DNA of 64,000 bases from Verrucomicrobium sp. BvORR106 (GTDB lineage: Bacteria; Verrucomicrobiota; Verrucomicrobiia; Verrucomicrobiales; Verrucomicrobiaceae), in the NCBI RefSeq assembly GCF_000739655.1, contig NZ_BATR01000181.1:124001-188000 (forward strand). Direction: 5' to 3'. Below, one piece after another: positions 1 through 64,000 of the stretch (its first letter is position 1; the number at the start of each line of letters is the position of its first letter). The notes under the pieces are model-generated. The model did not search any database. It saw only the letters and a program-made list of their open reading frames with translations, and was not told the origin of the DNA. Both the position numbers and the translations under genes were made by a program.

Positions 1-467
1 TTCAAGGAAATGTGCGAAACGCGGATCTGCTCCTCCGTGAGAAAATGCTTCACATTCGCCTCGTAGTAAGCCTGAATATCCGCCTCGGCGGGCTCAGGCT
101 CGGGCGAGTACACATTCTTGAGCATCTTGTCCATCCGCACCCCGTTCGCCAGGTTGTCCTGGAGCAGACTTTCATCCTTGAACGGCATGCCGATGCTCAT
201 GTAAAACTGCTCCTCACCCCCCGACTGCTCGATGAGCTTTTCCAGCCTCGCCTTGGTCTCCTCCTCGCCAATTTCTGGGAATCGACGCCGCGACTCCTGC
301 TGGAGCAGTGCCCGGGAGGCGAGATTGTCCTTGGCCATGCCCCGGAATTCCGGGTCTCGCTCACAACACGAAACCTGAAGCGCCCGTTCATAGTGCCCCT
401 TGATGTGACGGAATTCTTCTTCAATAATCTCGTCGTCAATTGTCTCGCCGTTGATGATCAAAGCCAT
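1..467 (-). CDS. Parvulin-type (PpiC/SurA-like) peptidyl-prolyl isomerase, 3' part cut off by window edge
   Basis: The reading frame starts at an ATG whose complement lies at 465-467 and runs off the left edge, giving about 155 residues. It begins MALIINGETIDDEIIEEEF, is rich in Glu/Arg/Lys helices as in SurA or PpiC N-terminal chaperone regions, and ends at LTEEQIRVSHISL. That end matches the first strand of a parvulin rotamase domain, usually R-A-S-H-I-L-V. No signal peptide is seen, so a cytoplasmic or atypically exported isomerase is possible. It diverges from the carboxypeptidase gene. The isomerase assignment rests on the N-terminal architecture and the first rotamase strand only, because the catalytic core lies outside the window. 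Confidence 0.75.
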   Translation of the reverse strand, partial: MALIINGETIDDEIIEEEFRHIKGHYERALQVSCCERDPEFRGMAKDNLASRALLQQESRRRFPEIGEEETKARLEKLIEQSGGEEQFYMSIGMPFKDESLLQDNLANGVRMDKMLKNVYSPEPEPAEADIQAYYEANVKHFLTEEQIRVSHISL

Positions 468-558
468 GGCATGAAGTGTGCGTGTCTGGTGAGAAAGAGC
501 AACGGAAATCCCGGTTGTGTATACGCTCCGCTCCCGCCATCGTGATCAAGCTTCTCTC

Positions 559-1620
559 ATGAAAACCCCGATCAAGGTGAACCTGGCCGTCCTCGCCTCT
601 ATTTTCCTCGTTCAGTGTGCCGACAAACCGGCACCGACACCCGCCTATGGGTACCGGACTGGCACGGGCCTGACGAATCCTGCAGCGGGCTATGCCGCCC
701 CGGCGGCCCCGTCCTACCAGCTGGCTACCTACTCCCAGCCGGCGGCACGGCCGCCCCAGATGCCGCCGCCCCACCCTGTCTCCCTCTCCGTTCCCCAGCA
801 GGGTCCTGGTTACCCCTTCCCCTATGGTGGACCGAACTACGGGGCTCCGCAGGCGATGCTGTTTTCCAGCGGGTCCAACGTCGGCAGCGCCCCTCCCATC
901 CGGGCGGAATCCTTCATCCTCGTGAATGCAGATACCGGCGCCGTCATTGCCGCCCGGAATGCCGACGACCAAAGAGGAGCCGCCAGCACCCAGAAGATCC
1001 TCACCGCCCTGATCGTGGCCGAGGCGGGAAATCTCGATCAAAGAGTGAGGATCGCCCCCAGTGATGTGGTGGTGGAGCCCTCCAAGCTGGGCGTGAGACC
1101 TGGCGAAGTCTACACCCGGCGGGATCTCCTGATTGCGTTCCTGGTGAAGAGCTCCAACGACGTCGCCAACGTGCTGGCCCGCGACAACGCCGGCAGCGTG
1201 GAAGCCTTTGCCAGGAAGATGAATGCCCGCGCCCGCTCCCTCGGCGCGGTCAATTCCTACTTCACCAACCCCCACGGGTTGACCGGAGGCGGCCAACACT
1301 CCACCGCGCGCGACCTCTCCCGCATCGCTTGGGCCGCTTACAACAACCCGGTCGTCCGCGATGCAGTACGGCGGAAATACTACACCTTCACCTTCAACAA
1401 CGGTCGCCGAGTCACGCTGGAGAACACGAATGAGATCCTCGGCAAGATGGCGGAGTGCAACGGCATGAAGACGGGCTACACCGTCGCCGCTGGCCGCTGC
1501 CTCATCTCCACCGCACACTCCGGTCGCAAGGACGTGATCCTGGTCCAACTCGGCACCAGGACCAAGTACATCTGGGACGATGGGATGATCATGATGCGCT
1601 GGGGCCTCCAGCGCTCCTAG
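559..1620 (+). CDS. D-alanyl-D-alanine carboxypeptidase (peptidase S11, DacA-like)
   Basis: The 353-residue protein carries the penicillin-binding triad: S143-T-Q-K146 (SxxK), S198-S-N200 (SxN) and K304-T-G306. It trims the terminal D-Ala from peptidoglycan stem peptides in the periplasm. The N-terminus is hydrophobic and ends FLVQC-A, a possible but atypical lipobox with Gln at -1. A Pro/Ala/Gln-rich linker of about 100 residues separates it from the catalytic domain. The ATG at 559 is preferred over the upstream ATG at 517 because it directly precedes the signal sequence. The C-terminal PBP5 beta domain seems absent, as the protein ends soon after KTG. A hairpin follows the stop codon. Confidence 0.9.
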   Translation: MKTPIKVNLAVLASIFLVQCADKPAPTPAYGYRTGTGLTNPAAGYAAPAAPSYQLATYSQPAARPPQMPPPHPVSLSVPQQGPGYPFPYGGPNYGAPQAMLFSSGSNVGSAPPIRAESFILVNADTGAVIAARNADDQRGAASTQKILTALIVAEAGNLDQRVRIAPSDVVVEPSKLGVRPGEVYTRRDLLIAFLVKSSNDVANVLARDNAGSVEAFARKMNARARSLGAVNSYFTNPHGLTGGGQHSTARDLSRIAWAAYNNPVVRDAVRRKYYTFTFNNGRRVTLENTNEILGKMAECNGMKTGYTVAAGRCLISTAHSGRKDVILVQLGTRTKYIWDDGMIMMRWGLQRS

Positions 1621-1627
1621 TTCTCTG

Positions 1628-1654
1628 GCCTCCTCTATATAGATTAGAGGAGGC
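1628..1654. terminator. Perfect 10-bp hairpin between convergent genes
   Basis: GCCTCCTCTA and its exact reverse complement TAGAGGAGGC are separated by a 7-nt loop. The hairpin sits 7 bp after the carboxypeptidase stop and 23 bp from the end of the convergent yggS-like gene, so it could act in both directions. No T-run of note follows on either strand, so factor-independent termination is inferred rather than shown. Confidence 0.55.
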
Positions 1655-1677
1655 AGGATGCCGCGTGCGGAGGTCGG

Positions 1678-2355
1678 TCAGCGCCCACCAAAGATGGCGC
1701 TGCCCACCCTCACGATGGTCGCACCCTCCTCAATCGCGGTCTCATAGTCGCCGCTCATGCCCATGCTCAACCCGGGCAGAGACTTGCCCCCCCGGGTCTC
1801 CAGCCGATCTCTCAACTCCCGAAGCGCCGCAAAGTGACGCCGGCTTTCCTCCCCTGACTCCCCGATGGGAGGGACCGTCATGAGGCCCACGACGTTAACT
1901 TTGTCGAGCCCGAGCAACTCCTCCAGCTCCGCTTCCAGACGGGCGGGCTCAAAGCCGTACTTGCTCGCCTCGCCGGAGACGTTCACCTCGAGGTAGATCT
2001 GGGAAACAACTCCCAGCTCCCCGGCGATCCGGTGGATGTTCCGGGCAAGGTCCAGACTGTCCACACTGTGGATGGCCTCCACCACTGGAAGCACCTTGCG
2101 AATCTTGTTGGACTGCAGGTGGCCGATGAGATGCCAGCGCACATCAGCCGGCAGCACGGGCACTTTTGACATTAATTCCTGAACCCTGTTCTCACCGAAC
2201 AAATTTTGTCCCGCCTCGACAGCTTCGTGAATAGTCTCAGGAGAAAATGTCTTTGTTACGGCAATCAGCTCAATTTGGTCTGATTTTCTTCCAGATCTTG
2301 TCGCGGCTGCGACAATTTTTGATTTTACAACGCAAAGTTTGTCACGGATAAGCAT
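1678..2355 (-). CDS. yggS: YggS/PROSC family PLP homeostasis protein
   Basis: The 225-residue protein has the single-domain alanine-racemase-like barrel of the YggS family. The PLP lysine is K35 in IELIAVTK. Other family signatures are FGENRVQEL, WHLIGHLQSNK, a SVDSLDLA segment, LSMGMSGDYE and the C-terminal VRVGSAIFGGR. The family binds pyridoxal phosphate and buffers vitamin B6 and amino/keto-acid pools in the cytosol; it has no racemase activity of note. Length is normal for the family. It is convergent with the carboxypeptidase and divergent from a LysR regulator. Confidence 0.93.
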   Translation of the reverse strand: MLIRDKLCVVKSKIVAAATRSGRKSDQIELIAVTKTFSPETIHEAVEAGQNLFGENRVQELMSKVPVLPADVRWHLIGHLQSNKIRKVLPVVEAIHSVDSLDLARNIHRIAGELGVVSQIYLEVNVSGEASKYGFEPARLEAELEELLGLDKVNVVGLMTVPPIGESGEESRRHFAALRELRDRLETRGGKSLPGLSMGMSGDYETAIEEGATIVRVGSAIFGGR

Positions 2356-2370
2356 GCTTAATCAAGTTGC

Positions 2371-2392
2371 TACTTTATTTGCAAAGTATAAT
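2371..2392 (+). promoter_or_regulatory. Dyad and -10 box in the yggS/LysR divergent intergenic region
   Basis: TACTTT-N6-AAAGTA (2371-2388) is a perfect 6-bp-arm dyad. It overlaps a consensus -10 TATAAT (2387-2392) placed 15 bp before the LysR ATG. LysR regulators usually bind T-N11-A dyads and repress their own promoter, so this may be the autoregulatory site. The implied 5' UTR is very short. Regulation is inferred from position only. Confidence 0.4.
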
Positions 2393-2407
2393 TAATACCC
2401 TAACTAC

Positions 2408-3289
2408 ATGCAGCTGCAAATCTTCAAAATCTTCTGCGATCTCGTTGAGACCGGCAGCTTCAGCCTCGCCGCCGCCAAGAACAATATCACTCAAAGTGCG
2501 GTCAGCCAGCAGATCCGGGTTTTGGAAGAGAAGTACGGCGTGACGTTCTTCGAGCGCGGCGGCAAAAAGTTCTCGATCACCCCCGAAGGCGAGATCTTTG
2601 ACAAAGCAGCTCGCGAGATCCTGAGCGTGTATGACAGCATCAACTCGCGCCTGAATGAGCTGCGTGATGTGGTGGCAGGCCCGCTCAAGGTGAGCACCGT
2701 GTACAGCATTGGTCTGCATGAACTCCCGGCCAAACTGAAGAAGTTCCGCGAATCCCATCCCGAGGTGGACGTTCAGATCGAGTACAAGCGCTCCCCCATG
2801 ATCTATGACGACGTGGCGGATGGCCGGGCCGATATCGGCCTGGTGGCTTTTCCGGTTCGAGGCAAAGGCATCATCAGCGACGTCTTTGATGAAGACGAGA
2901 TGGTCGTCATCTGCGCCCCCACCCACCGCCTGGCCAAGAAGCGCAAGGTGAAGCTGAAGGAGCTGCAGGGTGAGAGCTTCGTGGCCTTCGACCCAGACAC
3001 GCCCACCCGCAAGGCCATTGACCGCGCCTTGAAGGGGCACGCCATCACCTTCCTGCAGCAGCATGAGTTCGACAACATCGAGACCGTGAAGCGCGCCGTC
3101 GAGGTCGCAGGCGTTGTTTCCATTGTCCCCCGCCGCACGGTGGACAAAGAGGTCGCCGAGGGCCGTCTCGCCGCCGTGAAGGTGGAAGATGCCTCCCTCA
3201 ACCGCCCGCTGGGCATTCTTCGCAAGCAGGCCCGCATCACCACGCCAGCCATGCGGGAGTTCATGAACGTGTTGCTGGGCACCAAGTAG
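2408..3289 (+). CDS. LysR-type transcriptional regulator (CysB/CysL-like)
   Basis: The 293-residue protein has an N-terminal winged helix-turn-helix (about 1-60: FSLAAAKNNITQSAVSQQIRVLEEKYG, FFERGGKKFSITPEGE) and a C-terminal type-2 periplasmic-binding-fold effector domain (about 90-290: LKVSTVYSIGLHELPAKLKKF, GRADIGLVAFP). Length and layout are normal for the family. LysR proteins usually control a divergent gene, here the yggS-like gene, but the inducer cannot be read from sequence. The EEP-domain gene follows 17 bp downstream on the same strand and may be co-transcribed. Confidence 0.93.
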   Translation: MQLQIFKIFCDLVETGSFSLAAAKNNITQSAVSQQIRVLEEKYGVTFFERGGKKFSITPEGEIFDKAAREILSVYDSINSRLNELRDVVAGPLKVSTVYSIGLHELPAKLKKFRESHPEVDVQIEYKRSPMIYDDVADGRADIGLVAFPVRGKGIISDVFDEDEMVVICAPTHRLAKKRKVKLKELQGESFVAFDPDTPTRKAIDRALKGHAITFLQQHEFDNIETVKRAVEVAGVVSIVPRRTVDKEVAEGRLAAVKVEDASLNRPLGILRKQARITTPAMREFMNVLLGTK

Positions 3290-3306
3290 TCCCCCCCACG
3301 ACCAGG

Positions 3307-4251
3307 ATGGTTTCCCGGACCGCCATGGATCGAGCGCTGCGCTGGATGCGCCGCCCGGCCATGGCGGTTCTTCTTTTGGGGATGGTGCTGCACTTGACGG
3401 TGCGTGACCGGTACCCTGGCCTGGCCACGGTCTTCTACGGCCTGCCACTGCCCCTCCTCACTCTGGGCTGGCTGGGGGCGGCCCTCGCGGGAAAGCAGGG
3501 GCACATCAGTCGCGCCGTCAAACTCAGCCTGGGCCTGGCCTGCGGACTCTGGTGGTATGGCTCCTCGTACCAGAAACATCCAATCGTGGGGGCTCTCCCG
3601 GCACAACGTGAGCTGAAGGTCCTGTACTGGAACCTCGCCCACCGCCGCCTGCCACACGAAGGCGTCGGCCGCCTGTTGGCGGAACATCGCCCCGACATTG
3701 CAGGGTTCGTTGAAACAGGCCGCATTTCCGGGGACCCCAATCCCTTGGTCAGCCACCTGCCGGACGGCTACCAGATGTTGAAGACCGCCCACGGGGCTGC
3801 CGTGCTGGTCCGGGGCAGCGCCCGCGTCCTGCATGCCTACGTCCTGCCATCAAGGAGCAAATACCTCGAACTGGAGCTGACGGTGGACGGCCAGAGCTGG
3901 AGCCTGTTCATCGTGGATGGCGTCTCCTCTCCCATCCGCTCCCGTCAGGATGTGCTGGAGCAAGTGCTCGCGCAGGCCCGGAACAAACCTCGAACCCTCA
4001 TTGTCGGGGACTTCAACACCCCTCGAGAATCCATCTGGCTCATCCCGTGGCGGGAGGCCTTTCATCATGCCTTCGATGAGGCCGGTGCCGGCTGGAGCGA
4101 GACCTGGCCCCGCCAATCACCTTTGCCCCTGCTCAGCATCGATCACATCTGGAGCTCCAAGGACCTCCAGCCCCTGACTGCACAGAAGCTGTGGTCACTT
4201 GAGTCCGATCATGCCGCCCTGCTGACGACACTCCGGGTGAATCCACCGTGA
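3307..4251 (+). CDS. Membrane-anchored endonuclease/exonuclease/phosphatase (EEP) family protein
   Basis: The 314-residue protein has two to three hydrophobic N-terminal segments (about 15-90) followed by an EEP domain. Motifs are LKVLYWNLAHRR, DIAGFVET (metal-binding Glu), VGDFNTP, SIDHIW and the C-terminal SDHAAL with its catalytic His. EEP enzymes hydrolyse phosphodiester or phosphomonoester bonds; membrane-anchored versions of this size are common, with unknown substrates. The ATG at 3307 is used, though an ATG at 3325 is possible. The gene ends 5 bp short of the convergent DUF1080 gene. Confidence 0.85.
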   Translation: MVSRTAMDRALRWMRRPAMAVLLLGMVLHLTVRDRYPGLATVFYGLPLPLLTLGWLGAALAGKQGHISRAVKLSLGLACGLWWYGSSYQKHPIVGALPAQRELKVLYWNLAHRRLPHEGVGRLLAEHRPDIAGFVETGRISGDPNPLVSHLPDGYQMLKTAHGAAVLVRGSARVLHAYVLPSRSKYLELELTVDGQSWSLFIVDGVSSPIRSRQDVLEQVLAQARNKPRTLIVGDFNTPRESIWLIPWREAFHHAFDEAGAGWSETWPRQSPLPLLSIDHIWSSKDLQPLTAQKLWSLESDHAALLTTLRVNPP

Positions 4252-4256
4252 GGCCG

Positions 4257-4934
4257 TCAGGATTTCGGCGTAATCGGCGTCAGGACCACGTTCTTGATGG
4301 CCGCAGTGGTCTGGTAGGTGCTGAACGAGAGGGGCTGGTAGTCTTCAATCGGACCTGGGCGCACCCCGATCTTCTTGCCAGCGATATCCACGTCGATCAC
4401 CTTCTCATCGTTGATCCACGCCGTGAGCGACTCTGGTGTGACACGCAGCTTGATCCGGTACCACTTCTTGTCTTCCAGTTTGCGGAAGTGTCCGGTGGAG
4501 TTTTCTGACGCGTCGAGCCCGTCGATGCTGGAAATGCCCGTGACGCTGCCGCTCCACCCACCCACCACCAGCGTGGCGCAGGTCTTCAGACTGCCCACGG
4601 GGAAGGTGAGCCCGCAGAAGAAGTCGATCCCCTCCACCCGCTGTGCCTCAAGGGTGATTTCATAGTTCGTCAGCGGGAGGTCCTTGGCCTTTTGATAGAT
4701 TATGCCGGTGATAGACTCCCCCAGGCCGATGATCATCTGGCCATCTTTGACGGTGATCTCGCCACTGCCGCCCGCGTCATAGGCCTTCCAGTTATTGAGA
4801 CTCTTGCCATCAAAGAGCACCACGCTCTTTTCGGCCGCCGCCGCCGCACCGGCGGCTGGCGCGGGCTCCGCCTTCCCGGTCAGGGGTGCGAGCATGGCAA
4901 CGGCGGAGAGAATTGGAGCAAGCAGGACCTTCAT
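4257..4934 (-). CDS. Secreted DUF1080 (3-keto-disaccharide hydrolase-like) protein
   Basis: The 225-residue protein has a signal peptide (MKVLLAPILSAVAMLAPLTGKAEP) and a short Ala linker, then a concanavalin-like beta-sandwich of the DUF1080 family (VVLFDGKSLNNWKAYD, ITVKDGQMIIGLG, NYEITLEAQRVEGIDFFCGLTFPV, KWYRIKLRVTPESLTAWINDEKVID). DUF1080 proteins are abundant in Verrucomicrobiota and Planctomycetota; some hydrolyse 3-keto-glycosides. The ATG at 4934 is chosen because the upstream extension (to 5006) would precede the signal peptide and run into the divergent L,D-transpeptidase. Activity here is inferred from family only. Confidence 0.88.
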   Translation of the reverse strand: MKVLLAPILSAVAMLAPLTGKAEPAPAAGAAAAAEKSVVLFDGKSLNNWKAYDAGGSGEITVKDGQMIIGLGESITGIIYQKAKDLPLTNYEITLEAQRVEGIDFFCGLTFPVGSLKTCATLVVGGWSGSVTGISSIDGLDASENSTGHFRKLEDKKWYRIKLRVTPESLTAWINDEKVIDVDIAGKKIGVRPGPIEDYQPLSFSTYQTTAAIKNVVLTPITPKS

Positions 4935-4988
4935 GGACGGATGAAAACGGTGGAGAGTGGCGAGGTTGTGTGCTACGAAACAATCGCC

Positions 4989-5672
4989 ATGAGTCTTCCG
5001 AGTCAACTCCCCAAATTCGTCATCCTGGCCCTCGTGGGGCTGTCAGCACTGGGACTCTCCAGCTGCAAAACCCTTAAAGTGGCCAAGCAGGACGACTATG
5101 ACTCGCCCGCCTACCGCCCGCAGAGCCTGTCCAACGTGCGGGTCAAGGTGAGCCTGAACAAGCAGATGGTCTACGTCATGGAGGGTGACAAGCCCCTCCT
5201 GGTGACCGCAACCTGCGTGGGCACCCCCAGCAACCCCACCCCCAGGGGGAATTTCAAGGTTTACAACAAGATCGAGAAGAAGCGCTCCATGAGCTACGGC
5301 TTTGCCGTCCAAGGAAACGCCATCACCCCCATCAAGGCCACGAACATGCGCGGCGGACGTTATGTGGGCTACCCGATGCCCTACTGGGTGGAGTTCTCCC
5401 CGGCGTACGGCTTCCACCAGGGTTATGTGTGGAATGTCCCCCGCTCCCACGGCTGCCTGCGCCTGCACAAGAACGTGGCCCCCAAGTTCTTCGCTCTCAC
5501 CCGCCTGGGCACCCCGGTGAACATTGCCTACACCCAGCCTGAGGACAACACCTTGGGCGCCACCGCCACCCGGCCCGGCGCGGAACATTATCTTGCGCCT
5601 GACCCGCCGAACAGCGTACTTATCACCGAGGCCGCCTTCAAGGCCCCTGACAAGCCGCTCTTCGCCAACTGA
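4989..5672 (+). CDS. L,D-transpeptidase (YkuD domain) lipoprotein
   Basis: The 227-residue precursor has a lipobox LSSC around residue 26 and a YkuD catalytic domain with the signature RSHGCLRL (S153-H-G-C156). It would form or edit 3-3 peptidoglycan cross-links or attach proteins to the wall from the outer-membrane side of the periplasm. The ATG at 4989 starts the lipoprotein signal; the open frame extends to 4692 without biological support. The C-terminal 40 residues after the domain are poorly conserved in look. It is divergent from the DUF1080 gene and 34 bp upstream of ispH. Confidence 0.92.
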   Translation: MSLPSQLPKFVILALVGLSALGLSSCKTLKVAKQDDYDSPAYRPQSLSNVRVKVSLNKQMVYVMEGDKPLLVTATCVGTPSNPTPRGNFKVYNKIEKKRSMSYGFAVQGNAITPIKATNMRGGRYVGYPMPYWVEFSPAYGFHQGYVWNVPRSHGCLRLHKNVAPKFFALTRLGTPVNIAYTQPEDNTLGATATRPGAEHYLAPDPPNSVLITEAAFKAPDKPLFAN

Positions 5673-5706
5673 TCCGGCCCTGAGCCCCGTTTCCTGACTC
5701 TGATTC

Positions 5707-6999
5707 ATGTCCGACGCCTCCAGCCCTGTGTCCGCCCCAGCTCCCGCCGCCAAATCCCGCCGAGTCAATGTCCGCACCCCGGAGGTGATGGAGCGGGTTC
5801 AAGCGGAGGTGGAGACACACTACCGCAGCGTGCTGGTGGAGAACCTGCGGAAGGCTGGCGGATTCATGACGGCGGGAAACACCACCATCCGTCTGGCGCG
5901 GGATTTCGGCTTCTGCTACGGGGTGGAGCGCGCCATCGACCTCGCCTATGCCGCCCGTCGGGTCTTCGCCGACCGGCGGGTATTCCTGCTGGGGGAGATC
6001 ATTCACAATCCAGAGGTCAACCGTCAGCTCACGGAGATGGGGATTGTCAGCATCCCCATCAGCCAGCATCTCGACGCCGTTTCCAAGCTGGGACCGGAAG
6101 ATGTGGTGATCGTGCCCGCCTTTGGTGCGGAGACCCAGTTGATGAACGTCATCAGCGAACGCGGCTGCCTGGTGGTGGATACCACCTGCGGCGATGTCAT
6201 GAGCGTCTGGAAGCGCGTCCGCGGCTACGCCAAGCAGGGCTTCACCTCCATCATCCATGGCAAGGCCTCCCATGAGGAGACCCGGGCGACTTCCTCCCGT
6301 GCTCAGGGCGATGACGGGAAGGGTAACTTTGTGGTCGTGCTCACCCTGGGCGATGTGGACTACGTCTGCGACTACATCCGCCACGGTGGCAACCGGGAGG
6401 AGTTCCTGAAGCGCTTCGAAGGAGCCATGTCGCCGGGTTTTGATCCTGACCAGCATCTCAAGCGGGTCGGTGTGGCCAACCAGACCACCATGCTGAAGTC
6501 GGAGACGGAGGAACTCCAGCGCCGGGTGCAGCAGGCCGTGATCGACCGGGACGGTCCAGAGCCGGCCCAGCAGAACTTCCAGGTCTTTGACACCATCTGT
6601 GGTGCCACGCAGGAGCGTCAGGACTCCCTTTTCGAGATGCTCCGCAAGCCGCTCGACATTCTTCTCGTGGTCGGTGGTTACAACAGCTCCAACACGACTC
6701 ACCTCGTGGAAATCGGTGAGAAAGAGCTGCCCACCTTCTTCATTCGCACCGCTGAGTTGCTGAAGAGCTTCACCGAGATTGTGCACTTTGATCTCCACCT
6801 GAAGGCGGAAAAGACCAGCTACTCTGCGAAGCTGGCCAGTGAGGAGCCCATCGTGGTGGGCATCACCGCTGGTGCCTCCTGCCCCAACAACCTGATCGAG
6901 GACACGATCCTCCGGGTGTTTGAACTCCGGGGCGTTGCCCCCGATCTGGTAAAGCAGGAAGTCGCCCGAGCCGCCGAGGCCCAACAGCGGCCAGAGTGA
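5707..6999 (+). CDS. ispH: 4-hydroxy-3-methylbut-2-enyl diphosphate reductase
   Basis: This is the last enzyme of the MEP isoprenoid pathway, reducing HMBPP to IPP and DMAPP with an Fe-S cluster. The three cluster cysteines are visible in FGFCYGVERA, VVDTTCGDVMSVW and TAGASCPNNLIED. At 430 residues it belongs to the long form typical of cyanobacteria, plants and several PVC bacteria, not the roughly 310-residue E. coli form. An extra N-terminal segment of about 60 residues and an insertion around 180-260 account for the length. It is followed by tRNA-Val on the same strand. Confidence 0.95.
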   Translation: MSDASSPVSAPAPAAKSRRVNVRTPEVMERVQAEVETHYRSVLVENLRKAGGFMTAGNTTIRLARDFGFCYGVERAIDLAYAARRVFADRRVFLLGEIIHNPEVNRQLTEMGIVSIPISQHLDAVSKLGPEDVVIVPAFGAETQLMNVISERGCLVVDTTCGDVMSVWKRVRGYAKQGFTSIIHGKASHEETRATSSRAQGDDGKGNFVVVLTLGDVDYVCDYIRHGGNREEFLKRFEGAMSPGFDPDQHLKRVGVANQTTMLKSETEELQRRVQQAVIDRDGPEPAQQNFQVFDTICGATQERQDSLFEMLRKPLDILLVVGGYNSSNTTHLVEIGEKELPTFFIRTAELLKSFTEIVHFDLHLKAEKTSYSAKLASEEPIVVGITAGASCPNNLIEDTILRVFELRGVAPDLVKQEVARAAEAQQRPE

Positions 7000-7095
7000 T
7001 TTGAGGTCTCAGGCAGAAGGGCAAAAAAACATTTGCGTCCTGCACCACCTCATTGTATCAAGCAGGCCGCTTCCAAATACGAGGAAGCACCGTTT

Positions 7096-7170
7096 GCGCG
7101 GTTAGCTCAGTGGTAGAGCACCTCCCTGACACGGAGGGGGTCACAGGTTCGAACCCTGTATCGCGCACCA
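7096..7170 (+). tRNA. tRNA-Val (anticodon GAC)
   Basis: A full cloverleaf is present: acceptor GCGCGGT pairs with ATCGCGC (one G-U), a D-arm contains TAGCTCAGTGGTAGAGC, the anticodon stem CCTCC/GGAGG encloses CTGACAC with anticodon GAC at 7128-7130, the T-arm is GGTTCGAACCC, and the CCA end is encoded. Six T residues follow almost at once and may serve as terminator. Confidence 0.97.
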
Positions 7171-7272
7171 TTTTTTAGCCTCCCCGGCAGAGTGGTTCTT
7201 TCGATTGAGACCGCATCAGCGGCTGAGATCCCAGGTCCCTCTTGAATGGCCGTCGTTGCTGGATCGAACCCT

Positions 7273-7668
7273 TCAGCAGTAGTAGTCGTTCAAACGAGGG
7301 GTGTCACCGGGCTTGCCAGCCTCGATCCATTGGAGTTTGTCGCGCAGGAAGGCCAGGGCGTTTTCCACCTGGGCCTGCTTCTCCTCAAGTTTCCCGATCT
7401 GGGTGCGCATGATCTGAGCCGTTCGCTTGGGGGACCGCATTCCCTTTCGATACTCGTCATTGAGCGCGGAGATCTCTCTCAACGTGTAGCCCAAGGATTG
7501 TTGCAGCCGGATCATGCGTGCCGCAGTGACATCGTCCTCGTTGAAGATCTGGTAGGCATTTGAGCCTCCCTTCTCGGATCGTCGCGGCTTGAGCAGACCC
7601 TTGCCGATGTAGAACCGGATGGTGTCTTGCGTGAGGCCGGTGGCCTTGGCGAATTCTGAGATGAGCAT
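7273..7668 (-). CDS. MerR family transcriptional regulator
   Basis: The 131-residue protein begins MLISEFAKATGLTQDTIRFYIGKGLL, the MerR winged-helix, with NAYQIFNEDDVTAARMIRLQQSLGYTLREI as the second half. A C-terminal coiled coil (LEEKQAQVENALAFLRDKLQWIE) serves dimerisation. There is no Cys-rich metal site, so it resembles the small-molecule or aldehyde/stress-responsive branch (AdhR-like). The ATG at 7668 is chosen over an upstream in-frame start because it opens the DNA-binding domain. It diverges from an aldo/keto reductase whose promoter has the MerR-type geometry. Confidence 0.92.
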   Translation of the reverse strand: MLISEFAKATGLTQDTIRFYIGKGLLKPRRSEKGGSNAYQIFNEDDVTAARMIRLQQSLGYTLREISALNDEYRKGMRSPKRTAQIMRTQIGKLEEKQAQVENALAFLRDKLQWIEAGKPGDTPRLNDYYC

Positions 7669-7678
7669 GATTACCCCC

Positions 7679-7709
7679 TTGACCCTGGAGTATGGTCCAG
7701 ACCCATAGT
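7679..7709 (+). promoter_or_regulatory. MerR-type promoter with 19-bp spacer driving the aldo/keto reductase
   Basis: A -35 box TTGACC (7679-7684) and a -10 box CATAGT (7704-7709) are separated by 19 bp. The spacer contains the dyad CTGGA-N6-TCCAG (7685-7700). Over-long 19-bp spacers with a central dyad are the hallmark of promoters that MerR proteins activate by DNA untwisting. It lies between the divergent merR-like gene and the reductase. Predicted transcription starts near 7716. Confidence 0.65.
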
Positions 7710-7732
7710 GCCTGTCAAAAGTGATTCCACCC

Positions 7733-8725
7733 ATGACCAGCCACACCCATCCCCCACTGCCTCAGCCCCAAATTCAACTCGGCAAGGACGGCCCTCTGGT
7801 GGGCGTGCAAGGCCTCGGCTGCATGGGCATGAGCGAGTTCTACGGCACGACCGATGAGACAGAAGCCCGGGCAACCCTTGAGCGGGCCCTCGAACTGGGC
7901 GTCACCATGTTTGACACTGCGGACATGTATGGCCTGGGTGCCAACGAAACCTTCTTGAAACCCTTCCTGCAGGCCCATCGCGACGAAGTGTTCATTGCCA
8001 CGAAGTTCGGCTACACGCGCACTCCTGAGAATCCGCATGACTGGAGCGTCGACAATCGTCCCGAGCACATTCGGTCCGCAGTGGACCGCTCCCTCCAGCG
8101 TCTCGGGATCGACACCATCGATCTCTACTACATGCACCGGCGTCATGAGGCCGTCCCGCTTGAGGATTCTGTGGGCACCATGGCAGAGCTTGTGCGCCTG
8201 GGCAAAGTCAGATGGCTCGGACTGTCTGCCGTCACCGCCAGTGAATTGCGCGCTGCCTCTGCCATTCATCCCATCACCGCCTTGCAGTCCGAATGGTCGG
8301 TCTTCACTCGCGAGATCGAGTTGAAGGTGATTCCCGCCGCAGTGGAGCTCGGCACAGCCCTGGTTCCCTACTCGCCTCTCGGGAGAGGGATGCTCACCGG
8401 AAAAGGATTCACGGCCAGCCTGTCTGAACAGGATGCCAGACAGATGTTTCCTCGATTCTCTCCGGAAAACCTGTCTACCAATCTGAAGTTGGTCGCCCGG
8501 ATCGAAGAAGCAGCGGCAGCGCTGGGAGCAACCACCGCCCAGGTCGCCCTGGCCTGGATCTATGCCCAGTCTCGCAAACTCGGCGCCACGGCAGTTCCCA
8601 TCCCCGGCACCCGCAAGAGGAGCCGCCTGGAGGAGAACCTCGCAGCCACCACTCTCACTCTCAGTGATGACGTCATGGCCATGCTAGAACCGCTCGGCAG
8701 GTCAGTCCAAGGAGTCGCCGTTTGA
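7733..8725 (+). CDS. Aldo/keto reductase (AKR13/YakC-like)
   Basis: The protein of about 330 residues is a TIM-barrel NADPH-dependent carbonyl reductase. The catalytic tetrad is visible: Asp and Tyr in MFDTADMYG, Lys in IATKFGY, His in YYMHRRH. VQGLGCMGMSEFYG and the C-terminal cofactor loop AVPIPGTRKRSRLEENL are typical of YakC-type reductases. The ATG at 7733 is preferred over a GTG at 7721 because the predicted transcription start lies only a few bases before the GTG. The divergent MerR protein probably induces it, suggesting detoxification of an electrophile or aldehyde. Confidence 0.93.
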   Translation: MTSHTHPPLPQPQIQLGKDGPLVGVQGLGCMGMSEFYGTTDETEARATLERALELGVTMFDTADMYGLGANETFLKPFLQAHRDEVFIATKFGYTRTPENPHDWSVDNRPEHIRSAVDRSLQRLGIDTIDLYYMHRRHEAVPLEDSVGTMAELVRLGKVRWLGLSAVTASELRAASAIHPITALQSEWSVFTREIELKVIPAAVELGTALVPYSPLGRGMLTGKGFTASLSEQDARQMFPRFSPENLSTNLKLVARIEEAAAALGATTAQVALAWIYAQSRKLGATAVPIPGTRKRSRLEENLAATTLTLSDDVMAMLEPLGRSVQGVAV

Positions 8726-8881
8726 GATCCACAGCCCGAGGAAACATCCTCCACGTTCCACTGCGGACAGATCAGAAAAATCTTGGCACGAGTGTCCATT
8801 CGTCTGGACGCGATTCGTCAAGAGTCTGAAGCCTGCCGGCGGGGAAGATCCTGCCAGCTCAACGAAACAGGAGATAAGACC

Positions 8882-9688
8882 ATGAGTACCAACACCATCG
8901 AACGCCCCGCCTCCCAGAAAGACTCCTCTGCCGAGCCGATCCTGACGGGTCATCCCGTCGTCTCACGTGCCGAGTGGATCGAAGCCCGCAAGGAGTTGAT
9001 CAAGAAAGAAAAGGCGGCCCTGAAAGTGCAGGACGAAGTAGCAGAGGAACGCCGCAAACTGCCATGGGTGAAGGTGGAGAAGGACTATGTCTTCGACACC
9101 CCGACAGGAAAGAAATCACTGGCCGAGCTCTTCGCCGGCAACAGCCAGCTCATCGTGTACCACTTCATGTTTGGACCCGGCTGGAAGGAGGGGTGCCCCG
9201 GCTGCTCCTTCATGGTGGATCACTTTGATGGACCGCACATCCATCTCTTCCACCATGATGTCACTCTCGTCGCCGTGTCACGCGCAACCCTGCCTGAGTT
9301 GGAGAAATACAAAACCCGCATGGGCTGGAAGTTCCCCTGGGTGTCCGCTCACGACACGGACTTCAACGAGGACTACCACGTCTCCGCCACTACAGAAGAC
9401 AAAGCGCGCGGCAAGATGCAGTACAACTTCGAGGACGCAGATCTTGAGATCGATGAACTGCCCGGAGTGAGCGTCTTCTACAAGGACGAAGACGGGAATG
9501 TCTTCCACACTTATTCCGACTATGCCCGTCAAACAGAGTCGTTACTGGGCGCCTATCACTTCCTCGATCTCACCCCAAAGGGACGCAATGAGAACGGTCC
9601 GAATTTCAATCTCGGCGACTGGGTCGAGCGCCACGACGAGTACACCGATGTGAAGGCCGCAGCTCCGACATGCTGCGCCAGCCATTGA
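8882..9688 (+). CDS. DUF899 family thioredoxin-fold protein
   Basis: The 268-residue protein matches DUF899: VSRAEWIEARKELIKKEKAALK, LPWVKVEKDYVFDTPTGKKSLAELF, YHFMFGPGWKEGCPGCSFMVDHFDG, and WKFPWVSAHDTDFN. The CPGC motif sits where thioredoxin-fold proteins carry their redox cysteines, but the enzymatic role of the family is unknown. A Shine-Dalgarno AGGAGAT lies just before the ATG at 8882. It ends with CC-A-S-H, two more cysteines. It may belong to the same stress response as the upstream reductase, though the 156-bp gap could hold its own promoter. Confidence 0.9.
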   Translation: MSTNTIERPASQKDSSAEPILTGHPVVSRAEWIEARKELIKKEKAALKVQDEVAEERRKLPWVKVEKDYVFDTPTGKKSLAELFAGNSQLIVYHFMFGPGWKEGCPGCSFMVDHFDGPHIHLFHHDVTLVAVSRATLPELEKYKTRMGWKFPWVSAHDTDFNEDYHVSATTEDKARGKMQYNFEDADLEIDELPGVSVFYKDEDGNVFHTYSDYARQTESLLGAYHFLDLTPKGRNENGPNFNLGDWVERHDEYTDVKAAAPTCCASH

Positions 9689-9759
9689 TCCTCCATCCTG
9701 CATTGCATCTGCCCGTCCTCTTTTCGACGGCGGGCGGAGATGCAGTCGTGACAGACGGA

Positions 9760-10220
9760 TCACGCGCGAATGAAGCTGAAGGGCGAAAAGTCGTCCGGCA
9801 GGTTCTGCATCGCCTCGATAGCAGGCTCCTCTGCAAGCTGTTCCTGCCAGTGGGCCGCCCAGCTCACAAACTCCTCGAGTATTTCAAAGAACCCTTCCGG
9901 TCCCTTCTCAGCCAGCAACACCTGCGTCTGGGCCAGGATCTCCCCGGCATCTGCATCCAGGCCAAAGCGAAGCCCCGCGCCAAGTTCCGCACCGAACAAC
10001 TGTGCGACGCCCTTTCCATCACTGACTCAAATCCGGACTTCCCCAGCAAAGTGTCCACCGTCACCCGGGATCCCCGCTCTTCCACCTTCGGCCCCAGCTC
10101 GACAAAGGTATGAGGAGACAATCCGGTCGAACGCCCTGATATGCCGGTGAAGTTGGACATGACTCGAAGCGTGAAGACGGAAGCCCCCTTGGTCAGCATC
10201 CCGCGGGTCGGCCGCTCCAT
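9760..10220 (-). pseudogene. Probable frameshifted gene of unknown function
   Basis: Reading on the minus strand from the ATG at 10220, one frame gives a protein-like stretch (GMLTKGASVFTLRVMSNFTG..., VELGPKVEERGSRVTVDTLLGKSG). Near 10030 good coding character jumps to another frame, which continues SDGKGVAQLFGAELGAG... to the stop at 9760 and is rich in normal helical sequence (AEKGPEGFFEILEEF). Neither frame alone is convincing over the whole length, so a single-base frameshift near 10020-10035 is the simplest reading. I do not recognise the family. Alternatively the 3' part (about 90 residues) is a small intact gene. Confidence 0.4.
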
Positions 10221-10290
10221 TATCAGGGCGAACCGCCCGCTTGAAGTCAGTTTTGCGCGACAAGGTTGTCACATCCCCTGACCACCTGTT

Positions 10291-11145
10291 TTATCCCGCG
10301 GCCTTGGTGGCCAGCACCCGGTACATGAGTGGCATCGTGGGCATCCCCTTGGGGGGCACCATCCGCCGGCCGCCGGAGTCCCACATGCCCTCAAACAAGG
10401 CGCAGCCGTTGGCGTACGGGTACTCGTCCAGACGGACAATCACCAGCCCTGCCTTGGCGAGTGAGGTGATAACATCCCCCACGCCCCAGGCGAACTCATG
10501 GGCCGGGTGAGGATTCACAAAGTTCTCGATACCGGTGAGATACTCTCCCAGAGCCAGGCCGTTGCCCGACTGGGCGACATAGTCTGACACGCCGGGAGAG
10601 GAGATTGGACCGTTGGGGAAATAGTCGTAGTGAAACTTCCACGCCTCATCAAAGATCATGGTGAAAGGGTGAAACTCGACAAATACGAACCGGCCTCCGG
10701 GCCGCAACAAAGCGTGAATGCCCTGACCCCAAGCCCCGATGTCCGACAGCCAGCAGATGGTGCCGTAGGAGGCAAAGATCACATCATACTGCACGCCCGT
10801 TTCGACCGCTGTGGTGAAGTAATCGTAAACGTCCATTCGGTGGAACGTCGCTGGCAGCCCCGAGTCCGCCGAGAGCTTTGTGGCGAAGCGGATGGCCTCG
10901 TCCGAGATGTCTACCCCCGTCACCCTGCCGCCCAATTGCACCAGGCCCAACGTGTCCTGCCCCGAGTTGCACTGAAGATGGAGCACCTCCAGCCCTGTCA
11001 GATCTCCAAGCAGTTCCTTCTCTTCAGGAAACAACGTACTGCCTCCATCACGAAAGTAGACCGCCTGATCGCCCTTGTGGCTGTTGTGCGCCACCGTCGC
11101 CGCATTCCAGGAAAGACGATTGGTTTCGTGTGAATGGGATTGCAT
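10291..11145 (-). CDS. Class I SAM-dependent methyltransferase
   Basis: The 284-residue protein has a Rossmann methyltransferase core: motif I LEVLHLQCNSGQDTLGL, VTGVDISDEAI (acidic SAM-ribose residue), YDVIFASYGTICWL and LLRPGGRFVFVEFHP. It resembles the UbiE/Coq5-type Methyltransf_11/25 families that act on small molecules. The ATG at 11145 is used; an upstream in-frame start at 11181 would overlap the preceding LRR-kinase stop. It lies 25 bp after the kinase gene on the same strand and is probably co-transcribed. The substrate is not predictable. Confidence 0.88.
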   Translation of the reverse strand: MQSHSHETNRLSWNAATVAHNSHKGDQAVYFRDGGSTLFPEEKELLGDLTGLEVLHLQCNSGQDTLGLVQLGGRVTGVDISDEAIRFATKLSADSGLPATFHRMDVYDYFTTAVETGVQYDVIFASYGTICWLSDIGAWGQGIHALLRPGGRFVFVEFHPFTMIFDEAWKFHYDYFPNGPISSPGVSDYVAQSGNGLALGEYLTGIENFVNPHPAHEFAWGVGDVITSLAKAGLVIVRLDEYPYANGCALFEGMWDSGGRRMVPPKGMPTMPLMYRVLATKAAG

Positions 11146-11170
11146 GGGGGAAAGATAGCGGGGACCAGGG

Positions 11171-12502
11171 CTAGTTCGCAAGAGCGGACAACCTGGACTT
11201 CAGCTCAAGAAATGACGGACGTGCGGCGACGTCTGGCAGGCAGCACACATCCCTCATTCGAATGAGCTCAGCGATGCCGTCATCTGCTTGCGGTGCGGAT
11301 TCGACCACGAACTCGACCAGCTCCTCCAGTAGGTATCCAAAGGCCCGGACTTCCACACGCTCCAGATCACGAGCCAGCGTCAAATTCCCACGATCATAAA
11401 ACGCGGCAGCACCAAAATCGCTCAGCAGACACCCACCGTCCGGCTTGTAGAGGATATTGTGAGCATAGAGATCCCCATGGAGAATGCCCTTCTCGTGGAG
11501 CTGCACCGCCGCGGAAGCAATACCGTGCACCAGATGCACAGCAGCCTCTGCAGACAGCCTCACCCCTTCCGAGTACACATCCCGGGTGCAGGTCTCGAAA
11601 CTGGGCGGTCCCGCGAGATTGGCGTAGGCCGGATCAATGAGACGCATCACGATGCCTTCCGCACCGTCAGGATGCCCGCCAATCCTGCCCAAAACCCGAG
11701 TGAGATGGGGATGCTCCCCCACTCCCAGACTGGCGGCCATTTCACTGGCAGGAAGCCCGTCGGAGGTCATCGCGCCCTTGAAGATCTTCACCGCCACCTC
11801 CTTGTCGGAATCAGCGGGAATTCCACGTTGCCACTCTGCCCGATGAATCACTCCAGAGGCCCCCTCCCCGAGTTGCTGATTCAATACCAGCTCCGACCAT
11901 GGGATAGTGGCAATGTCGCCCTCTCCTTCCAGGTCTGGATTTGCTTCCGTCATGGGGTTGCCGGCCAGGGCCAGCCAGGCCAGCCGTGGCAGGCGGAGCA
12001 ACCACTCTGGCAACGCGCCAAACCGGTTGGCGGCCAGTCGGAGCAGTTCGAGGTTTTCACAATTGGCCATCTCCGCCGGCAGGGTCGCCAGGGCGTTTCC
12101 AGAGAGCATCAGCTTTTGCAGCCGCTGGCATTTCCCCAGCGCAGTGGGCAGCTCCCGCAGCCGGTTTTCCGTGAGGATGAGCCACTGGAGATCCTGCGGT
12201 AGCGCCCCTTCTTCGATCTCCTCAATCTGGTTTGCGCGAAAGCCCACCATGGTCAGGCTGGGGCAGGTGCCCAGCACCGCTGGCAGCCGGGTGAACTGGT
12301 TGTTCGAGCAGAAGAGGATGCGCAGCTTCTTCAGGCGCCCCAAGTCATCCGGCAGGGAGGAAAGCCGGTTGCCCGTGAGGTTCAGTACTTCCAGCGTGTC
12401 TGCGTGATCGAACACCTCCCGCGGGAACTCGGTAAGTCCCGCGGCAAGATCAATGCGCGTCGTAGGTGGGGCAAGGGAACTGGCAGGGTCTCTTTCAGAC
12501 AT
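11171..12502 (-). CDS. Leucine-rich-repeat protein kinase
   Basis: The 443-residue protein has about six to seven LRRs (residues 30-190; units such as LEVLNLTGNRLSSLPDDLGRL) followed by a protein-kinase domain (about 205-440). Kinase features are a Gly-rich loop LGEGASGVIHRAEW, VAVKIF with the catalytic Lys, HGDLYAHNILY in the catalytic loop and DFGAAAF. The Arg of the usual HRD is Gly, so it is a non-RD kinase. It has no signal peptide or transmembrane helix, so it is cytoplasmic. LRR-kinases of this small form are scattered in bacteria with unknown targets. Confidence 0.87.
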   Translation of the reverse strand: MSERDPASSLAPPTTRIDLAAGLTEFPREVFDHADTLEVLNLTGNRLSSLPDDLGRLKKLRILFCSNNQFTRLPAVLGTCPSLTMVGFRANQIEEIEEGALPQDLQWLILTENRLRELPTALGKCQRLQKLMLSGNALATLPAEMANCENLELLRLAANRFGALPEWLLRLPRLAWLALAGNPMTEANPDLEGEGDIATIPWSELVLNQQLGEGASGVIHRAEWQRGIPADSDKEVAVKIFKGAMTSDGLPASEMAASLGVGEHPHLTRVLGRIGGHPDGAEGIVMRLIDPAYANLAGPPSFETCTRDVYSEGVRLSAEAAVHLVHGIASAAVQLHEKGILHGDLYAHNILYKPDGGCLLSDFGAAAFYDRGNLTLARDLERVEVRAFGYLLEELVEFVVESAPQADDGIAELIRMRDVCCLPDVAARPSFLELKSRLSALAN

Positions 12503-12569
12503 CGGGGAGGCGTGAGAACGCCTTCCCTACGCCAAGACCCCGGCCAGCGCAATGCGACAACCGCGCCCC

Positions 12570-13823
12570 CTAAATACCCACTTCCCAGCCCTTGCGGTAC
12601 TTGCGCCCCAGATACTTCTCCGCTTCCGGATTCCCCGTGATCTTCTTCGTCTTGGGGTCGAAATGCACCATACTGCCCGTTCGGTAGGCGATGTTGCCCA
12701 GGTGGCAGAGCAGGGTGCTCTTTTGCCCTTCATCGATGGGCGAGTTGAGTTTCTCGTTGCCACGGATCGCCTCCAGGAAGTTGCCGATATGTTCCACGTC
12801 GCCCCCTTTGCCTTTGCCCTTGGCGATCTCGGTGCCCTTGAGGTCATAGAACGTGTATGCCGCCCCGGTGGTGTGCAGCGAGCCTCCTTCTGCATAGAAG
12901 ATGCACTCACCCGTCTTTTCCACAGGACGCGGATGGCAGCTGCTCTGCTCCCAGCTCATGCCGACCTTGCCGAAATCATACACTGCGGATCCCGTGTCCG
13001 GCGTCTCCTGCTTGTCGTCATACCAGTACCGGCCACCATTGTAAGTCACACGCAGCGGGTAGTCCACCTGCAGGCCCCAGCGAAGGACATCGAGGTGATG
13101 GATGCCGTTATTTCCCAGTTCCCCGTTGCCCCAGTGCCACAGCCAGTGCCAGTCATAGTGCACATAGGACTCCATATCCCGCTCGGCCGTCATCGGCCCC
13201 TGCCAGAGGTCCATGTCGATCTCTGGTGAAGCCGGATTGGCCTTCTGGCCGATGGCCTTGCGGTTGGCATTGTAGAAGGCACGTGCGTAGTGAACTTTGC
13301 CAATCTTCCCCTCATGGAGAAGGGCAATGGGCTCCTTGAGCCAGGTGCGGCGCTGGTTGCCCATCTGCACCACGCGGTCATATTTCTTTGCGGCATCAAC
13401 GATCAGCTCCGCCTCCTGCATGTTCTGGCTGCCGGGCTTCTCCACGTACACGTGCTTGCCCGCTTTCATGGCCAGCACGGCGGCGGGTGTGTGCCAGAAG
13501 TTGGGCGTGGCAATGAAGACTGCGTCCAGTTCCTTGTCATCGAGGAAGGTTCGGAAGTCCTTTACCCCCACACAAGAGACCTGCTGTTTCTCAGCCACGA
13601 CCTTCAGTCCCCGGTCAAGACGGACGGGGTCCACCTCAGCCAGGTACTTGATCTCCACATTGGGGATTTGCAGTAGTGCCTGCACATGTCCCATGCCCCG
13701 CCCCAGTGCGACCACGGCGACCTTCAGCTTTCGCGTGTCCCGCGCCTCCTGGGCCTGGACTGCGGAGATGGCGAGACCGGCCCCGAGGGCCGAAGTGTGC
13801 TTGAGGAGAGATCGACGGTTCAT
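12570..13823 (-). CDS. Secreted Gfo/Idh/MocA family oxidoreductase
   Basis: The 417-residue protein starts MNRRSLLKHTSALGAGLAISAVQA, a twin-arginine-like export signal. A Rossmann NAD(P) domain follows (LKVAVVALGRGMGHV), then the family motif YVEKPGSQNMQEA (EKP) and a C-terminal substrate domain with GNGELGNNGIHHLDVLRWGL. Such exported oxidoreductases are expanded in Verrucomicrobiota and Planctomycetota and are linked to sugar or polyol oxidation. The ATG at 13823 is chosen over a TTG at 13832. The exact substrate is unknown. Confidence 0.92.
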   Translation of the reverse strand: MNRRSLLKHTSALGAGLAISAVQAQEARDTRKLKVAVVALGRGMGHVQALLQIPNVEIKYLAEVDPVRLDRGLKVVAEKQQVSCVGVKDFRTFLDDKELDAVFIATPNFWHTPAAVLAMKAGKHVYVEKPGSQNMQEAELIVDAAKKYDRVVQMGNQRRTWLKEPIALLHEGKIGKVHYARAFYNANRKAIGQKANPASPEIDMDLWQGPMTAERDMESYVHYDWHWLWHWGNGELGNNGIHHLDVLRWGLQVDYPLRVTYNGGRYWYDDKQETPDTGSAVYDFGKVGMSWEQSSCHPRPVEKTGECIFYAEGGSLHTTGAAYTFYDLKGTEIAKGKGKGGDVEHIGNFLEAIRGNEKLNSPIDEGQKSTLLCHLGNIAYRTGSMVHFDPKTKKITGNPEAEKYLGRKYRKGWEVGI

Positions 13824-13856
13824 AGGAAACAATGCACGAGATCGTAGATGCCGGTT

Positions 13857-13878
13857 GCCTCAGTATTCCCCCTGAGGC
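13857..13878 (-). terminator. Possible terminator hairpin after the OsmC gene
   Basis: GCCTCAG and CTGAGGC form a 7-bp stem with an 8-nt loop, 18 bp downstream of the osmC-like stop and 34 bp upstream of the Gfo/Idh start. No clear T-run follows. It could end the osmC transcript. Confidence 0.3.
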
Positions 13879-13895
13879 CGGGGTCACTGGGCCGG

Positions 13896-14306
13896 TTAGC
13901 CATTCCAGACGAACTCAATCGGTGCCTGCACATCCGGATGGAGGCTGCGATGCACGGGGCAGCCCCGTCCCGCGCCTTCCAGCAGTTCCCGGTCCGGATG
14001 ATCCTCCGGTAGCGGGATGGTCACCACCACCGGCAGGCGCTCGATGCGGCGCGGGGGCGCTGAGGTCATGTGTTTTTCCACATGCACCGTCATCGGAGGA
14101 AGGTCATACCCCTTGCGATTGGCCACGATGGCCATGGTCGTGGCAATACACGTGGCCAGGGCGGTCGCTACAAGATCCGTCGGGGAAAAGGCCTCGCCCT
14201 TGCCCATGTTGTCCTTCGGAGCATCCGTCGTCAGTTCCACTCCGGAGGGACCATGTTTGGCGCGGCATCGCAAGCCGCCGTCATACGTCACATTTACTTC
14301 AACCAT
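13896..14306 (-). CDS. OsmC family peroxiredoxin-like protein
   Basis: The 136-residue protein fits the OsmC/Ohr fold (MVEVNVTYDGGLRCRAKHGPSG, FSPTDLVATALATCIATTMAIVANRKG with the first redox Cys, and GRGCPVHRSLHPDV with the second). OsmC proteins reduce organic hydroperoxides in the cytoplasm. The ATG at 14306 is preferred to a TTG at 14321. It ends the minus-strand run downstream of the nucleotidyltransferase gene, 33 bp away, but a functional link to that gene is not evident. Confidence 0.9.
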   Translation of the reverse strand: MVEVNVTYDGGLRCRAKHGPSGVELTTDAPKDNMGKGEAFSPTDLVATALATCIATTMAIVANRKGYDLPPMTVHVEKHMTSAPPRRIERLPVVVTIPLPEDHPDRELLEGAGRGCPVHRSLHPDVQAPIEFVWNG

Positions 14307-14339
14307 AGGGCTCTTACGCAAGAGCCTGTCATGGATCTT

Positions 14340-16016
14340 TCAAGGGGCATCTGCCGGTTTCACCTGCGCTCCAGACAAAGCATCATCCGGGGCCTTCGTC
14401 CCTGGCTTGGACGGTCGGACCGCCGCCACTTCCATGGAGAGCACGGGCAACCCCAAAGCTCGCGCATCACCAGCGACAACGTGCGGCAGGCAGGTCCAGG
14501 AAAGCTCCACGGTGCGCCCATCCTGCCCCTCCGCCCCGCTGAGGTTGATCGAAAGGGCCAACACTCCCTGTTTGCCTTTCACGCTCGACTGCGGGAGTGG
14601 CACTCCATCCACACAAAATTGAAGGTGCGCACTGAGGTCTGAGGCCCAGGCGCGCAGCCTGCCCATATCTATCCACACCTTGAAGGAAAGCCCCGCAGGA
14701 AATGTGAGTCGCACCCTTGCCTCGGGTCTGGACCAGCGCAGCAGACGATCCACATACGGCTCCAGTGGATAGAAGCCTTTCAAGTCAGCTTCCTCAAACC
14801 GGCCCACACTCCCGACCTCGCGACCCCGGAGCAGTCTCGGTATCCTGCGCACATACCAGGGGAGCCAGTTCCTGAACCAATAGGCAGCCTGCGCCCGATA
14901 GTGCGAGGTGAATTGACCTGGCAAAAGATTGTTGGCATGGCGGAAATAGACTGGAAATCCGCTCAACTGTCGCCATAGGCCGTGCCCACGAGCGCAACGA
15001 AGGTGATGACTAAAGTCCAGCGGCATCCTGTGCAGGGGGGATGGGAGACTCCTGCCCAGCAGGCGCGCTTCCCATCGCTCTTGAAAGGTAGGCCTCAACT
15101 CCCCCATGCGTCGGAACGCCTCAGCCGGAACCTCCACCTCCAGGTGCTTCTGCAAATAGTCCAGAGTGCCCTGCACTCCTTGAACCGCTCCGATCGCGGG
15201 AGCATGCTCCGCCACGCGCCGCCAGTCGATCTGCCTGCCCGCCTGCTGAACGAGGAAATAAGCATCGGCGATCCAGCGCACCGGTGACACCGACTTGTAC
15301 TGGGGCCCATGCGCGCAGGTGTGCAGGAACTGGTCCGTGGCACAAGGCACTCCGGCAGGTTCACCATGCAGTTCCAGAGACTGTCGCCCTTCCCACAAGG
15401 TGCGATCAAAATCCTTTCCTGCCGGCAGGTGGCAGAGGCGCCAGTGCAGATCGATCGCCGCGTTTGAGTCATCCTTGAACGAACAGGCATGGATGCTGGC
15501 GGGCAGATCGCGCGGAGAATGAACCTGCGAATGCCAACCCAACCCTTCCAGGACGTCCATCGCCTCCCCCACCCGGGAAAGAGGCACCAGCAGATCGAAG
15601 TCATCCATGGGGCGGACCCCGTGGTCCCGATAGACCGTAAGCGTCAATCCTGCTCCTTTAAGCAGCATGCAGGGGATCTCCCGTGCGGCCAAGGCCTTCA
15701 GCACTGCCGCTTTTCGGCCCAATACCATCTGGTTCTTTGTCCAAAAATTACGATAAATCCCCTTCAGCCTCGGCAGCAGAGGATCAGCCGCATCCACCCC
15801 CACCCTTACGAGATTGCGATAGAGCAGGCCCATGAGCCGGAAAGTGCCCGCCTCCAGATAGTCCAGGTCATTCACCGCCTTCCACTCTTCCCAGGCGGAT
15901 AGGGCTGGTCCCGCCTCCAGCAGAGCCGCCCGCAGCAGCAAGGTTTGCCCGGGCGTGGGCCAGCATCCTCCGGTCAGCAATACGGTGGTGGTAGCAGTTG
16001 GGACGGAGGTGGGCAT
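14340..16016 (-). CDS. Nucleotidyltransferase family protein (NTP_transf_5 type) of the kinase/PqqD locus
   Basis: The 558-residue protein carries the family core MLLKGAGLTLTVY and RPMDDFDLLVP (about 118-145), where the Asp residues (D138, D139, D141) would bind metal, followed by IDLHWRLCHLP. This family is a recurring partner of HPr-kinase-like proteins in lasso-peptide clusters, where one member (pseudomycoidin PsmN) acts on the phosphorylated C-terminus. The C-terminal 200 residues, with WFRNWLPWYVRRIPRLLRG, are an unassigned domain. The ATG at 16016 is chosen because an upstream extension to 16163 would overlap the divergent PqqD gene. The shared 145-bp intergenic region would co-regulate both. 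Confidence 0.82.
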   Translation of the reverse strand: MPTSVPTATTTVLLTGGCWPTPGQTLLLRAALLEAGPALSAWEEWKAVNDLDYLEAGTFRLMGLLYRNLVRVGVDAADPLLPRLKGIYRNFWTKNQMVLGRKAAVLKALAAREIPCMLLKGAGLTLTVYRDHGVRPMDDFDLLVPLSRVGEAMDVLEGLGWHSQVHSPRDLPASIHACSFKDDSNAAIDLHWRLCHLPAGKDFDRTLWEGRQSLELHGEPAGVPCATDQFLHTCAHGPQYKSVSPVRWIADAYFLVQQAGRQIDWRRVAEHAPAIGAVQGVQGTLDYLQKHLEVEVPAEAFRRMGELRPTFQERWEARLLGRSLPSPLHRMPLDFSHHLRCARGHGLWRQLSGFPVYFRHANNLLPGQFTSHYRAQAAYWFRNWLPWYVRRIPRLLRGREVGSVGRFEEADLKGFYPLEPYVDRLLRWSRPEARVRLTFPAGLSFKVWIDMGRLRAWASDLSAHLQFCVDGVPLPQSSVKGKQGVLALSINLSGAEGQDGRTVELSWTCLPHVVAGDARALGLPVLSMEVAAVRPSKPGTKAPDDALSGAQVKPADAP

Positions 16017-16161
16017 GAGACGGGGAGCGGCGCGGAGATTCCCGCACCGGGTTTTCGCTGCGAAAGCGAACCATGCAAACATTTCATCCCTAGACAAAAA
16101 TTTTGGCTGGAATTCTGCCTCTGCTGGTGAAGCCTGCCATTTCTCCTCCCGCTCAAACCAC

Positions 16162-16593
16162 ATGTCTGCCCGCTACCGCCTCAACGAACCCGATGTCAGT
16201 GCCGAAGTCTTCGACGAAGAGGTGTTGGCCATCAATCTGAAGACCGGGCACTATCACAGCCTGCGGGAGTCCGGCGTTTTCCTCTGGCAGACTTTGATGC
16301 AGGGCCACTCCCTTGAAGAGACGGCATCACTGCTGGCCGCTAGATTTCCAGACATCGCAGCACAATCCCGGATCGAGGCAGAAAATTTCGCCCAGCAACT
16401 GGTGGAAGCGGGACTCGTCGTGGAGGCCCCCGATGCGACAAGCCCCTCGGGTGCGGCTCCCGCCGAGCCAGTAGGCAAGCCCTACGTCAGTCCTTTGATC
16501 GAGAGCTACACGGACATGCAGGAGTTGCTCCTCATCGACCCGATCCATGAAGTGGACGTGTACACCGGCTGGCCCCAGAAGCCCGCATCCTGA
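16162..16593 (+). CDS. PqqD-like RiPP recognition element with lasso-leader-like C-terminal tail
   Basis: Of 143 residues, 1-88 form a PqqD winged-helix (VFDEEVLAINLKTGHYHSL, VFLWQTLMQGHSLEETASLLAARF). Residues 89-106 are a Pro/Ala linker, and 107-143 form a tail beginning PYVSPLIESYTDMQELLL. The Y108-x-x-P111-L/I pattern matches the leader motif that lasso B1 recognition domains bind, and the last residue is Ser143. PqqD-like domains deliver peptides to modifying enzymes. The gene heads a tight operon with the kinase (8-bp gap) and two glycosyltransferases. That the tail is itself a substrate is my inference. Confidence 0.8.
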   Translation: MSARYRLNEPDVSAEVFDEEVLAINLKTGHYHSLRESGVFLWQTLMQGHSLEETASLLAARFPDIAAQSRIEAENFAQQLVEAGLVVEAPDATSPSGAAPAEPVGKPYVSPLIESYTDMQELLLIDPIHEVDVYTGWPQKPAS

Positions 16594-16601
16594 ATCCGGG
16601 C

Positions 16602-17690
16602 ATGGCAGTGACTTCTTCCCCAGTCGGACCTTCGGAGATCCGCAGCCGTCTGGACACCTACTTTGATTCGCTCCTGGCTGCATACGAGGAGGCAACCAGG
16701 AGAGCCCCGTCACACACCCATACGGGAGCTCTGGCTGAACGACGTCTCGTCGTTCGCACGGTCGGCCAGACACTTCAGCAGGTGTTCACGCCATCGCTCA
16801 CCCACCTCCCGACCCTTTCCACCTACCTCTCCGGCGGACTGGAGGTGCTCGCGTGGGATGAGGCCGTCACCGGCGTTGCACTCCCCGCTCCGCCCTGGAC
16901 ACCCCCTCCGGCAGGCACCGCCACTTCCGCCCCCAGACTCACGTTGCCTGAAGGCGGTGAAGGCTACCGCATCAATCTGGCCGAGCAGGACAGCCTGTTC
17001 ATCCTCTACTCCATCGAACGAGGGCAGGCTGTGATCTGGGTGCGGAATGCCGCCCAGCTCCCCACCTACGTACATTCCGCCCCCTTCCCCACGCTGATGC
17101 ATTGGTGGTCTCAGCAGCAGGGGTTGAGGTTGCTGCATGCCGGATGTGTGGGCACCTCCTCAGGGGCTGCCTTGATCGTCGGAAAGAGCGGCTCGGGAAA
17201 GTCCACCACGTCACTGCACTGCGCCCTGAGCGGCTTCTCCTACCTGAGCGACGATCTGTGCCTGGTGCGAACGCAGCCGACTCCCCACGCCTACTGTGTC
17301 TTCAACAGTGGCAAGCTTTTGCCCGACAGTCTGGCACGGTTTCCAGACCTCGCCGCACGATCCCGGGACCCTCTGCCCGGCGTGGAAGGCAAGCCGGTCA
17401 TTTTCATGCACGAGCACTTTCCGGAAAGAGTCGCCGTCGACCTCCCTCTGAAAGTGCTGGTCGCCCCCCGCGTGGCGGGAACAGAGAGCACGAGGTTCAT
17501 GCCCATCCCGCCCGGAGAGGCGCTCAAGGCCCTGGCTCCCAGCACGCTGCTGCCGCGGGCCAACCCGGAACCCGCCTCCTTTCATGACATGGCCCGGCTC
17601 GTGCGATCCCTCCCGTGTTATCGCATCGAACTCGGCACCCGGCTCGATGAGGTCTCCGCAGTATTGCGCCACCTCATCGAAATTTCCTAA
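16602..17690 (+). CDS. HPr-kinase-like (HprK-related) serine kinase
   Basis: The 362-residue protein has a C-terminal HPr-kinase-like P-loop domain: LLHAGCVG, Walker A VGKSGSGKSTT (about 193-203) and FSYLSDDLCLV (SDD near 217). The N-terminal 150 residues are not recognised. Related kinases in lasso-peptide clusters (paeninodin PadeK type) phosphorylate the C-terminal Ser of the precursor, whereas true HprK phosphorylates HPr. No PTS genes are nearby. The context points to peptide tailoring together with the PqqD protein 8 bp upstream and the divergent nucleotidyltransferase. Confidence 0.85.
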   Translation: MAVTSSPVGPSEIRSRLDTYFDSLLAAYEEATRRAPSHTHTGALAERRLVVRTVGQTLQQVFTPSLTHLPTLSTYLSGGLEVLAWDEAVTGVALPAPPWTPPPAGTATSAPRLTLPEGGEGYRINLAEQDSLFILYSIERGQAVIWVRNAAQLPTYVHSAPFPTLMHWWSQQQGLRLLHAGCVGTSSGAALIVGKSGSGKSTTSLHCALSGFSYLSDDLCLVRTQPTPHAYCVFNSGKLLPDSLARFPDLAARSRDPLPGVEGKPVIFMHEHFPERVAVDLPLKVLVAPRVAGTESTRFMPIPPGEALKALAPSTLLPRANPEPASFHDMARLVRSLPCYRIELGTRLDEVSAVLRHLIEIS

Positions 17691-17695
17691 AACCC

Positions 17696-18787
17696 ATGCG
17701 CATCCTCCACTGGAACGACGGCTACTACCCGCGCATCGGTGGCACGGAGACGCTGGTCCGCGACCTGTGCCATGCGCAACAGGCTGCCGGATACCAGGTC
17801 ACCGTGGTGGGACGCGCCCTGCCCGGCTCTCCCGCGGAGGAAGTCATGGACGGCATCCAGGTCTGGCGACGCCCGGTGCTGGATGAGGATCTGATCCATC
17901 AACCGGGGCTGCTAACCCGGCAGATCAAGGCCTGTGCGGAGTACAAACAAAGATTCCGGCCCGAAATCATCCACATCCATGGCTGCCACATGGCGGGCTG
18001 GCTGCACCTGCTAAGCCGCAGTGCCGCCCCCTGCCCCGCCGTGCTCACACTGCACGCCCCCCTTCACCTTCCCGCCGCGCTGCAACGTCGCGTGCTGGAG
18101 GAGGTGGAGATCCTCGCCGCAGTGTCCGCCAGCATGCTGGCCTCGTTTTCGTCCCAGCTCGAAAATCGGAAAGGTCCCTCTCACGTCGTCCACAACGGTC
18201 TCGCGCTGCCTGAGCCTGCCCCCGCGCCCCCGAAGGAAGTCACTACGGTCTTGTGTCTGGGACGCATGGTCAATGAGAAGGGTTTCGACATCGCCCTGCG
18301 TGCACTCGCCCTGGTGCCGGGCGTCCGGTTGATCATGGCGGGCGATGGGATCGAGCTTCCTCATTTACAGCAACTGTCTGCCGACCTCGGATTGGATCAG
18401 CGGGTGGAGTTTCGGGGCTGGGTCCATCCGACCGCCGTGCCGGACCTCATCGCCAGCGCAGACGTGGTCCTCATGCCTTCGCGCTGGGAGGAGCCGTTTG
18501 GACTGGTCGCCCTGCAGGCAGCTCAGATGTCGCGCCCCATCATTGCCAGCCGCATCGGCGGACTGCCGGAGATCGTTCTGCACGACACCACGGGAATCCT
18601 GGTCCCACCAGAAGATCCTGCTGCCATGGCTGCGGCACTCCAGTCACTCCGCGACCACCCGGAAATTGTCACCCGCATGGGTGGCCAGGCCAGATCCCAT
18701 GCGGAGCAAGCATTCTCGATCGCGGCGTGCGCGGCGGCGTATGACAACCTCTACACCTCGGCATCTGCCGGCATCAGAGCCCCATGA
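17696..18787 (+). CDS. Glycosyltransferase family 4 (GT-B)
   Basis: The 363-residue protein has the GT-B two-domain layout: N-terminal ILHWNDGYYPRIGGTETLVRDL, C-terminal VLCLGRMVNEKGFDIALRAL and the nucleotide-sugar site MPSRWEEPFGLVALQAAQM with the EX7E motif. It is a retaining hexosyltransferase-like enzyme with unknown donor. It lies 5 bp after the kinase gene and overlaps the next glycosyltransferase by an ATGA, so the genes are translationally coupled. In this operon the acceptor may be the product of the PqqD/kinase/nucleotidyltransferase genes or a cell-surface glycan. Confidence 0.92.
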   Translation: MRILHWNDGYYPRIGGTETLVRDLCHAQQAAGYQVTVVGRALPGSPAEEVMDGIQVWRRPVLDEDLIHQPGLLTRQIKACAEYKQRFRPEIIHIHGCHMAGWLHLLSRSAAPCPAVLTLHAPLHLPAALQRRVLEEVEILAAVSASMLASFSSQLENRKGPSHVVHNGLALPEPAPAPPKEVTTVLCLGRMVNEKGFDIALRALALVPGVRLIMAGDGIELPHLQQLSADLGLDQRVEFRGWVHPTAVPDLIASADVVLMPSRWEEPFGLVALQAAQMSRPIIASRIGGLPEIVLHDTTGILVPPEDPAAMAAALQSLRDHPEIVTRMGGQARSHAEQAFSIAACAAAYDNLYTSASAGIRAP

Positions 18788-19893
18788 AAATTCTGGTCTG
18801 GCCCGAGTTGTTTCATCCGCACATCGGCGGGATCGAGGTTCGCAGCGGCGAGCTGGTGGCAGAACTCTGCCGGAGAGGACACGAGTGCACGGTCATCACC
18901 AGCCGCATTCCCGAGACGCTCCCTGCTGAAGACATGTGGCACAGCGCCCCGGTCCATCGGTTGCAGTTCAGACGAGCCATCGCAACGGGCAATCTGCGGG
19001 AGCTCCAGCAGGCTCTAGCCATCATCCGGGCGGTCAAGGCGTCCTTCCAGCCCGATGTTGAACTCGTCTTTGTCTCGGGGCCGCTGATCGCCCTGCAACG
19101 CATTGCCTGCCGGCAGTCCCCGTGCCCCACCATCGCGAGTCTGCAAGGGCGTATTGAAGAGTACACCACGCCAGGCGGGGCCGTTCGCCAGCATCTGCAT
19201 TCCTGCAATCTCATCGTCACCGTGTCCCACTTTCTGCATCAGGCAGTGTGCAGGAACATGCCCGAGCTAGCTCCGAAAACGATCCCACTCCTCAACAGTC
19301 TGCCTGTTTCAGGTATCCCCCTTTTGCCCTTGCCGCAGGAGCCTCCAGTCATCATGACGCTCGGCCGCCTGATCCCAGACAAAGGCTTTGACCTCGCCCT
19401 TCGGGCCATGCAGCAAGTGCGTGAGAAACATCCCGCCGCGCAGATGATCGTGGCAGGGGACGGGCCCGAACGCCAGCCGCTGGAGACGCTCGCTCATGAA
19501 CTGGGCTTGGAAAACTGCGTCCAGTTCCCGGGCTGGATTCCTCCCACTGAGGTCCCCAGCTTTCTCAACCGCGCGTCCGTGGTGGTGATGCCTTCACGGT
19601 GGGAGGAGGCGTTTGGACTGGTCAGCCTGCAGGCGGCGCAGATGGGACGCCCCGTGGTGGGGACGCGAGTTGGAGCCCTGCCGGAAATCGTGGTTCATGG
19701 AAAAACGGGACTCCTCGCGGACAACGAAGATGTGACGGGACTGGCAGAAGCGCTGGACCAACTCCTCAGCAACCCTGCTCTCATGCAAGAGATGGGAAAT
19801 CAAGCCAGAGCACGTGCCCTGACAGACTTCGGCTTCCAGCGCTATGTGACCCTGTACGAGGAACTGTTTGACCGGGCGGTTCGGCCCGCGTGA
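18784..19893 (+). CDS. Glycosyltransferase family 4 (GT-B), second copy
   Basis: The 369-residue protein is a paralogue of the preceding enzyme. Shared features are ILVWPELFHPHIGGIEVRSGEL, IMTLGRLIPDKGFDLALRAMQ and MPSRWEEAFGLVSLQAAQMGRP. The two copies share the MPSRWEE-FGLV-LQAAQM block almost word for word, suggesting tandem duplication and then divergence in the acceptor half. It starts inside the last codon of the upstream gene (ATGA). It ends 7 bp from the convergent GT2 gene, with no terminator between them. Confidence 0.92.
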   Translation: MKILVWPELFHPHIGGIEVRSGELVAELCRRGHECTVITSRIPETLPAEDMWHSAPVHRLQFRRAIATGNLRELQQALAIIRAVKASFQPDVELVFVSGPLIALQRIACRQSPCPTIASLQGRIEEYTTPGGAVRQHLHSCNLIVTVSHFLHQAVCRNMPELAPKTIPLLNSLPVSGIPLLPLPQEPPVIMTLGRLIPDKGFDLALRAMQQVREKHPAAQMIVAGDGPERQPLETLAHELGLENCVQFPGWIPPTEVPSFLNRASVVVMPSRWEEAFGLVSLQAAQMGRPVVGTRVGALPEIVVHGKTGLLADNEDVTGLAEALDQLLSNPALMQEMGNQARARALTDFGFQRYVTLYEELFDRAVRPA

Positions 19894-19900
19894 ACCCAGA

Positions 19901-20629
19901 TCACCCCGGCTCCACGCCTTGTCCCGTCACGGCCGCGGCGCCGGCAGCGCGTTTTCTCCTGAGGTGCTGCTGAATCATCTGCAGGTATCCCGGTGCCAGG
20001 GTGGGTTTGGTCAGCACTGAGTTCGAGCCATGCACCCTGCGCAACACCACCAGCTCCTCGGTGGTGGCAAAGTTCAACCCGGCATGCCGGGCGCGTGAGA
20101 TCCATTCCACGAACTCCGCATTCGGAAGGGTTTCATCAAACCCGCCCACTTGATCGAAGCAAGTCCGGCGGAACGCCACCGCCCCAGCCTGCCAGCCCTG
20201 CACCGCCTTCCCGGTCAGATCACCGGGATTCTGCCCGGCCCAGCCCATCGCCTCATGCGGCACATTCACCATCCGTGCACAGGCGCCATCCGCTTCCGGG
20301 CTGGAGGCCAGTGTATTCATCAGCGCCTGAAGCGCCCCTGGCAGCCAGACGTCATCACTATCGAGGAAACAAACCACCCCTTCCTTCACCATTCCCAACC
20401 CCGTATTCCTCGCCTTGGCCGTGCCCCCCCTGTCTTCATGGCGCACGTATCGAACCTTGCTGCTGTACGTCTCAACTACCTGCGGGGTATCATCGTCTGA
20501 AGCATCATCCACCACGATCACCGTCATCGCAGGCCAGTCCTGAGCAAAGACGCTGTCGAGAGCGTCCTTCAAGAATCTGCCATAGTTTCGGGTAGGGATG
20601 ATGACGGATACCGTTTGCGCAAGGGTCAT
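19901..20629 (-). CDS. Glycosyltransferase family 2 (GT-A)
   Basis: The 242-residue protein begins MTLAQTVSVIIPTRNYGRFLKDALDSV, the GT2 N-terminus, with VVDDASDDDT, VCFLDSDDVWLPGAL (DxD metal site) and WISRARHAGLNF. It transfers a sugar from an NDP donor, usually with inversion. The ATG at 20629 is chosen because the fold starts there. It is convergent with the GT4 pair and 66 bp downstream of the FGase-like gene. It may contribute to the same glycan or glycopeptide. Confidence 0.9.
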   Translation of the reverse strand: MTLAQTVSVIIPTRNYGRFLKDALDSVFAQDWPAMTVIVVDDASDDDTPQVVETYSSKVRYVRHEDRGGTAKARNTGLGMVKEGVVCFLDSDDVWLPGALQALMNTLASSPEADGACARMVNVPHEAMGWAGQNPGDLTGKAVQGWQAGAVAFRRTCFDQVGGFDETLPNAEFVEWISRARHAGLNFATTEELVVLRRVHGSNSVLTKPTLAPGYLQMIQQHLRRKRAAGAAAVTGQGVEPG

Positions 20630-20695
20630 GAGGAGGAAATAAGATCGCCACGAGAGGTGGGAAACACCCATCGGCCCTCGGGGACTAGGAATCAA

Positions 20696-21652
20696 CTACC
20701 GGGTGGCGGACTTTTCAACAGCCGGGCTGGCTTCCAGCTTCATCTGGAAATGACTGGTGAAGTAACTGGCGAGCGCATCGCTCACGGCGCGAGACAGCTC
20801 CACCCGTTTGACCGCCGTGTCTCGATAGGCACCCGGCGTTTCCATTTGGATCGCATCCAGCCCCACCCCGTCGCGGGACCCGTGGGTTTCCGTGCTATAT
20901 CCACCGTTGAAGTAAAGATCATCCGGCTCCAGCTGGCTGGAGGGTGACGGCACGCAAGAGAAACCACGCTGCTCAAGCAGGGCACCGAAGCTGGTGGAAC
21001 CCCGGATCAACGCTGCAAAACTCACGTTGGCTTGTCCGGCCAGCAAGCGGATGCTGCTGCGCGTCACCATGTCCGGCGCGTTGAGCTGTTGGTCACTCTG
21101 TTGCAGCTCTTTGGACTTGAGCAGGTACCCCAGCTCAATCCGCGCCTTGGGATGAGCATGCCCATGAATATCGAGGAAGATGCCCTTGCCGTACTGACTC
21201 ATCACGGCCGACTCCGCATCACGCAGGAAGCCATGGTATTCCTCCCAGGCGGTCTGCCCCTTGGAGTTGCCCTGCGCTGCCTCGCGCACCTCACGATTGC
21301 AGTCGAGCTTCACTCTCGCCAACTGGCACACTACCAGATGCGGTGCCCGGCCATATTGCTTGAGCATGGCAGCCCGCATCTCCACCGCGAGTTCCAGGGT
21401 GCCCGTGTCTCGCAACAGCTTGCCATAGGGCCGGTTGGGAATGTCCTTGGGGAGCAATCGCCCTCCATGCGGAGCCGCAAGGACGACTGGCAGCTCTCCC
21501 GGCCAGTATTGGATGTAGCCCGTTGTGCCGACTTTGGGATTCTCGGGCAAAGGGCTGTCCGCGCAGACTGGCACTGGGCTCGAAAGCAGCGTGACCAGCA
21601 GAGCAAGAAAAACCCCTGCTGGAGTGGTTAGGCCAACAGGGGTGCGTTTCAT
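20696..21652 (-). CDS. Secreted N-formylglutamate amidohydrolase-like protein
   Basis: The 318-residue protein has a signal peptide ending near VPVCADS and an FGase-superfamily domain: LPVVLAAPHGGRLLPKD, LVVCQLARVKLDCNRE, GIFLDIHGHAHPKARIELGY and YSTETHGSRDGVGLDAIQMETPGAYR. N-formylglutamate amidohydrolase is a zinc enzyme cleaving formylglutamate in cytosolic His degradation; exported relatives have unknown amide substrates. The APHGG and DIHGHAH motifs provide metal ligands. It is on the same strand as the GT2 gene. Whether it acts on the neighbouring locus product is open. Confidence 0.75.
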   Translation of the reverse strand: MKRTPVGLTTPAGVFLALLVTLLSSPVPVCADSPLPENPKVGTTGYIQYWPGELPVVLAAPHGGRLLPKDIPNRPYGKLLRDTGTLELAVEMRAAMLKQYGRAPHLVVCQLARVKLDCNREVREAAQGNSKGQTAWEEYHGFLRDAESAVMSQYGKGIFLDIHGHAHPKARIELGYLLKSKELQQSDQQLNAPDMVTRSSIRLLAGQANVSFAALIRGSTSFGALLEQRGFSCVPSPSSQLEPDDLYFNGGYSTETHGSRDGVGLDAIQMETPGAYRDTAVKRVELSRAVSDALASYFTSHFQMKLEASPAVEKSATR

Positions 21653-21697
21653 CGGTCTATGAAATGACGGTGCGGGAATGGCCGCAAGCTTCGCTGA

Positions 21698-22867
21698 CTA
21701 GTCCGTGTCCCGCTTGTCAGCGGTTGGATCGGTCTCAGGCTTTGCTTCAGGCTTGGGCTCCTCAGGGGAAGTGTCCGCAGCGGTCACCGAGTCGTCAGGC
21801 TTGGGAGCAAAGTCATTTGCCGTGGAGGATTCAGTGATGATGCTGCTCGAAGGCGCTGGGGTCGGAGCGGGTGCCGCTACAGCCTGCTTTACCTTCCGCT
21901 TGGCTTCATCGTTTTCCTCTTCCTCGTCGTCGGAGTCACCGGTGTTCCAGGGATTGTAGTTCTCGTTGTCCCAGTCATCCGCCACTTCCACGGCCTTGGA
22001 CTCTTCATCCTGTTCCTTGTAGTACTCGGGATAGAGCTGGCGGTCCTTCTTCTCCATGTAGTAGGCCAGCCAGATGCAGATCTCGTAGAGGGCATACATC
22101 GGCACCGCCAGAAGGCCCAGCGTCAGAGCATCTTGAGTGGGGGTGATGACCGCAGCGACCACGCAGATGATGATGGCAGCCCACGCGCGGGAGGTCTTCA
22201 TGACCTTGTAGTTGAGCACGTCCATCTTCACCAGAGCCATGACCACTACGGGGAGCTCAAAGCACGCACCGAAGATCAGGACGAACTGGCAGACGAACTT
22301 CACGTACTCCACCCGTTCCCAGATCAACTTGTCAGGGGGGGCCGTCCCTCCCTGGCTGGCACTGAGCTGGTCCATGCTCACGCTGAACTCGTAGAAGAAC
22401 AACAACGCCCGGGGACACACCACGAAGTAGGCAAACAACACCCCGGTAAGGAAAAGCCCGCCACCCACCGCCAAGGCAGGGAAGATCACTTTCTTCTCAG
22501 TGGTCCGCAGGCCCGGGAGGATGAACTGGAGCAGGAAATAGAGCAGCAAGGGGAAGGCTAGAATTACCCCCGCTACCAACGAGATGTTCATCACCGTCAT
22601 GAATCCCCCGGTGACCTTGAGGTTCTGAAGGCTGATCTTGTCCCGAATCCCCGCCATCACAAGTGGGTGCTCGATGATCTTGATCAGGTACTCGTAGAAA
22701 AAGAAGGTCCCCAGGGTCACCACGAGGAGGGTGATCGTCATGTTGACGATCATCTTCCTCAGGTCATCCAGGTGATCCAGGAACGGCTTTTCTTCATCGG
22801 CACCGCCGAGATCCACTGCGACTTTTTCACGCAGGGTAACGACTTTTTTGAAGATCCAGTTGAACAT
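21698..22867 (-). CDS. tatC: Twin-arginine translocase subunit TatC with long acidic C-terminal tail
   Basis: The 389-residue protein has the TatC core in the first 290 residues: six membrane segments, the N-terminal signature FLDHLDDLRKMI, and VVAAVITPTQDALT before the last helices. TatC is the Tat signal receptor, consistent with the RR-leader oxidoreductases in this window. An extra cytoplasmic loop precedes the third helix. After the last helix about 110 residues form a charged, Asp/Glu- then Pro/Ala/Glu-rich tail (DSDDEEEENDEAKRK, PEEPKPEAKPETD) absent from E. coli TatC. tatA/B are not in view. Confidence 0.93.
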   Translation of the reverse strand: MFNWIFKKVVTLREKVAVDLGGADEEKPFLDHLDDLRKMIVNMTITLLVVTLGTFFFYEYLIKIIEHPLVMAGIRDKISLQNLKVTGGFMTVMNISLVAGVILAFPLLLYFLLQFILPGLRTTEKKVIFPALAVGGGLFLTGVLFAYFVVCPRALLFFYEFSVSMDQLSASQGGTAPPDKLIWERVEYVKFVCQFVLIFGACFELPVVVMALVKMDVLNYKVMKTSRAWAAIIICVVAAVITPTQDALTLGLLAVPMYALYEICIWLAYYMEKKDRQLYPEYYKEQDEESKAVEVADDWDNENYNPWNTGDSDDEEEENDEAKRKVKQAVAAPAPTPAPSSSIITESSTANDFAPKPDDSVTAADTSPEEPKPEAKPETDPTADKRDTD

Positions 22868-22926
22868 GGGTGGGAATTCGCGGGAATGAGAAAACGATAA
22901 ATACGCAGGGTTCGCGTGACAGGGGG

Positions 22927-24315
22927 CTAGACCATGCCATGAGCGGCCATCCTTGCAAACAGGGCGAGGGTAAGCGCATCCTGAATCACATGGCTGGCGA
23001 CCATCTGGCGCAATTCTGCCCCGGTCACAAGCCGCACTTCGCCAATGTGCTCCCCTCCGACAGGCTGGGGAGTCCGGACGATTCGCACTGGATGAGCGGC
23101 AAACAAATAAACGTGCTCATTGGTAAATCCTTGCGAGCCAAAAAACCAGCCCAAAGGAGTCAGCGTGCCTTCTGGGGCCACCACGCACCCCGCCTCCTCG
23201 TCCAGCTCCCGGTGCACCGTCTCCAGGATGGCCTCGTGAGTTTCCCCGTCATCCAGCTGTCCGGCAGGGAATTCCCAGAGGGTCCGCTGCACGGGCAGAC
23301 GCTCCTGGTGAATGAGGATGAATTTTCCGTCATCCGTGATCGGAGCCACCGCAATCGCCGATTTCCGGTGCGCCACCGTCCAGTGCACCGGCGTCTCCGG
23401 CCGGGCAGGCGTGAGGTAGGCACACTCCTCGATCTGGACGTACTTGCCCGGGTACACCATCTCCCCCGGGAGCTTCTTCCAGTCGTCGTGGTCTCTGATC
23501 TCGCACAGGGGGAAGGGTGGTACGACAGGTTTGCAACCTGTCTGCTGGACAGGATTGCATCCTGTTCCCTCCGCGCCGCCACCGGCACCTGCCCCTTGGA
23601 CCACGCTTCCGTCGCTCTCTGTTTTCATCACGTTTCGAAGTTCCACACTGTATTCTGCCACCGGCAAACCGGCCTTCCGCGGATTCTTCAGGATGTAATC
23701 GCGATATTTCTCAAGTTCCACTGCATCACGCACAATCCGATCGTGACTTTCCTCCATCCATAGAGCACCGGAACGGCCCAGAATCTTGTGAATCTCCCGG
23801 GCTGAGTGCCGTTTCCAGCCGCCGACCATGTCGGACAGCTCAATTCCGGGCAACGGCTTCACCAACACGTGGACGTGGTTGGGCATGACCACATAGCTAT
23901 CCAAGAGATAGCGTTCTCCATGAAAGTGGAGGAGGGAATCCACCACCACCTTTCGAAGTTGGGATTGCGCCAGCAAACACTCGCCGAATCCCCGGTCAAA
24001 CCACTCCTCTCTCCCATCCACGAACCTGGCTTGATATTCCGCAATCGTCTTTCCCTTCCACGGCTCAGGGTACAGACGGAGCCAAACTTCCAGTTCTTCA
24101 CGCAATTGGGCCAGGATGTGGGCTGGAAGCGAATCCCCGAGACGAAACGTCACAAAGTACGTCGCGCCCTCCTGCCGCCAGTGGGGCAGATGGCGCTGTT
24201 TGACCGTGATGGCTTTGTCCCAATCTAGAGGGACAAAGATGTCCACAGCGGCAGCTGAGGCAGGATAAAATCCTGCCCCACCGACAGGTTGAAAACCTGT
24301 CCTACCCGCACTCAC
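22927..24315 (-). CDS. RAYT (Y1-type REP-associated tyrosine transposase) fused in frame to a NUDIX hydrolase
   Basis: One uninterrupted 462-codon frame contains two unrelated modules. Residues about 35-235 are a RAYT/Y1 transposase with HUH motif MPNHVHVLVKP, GWKRHSAREIH, WMEESHDRIV and catalytic Tyr in YRDYILKNPRKAG. Residues about 275-462 are a NUDIX hydrolase (IEECAYLTPARPETPVHWT, GKFILIHQER, EFPAGQLDDGETHEAILETVHRELDEEAG). Inverted REP pairs lie at both ends of the RAYT part and are translated as TGFQPV and GCNPV. The GTG start overlaps the argH stop (GTGA). A standalone NUDIX could start at the internal ATG before TESDGSVV. Confidence 0.78.
   Translation of the reverse strand: MSAGRTGFQPVGGAGFYPASAAAVDIFVPLDWDKAITVKQRHLPHWRQEGATYFVTFRLGDSLPAHILAQLREELEVWLRLYPEPWKGKTIAEYQARFVDGREEWFDRGFGECLLAQSQLRKVVVDSLLHFHGERYLLDSYVVMPNHVHVLVKPLPGIELSDMVGGWKRHSAREIHKILGRSGALWMEESHDRIVRDAVELEKYRDYILKNPRKAGLPVAEYSVELRNVMKTESDGSVVQGAGAGGGAEGTGCNPVQQTGCKPVVPPFPLCEIRDHDDWKKLPGEMVYPGKYVQIEECAYLTPARPETPVHWTVAHRKSAIAVAPITDDGKFILIHQERLPVQRTLWEFPAGQLDDGETHEAILETVHRELDEEAGCVVAPEGTLTPLGWFFGSQGFTNEHVYLFAAHPVRIVRTPQPVGGEHIGEVRLVTGAELRQMVASHVIQDALTLALFARMAAHGMV
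23524..23567. repeat. REP pair, order A-B (inner end of the RAYT module)
   Basis: Palindrome A (GACAGGTT-TGC-AACCTGTC, 23524-23542) and palindrome B (ACAGGAT-TGC-ATCCTGT, 23549-23565) are separated by 6 bp. It is coded through in the fusion as GCNPVQQTGCKPV. It is in inverse orientation to the pair at 24259-24301 and the same orientation as 50678-50719. Confidence 0.85.
24259..24301. repeat. REP pair, order B-A (outer end of the RAYT module)
   Basis: Palindrome B (GGCAGGAT-AAA-ATCCTGCC, 24259-24277) and palindrome A (GACAGGTT-GAA-AACCTGTC, 24283-24301) are separated by 5 bp. It is coded through as TGFQPVGGAGFYPAS at the N-terminus of the RAYT-NUDIX fusion. It ends 11 bp from the argH stop codon. 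With the pair at 23524 it brackets the transposase domain. Confidence 0.85.
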
Positions 24316-25679
24316 GCCCCCAGCCTCTCCCGCCAGTGCTGCAACCTCCCTGCCACATTGGCAGGCGAGGGCGCACCGATACCCTTGCGGGCGGCGAGAG
24401 CGGTATCCATCTTGAGCACAGCGAAGACGTCCTCACTAAAGGCATCACTGAACTGGCGGTAGTCTTCCAGAGCCAGCTCGGGGAAGGGACGGCCGGTGCT
24501 GAGGCAGTGCGCCACCAGCTTGCCGATGACCTCATGCGCCTGGCGGAAGGGCACGCCCTTGAGCACCAGGTAGTCTGCCAGATCAGTCGCCAGCAGGAGC
24601 GGATCGCTGGCCGCTGCGGCCGCACGGTCACGGTTCACATCCATGCCGCGGACCATCTCGGTGAAGACTTCCAGGGCCAGGGTGATCGTTTCCAGGGAGT
24701 CAAACAGGGGCTCTTTGTCTTCCTGCATGTCTCGGTTGTAGGTCATGGGCAGCCCCTTGAGGAGGGTCAGCAGCGCCATGAGATTCCCCACCAGACGGCC
24801 GGACTTGCCGCGCGTCAGCTCCGCCACGTCCGGATTCTTCTTCTGCGGCATGAGGCTGGAGCCCGTGGTGTGGGCATCGCTCAGGTGAATGAAGCCAAAC
24901 TCCGCGCTCGCCCACAGGATGACGTCCTCGCTCAGGCGGGACAAATGCACCCCTTGCAAAGCGATCGTGAAGAGCAGTTCCGCCACGAAGTCACGGTCGC
25001 TCACCGCGTCCATCGAGTTCTGCGTCACACCGTTGAAACCCAGCTCCCGGGCCACGAACTCGCGATCCAGGATGATCGTGGATCCCGCCAGCGCGCCAGA
25101 GCCGAGCGGCATCACATTCACCCGCTTCCGGGCATCGACCAGACGCTCGGCATCACGGGAGAACATCTCCACATAGGCCAGAAGGTGGTGGGCGAACAGC
25201 ACGGGCTGGCCACGCTGGAGGTGGGTGTACCCCGGCATCACGGCATCCGCACCACGCTCAGCGCACTCCACGAGAGCACGCTGGAGTTCGTTGGTCAGAC
25301 CGATCAGGGAATCAATCGCATCCCGGGAATAGAGGCGTACATCCGTGGCCACCTGGTCATTGCGACTGCGGGCGGTGTGGAGCTTGGCCCCAGCGGGTCC
25401 GATCCGTTTGGTCAGCGTGGACTCGATGTTCATGTGCACGTCTTCCAGCTCCTGGCTCCAGGCGAAGTCACCACCAGCGATTTCATCGCGGATCTGCAAG
25501 AGCCCGCGCTCGATGGCTTCGCGTTCGGCCGTCGTCAGGATGCCAGCCTTCTCCAGGCCCTTGGCATGGGCGATCGAGCCGCGAATGTCGTGAGCATAAA
25601 GTCTCCAGTCAAAGGAGACAGATTCGCCGTAGCGCTGCACGAGCGCACTGGTGGGTTGTTGGAAGCGTCCTTTCCACAT
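24312..25679 (-). CDS. argH: Argininosuccinate lyase
   Basis: The 455-residue enzyme of the fumarase/aspartase superfamily splits argininosuccinate into arginine and fumarate, the last step of arginine synthesis. The superfamily signature GSSLMPQKKNPD carries the catalytic Ser. TARSRNDQVATDVRLY, PGYTHLQRGQPV (catalytic His) and MQEDKEPLFDSLET are also present. Length is normal. The fused RAYT-NUDIX frame begins in its stop codon, and the helicase gene lies 65 bp upstream on the same strand. Confidence 0.96.
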   Translation of the reverse strand: MWKGRFQQPTSALVQRYGESVSFDWRLYAHDIRGSIAHAKGLEKAGILTTAEREAIERGLLQIRDEIAGGDFAWSQELEDVHMNIESTLTKRIGPAGAKLHTARSRNDQVATDVRLYSRDAIDSLIGLTNELQRALVECAERGADAVMPGYTHLQRGQPVLFAHHLLAYVEMFSRDAERLVDARKRVNVMPLGSGALAGSTIILDREFVARELGFNGVTQNSMDAVSDRDFVAELLFTIALQGVHLSRLSEDVILWASAEFGFIHLSDAHTTGSSLMPQKKNPDVAELTRGKSGRLVGNLMALLTLLKGLPMTYNRDMQEDKEPLFDSLETITLALEVFTEMVRGMDVNRDRAAAAASDPLLLATDLADYLVLKGVPFRQAHEVIGKLVAHCLSTGRPFPELALEDYRQFSDAFSEDVFAVLKMDTALAARKGIGAPSPANVAGRLQHWRERLGA

Positions 25680-25744
25680 GGCAATAAGAGGGCGGAATGT
25701 CTAAATGAAAGCACCGGGGAGGGCAATGGGGACTTTGTGCCGAA

Positions 25745-28294
25745 TCAGTCCGCCACCACTGGCCCGACTGACACCAGCGTGAGGGTAGGTTTCCCCTCCT
25801 CCCTCGCCTGGGCCAGATCCACCCGGAACTCCGCCTGCCAGTCGTTGACGGCCTCTGCATCCACGAGCACCTGGCAGACCCGCCAGACCCGCCCGTCTTC
25901 CACAGCCTCGACATAGGTGTGCCGTCCGTTGCGAGCCTCCGCATCCAGCAGGATGCGATCATGCTGGTCGTAGTACGGGTCCATGACCGCGGCCAGTTTG
26001 TCAGCGTTCCACTCCGCAGGCGGCGCGCCGAGTGCCAGCGTGGCTGCACCGTAGCTCTCTGAGGCCAGGGGGCGCAGGAACTTGAAGATCTCCGTCCGGA
26101 TCAGGGCCGTGAACTCCCGGCGGTTGCGAGTAATGTCAGGTGCCTCTTCCGGTTTTTTCTCGTCGTCATCTTCGCCCGGCTTCCAGTTGGGATCGCGGAG
26201 CCGTTCCCATTCGTCGAGCAGGCTGGAGTCCGTTCCACGCAGCACCCCCGTGAGCCAGGCCTCCATCTCCTGCACCGGCTCCGTCTTAAACTGATCCGGC
26301 ACCGTCTGGGCCAGCACTTTGTGCACGGAGGAGAGATGGCGCAGCAGCACCCCTTCCGCCCGGTGCAGTTCGTAGTCGTTGATGTAGTCCGTGAAGGAGC
26401 GAAAATTCTCGTACATCTCCCTCGCGATGCTTTTGGGCCGGATGTTCTCCTGTCCCACCCACGGGTGTGTCGCGGAGAACTCGTTGAAGGTGTTGTACAC
26501 AAAGTCACGGCAGGGCTTGGGGTACTCCAGCTCGTCCAGCCTTTCGATACGCTCCTCATAGGGCACCCCCTCCTCCTTCATCGCCGCCATCGCCTCATCC
26601 TTCACCTTGCTCAACTGACGACGCAGAATGGTGTCTGGATTCTCCAGGATGGATTCACACAGGGTCATCACATCCGCCGCATAACCCGGTGAATTCGGAT
26701 CGATCAGCGACAGGGTGTCAATGAGGTAGAGCGACAGCGTGTAGTTCAAGGAAAAATCATCCTGAAGCGCCACATTCACCCGCAGTTTCTGCCCGCCCCT
26801 CTGATCAACTTTGGGGAGGATCTCGATGATCTTGCGCGTGACCAGAGCCCGGAAGAGCTGCCAGGCCCGGTCCCGGTGCTGCTTCTTCGCCGCCACCGTA
26901 TCATGAGAATCGCGGATGAGCTTCTGCATGGCGCGACAGCCATCCCCCTCCCGGCTCAGCACCTGCAACAACATGCCGTGTGATACCTGAAACCGAGACT
27001 GCAGCGGCTCCGGCGCAGCCGTCTGCAGCTTCTTAAAGGTGTCCTCACTCCATCCCACAAAACCTTCCGGAGGCTTCTTCTTCACCATCTTGCGGAGCTT
27101 CTTGGGGTCACCGCCCGCCTTGGCATCCATCTTGGCGTTTTCGATGATATGCTCCGGGGCTTGGGCCACCACAAACCCAATGTCATCGAACCCACGGCGC
27201 CCCGCACGGCCGGTGATCTGGTGGAAGTCCCGCGCCGAAAGAGTGGCCACCTTCTGGCCGCCATATTTACTCAGGCGCGTGAGCAACACCGTACGAATGG
27301 GGACATTCACGCCCACCCCCAGGGTATCGGTGCCGCAGATCACCTTGAGCAGCCCCTTCTGAGCCAGCTGCTCCACCAACACGCGATACTTGGGCAGCAA
27401 CCCGGCGTGGTGAATCCCCACGCCGTGACTCAGATACTTCTTCACCTCCTTGCCATAGGGGCTGGCAAACTTCACCCCCACGAGCTGTTCCTTGATGGAA
27501 GCCTTCTCCGCCTGCGAACAGAAATTCAGGCTCATCAGATCCTGCGCCGCCTGCGCCGCGTCATTTTGCGTGAAATGCACCAGGTACACAGGGGCCTTGT
27601 TCGCCGCCACCAGTTCCTGGAGGGTCACGTCCACCGAGGTATCGGCGTAGGTGAACTCAAGCGGCACCGGCCGGGTCTGGGAGGAGATGATGGTGGTCTC
27701 CGTCTGGGTCAGCCGGTCCAGCTCACCTTTGAAAAACTCCGTGGACCCCATGGTGGCCGACATGAGCAGAAAGCGCGACTTCGCCATGGTGAGCAGAGGC
27801 ACCTGCCAGGCCACGCCCCGCTCGCGATCCGCGTAGTAGTGGAACTCGTCCATGATCACCTCACGGAACGGGGCATTCTCCCCGTCACGCAGGGCGTAGT
27901 TGGAGAGGATCTCCGCTGTGCAGCACAGGATGGGCGCGTTCCGGTTCACTGTCGCGTCCCCAGTGGCCATTCCTACATTATCGGGACCAAAGTCACGGCA
28001 CAGGGCCAGGAATTTTTCATTCACCAGCGCCTTGATCGGGCAGGTGTACACCGAGCGCCGCCCCTTGGCCAGGGAGCGAAAGTGCAACGCCGTAGCCACC
28101 AGTGATTTGCCGGATCCCGTCGGGGTGTTGAGGATCACGTTCTGGTCCTCAAAGAGCGCCAGGACCGCCTCCTCCTGTGCGGGATACAGTTCCAGCTTCT
28201 TCTCCGCCACATAGTCCAGGAAGCGGTCCAACAGTTCGTCGTTGGAGCAATCAGGCGTGGCAGGAAGGCGGCGCAGCAGAGGATGGTCGGACAT
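25745..28294 (-). CDS. Ski2-like DEAD/DEAH-box helicase with DUF3516 C-terminal domain
   Basis: The 849-residue protein has superfamily 2 motifs: Walker [28 protein letters not shown] (Ia), [11 protein letters not shown] (II, DEFH), LLMSATMG (III), [26 protein letters not shown] (V) and [13 protein letters not shown] (VI). The last two are close to eukaryotic Ski2/Mtr4 and actinobacterial HelY. About 420 residues after the core match DUF3516, which accompanies these bacterial helicases. A role in RNA unwinding or turnover is inferred from the family. The acidic stretch [12 protein letters not shown] near residue 705 is probably a flexible linker. Confidence 0.93.
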
Positions 28295-28364
28295 GGGGCG
28301 GCCCGCAGTGTCGCCAGAAGCGGCCTGCGGGCAACGAGAGAGTGCAAGGGACCACTCCCCTCAC

Positions 28365-29369
28365 TCACATCTTCACCAGCTCCACCCGGCGATTCTGGGC
28401 CCGCCCTTCCTCGGTGGAGTTGGTCGCCGCTGGCGCGGCATAGCTCACGCCGAAGGAGAACAACCGCTCCCCGGTGATGCCATACCTGGCCTTCAGTTCC
28501 TGCACCACCGCCGCCGCGCGACGCTCGGAGAGACTGCGATTGGGCTCGAAACCGCCCACGGTATCGGTATGCCCCACCACCAGCACCTTGAGGGTCGGAT
28601 CCTGGGTCATCAGCTTGGCCACTTCATCCAGGGCGGGTTTGCTCTCGGGTTTCACCTCGGTGCGGTTTGTATCGAAGAACACGCCATGCAGCGTCACCCG
28701 GCCCTTCACGTTGAGCCCGCTGGACAATTCTGCGGCAGTCTGGGTCACCATCCGCTGCTCGCGAGGCCGGGCATCCACCACGTCCACCTGCACAATGGTC
28801 TGGCCTTTTTTGACCTCCACCTTGGGAGTGTAGCCGTCATAGTACTGGGTCACGAACACCGCGACCGCCACCTCTCCCTCAGGCCGGATCTGACGCGCTG
28901 CCAGATAGTGAGCGGCCTGGGAACTGTATTCAAACAACTGTCCGCCCACGCCACCATAGCGCTGGCCAAACTCGTAGCCGGTGTCAGGAGCCTTGGCCGA
29001 CCAGAGAATCTCAAATCCCTGGGCCTTGAGCTCCTCCGTGTAGTTCTCAAAAACCTCCAGCGCAGAGCGGCCCATCGGCACCACGTACGACATGCGGGAG
29101 ACCTGCCCACGGAGCACCGTCTCTTTCTCGATTTTTTTCCCGTCGCTCACCGCCGCATTCAGAGCCTTGCCCAGCGCAATGGGATACTCGGCAAACGCCT
29201 GCTGGGAATAGACTGCGATCTCCGCGCCATCGTAGCGTTTGATCAGCGGGTGATCCGCAGAACCTTCGACGTCTGCCGCATGGGTCATGACCAGCGGCAG
29301 GGAGCAAATGGAACCAAGGGCAAATGCCGCAATCATGCGGCCACAACGGATGGCAAAGGTGGGACTCAT
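28365..29369 (-). CDS. OmpA-family protein with N-terminal DUF4892-like domain
   Basis: The 334-residue protein has a signal peptide ending near VMTHAAD. A DUF4892-type region follows (about 30-210: LIKRYDGAEIAVYSQQAFAEYPIALG, VSRMSYVVPMGRSALEVFENYTEELKAQGFEI). The C-terminal OmpA domain (about 225-334: VTLHGVFFDTNRTEVKPESKPALDEVAKLM, LKVLVVGHTDTVGGFEPNRSLSERRAAAV, GRAQNRRVEL) binds peptidoglycan. It therefore sits in the periplasm or at the outer membrane. The ATG at 29369 is chosen over 29390 because it better fits a signal peptide. Confidence 0.88.
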   Translation of the reverse strand: MSPTFAIRCGRMIAAFALGSICSLPLVMTHAADVEGSADHPLIKRYDGAEIAVYSQQAFAEYPIALGKALNAAVSDGKKIEKETVLRGQVSRMSYVVPMGRSALEVFENYTEELKAQGFEILWSAKAPDTGYEFGQRYGGVGGQLFEYSSQAAHYLAARQIRPEGEVAVAVFVTQYYDGYTPKVEVKKGQTIVQVDVVDARPREQRMVTQTAAELSSGLNVKGRVTLHGVFFDTNRTEVKPESKPALDEVAKLMTQDPTLKVLVVGHTDTVGGFEPNRSLSERRAAAVVQELKARYGITGERLFSFGVSYAAPAATNSTEEGRAQNRRVELVKM

Positions 29370-29426
29370 GCTGTCTGCATGTGCCCGCATCCCCTGCCGT
29401 GACGGAGCAAACCCAATATCTTTTAT

Positions 29427-30374
29427 TCAATCCAATTCCAGATTTTTTCCAGCAACACGCCTCTGCCCCTGCCGCCTCCGAAGCCGCGGAACCGCCGTTG
29501 CCTGTTCAAAGTCATCCGCCTCCCGGAGTCCACCGATCATCTTTCCATCCATGTGGGCCTGCATGGCATAAACGGAGCGGCGAAAGATGTAAGCCTGGTT
29601 TGCCCCTCCTCGTGGCATGGAGTGCAGTGCAGATTCCCCCATCAAGAGCTTGCGAAGCCTTAGTGCCGGATGATCCAGAGCCAATCCCGCGCCCGTGCGG
29701 ATGGCAGACATGAACTCCAGGCACTTTTCTGCATCGATCTCATAGTAGAGCACGGCGGCGGCCAGGAATGAGGCCTGAGAGATGCCCTTGACGCTCTTCT
29801 CCCCCATGAAGTCGGTGATGGCAATGATGGCCACTTTATGCGTTTCCAGCGCCTGCTTCACCACACTGTCTGGCGGAGTGCTGCCGCTGTTGCTGGACAC
29901 GGTACGACGCGCCAGGCAGGTGGAAATCTCCACCCACTTCCGATTGCGCACCTGCCCGGAGAGATAGAGTGCGTCAAAGAGGCTGCGCCGGCGCTGACGG
30001 TCCACTTTTTCCTGCGCCGCCACAGGCAGCCCCGTCGTGATGACCATGGGCACCGTGAGTCCGGATTTGACGATGGCCGACAAACGGTGCTGTCCATCCA
30101 CCAAAGTGCCCTCTGCATCGAACCCCACCGCGGCGGGCGTCAGCCTCCATTCATCATTCAATATTTCCTCGACATACTTTTCTACCACCTGGTCGGAGAG
30201 TTTCCGGTTGCGCACATTGCGCGCCAGCATCGCCTTGGCCTTCTCAGGGCTCAAATACACGGCCACCGACTTCACGCCGGGGACCTGTTCCAGTTCAGAG
30301 AGCTCAATCCGGGGATATTTCCCGTTGAGATGAAAGCCCCCATCTACGGAGGATGCCGGGAGTGCGAATTGCAT
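29427..30374 (-). CDS. ParB/sulfiredoxin-fold protein of unknown function
   Basis: The 315-residue protein has an N-terminal region (about 35-130) resembling ParB/Srx-like domains, with LSDQVVEKYVEEILNDEWRLTPAAVGFDAEGTLVDGQHRLSAIVKSG. The G-x-x-R-x-x-A-type box of ParB appears here as GQHRLSAI. The rest is helical and ends in a basic tail (RLRRRQGQRRVAGKN). Similar proteins occur in phages and bacteria without a known role; nucleotide (CTP/ATP) binding or nuclease activity is possible. It stands alone with 243 bp upstream to the response-regulator end. I cannot assign a function. Confidence 0.7.
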   Translation of the reverse strand: MQFALPASSVDGGFHLNGKYPRIELSELEQVPGVKSVAVYLSPEKAKAMLARNVRNRKLSDQVVEKYVEEILNDEWRLTPAAVGFDAEGTLVDGQHRLSAIVKSGLTVPMVITTGLPVAAQEKVDRQRRRSLFDALYLSGQVRNRKWVEISTCLARRTVSSNSGSTPPDSVVKQALETHKVAIIAITDFMGEKSVKGISQASFLAAAVLYYEIDAEKCLEFMSAIRTGAGLALDHPALRLRKLLMGESALHSMPRGGANQAYIFRRSVYAMQAHMDGKMIGGLREADDFEQATAVPRLRRRQGQRRVAGKNLELD

Positions 30375-30617
30375 GGGAACTAGGAAAAACAGGTGGTGAA
30401 TGCCCCTGCATCATCCATCACAGCCTCTGTTGTCGCCATTGGTCGTGCGGTTTACCGTCTCAACAGGGATCACGGAAAATGCCCTAAAGATCCTGCTTAC
30501 CAGGATCTGGACCCACAAATGAGGCGGAAGGCTATTTCCTCGATGCCACGCTTGAATCCAGCGAAGAAAGAATTGTCACCTTCAATTCATGACACCAGAG
30601 GCACAGCATTGAGCGCC

Positions 30618-31316
30618 CTACTCCGCGGCCCCGTGCTTCCGGGCTTCTGCCCAGCGGATGGCATAGCGTGTCACGGCCGCCCCGTCCTCCAGATTCAGCT
30701 TGTTCTTGATGTTCATGCGGTGCACGTCCACCGTCTTCGGGCTGATCCGCATGGACTCTGCCACCTGGTGGGTGCTCTTGCCCTCGCCAAGATGTTGAAA
30801 TACTTCGAATTCCCGGTCGCTCAGGCTGTGCAGACCACTTTCCGGCCGCGGTTGCACGCCAGAAGAGAACGCCATCAGGACCCGGTCAGCCATCTTGTGG
30901 CTGACCGCCACACCTCCTTGCGCAATTCGGACCAACGCACTCTCGAACACATCGTGCGGCGCGTTTTTCATGATGTAACCCTTCGCTCCCGCTTTCAGGG
31001 CCCGCTCTGCATAGAGATCCTCCTCGTGCATGGAGACCACCAGCACATTCATCTGGTTGTGCGTGGCATGCAGGTCTTTGATCAACTCCAATCCGCTCCG
31101 GTCGGGGAGCGTGATGTCAACAATCAACACATTCGGTTCATCCTGTGAGATCTTCTCCACCGCCTCGGCCGCCGTGCCCGCCACCCAGGCACATTCAAAT
31201 CCTGAAAGACTCTCTACAAAAATCTTCATACCTTCCTGCATGAAGGTATGATCTTCCACAATGCCGACACGGCAGGTTGGATCGCTCTTCCGGCGGCTAA
31301 AATCGGCAGATTGCAT
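30618..31316 (-). CDS. NarL/FixJ-family response regulator
   Basis: The 232-residue protein has a receiver domain (about 15-135: VGIVEDHTFMQEGM, phospho-acceptor Asp in VLIVDITLPDRSG, VVSMHE, KGYIMKNA) and a LuxR-type helix-turn-helix (about 165-225: LSDREFEVFQHLGEGKSTHQVAESMRISPKTVDVHRMNIKNKL). The second of two ATGs (31316) is used because AAGGTGG lies 6 bp before it. It is the last gene of a three-gene operon with the histidine kinase and a substrate-binding protein, and is the likely output of that sensor. Confidence 0.93.
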   Translation of the reverse strand: MQSADFSRRKSDPTCRVGIVEDHTFMQEGMKIFVESLSGFECAWVAGTAAEAVEKISQDEPNVLIVDITLPDRSGLELIKDLHATHNQMNVLVVSMHEEDLYAERALKAGAKGYIMKNAPHDVFESALVRIAQGGVAVSHKMADRVLMAFSSGVQPRPESGLHSLSDREFEVFQHLGEGKSTHQVAESMRISPKTVDVHRMNIKNKLNLEDGAAVTRYAIRWAEARKHGAAE

Positions 31317-31346
31317 GGTCATCCACCTTTATTAGCGGTTCCGGAA

Positions 31347-32732
31347 TTAATGATCAAGCCTTGGTGCCACCGGCACCACACACACGACCACCGTTCCACC
31401 GCCCGGTTCATCGCGTTCAAGGAACAACAATCTGCCGCTCAGCGCCCGGACCCGCTGGTTTACCAGTTGCAGCCCCATTCCGGTCATCGGCCCTGAATCC
31501 ATTTCAAAGCGTCTGCCGTCACTCTCCACCTTCAACTCCAAAAACCTGTCGCGAAATGCCAGGCTGATGTTGATGAAGGAAGCTCTGGCGTGCTTCGCAG
31601 CATTAGTGGCAAGCTCTTGGGCAATACGGAACAAGTGCACCTGCGTGGGATCGGGCAATTCCAGCACCCTCGGGTCGGTGTCATGATGCATGGGCACCCC
31701 GAAAGCTTTGGTCAGGTGACCTGTCATATCTCTCAGCGCCGCGTTCAACCCATCACGATCCAGCGTGGCCGGTGCCAGCCCACGGGCGTACCCACGCGCG
31801 ATATCCGCAGCATCCGAAAGCTGCTCTGCCACTTGCTTGGCCAGCACGCTGTGTGGCGAATTTTCCCTCGCCAGGGACACTCCCAGCACCCCTGCTTTGA
31901 GCTGCGCGGCAGCAATTCTCTGGCAGATGTCATCATGCAGATCCATGCCCAGTCGCCAGCGCTCCTGCTCCGCGGCCTCCAGCAGTTGTTTCTCCGTACT
32001 CCGGAGCTGCCCCACGGTGTCGGCGAACGCCTGCCCCACCGCACCGATTTCATCTGCGCCCGTCGCTGGGACGCCAGGGCTGCGACCTGATGCCACCTGC
32101 TTCGCATAGGTCAGAATCCGGGCAATACGCCGGGTGATCAGGGCATCCAGCATCATCCAGAGCACGAGGGATCCCCCCAGCAGCCCCAGACTCTGTGAAA
32201 TGGACTCGTGCCTCGCCAACCGGGTGGCCTCTTTCTTCGGCCCCACCAGATCATAGGACAACACCACCACAAAGGGGGTCGTGGTGCTACGCTCGAAAAA
32301 TGGAAACACCGCCCAGAGCTGCTCACCGTCAGGGAAGATGGCCACCTGGCCGTTCAGCTCTTTGCGGATGCCCGCCAGCCGTGGCACGATGGCCTCCAGT
32401 GGAGTCTCCTTCAGCGACACCCCACGCCACTGGATCTGGCTCGCATGCCGCACGACATCATCGCCATCACAGATCACCGCCAGAGCCAGGTGCGGGGAAA
32501 GCGCCACATAGCTCAACTCCAGGTCTGCCGCCTGCACCAGCCCCTTGCGCAACAGATGCTGGGCTATATGTGACAACCGCGTGCCTTCCCGGTAGGCGTT
32601 GTCCCATAATTCTTTCCGCGAACGCTCCCGGAGCTGCTGCTCATTACGCAGATAACCCACCACGATGAGGGCCATGCCAAAGCAGGCCACCGCGGCCGGC
32701 ACGAGAAGATGCAGGGTCATCAATCGTTTCAT
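31347..32732 (-). CDS. NarX/UhpB-type sensor histidine kinase
   Basis: The 461-residue protein has a transmembrane segment at 8-30, a periplasmic sensor region (about 35-185), a second membrane helix (about 190-215), a HAMP-like linker, and a HisKA_3 dimerisation/phosphoacceptor domain (RWRLGMDLHDDICQRIAAAQLK with His). A HATPase_c domain follows (FRIAQELATNAAKHARASFI, GMGLQLVNQRVRALSGRL). The ATG at 32732 is used, 5 bp after the substrate-binding-protein stop. The partner regulator follows 30 bp downstream. The periplasmic part shows no PAS signature that I recognise. Confidence 0.92.
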   Translation of the reverse strand: MKRLMTLHLLVPAAVACFGMALIVVGYLRNEQQLRERSRKELWDNAYREGTRLSHIAQHLLRKGLVQAADLELSYVALSPHLALAVICDGDDVVRHASQIQWRGVSLKETPLEAIVPRLAGIRKELNGQVAIFPDGEQLWAVFPFFERSTTTPFVVVLSYDLVGPKKEATRLARHESISQSLGLLGGSLVLWMMLDALITRRIARILTYAKQVASGRSPGVPATGADEIGAVGQAFADTVGQLRSTEKQLLEAAEQERWRLGMDLHDDICQRIAAAQLKAGVLGVSLARENSPHSVLAKQVAEQLSDAADIARGYARGLAPATLDRDGLNAALRDMTGHLTKAFGVPMHHDTDPRVLELPDPTQVHLFRIAQELATNAAKHARASFINISLAFRDRFLELKVESDGRRFEMDSGPMTGMGLQLVNQRVRALSGRLLFLERDEPGGGTVVVCVVPVAPRLDH

Positions 32733-32737
32733 CGAAC

Positions 32738-33760
32738 TTACTCTTTCAGGCATTCCGCCGTCATCCAGTCTTCTGCTTTTGGCGAAGCGGCCAGCAGTTT
32801 CTGCCGCACCATCTTCTTCGCCACACTGTCTGCCAGCAGTCCCAATGGTGGCACCTCGCCCTCAAGCAGGCGAAGGTTCTCAGCGGAATCCGGCATGTCC
32901 ATGTTGGACATCACCACCTTGAAGTCGTCATCCGAGAGCCCCAGTCGGCGCTTCACCACTGTCAGGGCCTTCGCCTCCCCACCGGCCAGGAGAGACTGTC
33001 TCGCCTTGAAATGCGCCGCCACCAGCCGCTCAATGTCGTCGGGTCGTTCGCTCAACACCTCCTCCCGGACTACCAGCACGCGACACACCTCCCGGTTCAT
33101 TCGTCGGCTGCTAAAGAGTTCCACCGCTCCCTTCGCCTTCAGCCTTGTCGTCCAGGGCTCGCCGGTCACCACCGTGTCCAGCTCACCCGCCAGGTAAGCA
33201 GTCTCCATCTCCGCCAGATTCATCGCCACGGTCTCCAGGGAGCCCTCAGACATTCCGGCTTCCTCCAGTGCGGTGCTCAAGACAAAGGAGCCAACGGAGT
33301 TCATCTCAACTCCTGTCCGCTTCCCCTTCAACTCCGGCAGGGTCGCGACTCCCGGACGCGTCAGCAGGGCGTCCCCCCCCTTCGAGAAACCGACCACCAT
33401 CACCACCCTGACATCGTTCCTGCTCTCCAGCAGCCGCAAGACCTCATCCAGGGAAACGACAGCGGCATCCACCACCCGGTTCGCGAAAGCCACCTTAGTG
33501 GCAGAGGACCACGACATTTCGACCAGCTGCACCTCCTCCCGGGGCAGGAGTCCTGTTTCCCTGGCATAAATGAGTGTCTCCGAGCCCGGCCAGACTCCAA
33601 TGGCCACCTTCAGCGGTCGAACCTCATCAGGAGGGTGCCACGTAAGGGTGCCATAGAGCAAGAATGCCGACGCCGCCAGCAACCCGCCCACTCCCCAGAT
33701 CCAAACCGGTAGGGGGCTCTCCCCTGCTTTGCCGGAAGTCTTCTGCTTCTTCTCCTTCAT
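32738..33760 (-). CDS. Membrane-anchored periplasmic substrate-binding protein (SsuA/ThiY/NMT1-like)
   Basis: The 340-residue protein has one N-terminal membrane helix (about 20-40: LPVWIWGVGGLLAASAFLLYG) and an NMT1/SsuA-type binding domain (LKVAIGVWPGSETLIYARETGLL, AFANRVVDAAVVSLDEVLRLLE, VVMVVGFSKGGDALLTRPGV, LAGELDTVVTGEPWTTRLKAKG). Such domains bind sulfonates, nitrate or thiamine precursors for ABC importers, but no permease or ATPase gene is nearby. Instead it heads an operon with a histidine kinase and response regulator, so a sensory co-receptor role is likely. The ligand is unknown. Confidence 0.85.
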   Translation of the reverse strand: MKEKKQKTSGKAGESPLPVWIWGVGGLLAASAFLLYGTLTWHPPDEVRPLKVAIGVWPGSETLIYARETGLLPREEVQLVEMSWSSATKVAFANRVVDAAVVSLDEVLRLLESRNDVRVVMVVGFSKGGDALLTRPGVATLPELKGKRTGVEMNSVGSFVLSTALEEAGMSEGSLETVAMNLAEMETAYLAGELDTVVTGEPWTTRLKAKGAVELFSSRRMNREVCRVLVVREEVLSERPDDIERLVAAHFKARQSLLAGGEAKALTVVKRRLGLSDDDFKVVMSNMDMPDSAENLRLLEGEVPPLGLLADSVAKKMVRQKLLAASPKAEDWMTAECLKE

Positions 33761-33948
33761 CGACACACCCCTTCCCATGCCCGGTGCCAGCACTCCCGGG
33801 TGCCTTCTGGATGTTCTCGATGGTGGTCGAACGCGTTCTTCACCCCTTCAGTCAATCGGAAGCCATCGCCATGGAAAACCCCTTTTCTTGCTGATGGGCA
33901 AAATTTGGACTTTAGTGGGGCTCCTACCCGTCGCCTGTCGCGCCTGCC

Positions 33949-34404
33949 ATGAAGCTCCTTTCCACCGGTGTCCCGGCTCTCCTCCTGGCCCTTGCCAGCT
34001 GTACCCGCATGCCGCCTCCCGCTCCGGGCAGCGGCATGTATTCCGGGCCGGGCGAGGCGGCCTACCGCGGAGGTTACCACCACGGCTTCCAGGACGGCCG
34101 CCGTGGGCGGGACAGCGACTACGAACGCTACTACTACGAGTACAACACCCGCACGGAAAAGCCCTTTGAGAAGGGCTACGACCTCGGGTTTGAGGCGGGA
34201 GAGGACCAGGCCGAAGCCAGGGAGGTGGACCGCGACGCCGCCCAAAACCAGGGCTACGACGCCGGGCGGACTGACGCCGAAAACGGCCAGCCCCCCAGCC
34301 ACCAGCGCCACCGACAGGCCTACACGCTGGACACCGAGACCACCTTTGCCAAGGCCTACGAAAAAGGCTACCGCGAAGGGCGTGCCGCCGCGCGCGGAGA
34401 ATGA
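33949..34404 (+). CDS. Small lipoprotein with repeated Tyr/Gly motifs
   Basis: The 151-residue precursor has a lipobox LASC near residue 18. The mature part is hydrophilic and rich in Tyr, Gly, Arg and Glu. It carries about five spaced repeats of the form (A/K)-Y-x-x-G-(Y/F)-x-x-G: AYRGGYHHGFQDG, FEKGYDLGFEAG, NQGYDAGRTD, FAKAYEKGYREG. This resembles short amphipathic glycine-zipper-like repeats of surface lipoproteins. I do not recognise the family. It lies between the substrate-binding-protein gene (divergent) and lpxC-fabZ. Confidence 0.72.
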   Translation: MKLLSTGVPALLLALASCTRMPPPAPGSGMYSGPGEAAYRGGYHHGFQDGRRGRDSDYERYYYEYNTRTEKPFEKGYDLGFEAGEDQAEAREVDRDAAQNQGYDAGRTDAENGQPPSHQRHRQAYTLDTETTFAKAYEKGYREGRAAARGE

Positions 34405-34467
34405 CCGGGAAGTGAAGTGCTCTCAAGGCTTGACCTCTCCGCATGGCGCGGCTAACTCCCGCGTTCC

Positions 34468-35781
34468 ATGTCAGACCGCCAACACACGATCGCCAAAGCC
34501 GCCTCCCTGGAAGGGACCTCCCTGCATACCGGGGAAAAGGTCACCCTGACGCTGCAACCTGCTCCGGCAGACTTTGGGATCAAGTTCCGTCGCGTAGACT
34601 TGGAGGACCGCCCGTTCATCCCAGCCTCGGTGGAAAAAGTGCAGAAGGTGGAGCGCGCCACCACCATCGCAGAAGGCGGCGTGAACGTCCACACGGTGGA
34701 GCACGTCATCAGCGCACTCGTCGGCATGGGTGTGGACAATTGCATCGTGGAGATGGATGCCAATGAGCCCCCCATCGCAGACGGCAGTTCCCTTCCGTTC
34801 GTCGAGCTCATCAAGAAAGCCGGACTCCAGCAGCAGGATGAGCCCCGCCGCGTTTTCGAAGTGCGTGAGCCCCTGCACCTTGAGTCCCGGGATGGCAGCC
34901 TGCTGACCATCGTGCCGGACAAGAAATTCCGTATTTCCTGCACCCACGTGGGCCCAGAGGGACGCACCACCCAGTTCTACTCCACGGAGATCAACCCGAC
35001 GACCTACGAGAAGGAGATCGCCCCGGCCCGCACCTTTGTGTTCTACGAGGACATCGCCCCCCTCATGGAGAAAGGCCTCATCAAGGGCGGCACACTGGAA
35101 AGCGCCGTCGTCATCCGTGGCGACACCGCCCTGAGCAAGCATCCCCTGCGGTTCAAGGAAGAATTCGTCCGTCACAAGATCCTCGACATCGTCGGCGATC
35201 TGGCCCTCTTCGGCCGCCGCATCAAGGGCCACGTCATCGCCGTGCGCCCCGGTCACGGCCCCAATACCGAGATGGCCCGCGAGCTGCTGCGCACCTACAA
35301 TGAGATGCGCGCCATGGTGCCGGTGCCGATCCAGATCCCCTCAGGCGAAGCCGTCCTCAACATCAACGAGGTGATGAAGATTCTTCCTCACCGCTACCCG
35401 TTCCTCATGGTGGACCGCATCGTGGGCTTCGAAGGCGAAAGCAAGTGCACGGGCGTCAAGAACGTCACCATCAACGAGCCGTTCTTCCAGGGCCACTTCC
35501 CCGGGCATCCCATCATGCCCGGCGTGCTTCAGCTGGAAGCCATGGCCCAGGTGGCCTCCATCCAGCTCCTCCGCTCTCCGGAAAACCAGGGCAAGATCGG
35601 TTACTTCATGAGCGCCGACAATGTGAAGTGGCGTCGCCCCGTCCTCCCAGGAGACATCCTCTTCATCGAGACGGAGCTGCTCAAGGTCAAACGCTCCATC
35701 GGCACGGCCAGAGGACGCTGCATCGTCAATGGACAGGTGGTGAGTGAAGCCGACCTCATGTTCGCTTTGATGGACCGTTGA
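34468..35781 (+). CDS. lpxC-fabZ: Bifunctional LpxC/FabZ: UDP-3-O-acyl-GlcNAc deacetylase and 3-hydroxyacyl-ACP dehydratase
   Basis: Of 437 residues, about 1-285 are Lpx[22 protein letters not shown] and [17 protein letters not shown] supply the zinc ligands, with [12 protein letters not shown] near the end. Residues about 290-437 are FabZ ([43 protein letters not shown] with catalytic His and Glu). LpxC makes the committed step of lipid A; FabZ dehydrates hydroxyacyl-ACP in fatty-acid synthesis and competes for the same hydroxyacyl-ACP pool as LpxA. The fusion is known in Bacteroidota and Verrucomicrobiota, so it is not an assembly error. Confidence 0.96.
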
Positions 35782-35787
35782 TGCCCT

Positions 35788-35815
35788 GATCCGATCCGAT
35801 TCGATTCGATCCGAC
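35788..35815 (+). repeat. Pentanucleotide (GATYC) tandem repeat between lpxC-fabZ and lpxA
   Basis: Five consecutive copies of GATCC/GATTC followed by a degenerate GACTT fill most of the 44-bp gap between the two genes. It is not coding. It could vary in length by slippage and so alter spacing upstream of the lpxA start. Confidence 0.6.
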
Positions 35816-35825
35816 TTGCTGCCAC

Positions 35826-36614
35826 ATGCCTGAGTCACAGATTCATCCCACCGCCGTCATTGCCCCTTCCGCCCGGTTGGGCGCAGGAGTGGTCGTAGGT
35901 CCCTACTGCATCATCGGCCCGGACGTTGAGCTCGGCGACGGCTGCTGGCTGCAAAATCACGTCACCCTCTGCGGCCCCAGCCGCATCGGTGCGAGGAACA
36001 AGTTCTACGCCTACACTTCCATCGGGCAGCAGACGCAGGACCTCAAGTATGCTGGTGAGCCCACCTGGCTGGAGGTCGGAGACGACAACGTCTTCCGCGA
36101 GTTCTGCACGGTGAATCGCGGCACCCTGCCCCACACGAAGACCACGGTGGGCAGTCACAACAACTTCCTCGCGTACTGCCACATCGCCCACGATTGCGTG
36201 GTCGGCAGCCACGTCATTTTTTCCAACAACGGCACGCTGGCGGGTCATGTCACCGTGGAGGATCACGTCATTCTGGGCGGCCTCACCGCCGTGCACCAGT
36301 TCTGCCGACTCGGCCAGCACGCCATCACCGGCGGTTGCTCGAAAATCGTGCAGGACGTCGTGCCTTTCACGATCGTGGACGGCAACCCCGCCCGCGCCCG
36401 TGGCGTCAATATGGTTGGCCTCCAGCGGCACGGACGGAGCGAGACCCAAATTCGCAATCTCCGTCAGGCGTACAAGACCCTCTACCGCAGCAAGCTCAAC
36501 ATCAGTCAGGCACTGGAACAGCTTCGGCAGGACACGACCGACCCAGATCTGGAGCATTTTGTGACTTTCGTCGCCAGCAGCCAGCGCGGCATCGTCGGGG
36601 CGGGCAAGGAATAA
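35826..36614 (+). CDS. lpxA: Acyl-[ACP]-UDP-N-acetylglucosamine O-acyltransferase
   Basis: The 262-residue left-handed parallel beta-helix enzyme shows many hexapeptide repeats (IHPTAVIAPSARLGAGVVVGPYCIIGPDVELGDG). The catalytic His region is AYCHIAHDCVVGSHVIFSNN, with LGGLTAVHQFCRLGQHAITGG after it. It performs the first acyl transfer of lipid A synthesis in the cytoplasm. It follows lpxC-fabZ by 44 bp in the usual order. The C-terminal helices (RSETQIRNLRQAYKTLYRSKLN) are complete. Confidence 0.96.
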   Translation: MPESQIHPTAVIAPSARLGAGVVVGPYCIIGPDVELGDGCWLQNHVTLCGPSRIGARNKFYAYTSIGQQTQDLKYAGEPTWLEVGDDNVFREFCTVNRGTLPHTKTTVGSHNNFLAYCHIAHDCVVGSHVIFSNNGTLAGHVTVEDHVILGGLTAVHQFCRLGQHAITGGCSKIVQDVVPFTIVDGNPARARGVNMVGLQRHGRSETQIRNLRQAYKTLYRSKLNISQALEQLRQDTTDPDLEHFVTFVASSQRGIVGAGKE

Positions 36615-36651
36615 CGACTGTCAGGCGGGTTTTTCCCCCAGCCCGCTCTCA

Positions 36652-37233
36652 TTACTCCAGGAACATCTCCCAATCCGGAACGCCATGGACGTTCCGGATG
36701 AAATAAGTGGAAGGCATCTCCCGCGGCGTGCCCGGCTTGCGCTGGAGCTTCAGCCCCACCTCCTCAGGAGTCCGGTCGGCCTTGCGGCTGTTGATCCTTT
36801 TATCCGCCAGCACGCAGTTGTCCCAACTCGTCTTCCCACCGCGCGACCGCGGCATGATGTGGTCGATATTCCCCTCATCCCGGGTGAGTTTCCTCCCCGT
36901 GTACTGACAGACACCCCCGTCCCGATCCCAGATCCCCCTGCTGCTCAGCTTGGGCCGTCGCTTGGGCACCTTGTCATATCGGGCCAGCACCAGCACGGTG
37001 GGGATGCGGACCGGTCCATGCACGGTCAGCACCGCATTGTCACTGTCCCGCACCGGTAGGAGCAGCCATTCAGGCCACTTGGTGGGGCTCATGTTGTCCC
37101 CCGGAGCGATGTCCAAAGCCGTAGCTGTCCCAGCGGCCATCATGCAAAAAGCATCAGCCGGCGTTTTGATGTCGATCGCCTGCCAGTTGCGGTTAAGCAC
37201 CAGCACCGTCGTCTTATGGAGGACATCGCCCAT
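36652..37233 (-). CDS. HNH endonuclease family protein
   Basis: The 193-residue protein carries an HNH motif: CQYTGRKLTRDEGNIDHIMPRSRGGKTSWDNCVLADKRINSRKADRTPEE (about 110-160), the layout of the widespread HNH family with first Cys pair partly replaced. The N-terminal half (VLVLNRNWQAIDIKTPADAFCMMAAGTATAL) matches proteins of this type conserved across Planctomycetota and Verrucomicrobiota. The domain cuts DNA with a metal in characterised relatives; the physiological role of this group is unknown. It is convergent with lpxA, 37 bp away. Confidence 0.9.
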   Translation of the reverse strand: MGDVLHKTTVLVLNRNWQAIDIKTPADAFCMMAAGTATALDIAPGDNMSPTKWPEWLLLPVRDSDNAVLTVHGPVRIPTVLVLARYDKVPKRRPKLSSRGIWDRDGGVCQYTGRKLTRDEGNIDHIMPRSRGGKTSWDNCVLADKRINSRKADRTPEEVGLKLQRKPGTPREMPSTYFIRNVHGVPDWEMFLE

Positions 37234-37386
37234 GGCTGGGACTACTTGGTGCTAGAGACACGGCAATTAGTCAACCTGTTTGATCTGAGTAAAGCTTCAC
37301 ACAAGAATCACACTCGCGAAGCTCACCGGGAATGCCCCCCACGGAGGCAGTAATTCCCACATCCATCAAAAAAACCAAAGCGCACC

Positions 37387-38025
37387 CTAATCCCCAGAGC
37401 GGGAAGCAAGGTAGATGGATTCGAGAGTCGCCTTGGGCAGAGCTCCGGCGCGCTCAAATTTGCGCGCGGCATCTGTCATTTCTTTGGTGAGGCGATCCGT
37501 CTGCGCGTCCCGCACACAAGAGGGCAGCAGCACGAGATTGATCAGATGATTGGAGAGTTCCGGTGCGTGGACGGGCGGGATCACCACCCCCACCGCAACG
37601 GGCTCACCCTGCCACCCAACCAGAGCGATCAGAGCAGCCTGCCCCTGCTCCAGCCGGACCATGTTCATCGGATCATCAAAGACTTTCAGTTTCCGCGCCG
37701 TCTCGTAGTTGGCGATGAGGGCGTCCTGAATCAGGCCCCGCTTATCGCCAGTGATGCTGAGCTTTTCGCAGGCAGCGCCCACCATCGCTTGCAGATCACG
37801 CCCTTCCATCTCCGCCTTCCGCATGAAATGCAAGATCTTGAAGAAGGCCCCCTCATCCGGGGAGCCCGGACTGGCGATGACTATCCGCCCATTCGCCTGG
37901 GCGTCGAGCACCTTGGAGCATTGCAAGGCCCACCCATCCTCAATCTTTTGGGCACGATCCCGCTGGAGCAGAATCCAGCCGGAATACATACCGACGGCAA
38001 CGATGATGATGGAAAGCAATCTCAT
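37387..38025 (-). CDS. Hypothetical protein with N-terminal membrane anchor
   Basis: The 212-residue protein has a hydrophobic N-terminus (MRLLSIIIVAVGMYSGWILLQRD) acting as signal anchor, then a soluble alpha/beta region (NGRIVIASPGSPDEGAFFKILHFM, VRLEQGQAALIALVGWQGEPVAVGVVIPP). I do not recognise the family. It lies 48 bp upstream of the pilT-like gene's stop on the same strand but with the intervening end of pilT, so it is transcribed after pilT and may share its operon. A role at the membrane is the only inference. Confidence 0.65.
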   Translation of the reverse strand: MRLLSIIIVAVGMYSGWILLQRDRAQKIEDGWALQCSKVLDAQANGRIVIASPGSPDEGAFFKILHFMRKAEMEGRDLQAMVGAACEKLSITGDKRGLIQDALIANYETARKLKVFDDPMNMVRLEQGQAALIALVGWQGEPVAVGVVIPPVHAPELSNHLINLVLLPSCVRDAQTDRLTKEMTDAARKFERAGALPKATLESIYLASRSGD

Positions 38026-38073
38026 GGCTCTGCTGCGATCTTAAGGCGTTTCCTGAGGTGGAGCAAGCAGCCA

Positions 38074-39159
38074 TCAACGACGCATCGCCTGCTGTCGTTG
38101 ATGATTGGCCTGATGCATCATGTTCTTGTCGCGACAACGCACCAGGGCGTCGTCTAGCGAGATGAATCCGTGACGGAGCAAGTGGCTGAGGCTGTCGTCA
38201 ATCGTGTGCATGCCGTCATTGCCCCCGATCTGGATGAGGCCCGGAAGTTGCGCGAAACGACGGCTGCGAATGCACGCGGAGATCCCGTGGTTGTTTGTCA
38301 TGACTTCCGTAGCCAACACCCGGCCGGGTTGATCCAGACGGGTGATGAGATGCTGACAGACCACCCCGATCAGGCTGTGAGCCAGCTGGGAGCTCACATA
38401 GTCCTGAATTTCCTCCGGAAAGGCATCCAGAATTCGCGCCACCGTGGTGCTGGCATCCGTGGTGTGCAGCGTGCCAATGACGAGGTGCCCTGTCTCCGCC
38501 GCCGTGATGGCAATCCGGATGCTCTCCAGGTCGCGCATCTCCCCAATGACGATCACGTCCGCGTCAGCACGGAGGGCACTGCGCAGTGCATGGACGAAGC
38601 TTTGTGTATCCGCCCCCACCTGTCTCTGGCGCACCACCCCGCGGTGATGCTTGAAGACGTACTCCACGGGATCCTCAATGGAGACGATGTTCCCCCCACG
38701 CTCCCGCGCGACCTTTTGGATCATGCTCGCGAGAGTGGTCGTCTTCCCTGAGCCACTCGTCCCTGCGATGAGGATGAGCCCGTGCTCCCGGTCAGTCATT
38801 CTCTCCACATTGGGCCCGTGGCCGAGGTCCGCCAGATCAGGAATGTGTTCTGGGACATGCCGGAAAGACGCTTCCAGATGACTGGTGACGTAGTACGCCG
38901 TCCCGCGGAAGCGCCCCAGATTCTCCACCTCGATGGCAAAGTCCAGCTCCCACTCCTGCTCAAGGCGGGAGCGCTGGGATTCCTTCAGACCGCCCAGGAT
39001 GATCTCGCGGCAGGTTTCGGAATCCAACACTTCGTCAGTCAGAGGCTGTAGAATGCCGTTCAATCTCATCATCGGAGGAGATTCCGCACTGAGATGCAGG
39101 TCCGAGCCGCCATACTGGCAGACGAGGTTGAGGTAGTCGATGAGATCGTGCTGAGCCAT
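38074..39159 (-). CDS. Type IV pilus retraction ATPase PilT
   Basis: The 361-residue hexameric ATPase has the PilT layout: GGSDLHLSAESPPMMRLNG, Walker A AGTSGSGKTTTLAS, IEDPVEYVFKHHRGVVRQRQVGADTQSF (Asp box), VIGEMRDLESIRIAITAAETGHLVIGTLHTTDA (Walker B and His box) and AHSLIGVVCQHL. It powers pilus retraction and twitching at the inner membrane. Walker A reads GTSGSGKT where most PilTs have GPTGSGKS. A second PilT-like gene lies 68 bp upstream. Confidence 0.94.
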   Translation of the reverse strand: MAQHDLIDYLNLVCQYGGSDLHLSAESPPMMRLNGILQPLTDEVLDSETCREIILGGLKESQRSRLEQEWELDFAIEVENLGRFRGTAYYVTSHLEASFRHVPEHIPDLADLGHGPNVERMTDREHGLILIAGTSGSGKTTTLASMIQKVARERGGNIVSIEDPVEYVFKHHRGVVRQRQVGADTQSFVHALRSALRADADVIVIGEMRDLESIRIAITAAETGHLVIGTLHTTDASTTVARILDAFPEEIQDYVSSQLAHSLIGVVCQHLITRLDQPGRVLATEVMTNNHGISACIRSRRFAQLPGLIQIGGNDGMHTIDDSLSHLLRHGFISLDDALVRCRDKNMMHQANHQRQQAMRR

Positions 39160-39227
39160 GAGGAAGAGATTGAGGAGGTAAATTGAGAAGTCCGGCTGGC
39201 TGCCCTATCGGCAGACGCTGGGAGCCG

Positions 39228-40289
39228 TCAGCCACGGATACCGCGGGCCGCCCGGCGGAACTCGGTCTCACTGCCCAGCGCTTCCACCGCCGTGGCCTCG
39301 TTGATGAGGCCGGAGTCAAAGGCCGCCATCGTGCTGTGGACGAAGGCCCTTGTCGATGCATCAGAGCCTTTGCGTAGGAAATCCTGGATGTGGGCGGAGT
39401 CTCGCTGGGAGATCCAATCCCTCACCGCCCCCACGTTTTCAATGTGCTCCACGAGGAGGTGCAGCCCCCCATCCGTTCTCGGAACCAGCTTCTGGCAGAG
39501 CACCCCTACCAACTGGCTGGAAAGCATGTGCGTGCCCACCCCAGCTTGATCCTTGGGGAAGAGATTCAAAAAGCGCTCCATCGTATCACTCACCCTCTCA
39601 GAGTGCAGTGTCGCCAGCACGAGGTGCCCTGTCTCAGACGCCTGCAAAGCCGTCAGAGCAGTGTCGAAGTCGCGAATTTCCCCCACAAAAATCGCATCCG
39701 GCGCCTGGCGCATGGCTCCGCGCAACCCCTGGGCGAAAGAGCCGGTGTCCCGACCCACTTCCCGCTGGGTAAAGTGGCTCATGTCATTGGTGAAGACGTA
39801 CTCCACCGGGTCCTCGATCGTGACCACGTGTCTGGCCAGGCTCTGATTCACCCACTGCAGCAGGGAGGCGATCGTGGTGGACTTCCCTGTTCCCGTCGGC
39901 CCTGTCACCAGCACCAGGCCAAAGTTCCTAGAGGCCCACCTTGTGAGCAAATCCATGGGCACACCGAGAGTCTCCAGGGAAGGGATCTGCGTCTTGATCC
40001 GCCGCAACACCGCCCCCAGGCGGCCCATGGTGCGGTGCAGGTTCACGCGGAAGCGCACATGATTCTGGGAGATCAGGCCTGAATCACGGTCCATGTCGGT
40101 GGCGGGATCCGCGCCACAGGCCTGCCAGAGCGCCAGAATCTGCGGCAAGCTCAGCGGCTCGTCCCCATACACCATCAGCTGTTCATTGATCTTGAATCGC
40201 GGCAGTTCCCCCTCCTGAAGGAACAGGTCGCTGACCTGGTGCTGTTCCGCGGCCTCGAGAAGGGAGTCAATGCTCAGAGTAGATGACAT
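39228..40289 (-). CDS. PilT/PilU-type type IV pilus ATPase paralogue
   Basis: The 353-residue paralogue has QHQVSDLFLQEGELPRFKIN, Walker A VTGPTGTGKSTTIASLL, IEDPVEYVFTNDMSHFTQREVGRDTGSF, IFVGEIRDFDTALTALQASETGHLVLATLHSERVSDTMERFL and SSQLVGVLCQKLVPR. The AIRNR-type retraction motif is not obvious, so it may be PilU-like or an accessory to the downstream PilT. It is the first gene of the pair. No other pilus genes are in view. Confidence 0.92.
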   Translation of the reverse strand: MSSTLSIDSLLEAAEQHQVSDLFLQEGELPRFKINEQLMVYGDEPLSLPQILALWQACGADPATDMDRDSGLISQNHVRFRVNLHRTMGRLGAVLRRIKTQIPSLETLGVPMDLLTRWASRNFGLVLVTGPTGTGKSTTIASLLQWVNQSLARHVVTIEDPVEYVFTNDMSHFTQREVGRDTGSFAQGLRGAMRQAPDAIFVGEIRDFDTALTALQASETGHLVLATLHSERVSDTMERFLNLFPKDQAGVGTHMLSSQLVGVLCQKLVPRTDGGLHLLVEHIENVGAVRDWISQRDSAHIQDFLRKGSDASTRAFVHSTMAAFDSGLINEATAVEALGSETEFRRAARGIRG

Positions 40290-40707
40290 GAAGGACGGCG
40301 TTTTATCACAGGGTCAGACAGGCTGGCAACGGCATTTGTGGAACGACTCTGACCTCTAGTTGCCAGACACTCCTCCACAAACCCCCGGACGGACCTGAAG
40401 TTGCAGGTTTTGCCGGGAACGGCGGGAACGAAATACGCCAGGCGCCCCACCCTGGACCAGGCCAGCCCTTCCCGCCCACGCCGCCCCGCCATCCCGGGCC
40501 GCCGGCCTGAGCTCAATGAAACAACCAAGCCCGACGGCTGGAGGGCACCAAAGGTTTCAGGAAACAGAATCCTGCGTCGAAAGTTGCGGAAAACTGGAGG
40601 GGTTGCCCGGGGTGATGCAAAAATTCACCTGCCTGGCGAGGGGTTCTATCCGCCAACTTTATTTTGACCTGCTGGTCCTGCCACTGTTCTCATTCTTGGA
40701 GAAAGAG
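40290..40707. other. Gene-free interval between the PilT-like gene and tRNA-Glu
   Basis: The 418 bases hold no convincing gene: the short frames here lack family sequence, and one runs into the tRNA. On the minus strand TTGCCA (40324-40329) and GATAAA (40302-40307) are spaced 16 bp and could be the promoter of the pilT-like pair. No other structure is recognised. Confidence 0.5.
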
Positions 40708-40782
40708 TGGCGACCCCTACGAGAATCGAACTCGTGTCGCATCCGTGAAAGGGATGTGTCCTAACCGCTAGACGAAGGGGTC
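40708..40782 (-). tRNA. tRNA-Glu (anticodon UUC)
   Basis: On the minus strand, acceptor GACCCCT pairs with AGGGGTC, the D-arm contains GTCTAGCGGTTAGGAC, the anticodon stem CATCC/GGATG encloses CTTTCAC with anticodon TTC, the T-arm contains GAGTTCGATTCTC, and CCA is encoded. It lies 71 bp downstream of waaA and could share its transcript. Confidence 0.96.
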
Positions 40783-40853
40783 GTTTGTGCGGGCTGTTAT
40801 TGTGCCCGGGATCCGAAAATGTGCAACTAGATTTTGCTCATTTTCTTCAACTT

Positions 40854-42182
40854 TTATTGCCGAAGAAGGCGGGAGGCCGTGCGGGCCGTCGCACCCTCGT
40901 GGTTGCGCAAAGCTGCCCTTCCCGCTTGGGCCATGATCTGCGCCTCCTGCGGGTGCCGCAGGAGGTGGTCCAGGCGTCCCTGAAGGGCGGCAAAGTCCGC
41001 CACTTGAGCCGCCCCCTGCCTCATCAACAGCACACGCACGAGGGCGCTGAAGTTTTCCATGTGCGGGCCAAACAGCACCGGCTTGCCCAGCATGGCAGCC
41101 TCCGCAGGATTCTGTCCGCCAGTAGCGAGGAAACTCTTCCCCACCACCACCAGCGTGGCCAGCCCCTGCCAGGCCTTCAATTCCCCGGTCGTATCCACCA
41201 GCAGACAATCGGGAGCAATGCTCTGCTCCCGGTCCACCAGGCTCCGCCGCCGCACCTTCAGCTCCATGGAACCCAGGCGCTGCTGGATCTCCACCGCCCG
41301 TTCCACATGGCGCGGCACCAGGATCAAGAAGAGGGCTGGATGCGCCCCACGCAACCGGAGGTACACCCGGGCAATTTCCTCTTCCTCACCCGCATGGGTG
41401 CTGGCAGCCAGCAGGACGGGGCGTGACGGACTGATTCCCGCACGCTCCATGATCTGGCGGAACTCGGCCATCTGCTCCACCGGCTCGCGGTCGCCCGCCT
41501 CATCAAACTTGATGCTGCCCGTCCACACCACCCGCTTGGCATCCAGCCCCAGGGACAGCCAGCGCTCCACATCCTCCGGCTCCTGCACCATCACCTCCGT
41601 CAGCAAGGTAAAGATCGGTTGCACCAGCGTACGGAGCTGCCGGTAGCGCCTTTCGGAGCGCGGGGACAGGCGTGCGTTCACGAGCCGCACCGGGATGCCC
41701 CGGCGGGAGGCGGCCTGCACCAGATTGGGCCACACTTCCGCCTCCACCAGCACGATTTGCCTGGGTCGGATGACTGAGAGGCAACGGCGTACCACGAACC
41801 AGCCATCCAGCGGACTGTAGAGGGGAATCACCGCACCCGGCAACTCAGCCGCCAGTTTCTGGGCCTGGGCCATCCCCGTTGGAGTGGTGGTGGTGATCAC
41901 CACACCCACCTGAGGACGCTGCCGCACCAGCTCATGCACCAGCTTCACCGCGATGCCCACCTCCCCCACGCTCACCGCGTGCATCCAGATCACTTCAGCA
42001 TGGGACCGGTGCAGCGCATCCAGCTCTGCCCGCGCTGATTCGGAAAAGAAGCCCAGTCTCTGCCACAGATCACGCCAGCGGCCGCCCCGGGCTCGCATCT
42101 TCTTGATCGCCCCCGGCAGCATCACCAGGAGCATGATCGGCAGGATCAGATTGTAACACAGCAGCACCAGGGTTCTCAGCAT
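40854..42182 (-). CDS. waaA: 3-deoxy-D-manno-octulosonic acid (Kdo) transferase
   Basis: The 442-residue GT30-type enzyme is anchored by an N-terminal helix (LVLLCYNLILPIMLLVMLPG). Family motifs are WMHAVSVGEVGIAVKLV (catalytic Glu), VVITTTTPTGMAQA, VLVEAEVWPNLV, VWTGSIKFDE, LAASTHAGEEEEI, LVPRHVERA and GGQNPAEAAMLGKPVLFGPHMENF. It attaches Kdo to lipid IVA on the cytoplasmic face of the inner membrane. The ATG at 42182 opens the anchor. It overlaps the 3' end of rsmD by 113 bp in another frame. It completes the lipid A set with lpxC-fabZ and lpxA. Confidence 0.94.
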   Translation of the reverse strand: MLRTLVLLCYNLILPIMLLVMLPGAIKKMRARGGRWRDLWQRLGFFSESARAELDALHRSHAEVIWMHAVSVGEVGIAVKLVHELVRQRPQVGVVITTTTPTGMAQAQKLAAELPGAVIPLYSPLDGWFVVRRCLSVIRPRQIVLVEAEVWPNLVQAASRRGIPVRLVNARLSPRSERRYRQLRTLVQPIFTLLTEVMVQEPEDVERWLSLGLDAKRVVWTGSIKFDEAGDREPVEQMAEFRQIMERAGISPSRPVLLAASTHAGEEEEIARVYLRLRGAHPALFLILVPRHVERAVEIQQRLGSMELKVRRRSLVDREQSIAPDCLLVDTTGELKAWQGLATLVVVGKSFLATGGQNPAEAAMLGKPVLFGPHMENFSALVRVLLMRQGAAQVADFAALQGRLDHLLRHPQEAQIMAQAGRAALRNHEGATARTASRLLRQ

Positions 42183-42750
42183 CGGATATCGTCGGAAGTT
42201 GCAGCAGCAGAATGCGGGTGGAGCCGTAGGAGCGATCACGCACTACCTCCCAGTTCGGGATAACCCCGCTGTCTCGTTTTGTCACCATGCTTTCCAGCAC
42301 CAGCCACCCTCCGGGTGCCAGCACCTTGGGGAGGGATTCGTCGGCCAGCAGCAGGGCGGAAAAGTCCGTGTCCCCCGGTTTCTTGGTGTAAGGCGGGTCA
42401 GCAAATACGAGATCAAACTGTGCGCCTGCATCAGCCAGTCGACGCAGTGCGGCAAAGGCATCCGCCTTCGTGATCTTGCCCCCAGAAAGCTTGGTTTTGC
42501 CCAAGTTCTCCTGAATGAGCGTGGCAGCGGGACCGTGCTGCTCCACAAACAGCGCCTCCTTGGCCCCCCGGCTCAGGCACTCCAGCCCCAAAGCTCCGGA
42601 ACCCGCAAAAAGATCCAGCACCCGGGCTCCATCCACCAGATCTCCCAGCATGGAAAACAGCGCCTCCCGCACCCGATCAGCGGTGGGGCGGGCCACCATG
42701 GCGGGGACTTTAAGGTGAATACCGCCAGCGCGGCCTGCGATGATTCTCAT
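42070..42750 (-). CDS. rsmD: 16S rRNA (guanine-966-N2)-methyltransferase RsmD
   Basis: The 226-residue protein starts MRIIAGRAGGIHLKVP. It has RPTADRVREALFSML, VLDLFAGSGALGLECLSRGA (SAM motif I), FDLVFADPPY (motif IV, DPPY) and LAPGGWLVLES. The usual family end RDRSYGSTRILLLQL is reached about 40 residues before the stop. The last 37 residues are Ala/Asp/Gly-rich and encoded within waaA in another frame, so this tail may be a non-functional extension. The ATG at 42750 is chosen as start. Confidence 0.93.
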   Translation of the reverse strand: MRIIAGRAGGIHLKVPAMVARPTADRVREALFSMLGDLVDGARVLDLFAGSGALGLECLSRGAKEALFVEQHGPAATLIQENLGKTKLSGGKITKADAFAALRRLADAGAQFDLVFADPPYTKKPGDTDFSALLLADESLPKVLAPGGWLVLESMVTKRDSGVIPNWEVVRDRSYGSTRILLLQLPTISDAENPGAAVLQSDPADHAPGDAAGGDQEDASPGRPLA

Positions 42751-42838
42751 GAGATGGGGCGGAAAAGCTCCACCCCTATACCGGGATGCCCCGTCGTTCA
42801 ATACGAGGCTACTGCCTTCGCCAAACCCATCCCACCAC

Positions 42839-43819
42839 TCAGGCCTTGCCCTTGCCTTTGCTCTCACGCTCCATGATTTCCTGGCGCGCCCGCTCCAGCA
42901 GTTCCCGCTCTTCATGAGTCAGGCTGCCCAGCCCCTGGGTGGCAATCTTGTCCAGAATGGGATCGATCTCCCGCTCGATAAACTCTTTCTTGGTGAGCGA
43001 GGGGACAAACGTGTCCGAATCCGGCTCATTCACATCCACCACGCGGCGACGACGGCGGACGTTCGTGGCCGCCACGGCCGGGCGACCAGCCTCGCGACGC
43101 TGCCTTTCATGCCAGAGGCGCTCGTACGTCACCGGCGTGCCTCCATACCCCAGGATACGCATGAACCACATGCCGGTGAGCGCGCCCCCCAAGTGGGCAA
43201 AGTGTGCGATGCCCGTATCGATCACGCGCAGCGTTTCCAGAATGCCCAGCACGGTACTCACCCCGATGACCACCAACGCCAGCGTCCACATACGTACCCG
43301 GACCGGAATGATCAGTGAAATCATGGCCGTGACCACCTCCTGGGGAAGCATGACAGCCATGGCCACAAACACCCCGATCACGGCCGCGGACGCGCCGATC
43401 ACGGCATGAGGCTGGCCCACCATCCAGCCCACGAGCACCTCCAGGAGGGCACCTCCCAAGCCGGCGATGAAATAGACGTAGAGGAAGTAGCGCGGTCCCA
43501 CCAGAGACTGCAGCCCCTTGCCAGAGAAGAAAAGCATCAGGCAGTTGCACACCAGGTGGAACAGGTTCCCGTGCACAAACATGTGGGTGACCAGCGTCCA
43601 CACCCGCCCCTGCAGCAGGGCCTGTAAGGAGAATGCCCCCCAAGGCAGACGCTCGGATGTGCCATCAGGCATGACGATCACCGATGACCCCACGCCAAAG
43701 ACCTGCAGCACGAACACCGCCACATTGATGATTACCAGAAGCGTTACGGCATCCGGCCACATGACCTCCAACCAGCGGGAGGGCTGGGGGCCACGCATGT
43801 AGTCACGATCACTCAGCAT
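42839..43819 (-). CDS. Rhomboid family intramembrane serine protease
   Basis: The 326-residue protein has six membrane helices: VTLLVIINVAVFVLQVF, RVWTLVTHMFVHGNLFHLVCNCLMLFFSG (HxxxN region), YVYFIAGLGGALLEV, AVIGASAAVIGVFVAMAV with catalytic Ser in GASA, and IAHFAHLGGALTGMWFMRIL with the catalytic His. The usual GxSG is GASA here, seen in some active members. A charged cytoplasmic tail of about 90 residues follows, with RRRRR and a possible coiled coil (KKEFIEREIDPILDKI). Substrates are unknown. Confidence 0.93.
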   Translation of the reverse strand: MLSDRDYMRGPQPSRWLEVMWPDAVTLLVIINVAVFVLQVFGVGSSVIVMPDGTSERLPWGAFSLQALLQGRVWTLVTHMFVHGNLFHLVCNCLMLFFSGKGLQSLVGPRYFLYVYFIAGLGGALLEVLVGWMVGQPHAVIGASAAVIGVFVAMAVMLPQEVVTAMISLIIPVRVRMWTLALVVIGVSTVLGILETLRVIDTGIAHFAHLGGALTGMWFMRILGYGGTPVTYERLWHERQRREAGRPAVAATNVRRRRRVVDVNEPDSDTFVPSLTKKEFIEREIDPILDKIATQGLGSLTHEERELLERARQEIMERESKGKGKA

Positions 43820-43849
43820 ATCGCTATTTCTGCTATACCATAAAACGAC

Positions 43850-44347
43850 TCACAACACCAAGTCCACGTGAGAAAATTGCCCGGATCCAGTATCGTACAG
43901 TCCAAACCCGGGACTTCCAAAGCGGCCCATCAGCTCTCCAGGGTTCGCCCACAGCGTCTTGCCAATCTGGTGAATGTAGCGCTGATGGTCGTGCCCGCTG
44001 AACACCGCATCGTACGCCCCGCTCTCAGCCAGGCGGCGGGAAATGTCCGGATAGTGGTTCAGCGCAATCCTCTTCCCGTCCAGTTCCAGTTCTGCGAGCA
44101 GACCGTGCAACGTGACATGGGAGTGTTTCCCCGCCACCCGGGAAAGCAGAAACTGGTCCCCATCATTGTTGCCAAACACAACATGAATGGGCCCGGAAAA
44201 ACTTTCCGCCAGTTGGGCCAGGGTGAAAGGGGCGCAAAAGTCACCGAGAAACAGCAAAGCCTCCGCCTTCAACTCCCCAACCTGCCGCGTGGCGGCGGTC
44301 AAATGGTGCAGATGATCGTGAATGTCACTGAGAACAGCAATCTTCAT
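43850..44347 (-). CDS. YfcE/MJ0936-type metallophosphoesterase
   Basis: The 165-residue protein begins MKIAVLSDIHDHLHHL. It has LLFLGDFCAPF, VFGNNDGDQ and SGHDHQRYIHQIGKTLWANPGE, the complete di-metal calcineurin-like phosphodiesterase motif set (D-x-H, GD, GNND, GHDH). Such small enzymes hydrolyse phosphodiesters with Mn. It is the first gene of the run with rhomboid, rsmD and waaA. The substrate is unknown. Confidence 0.93.
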   Translation of the reverse strand: MKIAVLSDIHDHLHHLTAATRQVGELKAEALLFLGDFCAPFTLAQLAESFSGPIHVVFGNNDGDQFLLSRVAGKHSHVTLHGLLAELELDGKRIALNHYPDISRRLAESGAYDAVFSGHDHQRYIHQIGKTLWANPGELMGRFGSPGFGLYDTGSGQFSHVDLVL

Positions 44348-44493
44348 GGTGGCAAGGGACAGACTTTCGGAGGACTCACGCGTTCGACATGAGACGATTT
44401 CTCATTTGACGCGCATTTCAGCGGAGGCTAGGAACTAGCACGAACAAACTTTTGCTGTTCGGGTCAAACGTTTTCGCATCCCCTTCTTTCTGT

Positions 44494-45090
44494 ATGAATT
44501 TGCGCGCCTTCCTGGCCTCCGCCGCCGTTGCCCTGCTTTTTACTGCTGGTATCCGTGCTGAAAACCTTCCGCTTGATCATCCAACGGCAAAAGTCGTGAA
44601 CGCTTATCTCGAAGCGGTGGTGAAGCAGGACTGGAAGACAGCCTCCACAATGCTGCTTCCCGTTTCTCTGGAGCGTCGCAAAACCCAGATGATCACTTCG
44701 GTCAAAAACTCGACCACCATGACCGAAGAGGCCGCCAAGCTGAACATGCTGGGCGTCAAGGACGTGGCGGAGCTTCAGAAGATGACTCCTCAGGAAGCGT
44801 ATGTCGCCGATCGCGCCGCTGTGCACAGCCGGATGAAGGTGAGCCCGGAGACGATCAAGAAGAAGCAGGAGACCCTTAAGATCAACATTCTGGGCCTCGT
44901 TTCCGAAGAGTCAGGGAAGATTGTCCACGCCGTGGTCCGCACTCGTCAGGAAACAACTGATGTGGCCATCGAAGAGCTCCTCCTTATTTCCCTGACCCAG
45001 GACAAGCTCGACACGAAGAAGTGGCACGTGGTCCCGGACATGCAGCAGCCCATCACCACGCCTCTGGCAGCCGCCAAGGCCGCCCCCTGA
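44494..45090 (+). CDS. Secreted hypothetical protein
   Basis: The 198-residue precursor has a signal peptide MNLRAFLASAAVALLFTAGIRAE followed by a helical, Lys/Glu-rich domain (VVNAYLEAVVKQDWKTASTMLLPVSLERRK, IKKKQETLKINILGLVSEESGKIVHAVVRTRQE). The plan of repeated exposure of a small soluble domain resembles DUF4878/NTF2-like lipoproteins, but I cannot name a family. The ATG at 44494 starts the signal; an upstream ATG at 44452 lacks one. A strong terminator follows. Confidence 0.75.
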   Translation: MNLRAFLASAAVALLFTAGIRAENLPLDHPTAKVVNAYLEAVVKQDWKTASTMLLPVSLERRKTQMITSVKNSTTMTEEAAKLNMLGVKDVAELQKMTPQEAYVADRAAVHSRMKVSPETIKKKQETLKINILGLVSEESGKIVHAVVRTRQETTDVAIEELLLISLTQDKLDTKKWHVVPDMQQPITTPLAAAKAAP

Positions 45091-45119
45091 TCCAGGGCTC
45101 GATCAAAGAAGTTTCCCAA

Positions 45120-45152
45120 AACCGGTGTGGCGAAAGTCGCACCGGTTTTTTT
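45120..45152 (+). terminator. Rho-independent terminator
   Basis: AACCGGTGTGGC and GTCGCACCGGTT form a 12-bp stem (two G-U pairs) with a GAAA tetraloop, followed by seven T residues in all. It ends the secreted-protein gene 29 bp after its stop. Confidence 0.93.
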
Positions 45153-45212
45153 GTGGTTGGCCCGCTGCGCGTGAGACGAAAGGCATCAAGACAGGAGACC
45201 AAAGACATGACC

Positions 45213-45487
45213 TGACGCCAAGGGCGTCAAACAAAGTAGCCCAGGGTCAGGCGAGGCACGAGCCGCCACCCTGGGTACATGGATGGGTGGACCAGAACTC
45301 CGAAGTGAGTTCTACAAACTGTGAACGCACCCCTGACGTGTCCACCACGTGAAACACGGTCGTCTCCGGGTGATCTGGACGGTTTGTAGAACTCCCTTGG
45401 AGTTCCAGTACCAAACCATCGATACCCGGGGTGGCGACCGCTTCGCGATCTGACCCCGGGCTATTTTGTATCACGCCGTTGGCGTGA
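45213..45487. repeat. 275-bp imperfect inverted repeat with nested hairpins
   Basis: Arm 1 (45213-45321) and arm 2 (45380-45487) are reverse complements over roughly 108 bp with scattered mismatches, separated by a 58-bp centre. Each arm has three units. These are a small hairpin (TGACGCC-AA-GGCGTCA in arm 1, CACGCC-GTT-GGCGTG in arm 2), a larger hairpin (CCCAGGGT / ACCCTGGG in arm 1, ACCCGGGGT / ACCCCGGG in arm 2), and a stretch with GTTCTACAAAC. No protein is supported in the 475-bp gap that contains it. The paired arms differ at compensating positions, so the structure looks maintained. It may be a MITE-like or REP-doublet element or encode a structured RNA. Confidence 0.75.
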
Positions 45488-45627
45488 GACGCTCGCCATG
45501 AGAAGATCGTCATGGCCTCCATGCACTTCGGCGAAACCAAAGACACAACCCAACACCTCTCGCGAAGCGTCAGGTCTTGTGTCTTTCCTTCTTGTGTCTT
45601 GTGTCTGGCCGCTCCGCGGCCTCCGGC

Positions 45628-48159
45628 TTACGGCCTCACCGTCACCACAAACGCCTTGGCGGGGTCAAAGAACCGCGCGGCGGTCTCCTTCACCTGAGCA
45701 TCCGTCACGGAAGCCATGAGTTGCGGCAGCTTCTGATGATGCCCAAAACCGAAGCCGTTTAGCTCATCCCAGCCCAGCGCATCCGCCATGGCACCGTTCC
45801 CCTGTTGCTGACGCAACCAGGAGGATTTCCACGTCGTCTTGGCGCGTTGCAGTTCGTCGGACTCCAGACCTTCCTTGGCGAGGCTGGCGATCTCCTTCAT
45901 GAGCTCCGCCTCCACCAGATCCAGTTTCTTCGGATCCGTGCCAACATAGAAGTAGAACGCCCCTGAACCCAGGGCATGGAAGGCCTGCGTGCCCACATAG
46001 TAGGCCAGCCCCATCTCTTCACGAATGCGGTTGAAGAGACGTGAGCCCATGTCACTGCAGGCCTCGTCGATGAGTTGCAGTGCTGGCGCATAGGCATCCT
46101 GCATGCCGACCGTGGGGAACCCCACGACTAGCACACCCTGTTCCTTGTCGAGCTTGAGATCCCAGCGGGCTGCGTCCGCAGTGGGATACTCAGGCTCAAA
46201 GCCAGCCGTGGACTTCGTTCCTGACGCCAGCTTGCCGAGGCGCTCTTCCACGAGCGCGAGCACCTCCACGGCCTTCACATCTCCAAAGACCGACACCACC
46301 CCGTTGCCTCCCTGAACCGTGCGTTCCCAGTGGGCGCGGCACACTTCTTCATTCAAGCTGGCCACCGACTGCTGGGTCCCGAGCGCCGTGCGCTCGAAGG
46401 CCAGGCCGGCAAACATCTCCCGGCGCGCGCGGCGCAAGGCCACGGTGAGCGGGTCTTCCAACTCTTCACGAATGGAGGCCTGCTGGCGTTTTTGGATCTT
46501 GGGCAGGTGACCTGCCGGGAACACAGGCTGCGTGAGAATCTCTGTCAGCAGATCCAGCGCCACCACTTCGTCCCCCTTCACCACATCCGCCCCCACCACC
46601 AATCGGTGGGCGTCTCCCGTGGAGAGCAGCGATCCGCCGCGATCTTCCAGCACCGCAGCGATCTGCTCATCCGTGCGGCTCTGGGTGCCCTTCACCAGCC
46701 ACTGGGCGGTGATCTGGGTCACCCCGGCGTTCTCATCCGTTTCCACCGGCACCCCGGCCAGGAACTGAATGCGGGTGGAAATCAGAGGCAGGCGCGGGTT
46801 CTCGCCCACCAGCAGCGTCATGCCGTTGCTCAGGGTGAAGCGTTGTGCCTCCTCCCGGTTCACCCGGGCATTGGCCTGGCTCGCCTTCTTCAGCGTGCCC
46901 TGCGGATGCAGGGAAACCCGGCAGCGACGATTCGGCTGAATGTAGGTCCGGGCGGCGTTGGTCACGGCTTCCACCGTCAGGGTCCGGATGCGCTCCAGGT
47001 AGGTGCGATCCTGGTCGAGGTTCCCCACCGTGAGCCAGCTGTGCCCGAGGCTGTTGGCCATGCCACGCGTCGTGCTGCGCAGGCGCAACTGATGACTGAG
47101 GGTGGCACGCACTGCCTTGTCGAGTTCTTCCTGAGTCGGGCCGTTTTGACAAATCTTGTCCAGCACCTGACCGAGAGCCTCCTCCACCTTCTCCAGATCT
47201 TCGGCATCGCTTTCCGCTTCGACGGCGAAAAGGCCGCGATCCAATGCTGACCATGCGCCGGCCCCCACCCAGTGGGCAATGCCAAGGCGCTCCCTCAGTT
47301 CCAGATTGAGACGGGAACTGCGTCCGCTGCCCAGAATGAAGCCCAGCACATCCAGCGCCGGCTTGTCAGGATGGGAGTCCCCGTGGATGGGCCAGCCCAG
47401 GCTGAGTCGGGCGATGTCGGTGTTGAACTCCTTCTCGGACTGACGCGGGGCCACCTGCACGGGCTCCTCCGGCATCAGCACCGGCTCATAGGGGCGACGC
47501 TCCCAGCTGCCGAAATGCTGCTGAATCGCCGCGCGCACCGCCGTGGAATCAAAAGCCCCCACGATCACCAGGAAGCAGTTGTTGGGCACATAGTGCCGGC
47601 GCACAAAGCCCACCACATCCTCACGTCCCGCCTGATTGAAGATCTCCAGGTGCCCGATGATCGGATGACGCAGCGGGTGCTCGCGGAAGGCCGTCGTCTG
47701 CATCAGGTGTTGCAGCACGGACTGGGGGTCATCGTTGTCCATGGCGAACTCCCGCCGGATCACCTCCTGCTCCTTCACCAGTTCGTCCGCATGGAAGTTT
47801 GAGCTGCGGGCCATGTCGGCCAGGATGTTCAGGTATCCATCCACGTTCTCGGCCACCCCATCGATCCAGTACACGGTGCGGTTGAAGGTGGTGTAGGCAT
47901 TCACATAGCCGCCCAGCGCCTGGATCTCCTGGGAGATCTGCGGGGCTGTCCGGCGCTCCGTGCCTTTGAAAAACATGTGCTCCACCAGGTGAGCCAGCCC
48001 TGCCCCGGTCCACTTTTCCTCATGCAGGCTGCCCGCCTTCACCCACAGTTGCACGCTCGCCAGAGGATGCGCGTGGTCTTCCAGCAGAATCACCTCCAAG
48101 CCATTGTCCAGGGTGTGCAGTTGGGCGGCATTGGGTGGGATGGTGAGATCACTTTTCAT
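45628..48159 (-). CDS. M16 family (insulinase/pitrilysin-like) zinc peptidase
   Basis: The 843-residue protein has two M16 halves. The N-terminal half carries the inverted zinc motif HLVEH (AGLAHLVEHMFFKGTERRTA) and the third ligand Glu in KEQEVIRREFAMDNDD. The C-terminal half lacks HxxEH and has the R/Y-type pattern (MGSRLFNRIREEMGLAYYVGTQ). The total length is that of a complete processing-peptidase-like protein fused head to tail. No signal peptide is evident, so it is probably cytoplasmic or exported by other means. It degrades or processes peptides. Confidence 0.93.
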   Translation of the reverse strand: MKSDLTIPPNAAQLHTLDNGLEVILLEDHAHPLASVQLWVKAGSLHEEKWTGAGLAHLVEHMFFKGTERRTAPQISQEIQALGGYVNAYTTFNRTVYWIDGVAENVDGYLNILADMARSSNFHADELVKEQEVIRREFAMDNDDPQSVLQHLMQTTAFREHPLRHPIIGHLEIFNQAGREDVVGFVRRHYVPNNCFLVIVGAFDSTAVRAAIQQHFGSWERRPYEPVLMPEEPVQVAPRQSEKEFNTDIARLSLGWPIHGDSHPDKPALDVLGFILGSGRSSRLNLELRERLGIAHWVGAGAWSALDRGLFAVEAESDAEDLEKVEEALGQVLDKICQNGPTQEELDKAVRATLSHQLRLRSTTRGMANSLGHSWLTVGNLDQDRTYLERIRTLTVEAVTNAARTYIQPNRRCRVSLHPQGTLKKASQANARVNREEAQRFTLSNGMTLLVGENPRLPLISTRIQFLAGVPVETDENAGVTQITAQWLVKGTQSRTDEQIAAVLEDRGGSLLSTGDAHRLVVGADVVKGDEVVALDLLTEILTQPVFPAGHLPKIQKRQQASIREELEDPLTVALRRARREMFAGLAFERTALGTQQSVASLNEEVCRAHWERTVQGGNGVVSVFGDVKAVEVLALVEERLGKLASGTKSTAGFEPEYPTADAARWDLKLDKEQGVLVVGFPTVGMQDAYAPALQLIDEACSDMGSRLFNRIREEMGLAYYVGTQAFHALGSGAFYFYVGTDPKKLDLVEAELMKEIASLAKEGLESDELQRAKTTWKSSWLRQQQGNGAMADALGWDELNGFGFGHHQKLPQLMASVTDAQVKETAARFFDPAKAFVVTVRP

Positions 48160-48257
48160 GGAGTCAGAATGCAGAATGAGATCGGCGGGAATGCAGTCTT
48201 CACGCCGGTGGAAAGGGGCTGGATTGGGATACGAACAGAGAGTCGGAGCAGAGGACT

Positions 48258-48650
48258 TCAGCGACGGCGGGCGACTTGAAACGGACGCCGCAGCGCCTCC
48301 ATCAAGTCCACCCCGTCGAAAAAGTCATCTATGGAATCGGTCTCGTTCTTTCCGAAATAGCCGACTCCAATGAGGTTGTACACCATGTTTCCCACGTCCT
48401 CGCTGCGTTCCAGGCCCCAGTCCCGGATGACGAATGCCGCCATGGGACCAAATTCCAGCACCGCCAGGTCTCTGAAACCCGAGAGCAGTTCCCGGCCGTT
48501 GACGTGACGGTCGTCGTCATTTTCACGCTCCAGCATCTTCACCGTGTGGCCCAGGGCCTGGCACAGGAAGGCATAGCTCTCCGGAGCATAGCGGTTGTCG
48601 CGCTGCTGCACCTCATGGACGGCAAGCTGGAGGGCAAAGGATTCTCTCAT
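48258..48650 (-). CDS. Minf_1886 family protein
   Basis: The 130-residue protein starts MRESFALQLAVHEVQQRDNRYAPESYAFLCQALGHTVKML. It continues HVNGRELLSGFRDLAVLEFGPMAAFVIRDWGLERSEDVGNMVYNLIGVGYFGKNETDSIDDF. This matches the Minf_1886 family, found mainly in Verrucomicrobiota and Planctomycetota, whose function is not known. The ATG at 48650 agrees with the family length. It is a good lineage marker. It sits between the M16 peptidase and a tiny membrane protein on the same strand. Confidence 0.88.
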   Translation of the reverse strand: MRESFALQLAVHEVQQRDNRYAPESYAFLCQALGHTVKMLERENDDDRHVNGRELLSGFRDLAVLEFGPMAAFVIRDWGLERSEDVGNMVYNLIGVGYFGKNETDSIDDFFDGVDLMEALRRPFQVARRR

Positions 48651-48702
48651 GAACGAAAATAGCTGGTGGGGGGCACCCAAGATGGCGCAAAGGCGGAGTG
48701 GG

Positions 48703-48867
48703 TCAATCTGGAGCCGCTTGTGGGGGCTCCACCTCCTCAATTGCGGGGATGACCGCTTGGGGGACCTCCGTCTGGACACCGCGATAACGACAGGCCTTCA
48801 CACCGGCTCCCAGCAACAGCAGGGCCAGAATGCCGAGGATCAGTCGTCGTTCGTCGGGGGATACCAT
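48703..48867 (-). CDS. Small single-pass membrane protein
   Basis: The 54-residue product has one membrane helix ([21 protein letters not shown]) after a short charged N-terminus (MVSPDERR) and a Pro/Glu tail ([19 protein letters not shown]). This resembles the N-terminal anchor of ComEA-like or helix-hairpin-helix proteins but stops before any such domain. The ATG at 48867 is chosen as start. It may be a real small protein or the remnant of a longer one. Confidence 0.5.
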
Positions 48868-48973
48868 GGAGGAATCCGCACCTCTGGGGGCAACCTTCAC
48901 ACTCGTCAAGCGTCCCGCCCCTCATTCTCCATTGACTCCGCCCCCTTGCAAAGGCACTCATCTTTCCCGTTCC

Positions 48974-50677
<1,704 letters not shown>

Positions 50678-50719
50678 GACAGGTTTCCAACCTGTCGGTA
50701 CCGCAGGATTTCATCCTGC
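50678..50719. repeat. REP pair, order A-B, abutting the glnS stop codon
   Basis: Palindrome A (GACAGGTT-TCC-AACCTGTC, 50678-50696) and palindrome B (GCAGGAT-TTC-ATCCTGC, 50703-50719) are separated by 6 bp. It has the same sequence family as the pairs at 23524 and 24259 but no transposase here. The first base follows the glnS TAG directly. Confidence 0.88.
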
Positions 50720-50748
50720 CTCATTTCAGACCAGCCCCTCCTTCCACC

Positions 50749-51102
50749 ATGTCCCCCACCCCCGAAGACTCCCCTTTCGGCGGCCTGAGTTCCTCAGGAC
50801 TGCCTCCTGGGCCTTCGGCCAAGGGTGGCCCCGACTCGCCTCAAAACCGGTGGAAGATGGGCAAGGTCACGCTGCAACGTGAGACCGCCCATCGCGGCGG
50901 AAAAACCGTCATCGTGATCAAGGACTTCGCGTCCCATCTCCCCGCCACCGTCATCGAGCAGATCGGCAAACGCGTCCGGGCCGCCTGTGGTTGCGGCGGC
51001 ACCGTCAAGGACCGCCGCATCGAGATCCAGGGAGATCAAGTGGACCGCATCCGCAAGGTCCTCGAAGCTGAGGGCCTCGAGGTCGGCGGCATCAAAAAAT
51101 AA
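50749..51102 (+). CDS. SUI1/eIF1-family translation factor (YciH-like)
   Basis: The 117-residue protein has a Pro/Gly/Ser N-terminus and a SUI1 domain (about 38-115): GKVTLQRETAHRGGKTVIVIKDF, IGKRVRAACGCGGTVKDRRIEIQGDQVDRIRKVLEAEG. The RAACGCGGTVKD block is the hallmark of the family. eIF1 sets start-site fidelity in eukaryotes and archaea; bacterial YciH is a non-essential relative with a stress-related initiation role. It follows glnS and its REP pair on the same strand. Confidence 0.93.
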   Translation: MSPTPEDSPFGGLSSSGLPPGPSAKGGPDSPQNRWKMGKVTLQRETAHRGGKTVIVIKDFASHLPATVIEQIGKRVRAACGCGGTVKDRRIEIQGDQVDRIRKVLEAEGLEVGGIKK

Positions 51103-51114
51103 CGTCGGGGCTTC

Positions 51115-52362
51115 TCACTCCCACTTCAGGTCCAGGCCGAGCTTGTTGGCGCCCGCACCTTCCTTCACATCCCAGACCAGAGCTTCCCCGCCCTTGTTGG
51201 AGAGGGTCGTGGTGCTCACCGAGCCAGCTGGCGCATCTTGGTCCGTGATCGCCGCAGCCACTGCTGAAGTATAGCTCACCGTCAGCTTGTTCTTTCCCAA
51301 CACCGCGCCATCACGGGCGGGCAGGTTGAATTTGCCGCTCATCACCCGCGCCGTCACCTCAGGGGCATGGGGATTCTCGGGAGTGAAGGTGACGCTGCCC
51401 CAAGCCACCGGAGTGCCGTTCACACTGACGGTTCCCTCCACCGCGCCACGCTTCGTGGTGGCTGGGCTCAGGAAACCCTCGTTGCGCAACCAGTCCGCCA
51501 GATGTTTACCCCAGGTGGACAGCACCGGATCTCCCTGAAAGAGCCCCACGCCATGAGGTCCGCGACGGTAGATGTGCATCTCTGCCGGCACCTTGTTCTT
51601 GCGCAGGGCCAGGTAAAACGCCACGGCATTCTCCGCAGGCACCACCGTGTCTTCATCCGTCTGGAAGATGAAGGTCGGCGGCGTGTGAGGCGAGACGTTG
51701 CGCTCACTCGAGACCTGGCGGGCAATCTCCTCGTTGTCCTTGTCCGGACCGAGCAGATTGTTCCTTGAACCCCGGTGCATGTAGCCCTCGGTCATGGAGA
51801 TCACCGGGTAGCACACCACCAGGAAGTCCGGCCGGGAGCTGAGCTTGTCGATGGGATCGGGTGCATTTGGATCCCCGTTGTCGAAGAGCGTGCCCACCGT
51901 GCTGGCCACGTGACCGCCCGCGCTGAAGCCGATGACGCCGATGCGTCCCTTGTCCACCCCCAGCTTATCCGCATTGGACCGGAGCCACCGCACCGCCCGC
52001 TTGGCATCATTGAGCTCGGTGGGATGGTGATAACCTGCGGACCCGAGCCGATAGTAGCAGACCACCGCCGTCACCCCCAGGCTGTTGTAGAACTTCGCGA
52101 TCTGCCTGCCCTCGTGATCGGCAGCCAGCCCACCGTAACCCCCTCCCGGCAGAACCACCACCCCGGCGCCGCAGGATTTCTCCTTGGCCGCAGGGAAGAT
52201 TTCCACCCGGGGCACATCCTTCGGCTCCGTCCCCTTAGCCCCCGGCGCTCCCTCCGGCCAGAGCGGCACGGATTCAGGGGCAGCCGCGTTGACCGCACTG
52301 TTGAAGAACATTCCCAAGGCACAAACGATGGCTGGACCAGGCAGGTAGAATTTCAGGTTCAT
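51115..52362 (-). CDS. Secreted alpha/beta hydrolase (acetyl-xylan-esterase-like) with C-terminal beta domain
   Basis: The 415-residue precursor has a signal peptide MNLKFYLPGPAIVCALGMFFNSAVNAA. The hydrolase domain (about 30-300) has VVVLPGGGYGGLAADHEG (oxyanion), nucleophile motif GVIGFSAGGHVAST, acid DTVVPAENAV and catalytic His in RGPHGVGLF. These resemble CE7-like or BD-FAE carbohydrate esterases. A C-terminal region (about 310-415: GAVEGTVSVNGTPVAWGSVTFTPENPHAPEVTARVMSGKFNLPA) is a carboxypeptidase-regulatory-like beta fold. It probably deacetylates plant or algal glycans. The ATG at 52362 is chosen for the signal peptide. Confidence 0.88.
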   Translation of the reverse strand: MNLKFYLPGPAIVCALGMFFNSAVNAAAPESVPLWPEGAPGAKGTEPKDVPRVEIFPAAKEKSCGAGVVVLPGGGYGGLAADHEGRQIAKFYNSLGVTAVVCYYRLGSAGYHHPTELNDAKRAVRWLRSNADKLGVDKGRIGVIGFSAGGHVASTVGTLFDNGDPNAPDPIDKLSSRPDFLVVCYPVISMTEGYMHRGSRNNLLGPDKDNEEIARQVSSERNVSPHTPPTFIFQTDEDTVVPAENAVAFYLALRKNKVPAEMHIYRRGPHGVGLFQGDPVLSTWGKHLADWLRNEGFLSPATTKRGAVEGTVSVNGTPVAWGSVTFTPENPHAPEVTARVMSGKFNLPARDGAVLGKNKLTVSYTSAVAAAITDQDAPAGSVSTTTLSNKGGEALVWDVKEGAGANKLGLDLKWE

Positions 52363-52918
52363 GGAAGCAGTAGTAGCAGGTGCGATTGCAGAGAGACGAG
52401 AAGATTGTGGAAGAGAAACGCAGTTCACTGAACAAAACTTCAACGGGAGGCAATTCCCCCGCGAGAACATCCTTCGCAGCCACGCCAGCTGTATCCCACA
52501 ATGAACTCTTGGGACCCCAAGGAGCGGCGGTTTGTGCTTGCACAACCGCCGATGGGAAAACGGATAGTCTGGCTAAATTACCTTGGTGAATCACGGAGTC
52601 GCGACGTTGCATCCTCGATATGCAGGAGGCAGCGATGCCACCTCAGAAGGGCCAAAGGTCCGGCTTCAAGCCAGCCTTGGGCAACGCCCAAGGAATAGAT
52701 GACCAAATAACCTTTGAGGGCTGAAGGCCCGACCTCACCAAACCTGCCCGCGACGAGCAACCCTGAATGCCCCCCGGGCTTTCAGCCCGTTCGCCAAAGG
52801 GAGATCATCGGCCTCACCACTTTTTCTCTGATGGCATTGGTCCCGCATGCGGGACGGCTCAGAACAAACTGAATGAGCAATCCGCACTGCCCGGCGAACC
52901 GAGTAGGGTTCAGGATGC
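52363..52918. other. Gene-poor 556-bp interval with a cluster of hairpin repeats
   Basis: I see no supportable gene here; a 65-codon frame from 52501 looks like chance. Four separate palindromes stand out: CCTTGGGC-AAC-GCCCAAGG (52675-52693), GGGC-TGAAG-GCCC, CGGGCT-TTC-AGCCCG, and GTCCCGCATGCGGGAC, a perfect 16-mer at 52840-52855. Such mixed hairpins resemble REP-like intergenic repeats. They mark the edge of the accessory stretch that follows. Confidence 0.6.
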
Positions 52919-53281
52919 TCATGTCGTCAGAAGTCGGCCCTGATAGATAACGGAAAATGACCTGGCCCATGCCATATCAGGGCAACTCAACAGGTTGCGG
53001 CAAATACTGCTGACCCGTTGATCATGGTAATTCTGATGGAAGCGAATGTCGATCCGCCCCGGCACGATCGTCGCTGCCAGAGCATTGCCCCGATAATCGT
53101 CCTCGTAGGAAACACCTTCCCGCTTCACATCACGATGCTGGATCGAACCCGGAAAAAACACCGCAACCGTATCAATCAAAAGGCACTTCACGAAGTAACC
53201 TGGCTGTTCGATGCAGTGCTGTATGGACTCGATACCAGCAATCGTCATGTCATGATTGATTGGCGTCCAATGGACCGACAT
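52919..53281 (-). CDS. Hypothetical protein, 120 residues
   Basis: The protein begins MSVHWTPINHDMTIAGIESIQHCIEQPGYFVKCL. It contains hydrophobic and basic segments (KCLLIDTVAVFFPGSIQHRD, ATIVPGRIDIRFHQNYH). No family is recognised. It overlaps the 3' end of the preceding membrane-protein gene by 32 bp in another frame, which suggests a translationally coupled pair. Base composition is less GC-rich than most of the window, in line with acquired DNA. Confidence 0.55.
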   Translation of the reverse strand: MSVHWTPINHDMTIAGIESIQHCIEQPGYFVKCLLIDTVAVFFPGSIQHRDVKREGVSYEDDYRGNALAATIVPGRIDIRFHQNYHDQRVSSICRNLLSCPDMAWARSFSVIYQGRLLTT

Positions 53282-53609
53282 TCTTACGGCGAGACCTCAG
53301 TACGAAATACGAAAGGATCAACGATTGGATGACAGCAGCAATGTTTACCGCTGTCATGGACGGCGAGAAGCCAAATAGCATGCCTACGCTCGTTGTGACG
53401 AGATTCGCAGGCTGGTAAAAAAGAATGGCCAATATGACGAGCGGACTCGTGTAGCTGATATACCAGGGATGGTAGTCTTCCCTCATCATCGTGAACGGGA
53501 GAAACAAGCACGGCAAAGGAATCCAGACGGCAATCAGCAAAAACAAGCGGCGCAATGGAGAGTTTCTCATGACTTGACCACCTGCGAGTGAGACGGAGTT
53601 GTCGTTCAT
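53250..53609 (-). CDS. Small membrane protein with several transmembrane segments
   Basis: The 119-residue product has three hydrophobic segments: RLFLLIAVWIPLPCLFLPF, LVILAILFYQPANLVTTSVGMLFG, and AVNIAAVIQSLILSYFVLRSR. The C-terminus is basic (RSRRKNVG). The ATG at 53609 is used; an ATG at 53570 is possible. The family is not recognised. It lies between two unrecognised genes of the same strand, overlapping the downstream one by 32 bp. Confidence 0.6.
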   Translation of the reverse strand: MNDNSVSLAGGQVMRNSPLRRLFLLIAVWIPLPCLFLPFTMMREDYHPWYISYTSPLVILAILFYQPANLVTTSVGMLFGFSPSMTAVNIAAVIQSLILSYFVLRSRRKNVGPLDANQS

Positions 53610-53697
53610 CGTATGTCTAACCCGTGACAACGACGAATGCAAGACTTTGCCACTGGGACCAACTCCTGCCTGAGAGTCATTTCTGAACTGCGCTGAT

Positions 53698-54231
53698 CTA
53701 CTCTCTGCTCGGCTTTCGGGAGACAGTACTCGCCACGTCCACGAAGTCAGCCTTGTTGATGTCTGCATACTCCTCCGGAGAGATCAATCCTGTACTGCCG
53801 TCTGAGTACGCCACAGCATGAGTCGGAGGCCCCGGCCACCGCCAGATTCCCACCCTATGTTCGGGGACGTTGCTGTAGGGAGTATCACAGACCGCAACGA
53901 TCCTTCGCGCTGTCTCAGAAAAACTGATTTTCCCGGATGCAACGTAAAACTTGGCTTCGCGATTCCAGGAGGAGTCAACCAAAGCTGCGAGCTGATCCAA
54001 TTCGGCATCGGAAAGTTCCGAGAAGTTGAAGCTCCCGTCGTGCCTTTCGGCGATCGCCATCGCAGCGAAATTTTTCAGACTGTGCACCCTGTGCAACGCA
54101 GATGAGTTCCCACCACAATTTGAAGTACGCATCATCGGCGTGAAGCTCAACCCGACAAGAATCGCCGACAAGGTCACCGTAGCAATCACGACAAATCGCC
54201 AGAGAGCTTTGAACCCATTCACGATGCTCAT
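53698..54231 (-). CDS. Hypothetical membrane-anchored protein
   Basis: The 177-residue protein has one N-terminal membrane segment (LWRFVVIATVTLSAILVGLSF) and a soluble part with SELSDAELDQLAALVDSSWN and WRWPGPPTHAVAYSDGSTGLISPEEYADINKADF. The latter half (HAVAYSDGS) faintly recalls type II secretion-like or DUF1559 C-termini. I cannot assign a family. The ATG at 54231 is chosen as start. It is the first of three small same-strand genes in the accessory stretch. Confidence 0.6.
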   Translation of the reverse strand: MSIVNGFKALWRFVVIATVTLSAILVGLSFTPMMRTSNCGGNSSALHRVHSLKNFAAMAIAERHDGSFNFSELSDAELDQLAALVDSSWNREAKFYVASGKISFSETARRIVAVCDTPYSNVPEHRVGIWRWPGPPTHAVAYSDGSTGLISPEEYADINKADFVDVASTVSRKPSRE

Positions 54232-54414
54232 CCTAGAAGCTTCTTTAGTGGGCCTCGCCCTCACAGCAGCACCCGGTCTGTTGTCGAGGCGAACGCCATT
54301 TTGAACCCTATCTTAGATTCCAACCTCTAGACTCACCTTCCAGCCGTTAGGCAAAAGCGCTTGGCAGACCAGGGTGGGTTGCATGACCAACCGTACAGTG
54401 ACACACCACTTCAT

Positions 54415-55518
54415 TCACTTCTCCCGAAGCATATTCCGAGCGGACAGCCATTCGTGAAGCGCGTCAATCCTTTCGGTGTTCGGCCCTTGGGGGGTGAACG
54501 TCGGACAAAGCCAACCACCTTCGGAGTGTTCGTTCCATGCGTAAACCAGGATGGTGTTGGCGGGAGCTTTGTCTGAATTGGCATGGGTCCAGGCAAAGGC
54601 AGACTCCATACTGGCAACCAATTGCTTGGGTGTCGCCGACCAGCCGACAAAGTCCTTCTCAATGTTTTCGCGGGGATACCAAGCGACATGAGTGTCCCGA
54701 AAAGGGGTGGGATCCCAACCGGTGCCCACATTGGGGATGATTTCTTTGAGCTTGGAGTAGTCGCTCCAGTTCTTCTCCATACCGCCTGCATACATGCTGA
54801 CCGCGTCAGCGCCGACCGTTTCGCAGGCCTGCGCCGCCTCCGCGGCAGTCCAGCCCATCATGGCAACGTAGGGACTCTTGCCGCAGGAGTTTATCGAGAG
54901 CTCTCGCAACACCGCAAGGTCCTTGCGGGCGATTGGCGTGAAGAGATAAATCAGGGGACGGCCGTCGAGCACCTTCTGGTACTCCGGCTTGGCAAACTCC
55001 GCGGCAAGCCAGGGCGCGTCTCGATTCATGTCGAACGGATTTGTCCCCAAAACGACACACCATTTGAGCCCCTCCCGCTTGGCCGAAGTCAGATAGAAGT
55101 TGCGCGCGAGCTCCATCCCGCTGCCAGGTGGGTACCAATCAAACGCCCAGTAGTCGATGCCAGCATGGATGGCATAGCCGATCTCTGCGTCCATGATCTC
55201 CTGAGAGAGAGGTTTGAACTTGATGGAATCCGGACCAGTCGAGCCCACAAAAAAGGGTGCGCGATGCCGATACTTCGACGGACTGAGAACTCGCTCGCAG
55301 TCCCTCCCGACCTCGCAGTTGTTTCCCCAACCATCCCACCGGATGGCACCGATCAAAGGGCGTGCTGATGACGCAGGCGGAGTCGCCTCCTCGATGCCTT
55401 CCTTCCCGCCAGCCTCCCTTCCCTCATTTTCGGGAGTTTCGGCAGCCGGAGCCCCGAGGGGCACGGCAATGCCAAGGAAAAGCGCGGTGCTGAGTTGGAT
55501 GAAATGCCTGGATGTCAC
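54415..55518 (-). CDS. Secreted glycoside hydrolase family 99-like (GH71/99, WbsX-type) protein
   Basis: The protein of about 367 residues starts at GTG 55518 (VTSRHFIQLSTALFLGIAVPLGAPAAE), a signal peptide; a TTG at 55554 is also open. The catalytic-type region shows IGAIRWDGWGNNC, MDAEIGYAIHAGIDYWAFDWYPPGSGMELARNFYLTSAKREGLKWCVV, PLIYLFTP and ILVYAWNEHSEGGWLCPTF. This is the GH99-like/WbsX barrel seen in endo-mannosidase relatives. The AWNEHSEGG loop carries the likely catalytic acid. Substrate unknown. Confidence 0.8.
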   Translation of the reverse strand: MTSRHFIQLSTALFLGIAVPLGAPAAETPENEGREAGGKEGIEEATPPASSARPLIGAIRWDGWGNNCEVGRDCERVLSPSKYRHRAPFFVGSTGPDSIKFKPLSQEIMDAEIGYAIHAGIDYWAFDWYPPGSGMELARNFYLTSAKREGLKWCVVLGTNPFDMNRDAPWLAAEFAKPEYQKVLDGRPLIYLFTPIARKDLAVLRELSINSCGKSPYVAMMGWTAAEAAQACETVGADAVSMYAGGMEKNWSDYSKLKEIIPNVGTGWDPTPFRDTHVAWYPRENIEKDFVGWSATPKQLVASMESAFAWTHANSDKAPANTILVYAWNEHSEGGWLCPTFTPQGPNTERIDALHEWLSARNMLREK

Positions 55519-55770
55519 CGGATCGGATTGTTTGTTCGGATAGAAGGCCAGCAAGCGAAGAGTACGACAATACTGCTGTAGAACTTGCCTAGTTTCCGAT
55601 CAACCTAACCAGTCGCCCTAGACTGGCGAGGATGAGCCTATCGAATGGCATATGTGCCTAGCCCTGGCTGAATCCCCCGATTATTTGAACACGCATGCTA
55701 TGCACCTAGCGCCCCCGAACTCAGCTACCGCCGGAGAGTGTTTGCTATAGTTCTTGGTAGGGTGGCGAGG

Positions 55771-56328
55771 TCATTGGGGTGTGGTCTTCATGGCATGCTC
55801 CAGCGTCCGGAAGAGAGCAACAATGAAGTCGGTCTTGTTGTCCTCAATACGATACTGGGCGGAGGTAAATGGAAAGCTGCGAGTTGGCGGATGTTCTGCG
55901 ACCAGCGCGACGTCGCTGCCATGACTGTCAGTGACCCGCGCCCAACGGACGCCCAAATGCTGGATGGAGTGTGCGCCGAGAGCACAGCCGACGATGCGGG
56001 TAACGTCCTCGGCTGCAAATGTGCCGCGCCTGCCGGATTTAAGCCAAGCCGCGAAAGCCATGTCCAAGTCCTCAAGGTCGTCGCCCGTGCGATCGGCGGC
56101 AGAAATGAATGCCGTGATGAATTCTGGAATGCGTTTGTGATCACGTTCGATGGCGGCACGCTCTTCGGGTGTGAGTTCGGTAACGGTGTCGTTGAAGTCC
56201 TTTCGGTTGGGAATGGCACCTTCCTTGAAGGTTACTTCGCCGGACGGAGTTTGGATCGTGACTGGTTTTTTGTCATCTGCCATAGCGAGGACAGTTGCGA
56301 GTAGAATGGGCGCGATGAAGTGCTTCAT
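55771..56328 (-). CDS. Secreted DUF3806-domain protein
   Basis: The 185-residue protein has a short signal peptide (MKHFIAPILLATVLA) and a soluble region with IPEFITAFISAADRTGDDLEDLDMAFAAWL, FAAEDVTRIVGCALGAHSIQHLGVRWARVTDSHGSDVALVAEHP and DFIVALFRTLEHAMK, which fits DUF3806. The family function is unknown. The ATG at 56328 lies 17 bp from an attC-like repeat that follows the upstream SMI1/KNR4 gene. It may therefore be a mobile cassette gene. Confidence 0.75.
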   Translation of the reverse strand: MKHFIAPILLATVLAMADDKKPVTIQTPSGEVTFKEGAIPNRKDFNDTVTELTPEERAAIERDHKRIPEFITAFISAADRTGDDLEDLDMAFAAWLKSGRRGTFAAEDVTRIVGCALGAHSIQHLGVRWARVTDSHGSDVALVAEHPPTRSFPFTSAQYRIEDNKTDFIVALFRTLEHAMKTTPQ

Positions 56329-56344
56329 GGGAGAACGCGAGGAC

Positions 56345-56437
56345 GCCTAATGACCCAGGCTCAGCGCCCCGGCCCACGGGACGCCACGAATGCATCTGCA
56401 ACGCTCAAGCAGGGTTCGCTGCAGCGCATGGTTCGGC
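56345..56437 (-). repeat. attC-like or cassette-associated repeat element
   Basis: On the minus strand the 93-bp element begins GCCGAAC (R''-like), contains the palindrome CGCTGCAGCG and a GC-rich inner stem, and ends ATTAGGC (R'-like). It lies between the stop of the SMI1/KNR4 gene and the start of the DUF3806 gene, where a gene-cassette recombination site would be. Reading through it gives the peptide NHALQRT. Only one copy is seen in the window and the R' site is imperfect. Confidence 0.4.
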
Positions 56438-56452
56438 CGCAAATCTATGGTC

Positions 56453-56971
56453 TCAATCATTGTCAAACTCTCCTGCTTGAACCTTAGTGGCGAATTCCGG
56501 AAAAGAAGCCCCTCTGTCATCCGTGTCTCCGGTCTCGTGTGACCAGCGAACAACTGGTGACTCGCCCTGCGAATCCCGACGCGAATAGTCGAAGCAATAG
56601 TAGTCGCCAGTGCCGTAGTCAGCGAACGGAAGCAAGTGGGTGAAGTCGCGCTGCTCGTCGGCGAAGTTGTCGAGCCACCGCGTCCACCCCTCGCGAAACC
56701 TGCGGTCAATCGAATCCCAAGTCATGCGAGGGTCGCGCCGGTCCATCACGGGAAAAATCGTGACCGCCTCGATCCCATGTCCGTTATTTTGGAGCAGCCA
56801 CCCCCTGAAGGATGGAGGGAACGTCCGCCCGAGCGCAGCCTCTGCGTTGGCGATGGCGTCGTCCGTTGTTCCGAAGACTCTGGGGTGTTTGCCGCTCATG
56901 GCGTGTGATAGCGGTTTAACAAGTATACTTACCAACGAACCATTTTCGACTGCGGGGACCTGTTTGCTCAT
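56453..56971 (-). CDS. SMI1/KNR4 family protein
   Basis: The 172-residue protein shows the SMI1/KNR4 (SUKH) pattern: IANAEAALGRTFPPSFRGWLLQNNGHGIEAVTIFPVMD, then RFREGWTRWLDNF and LPFADYGTGDYYCFDYSRRDSQGESPVVRWSHET. In bacteria this fold is the most common immunity protein of contact-dependent toxin systems, though orphan copies occur. No toxin gene lies next to it. It is followed by the attC-like element. Confidence 0.87.
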   Translation of the reverse strand: MSKQVPAVENGSLVSILVKPLSHAMSGKHPRVFGTTDDAIANAEAALGRTFPPSFRGWLLQNNGHGIEAVTIFPVMDRRDPRMTWDSIDRRFREGWTRWLDNFADEQRDFTHLLPFADYGTGDYYCFDYSRRDSQGESPVVRWSHETGDTDDRGASFPEFATKVQAGEFDND

Positions 56972-57054
56972 GCCGTGGTCTCACTGACGTCTCCAAACCG
57001 CGGCACACAGCTCAATCGTACCGTTAGTCCGTTCGTTTGCAATCTCAAGAGTTC

Positions 57055-58299
57055 CTACTGCTTATCTGGGTTCAACATCGAATCAGGCGAGACTTTGGCA
57101 CCCTGCGCCTTGTTCGCATTGGTTCGTTTCCCTGTGGCGTCGATCAGACACAGGTCAGAGGGCCACTTAGAATTGTCATCGAAGATGACCTCTCCGGTCT
57201 TTGTGTTGAGGTACAGCGAGGTGTACCTTGGTTCATTGGCGTCGACGATGAAATAGGCCCAATGACCAAGTTCGCCTTCTTTTGGCGTGGCGCCTGTGAG
57301 TTTGGTCAGGAACTCAATGAGTTCGGGGGTGTTCCAGTGCAAGCGATCCCCCTGCGTCCGCAATCGTATGCCTGTCGCGCCTCCGGAAGCAAACCGCTTG
57401 GCAACGAATGGATGCTTTAGCGCAACATCGACCGCAGCAAGCAGGTCTTTCGGTGTGACTGAGGCCTCAATGCGCTTGTCATCCACAACAGGAAGCACAA
57501 TCTCGATTCCGACCTCGGGCTTCATCTCCTTTCTCGGCCTGAGATCTGCCGTCCAAGTCTTGCCCTCCAAAGAGCAGCTTGAATACGTGCCTCGCATCGC
57601 CTCGATTCCTGAAACCTCAAAGTGACGCTCGAACTCTGCCTTGAATGGACTTGCGGCGAAGAGCTCCTCTCCTCTCGTTTTGGCCGCAGCCCTCTCTTCT
57701 GCCCAAATCTCCCTTTCGCTCTTCGCGCCCTCATCTCGATCTCGAATGAGGATCTCACCCGTCTCGTAGTCAAAGCTATAGGAAGTCTTGTCGACCATGA
57801 CCAAATGGAAGGTCCCTCCGTAAAATCCATTCGGCTTCGTCTGAATGGTGGGAACCCACCTGTAGTGACTCACCGACTCCTCCAGCAATTCAGGTTTGGC
57901 GATGAGTTCCCGAACTTGGTATTGCTTGATCAGCTTGCCCTGGTGATAAAAAGCAATCGCCAAATCCGTGTGTTTCTCCTGATCACTTGCCCAGGGCCCA
58001 AATCGAACCAGATACTGCCCATCCTCGGACAACTTGGCATTGAAGGTATACCAATCTTCGGTTCGCCACATCTCGGCAAACTCTCCTGCATCCGTGATCT
58101 TGTACGCAACACCGAACGCCTTGCGGTCGATCACAAATTCATCTCCGTTTTGGCGCCACTTCGCAGGAACCATTTTGAAAAGGTAGTCACCACGCTCGGA
58201 AAGAATCACCCATGGAAACGGGGAGGCTGGAGAATCAGCTATCGCCATTCGGAAAGGCAACACGGCGACCATGACTGCAATGATCCAAGTAAGCTTCAT
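57055..58299 (-). CDS. Large secreted hypothetical protein
   Basis: The 414-residue precursor has a signal peptide MKLTWIIAVMVAVLPFRMAIAD. The soluble part has beta-rich stretches (PWVILSERGDYLFKMVPAKWR, WYTFNAKLSEDGQYLVRFGPWAS, FHLVMVDKTSYSFDYETGEIL) and a charged helix (REIWAEERAAAKTRGEELFAAS). A C-terminal region (HWAYFIVDANEPRYTSLYLNTKTGEVIFDD) looks like a second copy of the same beta unit. I do not recognise a family. The ATG at 58299 is chosen for the signal peptide. It closes the accessory stretch. Confidence 0.65.
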   Translation of the reverse strand: MKLTWIIAVMVAVLPFRMAIADSPASPFPWVILSERGDYLFKMVPAKWRQNGDEFVIDRKAFGVAYKITDAGEFAEMWRTEDWYTFNAKLSEDGQYLVRFGPWASDQEKHTDLAIAFYHQGKLIKQYQVRELIAKPELLEESVSHYRWVPTIQTKPNGFYGGTFHLVMVDKTSYSFDYETGEILIRDRDEGAKSEREIWAEERAAAKTRGEELFAASPFKAEFERHFEVSGIEAMRGTYSSCSLEGKTWTADLRPRKEMKPEVGIEIVLPVVDDKRIEASVTPKDLLAAVDVALKHPFVAKRFASGGATGIRLRTQGDRLHWNTPELIEFLTKLTGATPKEGELGHWAYFIVDANEPRYTSLYLNTKTGEVIFDDNSKWPSDLCLIDATGKRTNANKAQGAKVSPDSMLNPDKQ

Positions 58300-58385
58300 T
58301 TTCTTAAGGGAACTGAGGACTACAACCATAGAAGCACATCTATCGCGGGATTCTGCCATGGCGACAGGGGACCGATGAAGGGCAC

Positions 58386-58853
58386 CTACCTCCCCCGCCC
58401 CACTGGCACAAACCGCAGCTTGGTCGCCAGGACCTCATCATGCTCGGACTCCGCCCACGGCCCTTTTGATGCTTCGCGGACATAACCGAACACCTGCCAG
58501 AAAGACGGACCTTCATCCGCCGCGGCTTGAGCCCCCAACCGGGTCGCTCCAGCCGCGATGCGATACGGAGCGGCGTACATGAACTTCACATCCAGCACAA
58601 AATCCCGGTCCACACGAAAGACCTCGGTTCCCGTCAGGACGGAGTCACTCTCCGGCCCCCGAGGTGGCGAGAGATGCTTCAAGCCCGGGAACGACTTCTT
58701 GAGATGCGCACGCAGGGCGGGATCGGGTAGCGCTGCCAGTCTGTTCCGGTAGGCGGCCTCCCGTTGTTTGACGTCGCCAGACGCTGCCGACCCGGCACAG
58801 CTGGCGAGCAACACCGGCAACAACCACACCATGCAAAGCCATGCGGACCTCAT
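58386..58853 (-). CDS. Small secreted lipoprotein of unknown function
   Basis: The 155-residue precursor has a lipobox LLASC near residue 19 (AWLCMVWLLPVLLASCAGS). The mature part contains ALPDPALRAHLKKSFPGLKHLSPPRG and VDRDFVLDVKFMYAAPYRIAAGATRLGAQ. No family is recognised. The ATG at 58853 starts the lipoprotein signal. It is divergent from the SUMF1 gene; the 114-bp gap holds both promoters. Confidence 0.65.
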   Translation of the reverse strand: MRSAWLCMVWLLPVLLASCAGSAASGDVKQREAAYRNRLAALPDPALRAHLKKSFPGLKHLSPPRGPESDSVLTGTEVFRVDRDFVLDVKFMYAAPYRIAAGATRLGAQAAADEGPSFWQVFGYVREASKGPWAESEHDEVLATKLRFVPVGRGR

Positions 58854-58967
58854 AGGAAGGCATCTCAACAGATGGCCCCCGGATTGGCAAGAAGTTGCCA
58901 GATGAAGTTTTTCTGCGGCCCTATTTTATCACTTTTCAGTTTGGCGAGTTCGACTAGCATCCCGCGC

Positions 58968-60545
58968 ATGCGACTCCGCCTCTTGACTGCGAGCCTCCTG
59001 CTGCTTGGCACCGCATTGCGTGCCGCCGACCCCGCCCCTGCGCTGAGCCTTGAGCTTGGCAATGGTGTGACGCTCCCCGTGGTGCTCATTCCCAAGGGCA
59101 CCTTCATGCAGGGCTCCCCCACAGACGAGGCAGACCGGGGGAACGATGAAATGCAGCGCTTCGTGAATCTCACGAGCGACTTCTATCTTGGCAAGACTGC
59201 CGTGACCGTGGAGCAGTTTGAACGGTTCGTGCAGGAGACCGGCTACCGCACCGAGGCCGAGAGCGGCCCCAGCGGCGGCTTCGGCTGGGCGGGAGACACC
59301 CTCGTGCAGAAGAAGGAATTCACCTGGAGGAACCCCGGCTTCACCCAAGCTCCAGATCACCCTGTCACAATCGTCACCTATCCGGATGCGGAAGCCTTCT
59401 GCCAGTGGCTTTCGAAAAAGGTAAAGCGCAAGGTCACGCTGCCGACCGAGGCGCAATGGGAATACGCCTGCCGCGCCGGGACCACCACCGCCTGGCACAA
59501 CCTCGGCGACGAAGCCGCGAGCAACAGCATCGCCTGGCACAAGAAGAACGCTGGCAACCAGACCCATCCCGCCACCAGCAGCTCCGTGAACCCCTGGGGT
59601 CTTCACATCGGTGGCAACGTGGCCGAGTGGTGTCTGGACTGGTACGGTCCCTATGAATCCGGCCCGCTGACGGACCCGGTGCAGACCAACCAGAACCTCT
59701 CGGACAAACCCCGCCGCGTCCTGCGCGGTGGCGCATGGTCCCGCGATCCCAAGAACACCCGGAGCGCCGCCCGCTACCGCGCGGATGCCCGCAGCCGCAA
59801 TGCAGACATCGGATTCCGCGTGCTCTGCTCCGTGGCGGAGGTCATCCCACCACCGGCTCCCAAACCCACAACGAACACCTCCTCCACCGGCGGCCTCCTA
59901 CCCCGGATGGAAGGTGGATCTGAACCCTCAGTAGGCCGGCCTACCGTACCAGTTTCCACCACTCAGCCCGCTCCGTCGCCCACTTCCAGCGATGCCCAAG
60001 CCCATGGCACAACGCCCACCGAGACCAAGGGTGGCCCCATCGACTTTCTGGTCGGCCTCATGTGTCTCTTCTGCCCCGTTATTGTGGTCGGCCTCGTGAT
60101 CTGGCTGGTGGTGCGCGCAGTCAAAAGCAAGAACCAGAGCGCCACGCCTTCTGCATCGTCGTCACGCGGTGGCCAGAGTGCCGGCGCGGCTCTGGCCGAC
60201 GCCCTGCAGCAGCCCTCGGGCTCCGGTTCAGGCCGCGCCCCCCGCATCCGCCTCGTCGAGGACGGCTTCTGGATCCTCGTTGACATCGCTCGCGGCAGCA
60301 CCGTTCGCTATGTCTACCGTCCCCACGGCGGCATGGACGTAAGCGGTCAGGTTCAGTATCAGCCAGGCCCAGAGGGTCAGTATATTTACACGGGAGCGAA
60401 ACCCGAGAACGTGCGCGTGACCGAAGCAGGTGGCCAGCCCTTGGACGACGCCTTCGTGTACGACTCCGACAATCGCGACACACAGCGGGGCAATGCCTTT
60501 GACCAGGACGACGACCGTCCTCCCACCTATCCCTCGGCGTACTAA
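58968..60545 (+). CDS. Formylglycine-generating-enzyme-like (SUMF1) protein with membrane segment and extra C-terminal domain
   Basis: The 525-residue protein has a signal peptide (MRLRLLTASLLLLGTALRAAD) and a SUMF1/EgtB-type domain (about 30-285): PKGTFMQGSPTDEADRGNDEMQRFVNLTSDFYLGKTAVT, PTEAQWEYACRAGTTTAW, NPWGLHIGGNVAEWCLDWYG, RVLRGGAWSRDPKN, GFRVLC. It then has a Pro/Ser linker, one membrane helix (about 355-378) and a C-terminal region (IRLVEDGFWILVDIARGSTVRYVYRPHGG). FGE oxidises Cys to formylglycine in sulfatases; related domains serve other roles. The copper-site Cys pair of bacterial FGE is not obvious, so FGE activity is doubtful. Confidence 0.82.
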   Translation: MRLRLLTASLLLLGTALRAADPAPALSLELGNGVTLPVVLIPKGTFMQGSPTDEADRGNDEMQRFVNLTSDFYLGKTAVTVEQFERFVQETGYRTEAESGPSGGFGWAGDTLVQKKEFTWRNPGFTQAPDHPVTIVTYPDAEAFCQWLSKKVKRKVTLPTEAQWEYACRAGTTTAWHNLGDEAASNSIAWHKKNAGNQTHPATSSSVNPWGLHIGGNVAEWCLDWYGPYESGPLTDPVQTNQNLSDKPRRVLRGGAWSRDPKNTRSAARYRADARSRNADIGFRVLCSVAEVIPPPAPKPTTNTSSTGGLLPRMEGGSEPSVGRPTVPVSTTQPAPSPTSSDAQAHGTTPTETKGGPIDFLVGLMCLFCPVIVVGLVIWLVVRAVKSKNQSATPSASSSRGGQSAGAALADALQQPSGSGSGRAPRIRLVEDGFWILVDIARGSTVRYVYRPHGGMDVSGQVQYQPGPEGQYIYTGAKPENVRVTEAGGQPLDDAFVYDSDNRDTQRGNAFDQDDDRPPTYPSAY

Positions 60546-60578
60546 CCCCGTCCTTCAGGTCGTCGCTTCACCCCTCTC

Positions 60579-63245
60579 GTGGAAGCACTCGTCTTCGACG
60601 CGGATCCCCGTCTTCCGCACCTTGCCGCCCGCAGTGCCCGCAGCCTGCGAGCGGCTGGGTTTGAGAAAATCACCATCCGTCATGCGGGGAGCAGCCCACC
60701 AGGTCTCACCACACCAGGTGCGGTGCTCCTGCTCCGCGCCGGCGCGTGGTTGCGCCACCCCGCCCACTTTCAAACCCCGCCGTTTCATCCCGCCAGCCAC
60801 CCCGTGATGGCGGTGGGGCACGTCGCGGGCACTGGCCCGGCGGAACCCTGGTCGCGGTTCTTTGAAACACACGGGGGAGACTTCTCCACGGCAGAGACAC
60901 TTCCTCCCTGTGTGTGCGAGTGGTTCGATGAATCAGCCGTTGCCATTGGACTGGCCGAGGCCCGGCTCACCGCGAGCCCGCTGCCAGTGGCCGCCGCGCT
61001 CAAGCCCCCCCGCATCTTCCACTGGTCTCCGTTGGATGCCGGGTTTGCCCCGGGGCTGCGCTGTCTCCAGATCGTCACCAGCCTCCAGCACGGCGGCGCA
61101 GAGCGCATCGCCTGGGATCTGGCCCAAGAGCTTCCACGAACTGGAGTCGCCACGCGGCTGATCTCTCTCGGCAAACCCCTGCGTCGCACCCTGCCGGAAC
61201 TCCCCGGCACCCTCGACCTGAGCCAATATGATCGCTCCACCCGTGCGGAGCGCCTCCGCATCGCCGCGCATCACTTCGGGGCCGATGTCCTGCATGGTCA
61301 CCTCATTGATCAGGAGGACATGCAGCTCTTCAGCGCCTCTGGCATCCCTCTGGCTACGACCATCCACAACACCCAGGCCGCCTGGCCACAGGGTCTGGAA
61401 TCCCTCCGTGCCGAGGACGCCGGTCTGCTCATCGCCTGCGCCCAGACGGTGGAGAGCGAACTGGCGGAGCTGAAGCTGCCCGTACCCCTGCGCACGGTTT
61501 GGAACGGCATCTCCATGACGGAGTATGCGGGCAATCAAACGCCCGACCCTGCCAGGGATGAGTTTGTGCTCGCCTGTGTGGCCAACCCCCGCCCGCAAAA
61601 GCGCCTTCACCTCCTCCCGGCGATTCTCTCCGCCACTCAGCAGGCCTTTGATCGCTGCGGCATGAAGCGCCAAGTCCGCCTCATCCTGGCGGGCGAAGCC
61701 TCTCCACGCAGTCCCAGTGCGCTGGAGTGTTATGAGCAGATTCGTCAGGAAGCCGCCCGTCACGGCGTCACTTCAGCCATCACCTGGACACACGGGGCCA
61801 TCGATACCAAGAGCGTGCTGGCCCAGGCCGATGCCGCCATTTCCTGCAGCGCCTATGAGGGACTGAGCCTCGCTCATATGGAAGCTCTGGCCATGGGGCT
61901 GCCGCTGATCTCCACCGATGCAGGCGGCACCCGGGAGCTCGCTCCTGGCAATCCAGCCCTGACGCTCCTACCTTTGGAGGCCTCCCCCACCGATTTCGCC
62001 GAAGCCATCGTTGCCCTCATTCAAACGCCCCCGGCTTCCGGAGTCGAAGCGGTGGCCCGGGATTTTTCCACCCCCCACATGGCCCGGCGGGTGGGCTGGC
62101 TGCTCCAGAGTCTAGCCACCCAGGCCGCCTCGCCCGCAGGCGAGGGCATCCTCTTTGTCACCAACAACCTCTCCACCGGCGGCGCTCAATCCTCCCTGCG
62201 TCGTCTGGCTCTGTCGCTACAGGCACAAGGCATCCCCGTCACGCTTGCCCTCCTCCAGGAGTATCCTGAGCATCCCACCCCGGGCCGCACCGCCCTGGAG
62301 CAGGCGGGTATTCCCTTCATCGTGCCGCCCCCTGCGGGCACCGTTGATCCCGCCATCGCAGTACGGCAGATCCTGGACCACATGGCCCCCACCCCGTCGG
62401 CCACCATCGTGTTCTGGAATGCCATCCCGGTTCACAAGATCCTCCTGGCCGATGCCGTCTGGTCCGCCCGCATCTTTGATGTGAGCCCGGGTGAGATGTA
62501 CTTCGCCTCCCTGGATCGCTATTTCCTCAATCCCCGCCCCGCCTTGCCCGTTCGTACCGCCCGGGATTATGGTCAGCGGCTCAGTGGAGTCATCGTCAAA
62601 TACCACGACGAGGCTGAGCGGGCAAAGGAGCTCCTGGGAGCGCCCACCTATGTGGTGCCGAATGGAGTCCTCCTGCCCGAGCCCTTGCCACTCCGTCCTC
62701 CAGCCCCTGCGCCATTCGTATTCGGCACGGCTGCACGTCTCAGCCCGCAGAAACGGCTCGGCGACCTGCTGGAAGCCTTCCGCATCGCCTTGCCCGAGTT
62801 GCCCAAATGTGAACTCCACATCGCGGGTGGCCCTGAGCACGATGGCGCGGAGCATGTGGCAGAACTGCACCGGCTCGCAGAAGGCCTACCCGTCATCTGG
62901 TGCGGAGAGCTGACCGACCTTCGGCCGTTCCACGCCAGTCTGGATGCCTTTGTCATGATCTCGGAACCCGCCGGATGCCCCAATGCCTCCTTGGAGGCCC
63001 TGGCCGCCGGGCTGCCCGTGGTGGCCACGGATTTCGGCGGAGCCCGGGAGCAGGTGATTCATGAGCAGACCGGCCTCCTGGTCCCGCCACGTGACGCGAC
63101 AGCTCTGGCCGCGGCCATGGTCCGGATGGCCGCTGACTCAGATCTCCGGGCCCGCTGCGCAGCGGGGGCACGGGCGCATATCGAGGCCGGATTCACCTTG
63201 GAGCGGATGCTGTTCGCCTATCGACGCGTGTTGCTGGAAGATTGA
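60579..63245 (+). CDS. Tandem two-domain glycosyltransferase (GT4 x2)
   Basis: The 888-residue protein starts at GTG 60579. After an N-terminal region (1-160, partly GT2-like: MEALVFDADPRLPHLAARSARSL), a first GT-B glycosyltransferase runs about 165-510 (LRCLQIVTSLQHGGAERIAWDL; sugar-binding SCSAYEGLSLAHMEALAMG). A second runs about 525-888 (ILFVTNNLSTGGAQSSLRRLAL; AFVMISEPAGCPNASLEALAAGLPVVATDFGG). Two catalytic units in one chain suggest a polymerising or two-step enzyme. It is 34 bp after the SUMF1-like gene on the same strand. Confidence 0.87.
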   Translation: MEALVFDADPRLPHLAARSARSLRAAGFEKITIRHAGSSPPGLTTPGAVLLLRAGAWLRHPAHFQTPPFHPASHPVMAVGHVAGTGPAEPWSRFFETHGGDFSTAETLPPCVCEWFDESAVAIGLAEARLTASPLPVAAALKPPRIFHWSPLDAGFAPGLRCLQIVTSLQHGGAERIAWDLAQELPRTGVATRLISLGKPLRRTLPELPGTLDLSQYDRSTRAERLRIAAHHFGADVLHGHLIDQEDMQLFSASGIPLATTIHNTQAAWPQGLESLRAEDAGLLIACAQTVESELAELKLPVPLRTVWNGISMTEYAGNQTPDPARDEFVLACVANPRPQKRLHLLPAILSATQQAFDRCGMKRQVRLILAGEASPRSPSALECYEQIRQEAARHGVTSAITWTHGAIDTKSVLAQADAAISCSAYEGLSLAHMEALAMGLPLISTDAGGTRELAPGNPALTLLPLEASPTDFAEAIVALIQTPPASGVEAVARDFSTPHMARRVGWLLQSLATQAASPAGEGILFVTNNLSTGGAQSSLRRLALSLQAQGIPVTLALLQEYPEHPTPGRTALEQAGIPFIVPPPAGTVDPAIAVRQILDHMAPTPSATIVFWNAIPVHKILLADAVWSARIFDVSPGEMYFASLDRYFLNPRPALPVRTARDYGQRLSGVIVKYHDEAERAKELLGAPTYVVPNGVLLPEPLPLRPPAPAPFVFGTAARLSPQKRLGDLLEAFRIALPELPKCELHIAGGPEHDGAEHVAELHRLAEGLPVIWCGELTDLRPFHASLDAFVMISEPAGCPNASLEALAAGLPVVATDFGGAREQVIHEQTGLLVPPRDATALAAAMVRMAADSDLRARCAAGARAHIEAGFTLERMLFAYRRVLLED

Positions 63246-63386
63246 AGAGGGATTCAGCCAAGCCATGTCTTTTCAGTTGCGTGAATTCCGTCCAATCTGC
63301 TTAAAAAAAGTCAGTTTCAGCCCCCAAGTCCGTTACCTGCCATCGTCTTTTCCTGAACTGATTCCCGGCTCATCCACCCAGTCACC

Positions 63387-64000
63387 ATGCAACGTCGCGA
63401 TTTCCTCTCCACCACCCTTGCCACCCTCGGTGCCAGCGCTCTTCCTGCCTTTGCCACCGGTCCTGTCAACCGCCCCGGCAAGTCGCGCCTGATGCTGGGT
63501 CTGGCCGCCTACTCCTTCCGTGAATACTTCAAGTGGATGCGGGGCAAGGAGCAGAAGCCCAAGGACGGCAAGCCACAGTGGGAAGTCTCCGACTTCATTG
63601 ACTACTGCGCCGATCAAAACGTCCCCGGTGCGGAACTGACCAGCTACTTCTTCCCCCCTGATGCTACGGCGGCCACCATGCTGGAGGTCAAGCGCCGCGC
63701 CTACCTCCGAGGCGTGAGCATCACCGGCACCGCCGTGGGCAACAATTTCGCCCTGGCCAAGGGCAAGGAACTGGATGACCAGATCGCCGATGTGAAGAAG
63801 TGGATCGACTTCGCCGCGATCCTCAATGCCCCACACATCCGCGTCTTCGCCGGCAATCCGAAGAAGGACATGAACTTCGACGAGGCGCTGGCGAATTGCA
63901 TCGCCGCCTATCAGGAGTGCCTCGACTACGCTGGTACCAAGGGCGTGTTCCTCGGCATCGAAAACCACCATGGGTTGGTGGCGGATCCCGCCAACCTCAT
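63387..64000 (+). CDS. Tat-exported sugar phosphate isomerase/epimerase (xylose-isomerase-like TIM barrel), 3' end cut off
   Basis: The frame runs from the ATG at 63387 to the window edge (over 200 residues, no stop). The N-terminus MQRRDFLSTTLATLGASALPAFA is a twin-arginine-like signal. The following GLAAYSFREYFKWMRG, FIDYCADQNVPGAELTSYFFP, WIDFAAILNAPHIRVFAG and GVFLGIENHHG match AP-endonuclease-2-like barrels of the sugar phosphate isomerase/epimerase family, with metal ligands in EL and GIENHH. These exported versions are frequent in Verrucomicrobiota. Confidence 0.9.
   Translation, partial: MQRRDFLSTTLATLGASALPAFATGPVNRPGKSRLMLGLAAYSFREYFKWMRGKEQKPKDGKPQWEVSDFIDYCADQNVPGAELTSYFFPPDATAATMLEVKRRAYLRGVSITGTAVGNNFALAKGKELDDQIADVKKWIDFAAILNAPHIRVFAGNPKKDMNFDEALANCIAAYQECLDYAGTKGVFLGIENHHGLVADPANL

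Follow-up and report, generated by a model that had tools for sequence, protein, structure and literature searches.

What do the enzymes that tailor certain lasso peptides act on when no lasso cyclase accompanies them? The question is raised by a locus in a 64-kb stretch of Verrucomicrobium sp. BvORR106 DNA (the window), where a tight plus-strand operon carries genes for a PqqD-like RRE protein, an HprK-like kinase, and two GT4 glycosyltransferases, flanked by a divergent NTP_transf_5 nucleotidyltransferase gene and a convergent GT2 gene. An earlier note on this DNA had described the RRE, kinase, nucleotidyltransferase, and two GT4 genes, and family profiles confirmed them at the positions given in Table 1. 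The GT2 gene likely belongs to the locus; it also adjoins the operon in L019, a relative from the same genus, and lies 3′ of both GT4 genes in L027. The PqqD profile matched the organism's own genome once at an E value of 0.001, and the locus gene was the single over-threshold NTP_transf_5 copy there, with one weak match elsewhere.

Table 1. Features of the locus, numbered from the first nucleotide of the window.
Feature	Coordinates	Strand	Evidence and remarks
NTP_transf_5 nucleotidyltransferase	14340..16016	-	PF14907, E 1.7e-40; open frame extends to 16163; probable start near 16016
PqqD-like RRE protein with C-terminal tail, 143 aa	16162..16593	+	PF05402, E 9.4e-12
RRE domain, residues 1-88	16162..16425	+	AF2 block pLDDT 93-98; strands, then three helices (predicted)
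Variable linker, residues 89-106	16426..16479	+	Mean top-residue frequency 0.21 (81 sequences)
Leader-like segment PYVSPLIESYTDMQELLL, residues 107-124	16480..16533	+	YxxPxI motif; AF2 strand 113-116, helix 119-124 (predicted)
Core-like segment IDPIHEVDVYTGWPQKPAS, residues 125-143	16534..16590	+	Conserved; predicted disordered
HprK/PEPCK-superfamily kinase, 362 aa	16602..17690	+	Sequence profile, catalytic residues, predicted fold
GT4 glycosyltransferase 1	17696..18787	+	PF13692, E 4.4e-35
GT4 glycosyltransferase 2	18784..19893	+	PF00534, E 1.5e-44; 4-nt overlap with GT4 gene 1
GT2 glycosyltransferase	19901..20695	-	PF00535, E 3.3e-30; convergent, adjoins far side of operon

The RRE protein ends in a 37-residue C-terminal tail, PYVSPLIESYTDMQELLLIDPIHEVDVYTGWPQKPAS. 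Its nearest solved structure by sequence profile was the lasso RRE TbiB1 (E value of 2.2e-18), and the lasso RREs 5v1v, 5v1u, and 6jx3 occupied ranks 1 to 6 by fold. The first half of the tail has the lasso-leader spacing YxxPxL and is predicted by AlphaFold2 (AF2) to be ordered, with one strand; the second half is strongly conserved despite its predicted disorder. AF2 block pLDDT values were 81 for residues 101 to 110, 89 for residues 111 to 120, and 60 for residues 121 to 130, so that the predicted helix extends into a block of pLDDT 60; from residue 121 onward, the core-like segment had values of 60, 53, and 58. From DSSP assignments and pLDDT, rather than from coordinates or PAE, we infer that the tail lies on the RRE groove. 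A translation artifact was ruled out as the origin of the tail, since the window and L026 differ over these 37 residues by 7 synonymous codons and 1 nonsynonymous codon.

Relatives were sought in 84,980 species genomes by combining the nonamer [EDQ]LLL[AIL]DPIH with homology, which returned 272 stretches, 244 of them encoding a tailed relative. The best 80 of the 244 (L026 to L105, of which L026 and L075 duplicate the records G217 and G186) were studied further, and 75 of these 80 were assigned to 20 named phyla. Because the scan used the nonamer, its nine positions are conserved by construction in the 80 relatives. Conservation at positions outside it was also high: the leader-like segment keeps [FYW] in 77, P in 79, D in 80, and M in 77 of the 80, GWP is kept in 74, and residues 130 to 138 are conserved above the RRE domain (0.67 versus 0.46). 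A pattern-free search of 288 genomes of the phylum yielded six nearly full-length matches, our own included. LLLxDPIH was present in all six, and the rest of the tail was looser (GWP in 3/6, Pro in 5/6). The system is rare, occurring in 3 of 301 genomes in a sample of one phylum, and extends well beyond Verrucomicrobiota into many phyla. On an RRE tree of 111 columns, the tail requires two changes, a result compatible with one origin and with more than one. A scan of IMG/VR with the RRE protein returned no relative, and the literature searched, with most subscription papers outside reach, held no description of this system.

No Ser or Thr is conserved in the tail among the 80 relatives. These residues are absent from 14 of the 80 cores and from 3 of the 80 whole tails, and in these three loci the kinase gene still lies 12 to 20 nt downstream.

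The kinase scored weakly against curated models (PF07475, 14.8 bits with a cut-off of 33.3; TIGR04352, 38.3 bits with a cut-off of 200), and PF07475 matched 30 of 45 kinase sequences at an E value of 0.01. Its best PDB sequence match was HprK 1jb1 (E value of 1.4e-7). The AF2 model (pLDDT 91) aligned with PEPCK 1xkv (Z score of 16.6, rmsd of 5.0, 302 residues aligned) and with HprK 1ko7 (Z score of 14.9, rmsd of 2.3, 131 aligned), and H179, K200, S201, D217, and K264 are invariant in the 45 sequences. By its predicted fold and catalytic residues, the kinase is a member of the HprK/PEPCK superfamily. The HPr-rel-A system (TIGR04352/TIGR04353) likewise pairs an HprK-related kinase with a PqqD-like protein, but the window kinase falls below the TIGR04352 cut-off, and TIGR04353 matched 5 of 81 RREs at an E value of 0.001. 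The nucleotidyltransferase scored 139.6 bits against PF14907 (gathering cut-off of 31.2), and K120, G121, R135, D139, and D141 (numbered from 16016) are invariant in 27 sequences; a PDB profile search with this protein gave no match.

Neighborhoods were counted, with near-full-length matches required, in the 33 of 80 loci that had 8 kb on both sides, and 20 regularly spaced 20-kb stretches from two genomes of the phylum served as the control. The kinase accompanied the tailed RRE in 31/33 loci and NTP_transf_5 did so in 28/33, compared with 0/20 for each in the control, indicating that association of the trio exceeds chance. The kinase was not detected in L034 and L060, nor NTP_transf_5 in L035, L060, L063, L071, and L093. 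A glycosyltransferase was present in 31/33 loci (control, 4/20 for GT2 and 2/20 for GT4). A full ABC exporter was found in 16/33 relatives and was absent from 17/33; no full ABC exporter or MsbA-like transporter was found in the 64-kb window, and the ABC profile used also matches plain ABC ATPases, as in L022. Looser matching changed the exporter count from 16 to 17 of 33 and left the kinase, NTP_transf_5, and glycosyltransferase counts the same. Across all 80 loci, the tailed RRE lies <500 nt upstream of the kinase on the same strand in 49, and one open frame holds both the kinase and a GT2 domain in 8.

The earlier note had seen no separate precursor, and none emerged from small intergenic frames (25 to 130 amino acids) within 5 kb of the 80 loci. 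The best-connected frames listed contained no precursor-like family and consisted of antisense matches and near-copies, and YxxP was no more frequent in small frames than after shuffling (72 versus 72 of 1,084). A profile of the tail matched nothing among the small frames near the 80 loci better than an E value of 2.9, and when it was run against all frames at an E value of 1, the worst 25 matches listed were all RRE frames. In the window, the RRE frame was the sole good match to the profile (next best, E value of 1.5); masking of called frames left no intergenic frame of 25 to 130 amino acids there, overlapping frames being outside the test. No free tail was found in 301 genomes, where 5 of 5 pattern matches, from 3 closely related genomes, were fused to an RRE.

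Because the RRE tail is leader-like, conserved across phyla, and unaccompanied by any other precursor found, it is the natural candidate target of the enzymes. In line with this, the tail of L042, FEPPKLDKYTDMEDLLL, aligns with YKKPTLTPYGSIQNITQ of L126, a likely lasso precursor from the same genome. We therefore favor, at a probability of about 0.5, a cyclase-less, RRE-guided peptide modification pathway in which the RRE is fused to its own peptide substrate. This agrees in part with the earlier note, which proposed that lasso tailoring enzymes are reused without a cyclase, possibly to phosphorylate and then glycosylate a linear peptide or a protein C terminus.

Borosins provide a precedent for fusion of a substrate-like C-terminal segment to a pathway protein, there a methyltransferase; the partner here is instead an RRE adapter. 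RiPP cores are usually variable. The closest known system is that of the LPPs of Bacillota (LppA/B/K/S/D/N), linear polyphosphorylated peptides which, in the available portion of the source (PMC13381572), are described as restricted to that phylum and give a published precedent for cyclase-less use of the trio. Both systems have a discrete RRE, an HprK-like kinase, an NTP transferase, a YxxPx leader motif, and nearby glycosyltransferases, and both lack a macrolactam cyclase; the MsbA-like transporter of LPPs has a counterpart in about half of our relatives. According to the same partial text, the LPP precursor is separate, with an N-terminal leader, a variable C terminus, and a Ser3 acceptor, and LPP loci include an SpI-like peptidase (PMC13381572). 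Here, by contrast, the RRE itself bears the leader-core segment as its C-terminal tail, with a conserved core that lacks a conserved Ser; the search for a peptidase of that type found none, and the loci come from many phyla. The paeninodin and pseudomycoidin lasso loci, as far as the available part of a review describes them (PMC8498205), share the RRE, kinase, nucleotidyltransferase, and [Y/W]xxP leader spacing; they differ from this locus, where no B2 peptidase, lasso cyclase, or separate precursor was found, and the paeninodin substrate, like those of LPPs, differs from the tail, which lacks a conserved Ser/Thr. In pseudomycoidin, one peptide is acted on by both kinase and nucleotidyltransferase (PMC8498205, in part).

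Could the locus be the remnant of a lasso cluster that has decayed or been split, with loss of B2 and C? The RRE and leader spacing are lasso-like, and lasso genes lie ~10 kb away in L042. However, lasso-type clusters in four of the genomes with tailed loci (L126, L127, L129, and L130) each encode an RRE of their own without a tail. The tail itself is constrained, and it carries Leu where the lasso leader has Thr(-2). Profiles for B2, C, and archaeal-type signal peptidase were built from 10, 7, and 8 sequences, respectively, of genomes with tailed loci, and none of the three matched in the 64-kb window, which bears out the earlier description of the trio as lacking a cyclase and a B2 peptidase. 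The count of B2 and C neighbors proposed at that time gave lasso C beside 0/80 tailed loci and B2 beside 1/80, at the edge of L042, many flanks being short; archaeal-type signal peptidase was likewise found in 0/80, with a profile that did not include LppS itself. B2 and C genes just outside the window, which the earlier note named as contrary to its idea, were sought and not encountered. A lasso cluster just beyond the window was rejected: C lies beside none of the 80 loci and B2 beside one, neither gene is in the window, and the single PF13471 match in the organism's own genome is on another contig and below threshold (24.5 versus 26 bits). Decay of a lasso cluster is accordingly very improbable.

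A kinase, a nucleotidyltransferase, and glycosyltransferases together also resemble a salvage route, in which the kinase would make a sugar phosphate, NTP_transf_5 would convert it to an NDP-sugar for the glycosyltransferases, and the RRE protein would be a regulator or vestige; the single-frame kinase-GT2 loci fit this layout, and the earlier note too had named an unrelated sugar-phosphate pathway as contrary to its idea. Against it stand the HprK/PEPCK membership of the kinase, the close same-strand placement of the tailed RRE before it in 49/80 loci, and the action of the enzymes' relatives on peptides, as the available part of the review reports (PMC8498205); we regard a sugar-nucleotide pathway as improbable. 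More serious, and possible though tentative, is the idea that the tail is never modified and acts as a constant short linear motif, either recruiting or gating the kinase and glycosyltransferases or blocking the RRE groove until a substrate supplied in trans binds; the true substrate would then be a glycan, a lipid carrier, or a peptide whose gene lies elsewhere. A core fixed beyond what is typical of RiPPs suits a docking motif, as do the nearby glycosyltransferases and the exporter in some relatives. Several observations on this side count directly against the tail as substrate: the fixed core, because RiPP cores usually vary and LPP C termini do too (PMC13381572, in part); the lack of a conserved hydroxyl despite the adjacent kinase; the failure to find either leader peptidase type tested (B2 and archaeal signal peptidase); and the absence of an exporter from 17/33 relatives and the window. 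Docking alone, however, leaves the leader-copying segment before the core unexplained, a search of frames of 25 to 130 amino acids within 5 kb of the loci gave no trans peptide, and those relatives of the kinase and nucleotidyltransferase whose substrate is known act on peptides (PMC8498205 and PMC13381572, in part).

Under the preferred reading, an RRE carrying its own substrate, we infer the following route. Tail residues 107 to 124 would mimic a lasso or LPP leader and fold back onto the RRE, probably in its groove, thereby offering the kinase, NTP_transf_5, and glycosyltransferases the conserved second half, roughly DPIHEVDxxxGWP. These enzymes may then build a phospho-sugar decoration on the tail core, and in about half of the relatives the ABC exporter would move the product; the window has no exporter. 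If the acceptor is within the tail, an invariant residue would be expected, for example His129 or Asp126, and not Ser/Thr. A further and rather unlikely elaboration is that self-presenting RREs across phyla, with a fixed DPIH(D/E)VDxxGWP whose His or Asp is phosphorylated by the PEPCK-like kinase and capped with sugar, yield a conserved phospho-glycopeptide carrier or cofactor-like molecule, by a logic comparable to that of PQQ and mycofactocin, rather than a variable antibiotic.

RREs are a common adapter in many peptide natural-product pathways. Because such pathways are usually found through a separate nearby precursor, tools that look for precursors could overlook an adapter that itself carries leader and core in cis, and the candidate family of such adapters described here occurs sparsely across some 20 phyla. 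Conservation of the core suggests that remote bacteria share a single product or function, and the presence of a kinase next to tails without Ser/Thr points to chemistry unlike that of the known phospho-lasso and LPP peptides.

The gene set read earlier from this DNA (PqqD-like, HprK-like kinase, NTP_transf_5 and two GT4 genes) was borne out where it had been placed. Spacing along the plus strand is tight (8 nt and 5 nt between genes, then a 4-nt overlap), so the RRE, kinase and two GT4 genes probably form one operon. The GC content of the locus (61 to 64% in 2-kb steps) is similar to that of the remaining window. Distribution is patchy: the locus is present in one same-genus genome (RRE protein 84% identical) and was absent from the five same-family genomes listed in a protein search of the phylum. 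Elsewhere in the window, the frame with transposase and NUDIX domains is either a fusion or the product of an over-long start.

Genes of the tailed-RRE locus and other features of the window
Feature	Position	Strand	Remark
NTP_transf_5 gene	14340 to about 16016	-	divergent from plus-strand genes
PqqD-like RRE gene	16162-16593	+	plus-strand gene set
HprK-like kinase gene	16602-17690	+	8-nt gap after RRE gene
GT4 gene 1	17696-18787	+	5-nt gap after kinase gene
GT4 gene 2	18784-19893	+	4-nt overlap with preceding GT4
GT2 gene	19901-20695	-	convergent, far side of GT4 genes
Protein kinase domain fused to leucine-rich repeats	11171-12502	-	
Y1/IS200-like transposase and NUDIX hydrolase domains	22927-24315	-	one open frame
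Sulfatase-modifying-factor (FGE)-like protein and 888-aa protein	58764-63245	+	adjoining; GT4 domains of the 888-aa protein in two stretches

The feature that the earlier note left unstated is the end of the PqqD-like protein. Beyond the RRE domain, which extends to about residue 88, come a variable linker and then a 37-residue tail, PYVSPLIESYTDMQELLLIDPIHEVDVYTGWPQKPAS. When 288 genomes of the phylum were searched with the protein, without any tail pattern, 15 gave matches, nearly full-length in 6 (the window's own included). All six carry LLLxDPIH; the remaining tail is looser (GWP in 3/6, the leader Pro in 5/6). A tail is absent from nine further PqqD proteins of the phylum and from two others in genome G206, all of which stop shortly after the domain. 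A scan of 84,980 species genomes for the nonamer [EDQ]LLL[AIL]DPIH returned 272 stretches, 244 of them encoding RRE relatives, of which the best 80 were kept. Phylum is on record for 75 of these best 80 and spans 20 phyla, led by Chloroflexota (22) and Acidobacteriota (9); many of the 80 loci are metagenome bins, and single odd phyla need caution. The tailed system is rare (3/301 genomes in one sample, from the phylum of Chloroploca).

Outside the nonamer, whose nine positions are conserved by construction, the tail varies little among the best 80 of the 244, which share a first-place aromatic residue (77/80), Pro (79/80), Asp (80/80), Met (77/80) and GWP (74/80). Mean top-residue frequency is 0.46 in the RRE, 0.21 in the linker, 0.67 at residues 130 to 138 and 0.26 in the last five. 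Between the window and its relative L026, the tail differs by 7 synonymous codons and 1 non-synonymous codon, the RRE by 20 and 16. In L055, L089 and L094 the WP unit of the tail occurs twice, giving the appearance of a repeated core, and a second tailed RRE (LLLMDPIHDVSDEGWPRRA) lies 11 to 15 kb from the first in L167 and L170 (Chloroploca genomes G292 and G293).

In its first half, the tail resembles the leader of a lasso peptide. Oscillatoria PCC 10802 has both kinds of sequence: the RRE tail of locus L042 (FEPPKLDKYTDMEDLLL-LDPIHEVDETGWP) matches a probable lasso precursor of cluster L126 (YKKPTLTPYGSIQNITQ-GISGSNTDGM) in the aromatic residue, in Pro, Leu and Tyr, and in the hydrophobic positions farther along. 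Lasso leaders have Thr at the penultimate place (available part of PMC10368454), whereas the tail has Leu. AlphaFold2 (81 sequences; mean pLDDT 86) predicted a strand at residues 113 to 116 and a helix at 119 to 124, with block pLDDT values of 81 and 89 over residues 101 to 120 and of 60, 53 and 58 from 121 onward. A DSSP strand requires a partner strand, and the only sheet in the predicted structure is the RRE's own. The closest solved structures are lasso RREs crystallized with leader peptides (5v1v, 5v1u and 6jx3); TbiB1 is also nearest by sequence profile. The NCBIfam lasso PqqD model matched 77/81 sequences at E 0.001, and the window protein scores well under its cutoff (20.7 versus 80 bits). 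From the lasso-leader match, the predicted strand and the structural likeness to lasso RREs, we drew the reading that the segment would act as a leader carried in cis, with a core behind it that is conserved although predicted to be disordered.

Partner genes were counted, requiring near-full-length matches, in those loci (33 of the 80) that have 8 kb or more of flank on each side. These held the kinase in 31, NTP_transf_5 in 28, GT2 or GT4 in 31 and a full ABC exporter in 16; 20 control stretches gave 0, 0, 4 (GT2) and 2 (GT4), and 0, respectively. When the shorter loci are counted too, the kinase was found in 66 and NTP_transf_5 in 53 of the full 80. The kinase lies <500 nt downstream of the tailed RRE on the same strand in 49/80 loci, and in 8/80 a single open frame encodes it together with a GT2 domain. 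The tail loci of the phylum search (L019 to L023) had kinase and NTP_transf_5 in 5/5 and a glycosyltransferase in 4/5. A large-protein family occurs near L038, L049, L055, L060, L063, L085, L095 and L104; the one member scanned (L104) has adenylation, carrier-protein and lipid A acyltransferase-like domains.

The earlier note saw no cyclase or leader peptidase in view and proposed counting lasso B2 and C proteins beside such loci. Profiles for B2 and cyclase, built from genomes with tailed loci, and a third for archaeal-type signal peptidases found none of the three in the window. Beside the 80 tailed loci, C and the signal peptidase were each found in 0/80 and B2 in 1/80 (L042, at the locus edge). 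Among L019 to L025, the sole B2 is in L025, whose RRE is untailed. L025 lies in G206, a genome that also has a tailed locus, and represents a further layout without a cyclase: it has genes for a B2-like peptidase, HprK and NTP_transf_5 and two for GT2, and no lasso cyclase was found in 14 kb. In Oscillatoria PCC 10802, cluster L126 is situated roughly 10 kb or more upstream from a tailed-RRE locus and contains two lasso-type cyclases, B2, an untailed RRE, HprK-like frames and lasso-like precursors. No free-standing tail was found in 301 genomes: 5/5 pattern matches, all from three near-related genomes, were RRE fused. YxxP in small intergenic frames occurred at the shuffled rate (72 versus 72 of 1,084).

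The kinase looks sound as modeled (AlphaFold2 pLDDT 91). Its fold resembles that of ATP-dependent PEPCK across 302 residues (Z 16.6, rmsd 5.0) and that of HprK across 131 (Z 14.9, rmsd 2.3), and H179, K200, S201, D217 and K264 are invariant across 45 kinase sequences. The acceptor is Ser for paeninodin-type kinases (review PMC8498205, available part) and for LppK (PMC13381572, likewise). Yet the core segment lacks Ser/Thr in 14/80 loci, and the whole tail does in L075, L098 and L105, where the kinase gene follows after 12, 19 and 20 nt, respectively. If the tail is the substrate, an invariant His or Asp is the likelier acceptor; failing that, the substrate would be something other than the tail, which is the main rival explanation.

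The nearest known systems are the linear polyphosphorylated peptides (LPPs), described as restricted to Bacillota (PMC13381572). As far as the available text of that paper goes, LPP loci share with tailed loci an RRE, kinase and NTP transferase, the lack of a cyclase and glycosyltransferase-rich surroundings; an MsbA-like exporter is also common to both systems, with none in the window. LPP loci have in addition a separate precursor with a variable C terminus and an SpI-like peptidase. By analogy, the window locus would work like an LPP locus, yet we set it apart from the LPP members because an SpI-type peptidase and an exporter are lacking and the search for a separate precursor gave none. 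The available portions of two RRE surveys (PMC12710340 and PMC7470986) make no mention of such a tail, and our literature search found no paper on the system; within the literature searched, the arrangement is undescribed. The arrangement itself is real and widely scattered: next to enzymes for phospho- and glyco-tailoring stands an RRE whose fused tail has a leader-like and a core-like part. The best reading, to which we give a probability of about one-half, is that the tail itself is the substrate.
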